Origin: a virus
Direction: 5' to 3' (one strand)
IMG/VR virus record: IMGVR_UViG_3300043313_000264
Span: 1-26,408 of that record
Length of the DNA: 26,408 nucleotides
In this document: positions 1-26,408 of the stretch, piece by piece
How the letters are laid out: every line of letters starts with the position of its first letter
How positions within the stretch are numbered: position 1 is the stretch's first letter
Made by a program: the position numbers and the translations under genes
Notes under the pieces: model-generated
What the model saw: only the letters and a program-made list of their open reading frames with translations
Database searches by the model: none
What the model was told of the DNA's origin: nothing

Positions 1-659
1 TCTACCCCGAAGTTACGGACGCTGGGAGGGATGGTCGCGTTAGTCTCTCCAGCGTTACGCCTACGGCGCAATGACTCCCGTCCGCTAGCGCGGTATTGCT
101 GCGCATACTCGCGTGCACATTGACGGCAATAGGTGTTGAAACGCTGCCTCGCATCGGACCATGAGTAATTGTCACGGTTGAGTACTAAGCCACGGTGGCA
201 CCGTGAGCAAGTGCGCCTAGGTGGTCGCGGTTCCGTGCCCTGTCCGATAATGCTGTCCAGCGTGCCTAGCCGCGCGCTAGCCGGGACATCGGAATTGTGC
301 ACGTAAGCGCCACCCACGGTCACGACGTTGCGACGTAAGTATGACCGGATTATTTCACTTGCCCCGGTGACGTGGCAAAACTCCGACAGGTAGCTTTCTC
401 GCACGTATGCGCTATCTTGCACGGTGGCGTCATAGTCCACATACGTTAGAGCATCCACCCAAGCGGTCTCAGCAACCCATCCGCCTAGGTGGCCGCTAGG
501 GTTCAGGTGTCGTCTAGCCATCACCTCTTGGCGTGCGTCGCCGTTCGGCTGTGACAGGTAAACACTTACTAGCCCTTGCTCTACCTGGCGCTGGCAGTCT
601 CTGCACCCTAGCTCATTAGGCGTCTCGTACATTTCCGGTGGGAATGTCACAGTTGGCAT
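1..659 (-). CDS. Zinc-ribbon protein, C-terminus cut by window edge
   Basis: Leftward reading frame open from ATG at 659 to the left edge (219 codons visible, no stop). The start is supported by AGGAG about 7 bases upstream. The N terminus has one CRDC pair (residues 19-22). Around residues 150-180 there is a second and third pair, TCSRCHRG and TYCRQCARE, about 25 residues apart, followed by a very basic tail with RRRRN. This two-knuckle Cys4 pattern is what I know from phage zinc ribbons that precede HNH or endonuclease VII-like domains, but no catalytic HNH is visible before the sequence runs out. It is probably a DNA-binding protein, either regulatory or nuclease-associated. It lies divergent from the late genes behind its own promoter-like sequence. 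Seen: Cys pairs and basic tail. Inferred: nucleic acid binding. Confidence 0.7.
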   Translation of the reverse strand, partial: MPTVTFPPEMYETPNELGCRDCQRQVEQGLVSVYLSQPNGDARQEVMARRHLNPSGHLGGWVAETAWVDALTYVDYDATVQDSAYVRESYLSEFCHVTGASEIIRSYLRRNVVTVGGAYVHNSDVPASARLGTLDSIIGQGTEPRPPRRTCSRCHRGLVLNRDNYSWSDARQRFNTYCRQCAREYAQQYRASGRESLRRRRNAGETNATIPPSVRNFGV

Positions 660-696
660 GGTTCGCTCCTTTCGAGCATAGTTGTACTCACCTAAC

Positions 697-726
697 AGCA
701 TCGCACACTGTAGGTAGGTAAGTCAA
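697..726 (-). promoter_or_regulatory. Candidate leftward promoter for the zinc-ribbon gene
   Basis: On the minus strand TTGACT (726 to 721) is followed after 18 bases by GATGCT (702 to 697), giving a start of transcription some 30 bases before the ATG at 659. The -10 element is a weak match. A tandem CCTA repeat lies in the spacer. Confidence 0.35.
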
Positions 727-732
727 TGGTTT

Positions 733-746
733 GTGACTGACGTCAC
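733..746. promoter_or_regulatory. Palindrome upstream of leftward promoter (operator candidate)
   Basis: GTGAC-TGAC-GTCAC inverted repeat, containing TGACGTCA at 738-745. It sits just upstream of the -35 box of the leftward promoter and overlaps the stop codon of the neighbouring gene. It could be an operator or the base of a small hairpin; which one cannot be told from sequence. Confidence 0.25.
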
Positions 747-943
747 ACTCCGGGGAGTAGTTGGGATAGCTCTAGCAGCTGCTCACTGTCTGCTATCGCG
801 CGGTTATAGGCTCGCTCGGCTTCGGCGTACTCCTCTTCACAGCCGCGCATCTCAGTCTGTGCTTGCATGAGGTGCGTAAGTGCCTCCTCGAACCGGCTGG
901 CGGCGTTGTCGAAACGGATTACCGCTTGGTTGAGCTTGTCCAT
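743..943 (-). CDS. Small coiled-coil protein (66 aa), unknown function
   Basis: The ATG at 943 was chosen because GGAGAGGAGGT lies 6 bases upstream. The same frame is open further upstream but that part is basic, low in structure and overlaps the next gene, so it is not likely translated. The 66-residue product begins MDKLNQAVIR, is almost wholly helical by composition, and has heptad-like spacing of hydrophobic residues with many Glu, Ala and Gln and one Cys (residue 35). I do not recognise a family. Similar short acidic coiled coils are common among early or regulatory phage genes. It lies between the zinc-ribbon gene and the 57-residue gene on the same strand and probably shares their transcript. 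Confidence 0.7.
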   Translation of the reverse strand: MDKLNQAVIRFDNAASRFEEALTHLMQAQTEMRGCEEEYAEAERAYNRAIADSEQLLELSQLLPGV

Positions 944-972
944 GGTGTTACCTCCTCTCCGTCCCGTTGGGT

Positions 973-991
973 ATTGGATCGTAGATCCAAT
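973..991. terminator. Perfect hairpin at the end of the 57-aa gene
   Basis: ATTGGATC-GTA-GATCCAAT, an 8-bp perfect stem with a 3-base loop. It begins inside the stop codon of the leftward 57-residue gene and lies about 15 bases before the strong SD of the coiled-coil gene. There is no T-run, so it is not a classical intrinsic terminator. A transcript-processing or attenuation site, or a DNA operator, are alternatives. Confidence 0.4.
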
Positions 992-1164
992 CAGTGCGCC
1001 GGACGTTGGGTGATGTTGGCCAGGATGCGCCGCTCGTTCTCCGAGCGGTATACGGGGAGTGTGGCCCAGAGGTGCGCGTGGCGCTCCTCTGCGGCGTCTA
1101 GGCACTCATCGGCCCAGTGTTGCGCGTGGTTGAGTCCGACTCGTGAGCAGCGATAGCGGGTCAT
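991..1164 (-). CDS. Small hypothetical protein (57 aa)
   Basis: Leftward frame from ATG at 1164 to TGA at 991-993, product beginning MTRYRCSRVGLNHAQHW. The start has a modest SD (AAGGGA about 7 bases upstream) and lies behind a promoter with a perfect TTGACA. The protein is rich in His, Arg, Trp and acidic residues and mostly helical by composition, with two Cys (residues 6 and 21) and several His. No family is recognised. Evidence for it being real is its position between promoter and next gene, and the snug hairpin at its stop codon. It could also be a leader peptide. Confidence 0.55.
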   Translation of the reverse strand: MTRYRCSRVGLNHAQHWADECLDAAEERHAHLWATLPVYRSENERRILANITQRPAH

Positions 1165-1191
1165 GATTCGTTCCCTTCGGTGGTTTTGGTT

Positions 1192-1221
1192 GGTCTACGA
1201 CCAGCCTAGCAGGCTTGTCAA
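1192..1221 (-). promoter_or_regulatory. Leftward promoter with internal palindrome
   Basis: Minus strand TTGACA (1221 to 1216, perfect consensus), 18-base spacer, TAGACC (1197 to 1192). The spacer holds an inverted repeat AGCCT-AGC-AGGCT (1203-1215), placed as a repressor operator would be. It would drive the three leftward genes. Confidence 0.45.
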
Positions 1222-1243
1222 GGGGTTGTTTGTGTGCTAGGTG
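1215..1243 (+). promoter_or_regulatory. Candidate rightward promoter for the structured tract
   Basis: TTGTCA at 1215-1220 then 17 bases then TAGGTG at 1238-1243. The -35 box is the complement of the leftward TTGACA, so the two promoters would share one -35 site on opposite strands. The -10 is imperfect. A start near 1250 would fall just before the first stem of the tract (1269). Confidence 0.3.
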
Positions 1244-1268
1244 AGTGCTTGCTCGTGCCTCGCGCGCG

Positions 1269-1342
1269 TGGAGCGCTTGCTGTCTGCTTGCAATAGCTAG
1301 CTATCCAACATGAGACAGACTAGTCTCATTAGTAGCGCTCCA
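1269..1342 (+). other. Three-way junction at the 5' end of the tract
   Basis: A 9-bp perfect closing stem (TGGAGCGCT with AGCGCTCCA) encloses the 12-base palindrome ATAGCTAGCTAT (1293-1304) and the 7-bp stem ATGAGAC/GTCTCAT (1310-1316/1323-1329). Nested, not overlapping, pairings of this kind are hard to get by chance and point to RNA folding more than to DNA operators. Confidence 0.45.
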
Positions 1343-1431
1343 CTTGCGCTTATTAGTTGGCATTGCCAACGATATAAGTAATATACTACTTATTACAGTG
1401 CATATAGGTACAAAAGCTTTTGTTTGGTGTG

Positions 1432-1455
1432 GTTCACGCGCAGCTGCGCGTGAAC
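1432..1455. repeat. 24-base perfect palindrome
   Basis: The two 12-base arms are exact reverse complements with the centre at AGCT, beginning GTTCACGCG. It is GC-rich, unlike its AT-rich surroundings, and is separated by a single base from the next 10-bp hairpin at 1457-1481. As RNA it gives a 10-bp stem with a four-base loop; as DNA it is a symmetric binding site for a dimeric protein. Confidence 0.6.
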
Positions 1456-1589
1456 GGAGCCCATACAATAAGTATGGGCTCACAGTTGGTCACGCCACGT
1501 TTGACCCCGGCATGTTAACGTGGCGTGGGTAAAGCTTGTACATAGCCCCTCAAAAATATCTGAGAAGGGGTCTATGTCCAAGCTACTTA

Positions 1590-1634
1590 TGTAAGGACAA
1601 AGTCCATCTCCAGGATGGACTTTGTAAGGACAAA
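1590..1634. repeat. Two direct repeats flanking a 12-bp hairpin
   Basis: TGTAAGGACAAA occurs at 1590-1601 and again at 1623-1634, 33 bases apart. The repeats overlap the arms of a 12-bp perfect stem (1597-1608/1614-1625), so the second copy could replace the first in an alternative pairing. A similar short pair, GTAACGATT, lies at 1726-1734 and 1737-1745. Confidence 0.5.
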
Positions 1635-1771
1635 CATCTTCCTGAGTGGCAGGAAGGTGACATAGGGAGACTCGTAGAGTCTCAAGTAGAACTTTAGACA
1701 TACCTGCCCATAAGGGGCAGGTTATGTAACGATTAGGTAACGATTTGGTTACGTTTCTCTGCGTGTCCGTT

Positions 1772-1799
1772 TTGTCCGGTGAGTTTAGACCGCTATTAT
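1772..1799 (+). promoter_or_regulatory. Candidate late promoter for the terminase operon
   Basis: TTGTCC at 1772-1777, 16-base spacer, TATTAT at 1794-1799 (5 of 6 to TATAAT). A start near 1806 would give the terminase transcript a leader of about 275 bases containing the hairpins at 1806, 1867, 1935, 1959, 1988 and 2046. It is the best sigma70-like match on the plus strand ahead of the terminase. Confidence 0.4.
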
Positions 1800-1934
1800 A
1801 AGTGAGAAGAACTTTAGTTCTTCGAACGTTCTAAGAGCGAGGAACGAGCGAAGTGAGTACGTAAGAGGAGCAACGAAGTTGCTCCGAATAGTAAGACGTA
1901 CGAACAAGCGAGGTTTCCGAGCGATAAGATAACA

Positions 1935-1978
1935 GCCCTGCTCTTGGGGAGCAGGGCAAAAAGCTTTAAGAAGCTTTT
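1935..1978 (+). terminator. Paired hairpins, terminator-like but without T-run
   Basis: GCCCTGCTC/GAGCAGGGC (9 bp) is followed at once by AAAAGCTT/AAGCTTTT (8 bp). GCGATAAG at 1921-1928 can pair with 1983-1990 to enclose both, at the cost of three bases of the next stem (1988-1996). The first stem has terminator strength, but no T-run follows on either strand, so attenuation or a structured leader is more likely than termination. Confidence 0.3.
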
Positions 1979-2080
1979 ATAGCTTATCGCGCTTTCCTAT
2001 GAAAGCGCGTCAGAGATTCATAGTTTTTAACAAGAGTACTGGAACAGTACCCTTGAAGGGTACTATCTCGGAGGTCTTGG

Positions 2081-4039
2081 ATGCCTGGCGGACGCCCACC
2101 CAGTAGAGCCGAGTCCAGGAAGCCTGACGGTACTCGATATAAGAATACTCAAGTGCCTGGACGAGGCGGTGTGAATCTCGCTCGGCCGACGTCGCTGAAA
2201 GCGATCGGGAAGGTTGACGCTCAGAACTTGGTCCTCGGCTATCTAGCCGACGGTATGAAGGTCTCCGATGCGATGAAACTGGTATATCGCACCGAAGGTA
2301 CCTATAATGCCTGGATGGGGCATGACAAGGACTTCAAGAACCGCGTAGGTGCTATTCGCACTGCCGCTCGGGAGCGGAAGGCCATCAAAGGCCCGGATAA
2401 GGTTGTAGTTCCAGATTTCGAGGAGTTTTGCGATAAGTGGCTTAAGCAGCCATTATATCCGCATCAATTGCGGATGCTTGATGTAGTTGAAGGTCGGGAA
2501 CCGAGGGATTTGCATCCCTCGATGGACTATCTGCAGGGTTATCCGCAGCGTGTGATCATCAACGTTCCTCCGGAGCATGCGAAGACCACCACCTTCAGCG
2601 TCAATTACAGCGTCTGGATGATCCACAAGAACCCTGACATCCGCATTGTGATCATGTCTCAGGGTAAAACCCTGGCCCAGCGTATGCTTGGCGAGATCAA
2701 GTTCAAGCTTATGTCCCCGGTTTACCGGGAAATGCATATGCGTTTCGCCCCTGAGGGCGGATGGAAAGACCCTGACAACTCGTGGACCGCTGACGCGATC
2801 TACGTGGAGGGTAAAGGCGGGGATAAGGACCCCACCGTACAGGCTTTGGGCCTCGGTGGGCAGATTTACGGCTCCAGGGCCGACGTCATCTGGATGGATG
2901 ACACGATTACCACCAAGAATTGTCGTGAATTAGACCGCCAGATGATCCTCCTGGAGCGGGAAATCGAGTCCAGACTTCCGTCAGATCAGGAAGGTGGCGG
3001 GTTACTGTGCCTTATCGGTACCCGAGTGTCTCCTCATGACCTCTATAGAACGCTCATGGATGTTGAGGATGCTGACGGAGATAGAGTATGGACATATTTC
3101 CGCCAACCCGCTGTACTGGACTATGGAAACGGCGACTCTTCAGACTGGCATACTCTGTGGCCAGAGAAGTGGAATGGGAAGTCACTTTCCCGTCGCCGTA
3201 GAGGCGTCGCGTGGAACCTCATCTACCAGCAGTTGAACGTTGACGATGAGATGACCTTCAAAGTTGAGGCTGTAGATGCCTCCATCAACGGCCTTAGGTT
3301 CCCCGGACCGATGTCTGGTGACGGCCGTGGGGACCGCAAGGGTGGCATGGAAGGCCTTTACGTCATCGGTGGTCTTGATCCGGCCACGGTTGGCGCTACT
3401 GCCATGATAGTTGTCGGCCTCGACAAGGAGACTGGTAAGCGTTGGGTGTTGGACGGCTTCAACAAGCAGAACACTCTGCCTGAAACCATGCGTAACAAGG
3501 TGAAGTATCTGACCGAAACCTACCACATCAACGAATGGGTCATCGAATCTAACGCCTTCCAAAAGTTCCTGACCCAGGATAGAGACCTAACCCAGTTCCT
3601 ACGGGCGCAGGGTTGCCGTCTAACCCCGCACACAACCTCTGAGAATAAGTATGATGCCGAGTTCGGCATCCAAACCATGGGTCCGATCTTCAATTCTTGT
3701 GGACGTCCGGACGAGAAGCTGCCCTCCGGGCAGTGGAGGCGGAACATTCACACCGCGTTGATTGACCTTCCGAGCATGAGACAGAACCCCTGGGTGAGCG
3801 AACTGGTCCAGGAGCTTACCTCCTGGCAGCCCGAGGGCATGTCTAGGCGTCAAAAGACCGACCTTGTCATGGCCTTATGGTTCACCCACATCGCCTGCCA
3901 GCGCATCATGCAACGCAAGAGTAACAACAAGAGCCACCACTCGTATTCACCGTTCCTAACACCGTCTGCTAAGGGGCGTCAGTTGGTTGTGGACCTAGCC
4001 GCCTTGCGGCGTGAGAAGACTTTGGAGAGTGTTGGATGA
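2081..4039 (+). CDS. terL: Terminase large subunit with N-terminal HTH
   Basis: DNA-packaging motor ATPase and headful/cos nuclease; it docks on the portal and pumps DNA into the prohead. 652 residues. ATG at 2081 has GGAGGT 5 bases upstream. ATPase half: Walker A-like PPEHAKTTT (residues 163-171), Walker B DVIWMDD (268-274), and a C-motif-like LIGTR (311-315). The RNase H-like nuclease half starts at GGLDPATVG (430-438), with the Asp at 433 a likely metal ligand. Residues about 44-95 form a helical segment with VSDAMKLVYRTEGTYNAWM, which resembles the DNA-binding HTH of small terminases. No separate small terminase is seen downstream, so this may be a fusion. The stop overlaps the portal start (ATGA). 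It is preceded by the long hairpin tract. Confidence 0.92.
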   Translation: MPGGRPPSRAESRKPDGTRYKNTQVPGRGGVNLARPTSLKAIGKVDAQNLVLGYLADGMKVSDAMKLVYRTEGTYNAWMGHDKDFKNRVGAIRTAARERKAIKGPDKVVVPDFEEFCDKWLKQPLYPHQLRMLDVVEGREPRDLHPSMDYLQGYPQRVIINVPPEHAKTTTFSVNYSVWMIHKNPDIRIVIMSQGKTLAQRMLGEIKFKLMSPVYREMHMRFAPEGGWKDPDNSWTADAIYVEGKGGDKDPTVQALGLGGQIYGSRADVIWMDDTITTKNCRELDRQMILLEREIESRLPSDQEGGGLLCLIGTRVSPHDLYRTLMDVEDADGDRVWTYFRQPAVLDYGNGDSSDWHTLWPEKWNGKSLSRRRRGVAWNLIYQQLNVDDEMTFKVEAVDASINGLRFPGPMSGDGRGDRKGGMEGLYVIGGLDPATVGATAMIVVGLDKETGKRWVLDGFNKQNTLPETMRNKVKYLTETYHINEWVIESNAFQKFLTQDRDLTQFLRAQGCRLTPHTTSENKYDAEFGIQTMGPIFNSCGRPDEKLPSGQWRRNIHTALIDLPSMRQNPWVSELVQELTSWQPEGMSRRQKTDLVMALWFTHIACQRIMQRKSNNKSHHSYSPFLTPSAKGRQLVVDLAALRREKTLESVG

Positions 4040-5940
4040 CGACTCCATCCTCACGCAACTATGCCCTGACGCAGTTGGATCACTACAACCGCCTTAAGCA
4101 GCGTTTCGCTGCCCGCGATCGTATCAACGAGACCATTCATCAGGTACGTCAGGGGAATATACGCCAGCTGTTTCCGTCAGAGTTGAACTTCAGCATCACT
4201 TTTGACGGAAGTCCGATCGCCAACTTCATCGACATCGTCGCCCACGACATGGCCGAGGGTATTTCACCTCTGCCGAGCCTGGCCTGCGCTGCCGGTAAGA
4301 TGAAGTCTGACGCTGACCTTAAGCGCGCCGACACTAAGAACCGTATCGGCGACGAATATTGGCGTTGGTCGCGCCTTCAGCTGCAGATGATAAAAGGGTC
4401 GGACCGCTACGTTTCGTATGGCTTTCTTCCCTTCTTCGTCGCCCCTGACATTGAAGGCAAGTGCCCCTACATCTTTGTTGAAGACCCACGTAAAGCTTAC
4501 TACGAACTTGACCGTTACGGACGCACCAAGGTCTATAGCTACCAATGGAAGAAATCCGTTGACGACCTTTGCGCCATGTTCCCCGAATATGCTTCCGATA
4601 TCCGCACCGACCCTAAGCGCGCCGCGCGCCGAGGAAGTGCGCACTCAGACGATTCTGAACTAGAGTTGATTAGATGGGTTGACGAGAAGTCCGTAATCCT
4701 CATGCTTCCCGATAGGGACGGATTAGTTCTCGACTCATATGATCACATGATGCCGAGGGCACCCGTCTGGATTGCCGAACGTCCCGGTGAAGATGACTCG
4801 CCGCGCGGGCAGTTCGATGACGTTATCTGGGTGCAGGTTGCACGGTCTATCATGGCCACCCTGGCGCTGGAAGCGGCTAGCATTGCGGTGCAGGCCCCCA
4901 TCGCGGTGCCCTCGGACATGGACCAACTGGCCATCGGCCCGCACGCCATCATGCAGGCTGACGACGCCCAAGCTATTCACAAGGTGAACCTGGACCTGCC
5001 GACGCAAATTTTTGCCGAGAACGCCTCCCTGGATAATGAGCTACGCGTCGGGTCCCGTTATCCGGAGGCTCGCTCCGGTGGCGTTAATGCCAGCGTTATC
5101 ACCGGTAAGGGCGTGGAGGCGCTTCTCGGAACCTTTGACTCTCAGATCAAGGGAGCACAGGAAGTCTTCCGCGAGGCTTTGCAGAACGTTACCTCTTACT
5201 GCTTCCAAATGGACGAGGTTTGGTGGCCGAACGAGTCCAAGACTCTGAGCGGCACTATCTCTGGCACCTCCTACGAAACCGACTACACACCAGCCGAGGA
5301 CATCAACGGCAAATATAACTGCCGGGTCAACTACGGCTTCCTGACTGGGATGCAACCATCCCAGGCGTATGTCACCATCCTACAGCTTGAGGGTGCGGGT
5401 CTTATCGCCCGTGGTACAGCGCAAGACAATCTACCATTCCAGTTGGATCAGATTCAGGAGGACAAGAAGATCAACGTTCAAGGCTTCCGTGAAGCCTTGA
5501 AACAGGGTCTGTTCGCCATGGTTCAGGGAACCGGTGCGATGGTGGCCCAGGGTCAAGACCCGCTCCCGCTTATCAAGATGGTTACCGCAACCATTCACCA
5601 ACTACAAGAAGGTACCTCCGTTGAAGACGCAGTCGAGGCTGGTCTCTCGCAGATGGCGGCAGAACAGCAAGCGGCTCAGCAAGCTGCTCAAGAGCAGCAA
5701 GCTCAGGCGCAGGAAGCTCAGGGCGCAGGCCCCGAGCAGGGTGGTCCCGGCGCAGGCGCACCTCCTGGTGGTCCTCCAGGTGCTGGAGGCGGGCCGCAGG
5801 GAGTCGCACCAGGCCAAGCAGGGCTACCGCCAGGCGGTAGACCGGCTCTGGAACAGTTGATTGCTGGTTTCCGTGGCAACGCTAACCTTCCGGTGAACCA
5901 ATCCCAGATCCGCCGACAGATTCCGATTGGGTCAGGCTAA
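4036..5940 (+). CDS. Portal protein
   Basis: Forms the dodecameric ring at the capsid vertex through which DNA enters and leaves. 634 residues, in the usual size range for portals of short-tailed phages. The body (about 1-510) is mixed alpha/beta and contains a central stretch EAASIAVQAPIAVPSDMDQ and a helix-rich part from about residue 360, as expected for the portal stem. From about residue 530 it turns into a Gln/Ala coiled segment, then a Gly/Pro-rich tail (PGGPPGAGGG) before an Arg-rich end. Called portal mainly from its position directly after the terminase (ATGA overlap, 4036-4039), its length and overall character. The stop TAA overlaps the next start. Confidence 0.8.
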   Translation: MTTPSSRNYALTQLDHYNRLKQRFAARDRINETIHQVRQGNIRQLFPSELNFSITFDGSPIANFIDIVAHDMAEGISPLPSLACAAGKMKSDADLKRADTKNRIGDEYWRWSRLQLQMIKGSDRYVSYGFLPFFVAPDIEGKCPYIFVEDPRKAYYELDRYGRTKVYSYQWKKSVDDLCAMFPEYASDIRTDPKRAARRGSAHSDDSELELIRWVDEKSVILMLPDRDGLVLDSYDHMMPRAPVWIAERPGEDDSPRGQFDDVIWVQVARSIMATLALEAASIAVQAPIAVPSDMDQLAIGPHAIMQADDAQAIHKVNLDLPTQIFAENASLDNELRVGSRYPEARSGGVNASVITGKGVEALLGTFDSQIKGAQEVFREALQNVTSYCFQMDEVWWPNESKTLSGTISGTSYETDYTPAEDINGKYNCRVNYGFLTGMQPSQAYVTILQLEGAGLIARGTAQDNLPFQLDQIQEDKKINVQGFREALKQGLFAMVQGTGAMVAQGQDPLPLIKMVTATIHQLQEGTSVEDAVEAGLSQMAAEQQAAQQAAQEQQAQAQEAQGAGPEQGGPGAGAPPGGPPGAGGGPQGVAPGQAGLPPGGRPALEQLIAGFRGNANLPVNQSQIRRQIPIGSG

Positions 5941-6116
5941 TGGGTGGATTCTTCAGTAGAGATATGAGGGCTCCGAAGCCGGTAGCGAGAGGCGGAAAAG
6001 CCAAGGGAATACTTAAGGCTACAGATGCTCATAGCACTGCTGGCCATTTTGTCCCCGCCCGGCATGTCAAGAAGGCTGCCAAGGTGGATCGTAGTCGGAG
6101 GAGTTTGTTCGGATAA
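5940..6116 (+). CDS. Small basic protein (58 aa)
   Basis: ATG at 5940 overlaps the portal stop, TAA at 6114-6116 overlaps the next start, so it is locked in the operon on both sides. The product begins MGGFFSRDMRAPKPVARG and is highly basic (many Lys and Arg, a run DRSRRS near the end) with no membrane segment. No family recognised. A small nucleic-acid-binding or capsid-cement role would fit its place and charge, but this is speculation. Confidence 0.7.
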   Translation: MGGFFSRDMRAPKPVARGGKAKGILKATDAHSTAGHFVPARHVKKAAKVDRSRRSLFG

Positions 6117-7201
6117 TGACTGACGTAGCGAGACAGGATCGGTGGCGACCTCCACCGTCATGGCTGGTGCCTGGGTCAGATGAGCCGATCCCGCAGCCGG
6201 TCATCGAGTTCCACGCCAAGGCGCTAGACGAGCGAGCCATGCTCGCGGAGACGGCTCCGCATCTGGCAGCGCTGCTGGCGCTGCCGCAGATCCTGGACAC
6301 CCCTTGGGTGCTAGACCCGGCAAAGGTTAAGTCTCTCGGCTTCGGTGGCGTCAATCGGTACATGTGCGCCGACTGGAACACCGGCCCTGGAACTTCACTA
6401 CCACAGAAACGCCCCACGTATGACGAGGTTCAGCGGCAACTCGACGCTGGGTTGGATTTTTGGTGGAACTATGAGGATGGCGCTGACGATTTTAACGATG
6501 GTTATGCTGCTTGGTTCACAAAAGGTCAGCGTGCTGCTGACTTCGGCGCGAATGTCCTAAAGCTGCCACAAGGTATGGGATGCTATGCATCCTGCGACAT
6601 GGACGTTGGGCTTCAGCCGACGCATACCCAGCTGGAGTCGCAGCGCGGCTTCCGCGATGGCTACAAGCTTGGTCCGGCTGGAGTGTACGGTCCAACGGTA
6701 ATGATTAATGCCGCCGCCGATGCTACTACATCCAAATTTGGCTGGATTACACTTGCCAAGTTTTGGAATCACGGCGTGCTCGCCGACCCCGGCAAGGGTC
6801 ACCTCGATCAAGTAGGCTCGGCTTTTAGCGGCTCAGCCGATACAAATAATCAGTTAATCGCACCATCTGGTTCTTATCTACACGCCCTTGGAGGCGATGA
6901 CGTGAGCAAGCAAGATGTGATCGACGGGCTGCACGAGGTGTTCAACATCAAGGACAAGATGCTGGTCGTGCCGGGCCAGCTGAGCAACGACGGCGTGTGG
7001 CGGGCGCTCGTTACGGCGAGTCAGGGTCAGTACAACTCTACTAACCATATCCTCGCCGCACTCTCCGCACTACCCTCTGCAGGGGACGTTGCGGACGCGG
7101 TTATTGCCGCGCAAGGTTCCGCTGGCCCGGCAGGGCTCACCCGTCAGGACCTAATCGACGTGCTGAATAGCACCGGACTTTCTGTTAAGGTGACTGCGTA
7201 A
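6116..7201 (+). CDS. Endolysin-like glycoside hydrolase (DUF1906/Rv2525c-like)
   Basis: 361 residues; SD GGAGGAG lies about 10 bases before the ATG. Residues about 65-260 show the pattern of the Rv2525c-type glycoside hydrolase-like barrel (DUF1906): GFGGVNRYMC (75-84), PTYDEVQRQLDAGLDFWWNYE (100-120) with the acidic end of that strand, YASCDMDVG (157-165) with two Asp, GVYGPTVM (189-196), then WITLAKFWNHG and a region ending near HLDQVG. In this family the barrel is thought to act on peptidoglycan or related glycans. About 100 further residues form a helical C-terminal part that may bind the wall. A small membrane protein follows with overlapping TAATG, the order of a lysis cassette. A virion-bound wall hydrolase is the alternative. 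Confidence 0.65.
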   Translation: MTDVARQDRWRPPPSWLVPGSDEPIPQPVIEFHAKALDERAMLAETAPHLAALLALPQILDTPWVLDPAKVKSLGFGGVNRYMCADWNTGPGTSLPQKRPTYDEVQRQLDAGLDFWWNYEDGADDFNDGYAAWFTKGQRAADFGANVLKLPQGMGCYASCDMDVGLQPTHTQLESQRGFRDGYKLGPAGVYGPTVMINAAADATTSKFGWITLAKFWNHGVLADPGKGHLDQVGSAFSGSADTNNQLIAPSGSYLHALGGDDVSKQDVIDGLHEVFNIKDKMLVVPGQLSNDGVWRALVTASQGQYNSTNHILAALSALPSAGDVADAVIAAQGSAGPAGLTRQDLIDVLNSTGLSVKVTA

Positions 7202-7317
7202 TGGACTGGACTGCACTCATTGCCGCGATCACCGCCCTGGTGGTCGCAGTCGGTGGAGTGATTGGCGTAGTCAAGCACGTCAACGCTCCGGACCCGCACC
7301 CAAAAGCGGAAGCCTAG
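7201..7317 (+). CDS. Micro membrane protein, holin candidate (38 aa)
   Basis: ATG overlaps the endolysin stop (TAATG at 7199-7203), TAG at 7315-7317. MDWTALIAAITALVVAVGG is the start of one membrane-spanning helix (about residues 5-24), followed by a short polar tail rich in His, Pro and Lys. One short helix with a charged tail next to an endolysin is typical for small phage holins or spanin-like accessory proteins. The topology and position support a lysis role; there is no sequence family I can name. Confidence 0.6.
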   Translation: MDWTALIAAITALVVAVGGVIGVVKHVNAPDPHPKAEA

Positions 7318-7343
7318 GCAAGTAACAAAAGAGAGGTAAGTAA

Positions 7344-7565
7344 ATGGGAAACGTTCAAGGCAAAGCGGCTGGCAATCAGAACTCTCAGAAAATGCATGAG
7401 GGTACCTCCGCCGCGAGTCCAGTGTCTCGCTCTCCGAAGGAAGCTGCGGTAAGTAATCAGTGGAGTGCTGACTATTTGTCGCACGCTCCGGAGGACGCCA
7501 AGGCTGCGGCCGAGTCCAACCAGTTTAGTCCGGGCTCTAAAGTGAATCAGGATAACTTCGACTAA
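7344..7565 (+). CDS. Small hydrophilic protein (73 aa)
   Basis: SD AGAGAGG lies 7 bases before the ATG. Ser-, Asn-, Gln- and Ala-rich, no membrane segment, little predicted structure; begins MGNVQGKAAGNQNSQKMHEG and contains two NQ[WF]S motifs (NQWSAD, NQFSPG), which may be a small internal repeat. No family recognised. It starts a run of three small genes leading to the large internal protein, and its stop touches the next start (TAATG). Confidence 0.7.
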   Translation: MGNVQGKAAGNQNSQKMHEGTSAASPVSRSPKEAAVSNQWSADYLSHAPEDAKAAAESNQFSPGSKVNQDNFD

Positions 7566-7804
7566 TGGCTGACAAAAACTTCCTCACCCCGCGTCCTGCA
7601 GGCAGTACCCCGGAGGTTACGGATGAGATTTCCGAGCCTTGGGATGTCGCTACCGGCCACGCAAACACCCAAGAGGACATGGGTTCTCCTGTCGGGCTAG
7701 GCGTGACGCCGACCCGACACGACACTCACGTAGCCAATCACTCGGTAGCTACGTATTCGTCCTACGTTGACGAAGACGTTCGGAATCCCGAAGGCGCTAG
7801 TTAA
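7565..7804 (+). CDS. Small hydrophilic acidic protein (79 aa)
   Basis: Starts within the previous stop (TAATG at 7563-7567). Begins MADKNFLTPRPAGSTPEV; acidic, rich in Thr, Pro, Asp and His, no membrane segment and no recognised domain. Its setting among virion genes suggests a minor structural or assembly protein. Confidence 0.65.
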   Translation: MADKNFLTPRPAGSTPEVTDEISEPWDVATGHANTQEDMGSPVGLGVTPTRHDTHVANHSVATYSSYVDEDVRNPEGAS

Positions 7805-7813
7805 GGATTAACA

Positions 7814-8281
7814 ATGGCAAGTGGTGGCTACCGGGCTCCCGGCAAGCCCAACGTTGTCAGCGGTCCCGGCAAGTTTTCTAAGCGCACAGATGGGGGCGCA
7901 GCGCAGGTTTTGAGCGCTGCTCCTGATCAGCCTTACGGGGCCGTCAAGCAACAGTTGGACTCACAGCGTATTGCACCTATGGGTGCGGCTACCCCTTTGC
8001 CTCCTGTACCGCAGGCTGGCGCTCCAGGAGCCCAGCAGGCCCCTCAGATGCCCCAGTACAATGGCCCTGGCATCGGCGACCCGTCACAACGCCCCGACGA
8101 ACCTGTGACCGCTGGGGCTGACGCCGGACCAGGGCCGGGCTCTGAGGTTCTGCAAGGTCCCCAGATGAATCCGTCTACCGGAACCGGGGCCATGACCGAT
8201 CTGCTTACCCGCATGTCTGCTAGCGACACCAGCGGCGTGCTGGGTCAGCTTCTTCTAGCGGCTCAGGCGCACGGCGTATGA
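7814..8281 (+). CDS. Pro/Gly/Gln-rich minor structural protein (155 aa)
   Basis: Begins MASGGYRAPGKPN and continues with SGPGKFSKRTDGG. I recall this opening from small structural proteins of actinobacterial phages placed before their largest virion protein, which is one reason to suspect an actinobacterial host. The middle (about 50-130) is low complexity (Pro, Gly, Gln, Ala); the last 25 residues (TDLLTRMSASDTSGVLGQLL) form an amphipathic helix. Its TGA overlaps the ATG of the 1840-residue gene, so the two are translationally coupled and their products may interact. Function unknown. Confidence 0.7.
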   Translation: MASGGYRAPGKPNVVSGPGKFSKRTDGGAAQVLSAAPDQPYGAVKQQLDSQRIAPMGAATPLPPVPQAGAPGAQQAPQMPQYNGPGIGDPSQRPDEPVTAGADAGPGPGSEVLQGPQMNPSTGTGAMTDLLTRMSASDTSGVLGQLLLAAQAHGV

Positions 8282-11200
8282 CGTATTCGACTACGCCGCA
8301 AGGCGGCCCCGACCTTAACAAGATTCCGCTAAAAGCGGAACAGCAAGCATTGTCCGAGATGCATTCCATGTTGTTCGGAACCAAAATGCTGCAGAGTAAT
8401 CCTGGCGTCGTGTGGGCTCTGCAGCAGCAGAAAGCTCACCCGGCTGATTCGCAAGCCATCGACCAATTCATGCAAGCCTTGGATGCGGAGAAGCAAGTCC
8501 GGCTAGCCGGGGCCGGTGGTCAGAAGATCCAGCTGGACGACAATCAGACCGGGATGCTGGATCAGATGGGCGTCAATTATAAGGACGTTCAACTAACTCA
8601 GCAGGATGCCGTTACCGCGACTCAGAATAATGTCACACAACAGACCCAGGGTACGCAGAAAGCTAAGGTTAACGCTGACGGTTCCATAGCCACGGATAAA
8701 GACGGTAATGTCGTTCTCGAACCAGTGGAAGCGAGCTTACTTCCGTCGCATTCCGGTAGTCTATTTGGCCACATCATCCACGACTTGAATAACTGGGTTG
8801 TCAAGGACACTATCGGCGGGGCTTACCGTGATGTGATTAAGCCTGTCCTTTCTGCCGCTGGCAAGGGCTTCAACTATATCACGACTTCCATCTCCCAGCA
8901 GTCCGCAAACGCCGGGATAGCTTCACAGAACTTCGGTCAGCCTGCTATCGTCGGTGCGGTGTCGAATGAGGGTGGCACTGAGCGGGATATGCAGGCCCTC
9001 GGTTACGATCCGAATTCGTTTTGGTCTCGGCAGGCATATCAGGCTTCAGGTAAGGCTCACACCAACACTCAGGGTTTAGAGGATCAATGGGATACCGCGA
9101 ATCCTAGTGGACTGTTTGGCTGGAACGGCCAGCAGGCCGTTAGCAATGCAGTCCGTTTTTTGAACGATCCGGCCGAATATCAGAAAACGATTGAGAACGA
9201 TCCGCACCTTACCCCTCAGCAAGTAGCCGCCCAGTTGAAGCAGCTTAACTCTCCCCAGTTTCAGACCCTGACTCGGCAGGTTGTGGGGAACAGCGCCAAC
9301 CTGGGCACGGACATTGCCAAGAACGTTTTCCGCATTGACCCCGTTAACCATCCGAAGGTTTTCGCCCTATCGGCAGCCGCAGCCAACCTTGCTTCCGCTT
9401 TTCTAATCGACCCTCTAATGCTTGCTGGTGCTGGCTTCAACGTCGCCCGCTTCTCCAGGGTTGGACTTGACACCGCTCTTGACTCGGAACAGGCTGCCGC
9501 CCATCTTGATCCTGCCGCGCAGGCTGTTCGTGCTGAGACTCTTCCCGCGACCACTCCCGCCGAGATTGCCACCAAGGAGCACGCTACTGCCGTTGCTACC
9601 GCTCAGGCGAGGCAGGGCGGTGTTCTTAACAAGGCGTTCCTTTCGCCGCTACAGCGGCGCTATCAGGACTTCATCGACACTAGTCATGAGATGGCCGCTA
9701 AAAGCGCCCAGGGCGATACGGCTGGCGCTGCTGCCCTTCAGGGCAAGATTAGTGCTCAGTTTAAAGAACTATCGCCGCTTATCCCCGACGTTCTCGGGAA
9801 GAATCAGATTGTAGGGTTCAGCGAGCGCGGTCCGATCCTCGGAGAGGGCGAAGGTATCCACACTCTCGGCGATATGGCTAACTATATCGCCTCTAAGGGA
9901 GCATTTGTCCGACTTGTGAGCGGTCGGGCAGCGGTGCAGTCGCGTCTTACTCCCGGTGCCACAAGCGGTCTTGGTTTACGTTGGTTCAAGGGCAATGTAA
10001 GCCAGTGGATGACGGCGCGTTCAGCCGCAAGACAAGAGAACATGTACGACAAGGTCATCTCTGCCGCAGAGGCTGACCCCGAGCGTGCCACTCCTCTGAT
10101 CAACGCTGGTTTCTTTACGCGTGTGCAGCCGGAAGCTAACGATGCTATCGGGTTGAACGATGAGATCATAGCGACCCCGGCTCAGGAACTGTCCACCGAG
10201 GGTGACATGATCACCCAGTACCGCCCGGCGTTGGATTATATTTCCCACGACGCGAATGTCACTGATGGTGGCCAGCTTGCACTTACACCTGCCGGCAAGG
10301 GCGCGGTTGCTTTTGCTCAGCGTGTCGGTGGCAAGCCCCTAGGGGACCTTGAGGTTGGCTTCTCCAGACCCGCTGCTATTGCGGCGCGTGCCCGCCTGAG
10401 GGCGCAGCGTTTGTCAACACTGTTGCCACGTAACACGCTGCTTGACCTTAACGACGTCGGCAACGTGTCGTCGGACAAGGTTTTCAACATCGCCATGTAC
10501 TACATGAACCGTGGCGACGCCAACGCGTTGCGCATGGCGTATAACCTTGGTGATGGCGGTCAGCGTAAAGCGGTTATCAGTGGTCTCATTGACCAGATGG
10601 GTCATTCTGCCGGTCTCGGCAAGTCTGTAACCGGCCAGCATATTCTGGACACGTTGAAGACTTCTCACGAGGCTTACAACACGGCTGGCGACGAGATACT
10701 TCTTAATGGCGAGGCTGTTGCTCAGCACGCTGGACAGACTAATGACAAGTGGCTTCTCCCTGGTTTCCGGGAAATTCAGCAAGTAGCCGCCAGGATAACC
10801 ATAGGCGAGAAAACGTTTGGCCGTGCCTTCACTTCGGACCAAGCTGATAACTTAATGGGTCAGTGGAAAATGGGCGCGCTGTTCAAGCCGAGCACCGTTA
10901 CCCGTAACCAGCTGGAAGGCTGGTTGCGTACCACCCTTGAAGGCAAGCTTGGGCCTTCCCTTCAAGCTAAAGCTTTTGCCACGCAGACGAACCGTGAGCT
11001 ATGGGCGCGGGGCCTCTCCTTGGACACTAAGGCAGAGTATGAGCGTCTGCTAGCTGGCGGGGAGACAGAGAGGGCCGCGAAGCTGGCCAAGGGTCAGTAT
11101 CTTTCCGGGCAGAATCTCGGTCGATCCACTCCGTTACAACGAATGACCGAGTTCGCTCCATTAGCTCTAGCGGGCCGTGCGTATCGTCAGGCAGTCGGTA

Positions 11201-13800
11201 GAACCATGAGCGATGCAATGGTTACCGCTCTAGGCACTCTTCCTAAAGAGGACCTAGAGCAGGCCATGCGTGGCTATAGCCAGCAGATGACCGAGGATGC
11301 TTTAGGTTATCGGAACGCTGCAGGGTGGTCTCAAAAGGTTGTAGCTGATGGGCTCTCGCCCATGCTGACGAAGTATCAGCCTGCCACGCTGCGTGGGTCT
11401 CTTCACGAGGCGAAGGCGAAGGGAATGGCGGTTGCCGAGAAGAAGGCGAAGAAGGCAACCGTTTGGACCCAACAGGATGCTGACAGTACCATCGGTGCTG
11501 ACCGCTTTTCGAACGCGCTTCACTCTCGCGTCGATAAAACTCCAGGTGTTGCGGAAGCAGCTTTCAAGATTCTAGAAGACCCGGAGAATTACAGTATTTC
11601 GCACCTTGTGGAAGCGATGGATGATCCGACTATTCGGTCCAAGATGCAGCTTACCAGCTGGGGTCACGTCTGGTCGCCCAACAATGACATTAACTTTGTC
11701 CGGACCGAAGATCCGGCAGAGATTGCTGTAGGCAAGACACAGTTTGCGACTAAGGTTCTCAACGACTACCGCCATCTGTTTACCCAGCAGGACGGCAATC
11801 TTTCCGCCAAGCTTATCAAGCAGACGCGCGACCTTGGCCGAGCCCCTGACGGTGACTGGATTGCCCAGAATCTTAAGAACGCGGAGCGCCCGCATGGTGT
11901 GCTCGCCCCCGAGGTCACGGCTACATCACCAGACGGTCAAGATGTCCGCTCGGTTGTAGGTACCATTCAAGATCTAGAGGGTGGCGCATATCAGTGGATG
12001 GTTGAGCGTCCTTTGCAGCGCACTACTTCCGCTCCTATCTTTATGGCTAACTACGCCGAGGCTCGGGTGGGTCTTAATTCTGCAGTCGAGAATATGGTTA
12101 GTCAGGGCGTTGGCCGTGAAGCGGCTAATGAGTTGGCTAAAGAAACGGCGATCAAAAACGCTTGGGTGAAGACCGAGACGATGATTGACGACCCTGGCCA
12201 AAAGAGCCAGTTTGACATCGTCGCTCGTAACTTCTTCCCGTTCAGTCGTGCTACTACTGCCATGATTCGCCGCTGGGGCGGCGGTATCTACCGTGACCCT
12301 GCGCAGGCTCGGCAGATGATGCTGGCTTACGAGGGTGCACAGCACGCGGGATTGGTTTATACCAATCAGTACGGCGAGCCCACTTACGTGTACCCAGGCT
12401 CGGGTGCAATGAACGCCATGATGCGAGGCATCTCCGAACTGCCAGGCATGGGGAACTTGGCTAAGTTTCCGATCAGTGCCAGTATGACCGGTGGCGTACT
12501 TATGTCCGTCCCTGGGGCTGACAACCCACTGCGGATTTCCGCTGGTCCGATGATTATGGTTCCGTTGCGAGAACTGTCCAATCTTCTTCCCGGTGACCAA
12601 AAGATTCTTTTTAACGAGGTTGACTCCGCAATTAACGGTCCGATCGGGGTGGGTTCCACCGGCAGCGCTCTTTTACCAGCCATGTTCAAGAAGTTCTACA
12701 CCAACATGAACACCGACGAGCGTAACTCAGCTATGGCCAGTTCCACTGTCGGCGCTATGGCTAATCTTGCCGCAGCGGGGATGGTCCCGCCCAAGGATGC
12801 CGACAACGCAACACTGGAAGCGTGGCGTCGTAACGTGCAGGCGCAGACCAGAAATCAGCTTTTCCTCCGAGCAGTTTTTGGTTTGTTTGCTCCGGCTGCA
12901 CCCTCAACGCCGAGCGAGGGAACCTCGGCCTCGGGTTCAGACTACAGTTTTCAGGTGCGCGGCATCAAGCAGCTTTCGGAAGAATACAAATCGCTGCTGA
13001 ATGATGTCAATGGTAACGTTGCCAGAGCGAGTGCTATCTGGGCTGCACTGCACCCCGAGAAGACTGTGTACGAGATTTCGGGTAGCCGTTCCACCGCGTC
13101 TAAGGTTAGCTTACCGAGCACGGATGCAGCACTGGCGTGGATGATTGACAATAAGGGTTTCATCCAGCATTACGGAAACGTGGCATCCTACTTCCTGCCC
13201 ATGCCGAAAGGTAACGAGCCGTTCAGTGAGCAGGCTTACCGGGCGCAGATCGAGCTAGGCTTGAGAGAGAAGAAGACTCCCGACGACTTCATGCAGGACA
13301 TCTACATCCGCGATGCCGAGTCTACCTTCTACCCGTGGGTTGCAGCTTACAACACCAAGATTCAAGCCGCTAAAGCTGCCGGTGATACCGAGACAGAGAA
13401 TGCGTGGAGTGACGCCAAGTCCAAGTGGGAGGCTCAGTTCAAGCAGCAGAACCCACTATTCGGTAACAAGCTGGATAGCTACGGTGACGCTCGCGCCTTG
13501 GCGCGCGCGCAGCTGCAGAATCTAACCGCCATGGTGGCAGCCAATCAAGTTCCAAACGGTGAAGGTAAGCTGGTTGATAACCTAATCAAGACCTACACCA
13601 ATTATGAGAACTATATCGGCTCTATTCCTGGGCAGACCCAGGACGACCGCGACGCCAAGACGTCAGCCTTGCAGATGTTCAATTCGTGGGCTGAGAAAAA
13701 TATAGCCGGGACGGATCTGGTCGACTTGTACAACGGAGTGTTCCGAGTGCTGAATACTAATATCGAGGACTTAAATAAGCTGCCGGGAGGTACCCAATGA
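8278..13800 (+). CDS. Giant internal virion (ejection) protein, 1840 aa
   Basis: The largest gene of the window. Gln-, Ala- and Asn-rich, mostly helical, without a signal peptide. The first 120 residues are very Gln-rich; a segment around 165-205 (GGAYRDVIKPVLSAAGKG) and a hydrophobic helix around 361-382 (ANLASAFLIDPLMLAGAG) could insert in a membrane. Around residue 1318 NFFPFSRATTAMIRRWGG begins a better conserved-looking C-terminal part of several hundred residues with Gly/Pro/Met-rich turns. Proteins of this size in short-tailed phages (T7 gp16, N4 virion RNA polymerase) travel with the DNA into the cell. I see no lysozyme, polymerase or nuclease motif here, and wall hydrolysis appears to be delegated to the separate genes at 14708 and 16108. 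ATGA overlaps at both ends. Confidence 0.7.
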   Translation: MTYSTTPQGGPDLNKIPLKAEQQALSEMHSMLFGTKMLQSNPGVVWALQQQKAHPADSQAIDQFMQALDAEKQVRLAGAGGQKIQLDDNQTGMLDQMGVNYKDVQLTQQDAVTATQNNVTQQTQGTQKAKVNADGSIATDKDGNVVLEPVEASLLPSHSGSLFGHIIHDLNNWVVKDTIGGAYRDVIKPVLSAAGKGFNYITTSISQQSANAGIASQNFGQPAIVGAVSNEGGTERDMQALGYDPNSFWSRQAYQASGKAHTNTQGLEDQWDTANPSGLFGWNGQQAVSNAVRFLNDPAEYQKTIENDPHLTPQQVAAQLKQLNSPQFQTLTRQVVGNSANLGTDIAKNVFRIDPVNHPKVFALSAAAANLASAFLIDPLMLAGAGFNVARFSRVGLDTALDSEQAAAHLDPAAQAVRAETLPATTPAEIATKEHATAVATAQARQGGVLNKAFLSPLQRRYQDFIDTSHEMAAKSAQGDTAGAAALQGKISAQFKELSPLIPDVLGKNQIVGFSERGPILGEGEGIHTLGDMANYIASKGAFVRLVSGRAAVQSRLTPGATSGLGLRWFKGNVSQWMTARSAARQENMYDKVISAAEADPERATPLINAGFFTRVQPEANDAIGLNDEIIATPAQELSTEGDMITQYRPALDYISHDANVTDGGQLALTPAGKGAVAFAQRVGGKPLGDLEVGFSRPAAIAARARLRAQRLSTLLPRNTLLDLNDVGNVSSDKVFNIAMYYMNRGDANALRMAYNLGDGGQRKAVISGLIDQMGHSAGLGKSVTGQHILDTLKTSHEAYNTAGDEILLNGEAVAQHAGQTNDKWLLPGFREIQQVAARITIGEKTFGRAFTSDQADNLMGQWKMGALFKPSTVTRNQLEGWLRTTLEGKLGPSLQAKAFATQTNRELWARGLSLDTKAEYERLLAGGETERAAKLAKGQYLSGQNLGRSTPLQRMTEFAPLALAGRAYRQAVGRTMSDAMVTALGTLPKEDLEQAMRGYSQQMTEDALGYRNAAGWSQKVVADGLSPMLTKYQPATLRGSLHEAKAKGMAVAEKKAKKATVWTQQDADSTIGADRFSNALHSRVDKTPGVAEAAFKILEDPENYSISHLVEAMDDPTIRSKMQLTSWGHVWSPNNDINFVRTEDPAEIAVGKTQFATKVLNDYRHLFTQQDGNLSAKLIKQTRDLGRAPDGDWIAQNLKNAERPHGVLAPEVTATSPDGQDVRSVVGTIQDLEGGAYQWMVERPLQRTTSAPIFMANYAEARVGLNSAVENMVSQGVGREAANELAKETAIKNAWVKTETMIDDPGQKSQFDIVARNFFPFSRATTAMIRRWGGGIYRDPAQARQMMLAYEGAQHAGLVYTNQYGEPTYVYPGSGAMNAMMRGISELPGMGNLAKFPISASMTGGVLMSVPGADNPLRISAGPMIMVPLRELSNLLPGDQKILFNEVDSAINGPIGVGSTGSALLPAMFKKFYTNMNTDERNSAMASSTVGAMANLAAAGMVPPKDADNATLEAWRRNVQAQTRNQLFLRAVFGLFAPAAPSTPSEGTSASGSDYSFQVRGIKQLSEEYKSLLNDVNGNVARASAIWAALHPEKTVYEISGSRSTASKVSLPSTDAALAWMIDNKGFIQHYGNVASYFLPMPKGNEPFSEQAYRAQIELGLREKKTPDDFMQDIYIRDAESTFYPWVAAYNTKIQAAKAAGDTETENAWSDAKSKWEAQFKQQNPLFGNKLDSYGDARALARAQLQNLTAMVAANQVPNGEGKLVDNLIKTYTNYENYIGSIPGQTQDDRDAKTSALQMFNSWAEKNIAGTDLVDLYNGVFRVLNTNIEDLNKLPGGTQ

Positions 13801-14708
13801 CCGCACCGGCTCCGGGACTACCTCCGAACTTTCCAACGTCTGTACCGACTGGCGGCTCCATAGATATCTGGAACCTTCCGAAGTACATCACGGAATATGA
13901 GAAGAAAACCGCGAAACCTTTCTTCACTGGTACCACAACTCGTAATGTGCAGGCTGGCGGAGCCGCTCCTGGCCTCGACTACTACGGACACAAAGATCCA
14001 GGTAGTCCTGGTATTACTTCTCCGGTTACGACCCTCCAGTACAGTTCCGCTGAAGAGATTATGAAGCAGTTCGCGGCGATGTCCATGAACGATCCAAGCG
14101 GCTTCCTTACCATTCAAGCGTTACTGCATCAGGGTGGATATCTACCCGGAAATCCGCAAGCTGGGTTTACGGCAGAGACGCAAAAAGCTATCACTTCCGC
14201 GATGGCACAGTATATACAGCTAGCCCATGGGGCTTCGGTTCCGATCTCCTTTGAAGAGTTTTTGACTCATCAGGCTACGACCAACATGGCGCAAAACCCC
14301 CCGAAACCGGGGGGTGGTGTAGCACCTCCGACCAAGCCTGTTATCCAATTGACCGACCCACAGACTCTGGCTAACTATGCCCAGAGGGCTGCTCAGGCTG
14401 CGCTCGGGCACAATCTAACAAAAGAAGACCTACAAAAGTTTATAGACTCGTTCCATGAGCAGGAGTCAACCGCTCAGCAAGATGCGTATACCGCCGCGCA
14501 GCAAGCAGCCCAAGGGGGAAATCCTGCGGCCGTTATAGACAAGAACGATCCTCGCGCGTCTGCTATTACTTATGCCACCGCTGGGCACGAAAAGGAGTTC
14601 GGTCAGCACCAGATCCAGGGCTACACCGACGCTTTCCTTAATATGTTCCTAGGCGGTGCTTCGGCCGCGCCTCAGATGAATGTCGACCCCACGGCGGTTT
14701 CGATCTGA
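13797..14708 (+). CDS. Accessory internal virion protein (303 aa)
   Basis: ATG overlaps the stop of the 1840-residue gene; its TGA overlaps the next start (TGATG). The N terminus is Pro-rich. Residues about 75-160 form a helical domain: SSAEEIMKQFAAMSMNDPSG then IQALLHQGGYLPG. A Pro/Gly linker follows at about 168-181 (its DNA forms a strong G/C hairpin, 14296-14315), then a second helical domain with LTDPQTLANYAQRAAQAALG (185-204) and TKEDLQKFIDSFHEQE, ending in a short low-complexity tail. No enzyme motif. Position suggests it binds the giant internal protein or forms part of the ejection channel. Confidence 0.6.
   Translation: MTAPAPGLPPNFPTSVPTGGSIDIWNLPKYITEYEKKTAKPFFTGTTTRNVQAGGAAPGLDYYGHKDPGSPGITSPVTTLQYSSAEEIMKQFAAMSMNDPSGFLTIQALLHQGGYLPGNPQAGFTAETQKAITSAMAQYIQLAHGASVPISFEEFLTHQATTNMAQNPPKPGGGVAPPTKPVIQLTDPQTLANYAQRAAQAALGHNLTKEDLQKFIDSFHEQESTAQQDAYTAAQQAAQGGNPAAVIDKNDPRASAITYATAGHEKEFGQHQIQGYTDAFLNMFLGGASAAPQMNVDPTAVSI
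14296..14315 (+). repeat. G/C-only hairpin inside coding sequence
   Basis: ACCCCCC at 14296-14302 pairs with GGGGGGT at 14309-14315 around a 6-base loop, over the codons of the Pro-Lys-Pro-Gly-Gly linker of the 303-residue protein. Stable enough to slow ribosomes between the two domains, or simply a by-product of Pro and Gly codons. Confidence 0.5.
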
Positions 14709-16105
14709 TGGCCGCTAACTACGCTGGGGTTATAGCCTATAGGTTACAGCAGTACGGATTTAACAAGGTTGCCATTGCTGGGATTCTTGGCAACCTTGAG
14801 GTTGAGTCGGGTTTGAATCCCGCCTCCGGGGCTCAGGACAGCAACGGTTTATGGTCCGGTGGAATAGCTTCTTGGAATGGCGGTCGATATACCGCAATGC
14901 AGTCGTACGCCAGGTCTAAAGGAAAGCAGTGGACCGATGTAACGACTCAGGTAGATTTCCTCGTATCGGAGATGTCGTCTCAGTTACGAAGGGATATGAA
15001 CAATGCAGGTTCTGCAAGTAATGCTGCCCGTGTCTTTGATTTTACTTTTGAGCGTTCCGCTGATATTAATTCTTGGGGCGCTGGCCTCGGACCGCGACGG
15101 GTAATGTATGCCGAACAATATTATAACAGCGGTATTGTCGGCAGTGGAGTAAACACCCTCGCCAGTATGGTTGCCGGTGTTGGGGGGAAACCCGGTAGTG
15201 GGTCCGGCATCCCAGGGGCGAACCGTCTAGGAGATCCCACCCCGACAGGTAGCGATTACACCCAGGCGTTGGGATCACTAGCCGGGCTGCTTACCGCAAT
15301 TCCTGAATTACACAATATTCTTCAGCAGGCGGTTGTTGGAGGTTGGGCAGTAAGTAAGTTTCAACAAGCAGTTGAGCAGAGCCACTGGTACCGCTCAAAC
15401 AACGCCGCAACCAGAGAATTGGTTTCACTGGCCTATTCTGATCCAGCTGAATATCGCACACGGCTAGCTAATTCTTCGCAACAGGTTCAGCAGTTGGCTC
15501 ACCAGATGGGTGTGGTGCTGAACCCCCGCGCGTTGGCAAACATGGCTCACCAGTTTATTGCAATGGGCTGGACCCAGCAAAGTCTACAACAGCAGATAGC
15601 TCGGTACTATAATCAAAAAGCTCAGCCAACTGGTGATGCAGCAAAGATTTATCAGTCGCTTACGCAGATGTATGGTGACTATGGGCTGCCGACTAACTTC
15701 GCTGATATTCAGCACCGCACCCAGCAGATTTTAGGCCTTGGTCAGACGATGGATGGCTACAAGCAAGGTGCAATCAACTCAGCCAAGAGCTTGTATCCGG
15801 GGGTTGCCCCGGAGATAGACCAGGGGATGACGGTCCGCGACATCGCTTCGCCATATGTCCAGACGCAGGCGAATCTATTGGAGATTGATCCCAACAGTAT
15901 AAATTTCGGTGCCGATGGGGGTATCAAGAAGGCGCTCCAGGGCCAACCTAATGCCCAGGGTGTGCGTATAGCTACACCGATCTGGCAATATGAACAGCAA
16001 GTACGCAGCGATCCTCGTTGGCAATTTACTAACAATTCTCGTGACATGGTCTCGTCAGCACTGGTAAAACTTGGCGCTGATTTCGGCTTCGGACCTCAGG
16101 GGTAA
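14708..16105 (+). CDS. Virion lysozyme (tail-lysozyme type) with shared C-terminal module
   Basis: 465 residues. Residues 5-140 match the phage tail lysozyme type: AIAGILGNLEVESGLNPA (22-39) with candidate catalytic Glu at 31 or 33, an aromatic-rich NGLWSGGIASWNGGRY (46-61), QVDFLVSEM, and a final RRVMYAEQYY. It probably cuts peptidoglycan locally during DNA entry. A Gly/Ser/Pro linker (about 150-180) leads to a 280-residue helical module (DYTQALGSL to GADFGFGP) that is repeated with high identity in the next gene. The module contains GGWAVSKFQQAV, LANSS, YGDYG, QPNAQGV and RSDPRWQFTNNSRDM. TGATG overlap upstream; the next ATG follows 2 bases after the stop. Confidence 0.8.
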   Translation: MAANYAGVIAYRLQQYGFNKVAIAGILGNLEVESGLNPASGAQDSNGLWSGGIASWNGGRYTAMQSYARSKGKQWTDVTTQVDFLVSEMSSQLRRDMNNAGSASNAARVFDFTFERSADINSWGAGLGPRRVMYAEQYYNSGIVGSGVNTLASMVAGVGGKPGSGSGIPGANRLGDPTPTGSDYTQALGSLAGLLTAIPELHNILQQAVVGGWAVSKFQQAVEQSHWYRSNNAATRELVSLAYSDPAEYRTRLANSSQQVQQLAHQMGVVLNPRALANMAHQFIAMGWTQQSLQQQIARYYNQKAQPTGDAAKIYQSLTQMYGDYGLPTNFADIQHRTQQILGLGQTMDGYKQGAINSAKSLYPGVAPEIDQGMTVRDIASPYVQTQANLLEIDPNSINFGADGGIKKALQGQPNAQGVRIATPIWQYEQQVRSDPRWQFTNNSRDMVSSALVKLGADFGFGPQG

Positions 16106-16107
16106 AC

Positions 16108-17499
16108 ATGGCTTCCTATGCTAACCCCATCGGGCGGGGACTCTATTCCCAACGTATCGACCAGGGTGTCGACTACGGTGGTAGCGGTGCGCTGTATGCG
16201 CTGGGTGCTGGTGTAATCACCAGCGTCTATAACAGTGGCTGGCCTGGCGGCGCTTACATTGTACTTCATCTAGATAACGGTAAAGACGTATTCTACGCTG
16301 AAGATATTACCCCGCACGTTCGCGTAGGCCAGAGAGTTTCAGCGGGGCAGCAAGTCGGATTTGCTACAGGCGGCGGAGATGGAATCGAAGTAGGCTGGGC
16401 ATCCGGTAGCGGTGGCATGACAATGGCCAGAGCCCACGGGCAAACGGCTGCCGGATCAGCGCATGGTGATCCAGGTCTATACACCACCGCGTATGGTGCA
16501 AGCTTCTCTAACTTGATTGCATCTCTCGGCGGTCCGGCTGGTAAGGTCTATGGCCCGGTGCAAGGTAACGTTCCTACTGGTTACGCCGCACCGGGAGGAA
16601 CCCCGGTATCTGCTTCCAGGGGGGCTGGACCGAATCCCACTCCGAACGATTACCAGACAGCCCTTGGTTCCCTCAGCGGAATTCTCCAGTCAGTACCGGA
16701 GCTACGTAGCATTCTACAAAAAGCTGTCTCTGGGGGATGGGCTGTCTCAAAGTTTCAGCAAGCCGTTCAGGCGAGTCATTGGTATCGTACTAACAACGCG
16801 GGCACGCGTGAGCTAATAGCGTTAGCTTCCTCTGACCCTGCCGAGTTTCGTACACGTCTAGCCAACTCGTCTAATATGGTTTCCCAGCTTGCCGGTCAAC
16901 TGGGAGTTAGATTAAATCCTGGTCAGTTAAGTGGTTTGGCTCATCAGTTCTTGATGAATGGCTGGACTACGCAGACCCTTCAACACCAGCTGGCCGGATA
17001 TTACAACGTGAAGCAACAGCCAACTGGACAGGCTGCTCAGATTTACCAGCAGCTGGCCGGAGTGTATGGAGATTATGGAGTTCCTTATAACTTTGCCACA
17101 TTGCAACACCGCACTCAGCTAATACTGGCGGGGAACACGACTGCAGATACTTATAAGCAAAACGCTATTAATACAGCGAAGAGTATTTATCCAGGTATTG
17201 CGGGACAAATAGATCAAGGTATCACCGTTCGACAGATTGCTGATCCCTATGTTTCAACTCAGGCTAATCTACTGGAGCTAGACCCGAAGAGTATTAACTT
17301 CGGGGCTGATGCCGGTATTAGGAGAGCCTTGCAGGGTCAGCCCAACGCGCAGGGAGTCAAGGTGGCAACACCGTTGTGGCAATACGAGCAGCAGGTGCGT
17401 AGTGACCCGCGCTGGCAGTTCACCAATAACTCGCGCGATATGACGTCTCAGGCTTTGGTCCAATTGGGCGCTGATTTCGGCTTCGGACCGAAAGGCTAA
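16108..17499 (+). CDS. M23-like domain protein with shared C-terminal module
   Basis: 463 residues. Residues 5-110 have the beta-rich lysostaphin/M23 fold signature: RIDQGVDYGGSGALYALG (16-33), YIVLHLDNG (50-58), FYAEDITPHVRVGQRVSAGQ (62-81), GIEVGWASG (92-100). The zinc-binding histidines of active M23 peptidases are absent: the first His is Asp18, YAH is YAE and the HxH position reads IEVG. It may therefore only bind the wall or use an acid-based chemistry. After a linker (about 155-180) comes the same 280-residue module as in the previous gene, with long identical runs, including the last 30 residues. Likely an exchangeable wall-binding partner of the lysozyme on the same virion part. Confidence 0.75.
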   Translation: MASYANPIGRGLYSQRIDQGVDYGGSGALYALGAGVITSVYNSGWPGGAYIVLHLDNGKDVFYAEDITPHVRVGQRVSAGQQVGFATGGGDGIEVGWASGSGGMTMARAHGQTAAGSAHGDPGLYTTAYGASFSNLIASLGGPAGKVYGPVQGNVPTGYAAPGGTPVSASRGAGPNPTPNDYQTALGSLSGILQSVPELRSILQKAVSGGWAVSKFQQAVQASHWYRTNNAGTRELIALASSDPAEFRTRLANSSNMVSQLAGQLGVRLNPGQLSGLAHQFLMNGWTTQTLQHQLAGYYNVKQQPTGQAAQIYQQLAGVYGDYGVPYNFATLQHRTQLILAGNTTADTYKQNAINTAKSIYPGIAGQIDQGITVRQIADPYVSTQANLLELDPKSINFGADAGIRRALQGQPNAQGVKVATPLWQYEQQVRSDPRWQFTNNSRDMTSQALVQLGADFGFGPKG

Positions 17500-17501
17500 C
17501 T

Positions 17502-18611
17502 ATGACTTCCCGTTGGATTCGCGACTCGCGTGGTAAATTTTATTACGTTAACGAGAATACCGGAACGTCTCGACCGGCGACCGCTAAGGATATTGCGAGT
17601 CTTGCCCGGACGAAAAACTGGACTGGGTTTAGGGGCGTTTATAAGCCGGGCGCGGCCATTGGTAATTATAACTACTATGCGCTGGATTCAACTAGTGGCG
17701 CAATGTATGGTGTCACGTCGCAAGGTGCCTATACTCATCTGACTCCTGCGCAGTGGGCGCAGGTGTCCTGGCCTGGCTATAAGAAGTATTCGTTCAACCC
17801 TCAACAGCAGTCATCGTTACAACTTATCTCTGACACTTTGAGGCAGTGGGGACTCTCTAGTCTTGACGACACTCTCCGTGGGCTTCTTGTAAAAGGTGAT
17901 ACAAACCCGGATACGCTCGCTCTAGCGTTGTCTCAGACTCCCGCCTACAAGGCCCGCTTCGCCGGAAACGCAGGGAGAGTGGCGAATGGACTACCCGAGC
18001 TTTCGCCAGCACAGTATCTTGCCACCGAAGAATCTTACAACCAGATTCTACGGGGTTATGGCCTTCCCCCAGGCTTCTATGATAGTCATTCTGACTTCAC
18101 TAACTTCATCGCCAATGACCTCAGTCCAGCCGAACTGGACGCTAGAGCTAAAATTGCCCACGACCAGTATATGAATGCTCCGGACTATGTCAAGAACTTA
18201 TGGAGTCAATACTTTGGCACCAAGGGTGACGCTATCGCTGCCATTCTTGATCCTAAGGTTGCGACCGCGTTGATTCAGGATCGCGGCACGCAGGTTGCCA
18301 TCGGCGGTGCTGCGGCAGCGCGTGGCATGAGCGTAAGCGCACAGCGCGCTCTGCAGCTGCAGCAAGCTGGCGTGAGCGGTACGCAGGCTGAGCAGGGTTA
18401 CTCGAAGATTGCGCAGTCTCTACCAACCGACGAGGCTATTGCACAGCGGTTCGGCACCAAGTTCGGACAGACTCAGGAAGAGAATGACTTACTACTAGGT
18501 CTCGGTCCTGAAGCTCGGCAGCGGGAAACGCTATACGCCGAGGAAGAGGGATTGTTCAAGGGTCGGTCTGGTGCAGACGCCCAGGCTGCCGGCGTTCCTA
18601 GTAATTACTAA
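17502..18611 (+). CDS. Third, divergent member of the module family (369 aa)
   Basis: ATG 2 bases after the previous stop. The N terminus (about 1-90) is a small, aromatic-rich beta domain beginning MTSRWIRDSRGKFYYVNENT and including YNYYALDSTSGAMYGV; I cannot assign it. From about residue 100 the helical part follows the outline of the shared module (an LALALSQTPAYKARF stretch matching SKFQQAVEQSHWYRSNN, then SPAQYLATEE and SPAELDARA) but at low identity. The C-terminal third is Ala/Gln-rich (TQVAIGGAAAARGMSVSAQ). No lysozyme or M23 head. Placed at the end of the internal-protein block, so probably a structural anchor or ejection protein. Confidence 0.6.
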   Translation: MTSRWIRDSRGKFYYVNENTGTSRPATAKDIASLARTKNWTGFRGVYKPGAAIGNYNYYALDSTSGAMYGVTSQGAYTHLTPAQWAQVSWPGYKKYSFNPQQQSSLQLISDTLRQWGLSSLDDTLRGLLVKGDTNPDTLALALSQTPAYKARFAGNAGRVANGLPELSPAQYLATEESYNQILRGYGLPPGFYDSHSDFTNFIANDLSPAELDARAKIAHDQYMNAPDYVKNLWSQYFGTKGDAIAAILDPKVATALIQDRGTQVAIGGAAAARGMSVSAQRALQLQQAGVSGTQAEQGYSKIAQSLPTDEAIAQRFGTKFGQTQEENDLLLGLGPEARQRETLYAEEEGLFKGRSGADAQAAGVPSNY

Positions 18612-18622
18612 AAAGGAGTGAC

Positions 18623-18781
18623 ATGCTCGCAGGTATCGCAACCGTCCTCGGTATCATCGGACTCTTTGTAGTCCATCCAGAGGTGAAGACATTCCCATTC
18701 TGGACCCTACTGGTACTGACCGTACTATCGGCAGCCCATATCTGGGATTATGCGTGGGGACACAACCGTAGACAACTGTAA
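18623..18781 (+). CDS. Two-helix membrane protein (52 aa), possible second holin
   Basis: AAAAGGAG lies 6 bases before ATG 18623. MLAGIATVLGIIGLFVVHP makes one hydrophobic helix (2-17) and FWTLLVLTVLSAAHIWDYAW a second (26-45), with a short positively charged end (HNRRQL). Length and two-helix hairpin are those of small class II holins, but it is not beside the endolysin at 6116. It is followed by an even smaller membrane protein. Either could regulate lysis timing or act in membrane penetration. Confidence 0.6.
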   Translation: MLAGIATVLGIIGLFVVHPEVKTFPFWTLLVLTVLSAAHIWDYAWGHNRRQL

Positions 18782-18797
18782 CAAGAAGGAGTAAGCA

Positions 18798-18872
18798 ATG
18801 CTCTGGACTATTCTAATCGTTCTCGCTATCCTTGCGTTGATTGTATTCATCTTGGGTCGAGGACGCCGGTAA
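18798..18872 (+). CDS. Single-helix micro-protein (24 aa)
   Basis: GAAGGAG lies 6 bases before the ATG, in the same arrangement as the gene just upstream, which is the main reason to accept so short a frame. The product MLWTILIVLAILALIVFILG plus a GRGRR tail is one membrane helix with a basic cytoplasmic end. TAA at 18870-18872 lies 7 bases before the tRNA. Function unknown; holin, antiholin or membrane-depolarising peptide are options. Confidence 0.55.
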   Translation: MLWTILIVLAILALIVFILGRGRR

Positions 18873-18879
18873 AAAATAA

Positions 18880-18950
18880 TCTGGGTTCGTTTAACGGTAG
18901 GACGCCGCGCTCTGGACGCGGTAATCGAAGTTCGAATCTTTGACCCAGAG
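18880..18950 (+). tRNA. tRNA-Gln (anticodon CUG)
   Basis: Complete 71-base cloverleaf. Acceptor TCTGGGT (18880-18886) pairs without mismatch with ACCCAGA (18943-18949), discriminator G at 18950. D-arm GTTT/GGAC (18889-18892/18900-18903) with GG in the loop. Anticodon stem CCGCG/CGCGG (18905-18909/18917-18921) with loop CTCTGGA, anticodon CTG at 18912-18914. Variable region TAAT. T-arm CGAAG/CTTTG around TTCGAAT (18931-18937). CCA is not encoded. U1-A72 and G73 are glutamine identity features in bacteria. The tRNA lies in the middle of Gln-rich virion genes that by eye use CAG very often, so it may supplement late translation. Confidence 0.93.
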
Positions 18951-19077
18951 CCGACGACGGGAACGACCGGTCCTGTCGAGCGTAACTAAAACCGGGAATC
19001 CTTAGATCGTGCTGACCTACCTCCGGGGATGCACTGGCTAGGGTAACTGTCCATCGGCAGCCAATAAAGGAGAGAAA
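18951..19077 (+). promoter_or_regulatory. Leader of the scaffold gene, 127 bases
   Basis: No gene. CCGGT and ACCGG (around 18970 and 19000) could form a weak stem. It ends in a strong SD (AAAGGAGAG) before ATG 19078. It may hold a processing site that frees the tRNA 3' end. No clear promoter or second tRNA was found. Confidence 0.3.
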
Positions 19078-19605
19078 ATGTCCGACGAATACGACGAGAC
19101 TACCGACGACGGTAGTGGTGACAACGACAGCGACGGTATCAAAAACCTTCGCCGTCAGCACAAGCAGGCAGCCGCAGAACTCAAGACAGCACAAGATGAG
19201 CTTGCGAAGTATCGTGCAGCCGAGCGAGTGCAAACTGTAGCGGAAGTCCTAAAGGCCAAGGGACTCCCCGACAAGGTTGCCACACTGTATCAAGGTAGCG
19301 ACGTATCTGAGGATGCGATAGTCAAATGGGCCGAACAGTATGCAGACGTTTTTGGTAAGTCTTCCACTGAGGGCCAGTCTTCGCAGTCCGGAGTAAATGA
19401 GAGCAACTCGCAATCTGCAGGCCGGGTGAACGACGCCTCTGAAGGCAACGTCCATCCAACCCAGAATCCGAAGGGTCCATCCGGACGGATTCTAGGCAGT
19501 CCTGATGAAATTCAGCACGCTCTGGAAACCTGGAAGTACGAAGATTTGGTCAAGGCGGGATACATGCCGCAAGATGACGGCACGCTGTTTGCCAGGAGTC
19601 GATAA
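19078..19605 (+). CDS. Capsid assembly scaffolding protein
   Basis: 175 residues directly upstream of the capsid gene, the standard place for a scaffold. Very acidic N terminus (MSDEYDETTDDGSGDNDSDG), then a coiled-coil segment (about 20-60, KNLRRQHKQAAAELKTAQDE), a helical stretch to about 92, a Ser/Asn/Gln-rich disordered linker (about 95-135), and a compact C terminus (EIQHALETWKYEDLVKAGYM) that could bind the capsid shell. Scaffolds co-assemble with the capsid protein and leave the prohead before packaging. SD AAAGGAGAG is strong, fitting high expression. Confidence 0.75.
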   Translation: MSDEYDETTDDGSGDNDSDGIKNLRRQHKQAAAELKTAQDELAKYRAAERVQTVAEVLKAKGLPDKVATLYQGSDVSEDAIVKWAEQYADVFGKSSTEGQSSQSGVNESNSQSAGRVNDASEGNVHPTQNPKGPSGRILGSPDEIQHALETWKYEDLVKAGYMPQDDGTLFARSR

Positions 19606-19614
19606 CCTTCCGAG

Positions 19615-19714
19615 CCTGTACCGAAGTAGGAGCGAAACCTACAGCATGAACAGGAGAGACACCTTCAGATAAGGTGATCGACGCTGACTGTCATCCATCG
19701 TGAGTGAGGATGAC
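19615..19714 (+). promoter_or_regulatory. Structured leader of the capsid gene covering its ribosome binding site
   Basis: Three consecutive stems: CCTGT/ACAGG (19615-19619/19650-19654) enclosing GTAGG/CCTAC (19626-19630/19638-19642); CACCTT/AAGGTG (19660-19665/19671-19676); and GTCATCC/GGATGAC (19690-19696/19708-19714). The last, 7 bp and perfect, overlaps four of the five bases of the SD GAGGA (19706-19710) of the capsid start at 19719. It could restrain capsid translation until opened by a protein or by ribosomes. Confidence 0.45.
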
Positions 19715-19718
19715 GGCT

Positions 19719-20669
19719 ATGGCCGATGTCTTTACCGATGGTACTACCGTATATGCTAATCTATTGGCTGCTGGTTACGACCGGTACTTGGAATATCAGC
19801 TTCGTTCGACGCCGATTTTCCGCCAGCTTGTCGACAAGCACCCCGTAGATGAAACAAATGTCGGTCCTACCGTCACGCTGACTCTGATTCAGGAGTTCGC
19901 CGCGCTTGCGACGACCCCACTGGCAGAGACAACTGACGTGTTCGCTGTTGCACCGCCCGCTCCGGTGCGTGTGACCGTGACCGTCAACGAGTACGGCAAC
20001 GTCGACCTTGCCACCCTTCGCTTGAAGGAACTGGCGTTCACTGCTCCGGACCCGGCTATCGCCTACGTCCTGGGCAAGAACATGGTTGACACCCTGGACG
20101 CCCTTGTTAAGGCCGTCCTTGATGGTAGCACCAACTTCCTGCTGAATGCTGCAGGAACGTGGCAGACTACCGGTGGCGCTGTCAACGTTACCGGTGCTGC
20201 GGCCTCGATTTTCTCGAGTGTTGGTGCCATTGACGCTGTTGCTTTGCTTCGGCGTCGCAACGCCTCTGGGCGAGATGCTGGCGATAACTACATCGCCGTC
20301 ATCCACCCGGATGTGTCCGTAGATGTGATGTCCAATGCTGGTTGGCTTGCGCCTCACCAGTATCAGGACACCGAGAACATCTACAACGCCGAGGTTGGGC
20401 GCTATCTTGGTGCCCGGTATGTTGTGTCGCCGCGTTGTACGCGTGCGACTGACGGTGCGGCTTCGGCCGCAGTGTACCGGTCGTACTTCGTTGGTGCTCA
20501 GGCTTTGGTGGAAGCGACCATCGACAACAACCACATTGTCGTTGGACCGCAGATTGACCGCCTGCGGCGCTTCTTCCCGATCGGCTGGTATTACCACGGT
20601 GGCTTCTCGATGTTCCGTCAGGAAGCTGTCGAGCGGGTAATGACCTGGAGTTCGATCGCTGCCCTGTAA
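19719..20669 (+). CDS. Major capsid protein, N4-gp56 type
   Basis: Shell protein of the HK97-like fold. The start is placed at ATG 19719 because GAGGA lies 8 bases upstream; an upstream GTG (19704) and ATG (19710) lack a usable SD. 316 residues beginning MADVFTDGTTVYANLLAAGYD. Typical features of the N4-gp56 capsid family: N-terminal Tyr/Arg-rich helix, YGNVDLATLRLKELAFT, a helix-rich KNMVDTLDALVKAVLDG, then the conserved late part YIAVIHPDVSVDVMSNAGW followed by NIYNAEVGRYLGARYVVSP. Followed by a strong hairpin. Within the HK97-fold this family is typical for N4 and several other phage lineages. Confidence 0.85.
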   Translation: MADVFTDGTTVYANLLAAGYDRYLEYQLRSTPIFRQLVDKHPVDETNVGPTVTLTLIQEFAALATTPLAETTDVFAVAPPAPVRVTVTVNEYGNVDLATLRLKELAFTAPDPAIAYVLGKNMVDTLDALVKAVLDGSTNFLLNAAGTWQTTGGAVNVTGAAASIFSSVGAIDAVALLRRRNASGRDAGDNYIAVIHPDVSVDVMSNAGWLAPHQYQDTENIYNAEVGRYLGARYVVSPRCTRATDGAASAAVYRSYFVGAQALVEATIDNNHIVVGPQIDRLRRFFPIGWYYHGGFSMFRQEAVERVMTWSSIAAL

Positions 20670-20713
20670 TGGGGTTGTTGTTCCTCGCTGTCCTCCGGGA
20701 CTAGTGGGGCATT

Positions 20714-20747
20714 GGGGGCCAGCTTCCCAAGTGAACAGCTGGCCCCC
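20714..20747 (+). terminator. Strong hairpin after the capsid gene
   Basis: GGGGGCCAGCT (20714-20724) pairs with AGCTGGCCCCC (20737-20747), 11 bp, 12-base loop, 44 bases after the capsid stop. No T-run follows, so it would act as a leaky terminator or as a 3' stabilising structure that raises capsid mRNA over the downstream tail genes. Confidence 0.55.
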
Positions 20748-20766
20748 TCACCAATTAGGAGAACTT

Positions 20767-21057
20767 ATGCCCTGCCGTTCAGGTTGCCCCAGCCAGGATC
20801 ATCAGTCGTGGGGTGAGTGCGCGCGCGCCTCGCGCCTTCAGGTCGCAGGCGTGGAAGCACATCAGTACAACACCAACCTGAACCGACAGCTTGATGATTA
20901 CGCGGTTGCGCGTAGGGATGGACTTCAGCCGGAAACGTGGAGAGCCGCAGATGTGAACGCAGCCTATAGGGCTACCGACAGTCTCGGCGTTCCTTACCGT
21001 GCTGATAAGACGCAAGAGATGACACAAGCAGCTTTGACCAAGTTGGGGGTTGACTAA
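20767..21057 (+). CDS. Small Cys-containing protein after capsid (96 aa)
   Basis: ATG at 20767 follows AGGAGAA at 7 bases; an in-frame GTG at 20704 would run through the hairpin and is rejected. MPCRSGCPSQDHQSWGEC holds three Cys (3, 7, 18) and one His, which might bind a metal. The remainder is helical (VEAHQYNTNLNRQLDDYAVA, then PETWRAADVNAAYRA). I do not recognise it; a decoration or connector-assembly role is suggested only by its place. TAATG overlap with the next gene. Confidence 0.65.
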   Translation: MPCRSGCPSQDHQSWGECARASRLQVAGVEAHQYNTNLNRQLDDYAVARRDGLQPETWRAADVNAAYRATDSLGVPYRADKTQEMTQAALTKLGVD

Positions 21058-21932
21058 TGCCGACCGCAGGCCAACTAATTGATCAGATAGTTGCCCAGCT
21101 TCACGGCTGGGGATCAACGCAAGATCGCATTACTCCACTGTCGGCAGACATCGGCCCGTCAGATACTTCCTTTAACGTAGACGCCACTGCTGGCGTCTCG
21201 GTTGGTATTACTCCTGGCCCGGTGGAGATTGACAGTGAACAACTTTACGTTGCATCCGTTGACCAGGGCTCTGGGAACTGCGTTCTTGCCGATGGCTTTG
21301 GTCGAGGTTTTTCAGGCACAACCGCAGCTACGCATCTTAATGGGACGAAGGTTGTTAGCCGCCCGAAATTCCCTCGGGTGTGGTGCCTTCAACAGCTGAA
21401 CGATGTCATCGGTGCCGTATATCCCTCCCTCTTCCGGGTGGATACTTTTGTTACAACTGTGACTTATCCTAAGAACTCTTATACACTCCCCGTTCAGCCG
21501 CCGCTGCGGGTGCTGGATGTTCAATGGCAGAATCCTCTAGGTAACTGGGAGCGATGTTTCTCTTATGAACTTGATCCCTATGATGGGACACTCCGCGTCG
21601 GTGGTGGACCGATGCTCGGACGCCCTCTGCGTATCGCTTACTCCACTGAGCCTTCGCCGTTCGCTGGCGAGGCTGATGACTTTATCACAACTACCGGACT
21701 TCCTCTCTCCTGCGCCGACGTTCTCACACTTGGAGTCGTTGCCAGACAGGCACCAGGCTTGGATCTTGCACGAGCTCAAATCACACCAGTTGATCCAGCG
21801 CGCCCTGTCCCACCCGGCTCCGCTGTTGCTGTCGCCAAATATATAATGGCAATGTACCAAGATCGCCTGAAGAACGAGGGGATAACTCTTCGTAAACAAT
21901 ATAGAAGCTTTGTAGTGAGGACCGCCCAGTGA
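21057..21932 (+). CDS. Head-to-tail adaptor / tail tubular A-like protein
   Basis: 291 residues. The N-terminal 100 residues include a small beta domain (DTSFNVDATAGVSV, GPVEIDSEQLYVASV, then DGFGRGFSGTTAATHLNGTKV), which resembles the start of the next protein. Residues about 100-290 have helices at QQLNDVIGAVYP and at the C terminus (AVAVAKYIMAMYQDRLKNEG) around a beta core, the helix-plus-beta build expected for a T7 gp11-like gatekeeper. The assignment rests on size, layout and position after the capsid gene. The stop overlaps a GTG start (GTGA). Confidence 0.45.
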   Translation: MPTAGQLIDQIVAQLHGWGSTQDRITPLSADIGPSDTSFNVDATAGVSVGITPGPVEIDSEQLYVASVDQGSGNCVLADGFGRGFSGTTAATHLNGTKVVSRPKFPRVWCLQQLNDVIGAVYPSLFRVDTFVTTVTYPKNSYTLPVQPPLRVLDVQWQNPLGNWERCFSYELDPYDGTLRVGGGPMLGRPLRIAYSTEPSPFAGEADDFITTTGLPLSCADVLTLGVVARQAPGLDLARAQITPVDPARPVPPGSAVAVAKYIMAMYQDRLKNEGITLRKQYRSFVVRTAQ

Positions 21933-23044
21933 CGACTCGCAGATTTTTCGCTAACGCTGCACCGCAGCAAACACTAACTGGTCCTATCACGAACGTAGCC
22001 ACGTCCTTGACCGTGGCAGGATCTTTTGCTGGCTGGCCTAGCTCATTCCCATACTTCGCGTGCCTTGAATATGGCACCGCGTCTATGGAGATTGTCTCGG
22101 TTTCCTCTGTCATAGGCACCACGGCCACTATCGTTCGTGCCCAGGATGGCACGTCAGGTATCTCTCACCTTGGGGGTGCAACCCTTGACCAAGTTGCGAT
22201 CCGTCAAGACTTTGACGAAGCCTCGGCGCACACATCAGCTAACTCTGGAGTTCACGGTCGGTCGGGTAACGTTGTCGGGGACACTGACGCTCAAACTCTA
22301 ACCAATAAGACTCTAACCACTCCCACCTTAAACGGTGCTGCGCTTGCTGGTACCCTCTCCGGTAGTCCTGCGTTTTCGGGTGCTCCTAGCTTCTCCGGGG
22401 CACCCTCTTTCGCGGGGGCACCCACTTTCTCTGGACTTCCTGTTTTTAGCGGTGGTATTAACGTCTCCGGTAAGGCTGTCCAGTTCCCCTCTTTCACTAC
22501 TGAAGCTGCGGCTACCGCCGCAATCGGTTCGCCGACCGCTGGGATGGTTGTCTATCTATCTGCCCCAACGCAGGGTCCGGTTGGATTAAGATTCTATCTC
22601 GGTACAACTTGGGAGGTATTACCGGGCGGCGTTGTAAATCTGTCAACCGCAGGAAGCACTGTCACCTCGGCGGGGGTGACCGAGGTCGTTGGTGCTGGTG
22701 CTGGATTGACATTGTCTGGATTGTCGTTATCGACGGCTCGCTACTACCGGGTTGAAATTACCGGTCGAGCGTCCCAGTCGTCTGTCGCGCAGCCTGTTGT
22801 GGTGCGGGTCCGGGCATCGACGGGGGCAGTCACCACGGGGAGTACCCAGATCCTCGGAGGACAGGTTGCGACAACGGGTGGACCTGGCGTCGGGTCGCAA
22901 GATGTGACATTATCATCGCCGTGGAACCCGGCATCGACGGGGACTTGGAACTTGGCGGTCACTGTCGCGTCCGGTATCGCAGGCACCAACGGAATATGGG
23001 GACCCGGCGTCGGTAACCCGATCATCACTTTATTCGCAGCCTAA
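21929..23044 (+). CDS. Tail fibre / receptor-binding protein with hexapeptide repeats
   Basis: 371 residues from GTG 21929 (GTGAGG about 9 bases upstream, overlap with the previous stop). Residues 15-100: beta domain like that of the preceding protein (TSLTVAGSF, MEIVSVSS, RAQDGTSGISHLGGATL). 115-135: DTDAQTLTNKTLTTPTLNG, a motif common in fibre shafts. 144-176: about five repeats of PxFSGA type. 192-232: the AAIGSPTAGMVVYLS...GTTWEVLP motif seen at the ends of many fibre shafts. 235-371: beta-rich head, likely the receptor-binding or trimerisation part. Confidence 0.7.
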   Translation: MTTRRFFANAAPQQTLTGPITNVATSLTVAGSFAGWPSSFPYFACLEYGTASMEIVSVSSVIGTTATIVRAQDGTSGISHLGGATLDQVAIRQDFDEASAHTSANSGVHGRSGNVVGDTDAQTLTNKTLTTPTLNGAALAGTLSGSPAFSGAPSFSGAPSFAGAPTFSGLPVFSGGINVSGKAVQFPSFTTEAAATAAIGSPTAGMVVYLSAPTQGPVGLRFYLGTTWEVLPGGVVNLSTAGSTVTSAGVTEVVGAGAGLTLSGLSLSTARYYRVEITGRASQSSVAQPVVVRVRASTGAVTTGSTQILGGQVATTGGPGVGSQDVTLSSPWNPASTGTWNLAVTVASGIAGTNGIWGPGVGNPIITLFAA

Positions 23045-23058
23045 GAGGAGGCACGTAA

Positions 23059-25086
23059 ATGCCTTACGGAAAAAGGCTGCCGATTACTCTTCCGGCTAGA
23101 TACACCCTGCTTCCTGGGGTTACCCTTGATCCGGATATTGATACCGGTGGTTATGATTTCAGTATCGGCGGTATGGGTTTTCGTTACGCATCAGATGCTC
23201 AGAATCCTTACCAACGTACCACTGAAGCTACAACCATTCATCGGTTCGACTCTTCGCTAGAGCCAGGCGAGCAGAGTCTCGCCGAGATCCCCTGGATCAA
23301 ATCGCAGGCTAGTTTCCACGGTGGTGCGGGACAGCTTAACTTAGAGCGAGGTTTTACCGCGTTCCAGTATCTGCAGGAGCAGGTGCAGCACGTAAGGTTC
23401 GACAATAGCTACGGCGTGGATGTCTGGACTCCTGGCAAGGTGAAGCGTCTACCTGATTGCCACGCCTACACCGTTGGTGCGCAAACCCTAAAGACCGTGG
23501 TTACCTCTGCTATTGGTGGGTTTGACTATGCAATTGTAGGCGGACAGGGGACGTTTTATCAGCTTAAATGGAGTAGTGGCCCGGACAATGCTCCAACTCC
23601 CACACAAATTGACTTATCCGGAGCTATTTTCGGTGGTGTATCTAACTGCAATATAGTTTCATTAGCCTCGGATGGCACTAACTATTTTGCTCTTATTACC
23701 CTAACCGTTGCAGGTTCCACCGCCAATGTTAAGACATTGATTGTAACAGGTTTGGTTACATCGGTCGCCGCTCCCACTTCATTGTATGACGGCCCTGCTA
23801 CTAACGTCCAGCTGGTTGGTGAAATTCACTGGGAGAAGGCTCGCCTTATAGGCGCAATCGGCCAGAGTATTTACGAGCTAAGCTCTGTAGCCTCGGCGCA
23901 CAGCGCTTTCCCGACTCCTAACTATACTCACCCCGAGCCCAACTGGACGTGGAGTGATATCACTGCCAGTCCGTCGAGCATTCTTGTCAGTGGATATAAC
24001 TCTGGTCCCTCTAGCTCCTATATGATCGAACTAGTTTTGACGGCAACCGGTGGAACTCCTACGCTTGTCGGCGGTGCTGCAGTAGGAGAGATGCCGGAAG
24101 GCGAATACATCACCAGCCTTGCGTCTAGTATGGGTTCGTTTATTGTCATCGGCACAAACCGTGGTATCCGTATCGGAACGTTTGATACTTATACCGGGGC
24201 TCTGAGGTATGGTCCCAGGTCTATTGAGATAACTCAAGCTAGCCAGACCATTCCTTTCCTTGCAGTGAAAGATAGATTCGTTTACGGCGCTCTAACTAAT
24301 CAGCAGGATGACGGTTCCACCGGCTTGGTTTGTATTGACCTATCTTATCAGGTGGATGACGCAGGTCGCATGGCTTGGACCAACGGGCTTCATCCTCCAA
24401 CGTCTGCCACCCAGACCGGCGTTACTTCGACCGTGGCTGTTCTGCCATTGTCTCAACGTGTGATCTACACCGTTGGCACTGGCCTCTTCGTGGAAGGCAA
24501 CGGTCCGGGGACGGACGGTAATGCTTACTTACGTACCAGCCGTATCCGATACGATACGTCTGAGCCTAAGCTTTTCAAATACGGCAAGATCCAGGGAGAG
24601 TTTATCTCTGCCAGCACACAGATTACAGCCATCTATCCTAATGGTATAACCAACAACCTGGGAACCTTCGGATTCTTCAATAGCTCTAACCCCGGTTCTT
24701 TCGGATTCCCTGCAGATCTTGCAGAGTGGATACAGCTGCAGTTCTCGCTGATCGGCGCGACATGTGTTCTGAATAGCTATCAAGCTAGAGCTATTCCGGC
24801 ACCTACTCGTCAGCACATCATCACCGTGTCCGGTATCTGTCGTCACGAGGAGAGGGACCGTGCCGGGATGAGCATGTATGACGCTTTGACCCCTCGCCAG
24901 AGATACAACGCCATGCTTGCCATAGAGTCAGCAGGCGCTGAGATTCGTTTTGTCGAATACACGCCTGAGGGTAACTTCGCCCAGCTGGTTGTTATTGAAC
25001 AGATGGATTTCCATACCACTGAAACTCCGTCCTACTTACGAGATATAGATGGCTATATCACATTTAAGTTGCGTGCTACGTCATGA
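23059..25086 (+). CDS. Tail nozzle-like protein (tail tubular B-like)
   Basis: 675 residues; AGAGGAGG lies 9 bases before the ATG. Almost all beta, with repeated 40-50-residue units that read like blades of a propeller (for example SLASDGTNYFALITL, VQLVGEIHWEKARLIGAIG, ITSLASSMGSFIVIGTNRG), between an N-terminal part (GVTLDPDIDTGGYDFSIGG) and a C-terminal domain from about 580 (CRHEERDRAGMSMYDALTP). T7-type nozzle proteins contain a beta-propeller and are of similar size, and lie just after the adaptor. The fibre gene in between is unusual. A tail needle or another spike component is an alternative. ATGA overlap with the next gene. Confidence 0.5.
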   Translation: MPYGKRLPITLPARYTLLPGVTLDPDIDTGGYDFSIGGMGFRYASDAQNPYQRTTEATTIHRFDSSLEPGEQSLAEIPWIKSQASFHGGAGQLNLERGFTAFQYLQEQVQHVRFDNSYGVDVWTPGKVKRLPDCHAYTVGAQTLKTVVTSAIGGFDYAIVGGQGTFYQLKWSSGPDNAPTPTQIDLSGAIFGGVSNCNIVSLASDGTNYFALITLTVAGSTANVKTLIVTGLVTSVAAPTSLYDGPATNVQLVGEIHWEKARLIGAIGQSIYELSSVASAHSAFPTPNYTHPEPNWTWSDITASPSSILVSGYNSGPSSSYMIELVLTATGGTPTLVGGAAVGEMPEGEYITSLASSMGSFIVIGTNRGIRIGTFDTYTGALRYGPRSIEITQASQTIPFLAVKDRFVYGALTNQQDDGSTGLVCIDLSYQVDDAGRMAWTNGLHPPTSATQTGVTSTVAVLPLSQRVIYTVGTGLFVEGNGPGTDGNAYLRTSRIRYDTSEPKLFKYGKIQGEFISASTQITAIYPNGITNNLGTFGFFNSSNPGSFGFPADLAEWIQLQFSLIGATCVLNSYQARAIPAPTRQHIITVSGICRHEERDRAGMSMYDALTPRQRYNAMLAIESAGAEIRFVEYTPEGNFAQLVVIEQMDFHTTETPSYLRDIDGYITFKLRATS

Positions 25087-25379
25087 CTTACTTGTTCACT
25101 CCACCGACGTTTCGCATGGTAGCTATCATGCGTAGGTCTCTTCGCTGTGGTGTTCCTACTTGCACCGGAGTTTGGCGTATCGACGGAACGTGGTTCAACT
25201 CCAGTACCGCAGGGGTTGGAAATCCCGACGAGACGACAATAGATGTTGATGCACCTACAGGTATTAAGTTATATTTCGGTCGGCCTACTCTCGTACCCGA
25301 CTCGCTGGTTTCCGTTCTGACTCCAGCACTTACCCCAGCTGATCCAACATGGACACCGGGAACGCTAGTACACCAGTGA
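25083..25379 (+). CDS. Small structural protein (98 aa)
   Basis: ATG overlaps the stop of the nozzle-like gene (ATGA). Begins MTYLFTPPTFRMVAIMRRSL; two Cys (22, 27) and an aromatic/Gly/Thr beta pattern, Pro-rich near the C terminus. No recognised domain. Its tight coupling suggests it assembles with the preceding protein. Confidence 0.6.
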   Translation: MTYLFTPPTFRMVAIMRRSLRCGVPTCTGVWRIDGTWFNSSTAGVGNPDETTIDVDAPTGIKLYFGRPTLVPDSLVSVLTPALTPADPTWTPGTLVHQ

Positions 25380-25387
25380 GGAATAAC

Positions 25388-25951
25388 ATGGAAGCCAATG
25401 ACAGCGTTGGTATCACCACGCAGTGGACGGTGCGTAAATACTCCGAGAGTGATGCCACTTTTGCTGGCGACTGGTTCGGTAGAGACCCTCAGGAAGCCGA
25501 TTTTCTGGCGCTCGGTATCGAACCGTATGAGATTAGCGTAGTTGATGGCAACCTTGCCACCACCGCTGGACTTACGCGTTTGACTGCATTGCTGAACGCT
25601 GGTGGTGGTAACGCCATGACCAGCACTACGGTGAGAGTTGGCGCAGGTAACGGTGTCGGTACTGCTGCGATCGGTGATACTGACCTGTCGGCTGCGGCTG
25701 GTTCTGCTAACCGCTGGTTCCAGACCAGCACGGTTTCAGTTTCAGTTGCGGTACTTACGGCAGTTGCGACTTTCGCAAGTGCTGATGGTAACTTCGCCTG
25801 GAACGAGTTCGGTTTGGATATTGGTACGGCTACGGTTACCTCCGGTAACACGGTGAACGCGGTGCTGTTCAACCATAAGACCAGCATTGCCCAGGGCACT
25901 AAGGCGTCCGGCCAAGTGTGGACCGCTACCGCTACCATCACGTTCTCGTAA
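25388..25951 (+). CDS. Tail tip/fibre-associated beta protein (187 aa)
   Basis: Start at ATG 25388 preferred (GTGAGGA about 6 bases upstream) over an in-frame ATG at 25349 that lacks an SD and overlaps the previous gene. The N-terminal 60 residues are mixed; from about 65 it is beta-rich with VRVGAGNGVGTAAIGDTDL, then ATFASADGNFAWNEFGLDIG. The last motif I associate with tail and fibre-tip proteins of many phages. Probably a tail accessory protein. Confidence 0.6.
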   Translation: MEANDSVGITTQWTVRKYSESDATFAGDWFGRDPQEADFLALGIEPYEISVVDGNLATTAGLTRLTALLNAGGGNAMTSTTVRVGAGNGVGTAAIGDTDLSAAAGSANRWFQTSTVSVSVAVLTAVATFASADGNFAWNEFGLDIGTATVTSGNTVNAVLFNHKTSIAQGTKASGQVWTATATITFS

Positions 25952-25960
25952 GTGGGGATT

Positions 25961-26408
25961 ATGAATATCAGAACAGTTGTAGCAGGTGCGATTGTAGCTA
26001 GTCTGGTGGGCCTGGGGATTGCGGCGTCAAGCTCAGGCGGCACCCCAAGCCAGTTCGACTCGGGCAGTATCGCCGCTGTCACCACCGACGCGAACGGTTA
26101 CAGCCCACCAGTGCAGCTGCCATTCTCGAACGTGGCCAGTGTCAACGTCGAACTATTGTGGCCCGCCTACGGGCAGGCCGACTTACCGTATCAGCATGCG
26201 GTGGTGCTACTCAGCAGTGGCGCATTCAAGGTGCGATGGGTGACCACCGCAGGTAAACTCTACGTGGGGCGACTCAGCTACGACTACGTAGCAACCGCTA
26301 CTCAGGGTGCGCCTCCGCCCACCACTACGGCAGCGACCACTACAGCCCCGCCACCGGTCTGCGCGCCGATCACCATCACCGCAGGCGGCACGTACTCGGG
26401 CTGCTATC
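25961..26408 (+). CDS. Secreted-looking protein, possible beta-helix, cut by right edge
   Basis: Open from ATG 25961 to the window end (149 codons). MNIRTVVAGAIVASLVGLG is a textbook signal peptide or single-pass anchor, with likely cleavage near residues 22-27 (IAASSSGG). A beta domain follows (about 35-110), then a Thr/Pro/Ala linker (PPPTTTAATTTAPPP), and then TITAGGTYSGCY, which looks like the first turn of a right-handed beta-helix as in pectate-lyase or depolymerase folds. The SD (GTGGGGAT) is weak. A signal peptide is unusual for a virion protein, so this may be exported or surface-exposed. Confidence 0.55.
   Translation, partial: MNIRTVVAGAIVASLVGLGIAASSSGGTPSQFDSGSIAAVTTDANGYSPPVQLPFSNVASVNVELLWPAYGQADLPYQHAVVLLSSGAFKVRWVTTAGKLYVGRLSYDYVATATQGAPPPTTTAATTTAPPPVCAPITITAGGTYSGCY

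Follow-up and report, generated by a model that had tools for sequence, protein, structure and literature searches.

The window, meaning the whole stretch of viral DNA analysed (26,408 bases), contains a series of inverted repeats, all unlike in sequence, at approximately 1262-2064, flanked on the left by the start codon of an ORF read leftward and on the right by the TerL gene, read rightward (Table 1). No convincing gene was found within this tract, in agreement with the preliminary description of a gene-free stretch between divergent genes. In locus L002, the closest of the distinct relatives, a TTGACA occupies a position comparable to that of the putative hexamer of the leftward operon; the -10 sequence is poor. 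Folded as plus-strand RNA, 1200-2080 reached -382.7 kcal/mol, whereas shuffled sequences averaged -269.4 (z -18.0), and the minus strand gave z -14.0; none of 20 shuffles folded as well for either strand. When the whole window was folded in 120-nt tiles, nearly all strongly structured tiles fell in the tract. Perfect hairpins that do not overlap, with stems of 7 bp or more and loops of 3-8 nt, number 14 within 1310-2064 (approximately 0.75 kb) out of 41 in the whole 26.4 kb window. The density of palindromes reported previously is therefore real, while the reported number, more than 20 inverted repeats, is somewhat high and comes down to these 14 perfect hairpins plus a few longer-span stems. 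The stems differ in sequence, as had been noted, and the tract holds just short two-copy direct repeats rather than a CRISPR- or TIGR-type array. A terminator scan gave no run of terminators, and there is no second copy of the tract within the window. The nested stem (previously given as 1269-1342) was recovered, as were alternative pairing partners at 1590-1634 and 1921-1990. What had been treated as a single unit is, however, split by a promoter-like block at 1772-1806. Our best explanation, to which we give about an even chance, reads the tract as a divergent control region with a right third that differs from its left part.

Table 1. Features of the tract and its flanks (window coordinates).
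Feature	Position	Strand	Remarks
First ORF of leftward operon	991-1164	-	57 aa, without family
TTGACA, -35-like hexamer of leftward operon	1214-1219	-	Putative, read from sequence
Nested stem	1262-1349		Outer arms 1262-1277 / 1334-1349, inner hairpin 1310-1329
Inverted repeat ATAAGTAATATACTACTTAT	1374-1393		
12-bp palindrome	1432-1455		One compensatory pair vs L002
10-bp hairpin	1457-1481		One compensatory pair vs L002
11-bp hairpin	1491-1527		Arms identical in L002; loop holds most of conserved element
Conserved element TTGACCCCGGCATGTTA	1502-1518	+	Family TTGACCCGGGGTTGTTA
Stem AGCTTGTACATAGCCCC / GGGTCTATGTCCAAGCT	1533-1584		Pairing retained in L002, 3' arm rebuilt
12-bp hairpin	1597-1625		Alternative partners via direct repeat TGTAAGGACAAA (1590-1601, 1623-1634)
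10-bp hairpin	1635-1659		One G-U pair on plus strand
7-bp hairpin	1667-1683		
8-bp hairpin	1702-1722		Two compensatory pairs vs L002, outermost pair lost
GTAACGA / GTAACGA / GGTTACG repeats 5' of promoter	1726-1753	+	Candidate operator or activator site
Late promoter candidate	1772-1806	+	TTGTCC, 16 nt, TATTAT, AAGTGAG; family motif ACCCCGCTATATAAGTGAG
5' leader of late transcript, hairpin string	1806-2080	+	z -7.7; putative RNA, from position
Leader hairpin 1	1806-1823	+	8 bp
Leader hairpin 2	1867-1885	+	Conserved in L002
Outer stem GCGATAAG / CTTATCGC	1921-1990	+	Encloses leader hairpins 3 and 4
Leader hairpin 3	1935-1957	+	9 bp; L002 counterpart with compensatory pair
Leader hairpin 4	1959-1978	+	8 bp
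Leader hairpin 5	1988-2009	+	9 bp
Leader hairpins 6 / 6'	2031-2064	+	Mutually exclusive (2031-2055 or 2046-2064)
Shine-Dalgarno GGAGGT of TerL	2070-2075	+	From sequence
TerL, first gene of late operon	2081-4039	+	Family matches

We compared the tract with the regions upstream of related TerL genes. A TerL search of viral contigs yielded 10 loci, or 80 when an alignment was used, and genomes added 4. L002 encodes a TerL 94% identical to that of the window on a 47,787-base contig, which is circular in the assembly since its ends overlap by 127 bases; a scan for the conserved stretch beginning GTTACGTTTCTCTGCG matched L002 alone. The L002 genome (L101) encodes a WhiB-type transcription factor (17475-17819, minus strand), which points to an actinobacterial host. 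The cultivated relatives are Streptomyces phages of the Beephvirinae, with a TerL identity of approximately 37%. The regions upstream of TerL had z of about -7 to -15 in L004, L005, L006 and L008 and approximately -5.6 in L009; a Lentzea contig (L090, 41%), one of the 4 loci from the genome collection, had a weaker leader.

The promoter-like block at 1772-1806, whose TATTATAAGTGAG block ends at 1806, is identical in L002, and the motifs aligned across the family read ACCCCGCTATATAAGTGAGAGGG or variants. We scanned the 900 nt upstream of TerL in 47 distinct loci for TATA followed after 0-5 nt by RTGRG. The motif was present on the plus strand in 20 of the 47 loci, where its frequency elsewhere in the same loci would predict 0.2, and on the minus strand in one; in this strict form it was absent from the scanned 900 nt in more than half of the loci. 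In 50-nt steps downstream of the motif, hairpin density was 6, 18, 12, 10 and 10 per kb, compared with mostly 0-6 per kb upstream (one bin reached 8), and this profile was little altered when the window was left out. Aligned instead on TerL, the 47 loci showed a peak of 8 hairpins per kb at 100-300 nt 5' of the gene, against approximately 1-2 in genes. The window itself carries both marks of this group, a plus-strand TATA..RTGRG block beginning 284 nt 5' of TerL and an excess of hairpins before that gene. Scanning the viral collection with the promoter motif alone gave 59 matches, mostly due to chance, and those with at least three hairpins downstream were all already known TerL relatives. From its position and conservation, we infer that block 1772-1806 is a promoter.

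A rightward late transcript would start at this phage-type promoter, leaving 1806-2080 untranslated. Because the motif is conserved and hairpins rise directly downstream of it, we consider it likely that the late transcript, for terminase, portal and head genes, carries this interval as its untranslated 5' leader. Across 25 loci the mean z was -6.5 for the leader and -2.4 for the region upstream; promoter positions for this comparison were picked by eye, with the regular-expression test above as an independent check, whose hits differed from the picks in L017, L084 and L090. The hairpins of the window leader are short and unlike one another, with 8-9 bp stems and 3-6 nt loops. Among relatives their number ranges from 2 to 7 and the stems average 8.7 bp. 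A second hairpin leader was observed elsewhere in the L002 genome (L101 4356-4480, minus strand), where a promoter-like TAGTATATATATCTC is followed by hairpins, a Shine-Dalgarno sequence and a short leftward ORF.

Pairing in these leaders appears to be under selection. The late-operon upstream regions of the Beephvirinae phages Manuel, Immanuel3 and FlowerPower occupy the homologous position before TerL, and have hairpins with compensatory changes and a promoter-like block of TATA type that includes GTGAG or ATGGGG; their records carry no feature annotation for these leaders. Beephvirinae hairpin A kept 8 of 8 pairs in all nine phage entries, with two-sided changes in 5 pairs. In hairpin B, 92.9% of cells were paired and 10 two-sided changes were found, values that none of 500 shuffles reached on either measure, and the signal was abolished by sliding the register by 1-3 columns. 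Where hairpins can be aligned between the window and L002, whether upstream or downstream of the promoter, they retain pairing through compensatory changes, for example from GTTCACGCGC/GCGCGTGAAC to GTTCTCGCGC/GCGCGAGAAC and from GAGCCCATAC/GTATGGGCTC to GAGCCAATAC/GTATTGGCTC. The leader hairpins are nevertheless largely replaced by hairpins of other sequence in L002 despite the 94% TerL identity, which suggests that structure rather than sequence is selected. The covariation anticipated among relatives is thus clear in the two Beephvirinae leader hairpins and does not extend to a fold common to the relatives. We found no description of such leaders in the open-access literature, so that earlier accounts may exist elsewhere.

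The preliminary description noted extra G-U pairs on the plus strand alone. We could not sustain this as a cue to strand: relative to shuffles the leader folded equally on each strand (z -7.7), as nearly did the upstream half (-11.7 and -12.2), and stem mismatches in the leaders of 23 loci were balanced, with 6 G-T and 4 A-C, so a plus-strand G-U excess is no evidence of strand. Pairwise substitution counts were set aside for this purpose, as many pairs were misaligned. What speaks for a leader RNA is instead its position behind the motif. Since the hairpins start just past the promoter-like motif and covary in the Beephvirinae, 1806-2080 is probably RNA. The structured-RNA reading is supported as selected pairing in the late region, and not supported as a discrete RNA of 0.8 kb.

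A single noncoding RNA of approximately 0.7-0.8 kb covering the whole tract, as a new class resembling GOLLD and ROOL, would fit the length, density of structure and phage setting. Like these RNAs, whose structures are available (PMC12286853), the tract is large, highly structured and set in a phage or mobile context. The pair TTGGCA-16-TAATAT at 1357-1384 is weakly promoter-like, has a similar counterpart at the aligned position in L002 and would suit such an RNA; because of it, the upstream half may yet be transcribed. However, Rfam gave no match at the gathering threshold in the window and none beyond chance at E <= 10 in 1100-2200, so that the proposed search for GOLLD, ROOL, OLE and HEARO left all of these families unmatched; in the window, tract and 18 relatives together the sole hit was one tRNA. 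Unlike GOLLD and ROOL, the tract has no long-range fold conserved among relatives, its hairpins being largely replaced and variable in number, and it contains a promoter-like block that is conserved separately; the upstream half is unstructured in most relatives, and in these the feature behaves as an mRNA leader. We regard a discrete large RNA as very unlikely. A high density of hairpins upstream of a terminase is not in itself a sign of a giant noncoding RNA.

The location of the tract directly 5' of TerL, where no small terminase subunit was recognised, had also invited comparison with packaging RNA. In phi29-type phages, pRNA forms an RNA ring with a packaging ATPase that lacks a nuclease domain. 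The likeness ends at a candidate structured RNA beside packaging genes: the TerL of the window matches ordinary large terminases and carries its own nuclease domain, Terminase_6C, and the hairpins have no conserved fold and vary freely in sequence and number (2 to 7). For these reasons a packaging RNA comparable to pRNA is extremely improbable.

The left part of the tract (1262-1722) would be promoter-upstream DNA carrying, in the same lineage, more palindromes together with a conserved cis element of its own. The region 5' of the promoter is as structured as the leader in the window and L002 (z about -12 in both); z is approximately -6 in L028 and L047 and near chance in most of the 25 loci. 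At the place of the nested stem 1262-1349, L002 has hairpins of different sequence. The conserved element TTGACCCGGGGTTGTTA was found on the plus strand in 17 of 47 loci (the window and 16 others) and on the minus strand in none, with 0.5 expected, usually 230-490 nt 5' of the promoter motif. The sequence TAAATTTC often lies approximately 50 nt after it. The element may be a cosB-like or other cis site, and a packaging-site role is possible because Beephvirinae genome records start approximately 240 nt to its left. The Abafar record (PP750865.1) lacks the first 9 bases present at the start of its sister genomes, possibly because a cohesive end was dropped by the assembly.

These observations bear on whether the palindromes act as DNA, in a cos or pac site or a replication origin, as cruciforms or as protein sites. 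Such a role suits 1262-1722 best, where folding is strong on both strands alike, stems are kept by compensation relative to L002, and the element is conserved on one strand only, upstream of the promoter and near the genome start of the Beephvirinae. In most relatives, however, hairpin density sits downstream of the promoter motif and not around the element. As a DNA function does not predict this distribution, it is disfavoured for the leader, and we think it unlikely as an account of the tract.

For the leader, we propose that hairpin formation itself protects the late transcript. Long untranslated leaders are exposed to Rho and RNases. A hairpin chain would cover several hundred untranslated nucleotides, leaving Rho and single-strand RNases little hold; the covered leader would let polymerase reach the long late operon and late mRNA persist. 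Such shielding fits the turnover of hairpin sequence, since a chain of short stems needs no given sequence, and the stems, averaging 8.7 bp, are shorter than usual RNase III substrates. Avoidance of Rho in particular is not favoured, because unpaired leader bases were just slightly poorer in C (0.217 vs 0.242 in shuffles) and the longest unpaired run was no shorter (14 vs 13). Nor is a long hairpin string essential, as the Beephvirinae have just two hairpins. That the hairpins shield late mRNA, where untranslated, against both Rho and RNases is accordingly a tentative suggestion, which we hold at somewhat less than even confidence. On the explanation as a whole, a hairpin-string late leader behind a promoter with shielding included, our judgement is evenly divided.

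The main rival of shielding appears to be PUT-like antitermination, in which the leader hairpins would make polymerase ignore terminators in the late operon. The PUT RNA of HK022 acts directly on RNA polymerase, and lambda nut acts via a bound phage protein; both consist, like the hairpins here, of stem-loops that directly follow the promoter of a long phage operon in its untranslated leader. In the leaders most loops are closed by C-G and many have the form CTNA(A), and the Beephvirinae leaders, which have approximately two hairpins, hold strongly conserved blocks (CTCGGGATCATTCCTCCG and AGCCGCACGGCG / AGCCGCACGGCGTTTGAGTTGC); these blocks are absent from the window. However, PUT and boxB are not known to turn over between close relatives as these hairpins do, and the leaders, with up to seven hairpins, share no sequence or fixed fold; we saw no stem-loop sequence common to them. 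The L002 genes that were scanned included none recognisable as an antitermination gene. Antitermination is thus improbable in our view, and we retain shielding as the preferred reading of the hairpin string.

It is possible, although doubtful, that phage late leaders selected for forming hairpins as such, whatever their sequence, are widespread in actinobacterial hosts. If so, they would be a generic structural device by which host polymerase continues through RNA that is not translated and along a long late operon, owing to resistance to Rho or to decay. To our knowledge, late gene control is poorly known in most actinobacterial phages. The motif and leader offer a testable entry to the late start site, the sigma-like factor or activator that drives it, and protection by hairpins, and the cultivated Streptomyces relatives allow such tests now.

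Candidates for the regulators can be named. The repeats at 1726-1753 are nearly identical in L002, and their 20-base pattern is present in 53 viral stretches. They include a 31-nt match to Gordonia phages of the Deejayvirinae, in a different setting and in some records inside an annotated small gene; beyond it, annotated phages gave no other DNA homologue of the tract. Manuel gp31 (L114 35702-36388) is a sigma-like protein (Sigma70_r4_2, 4.5e-5) with a 24% identical homologue in L002 (L101 12223-12837), and these two proteins could recognise the late promoter. In Stella, the annotated hypothetical gene gp1 (OP751154.1 350-520) overlaps the leader and the late promoter motif at 394, and is probably not a real gene. 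The late operon of the window encodes a protein of 1840 aa (8278-13800) with no Pfam match, and the late region has a single tRNA-Gln (CTG) at 18880-18952, at a place similar to that of a cluster of 19 tRNA genes in Manuel.
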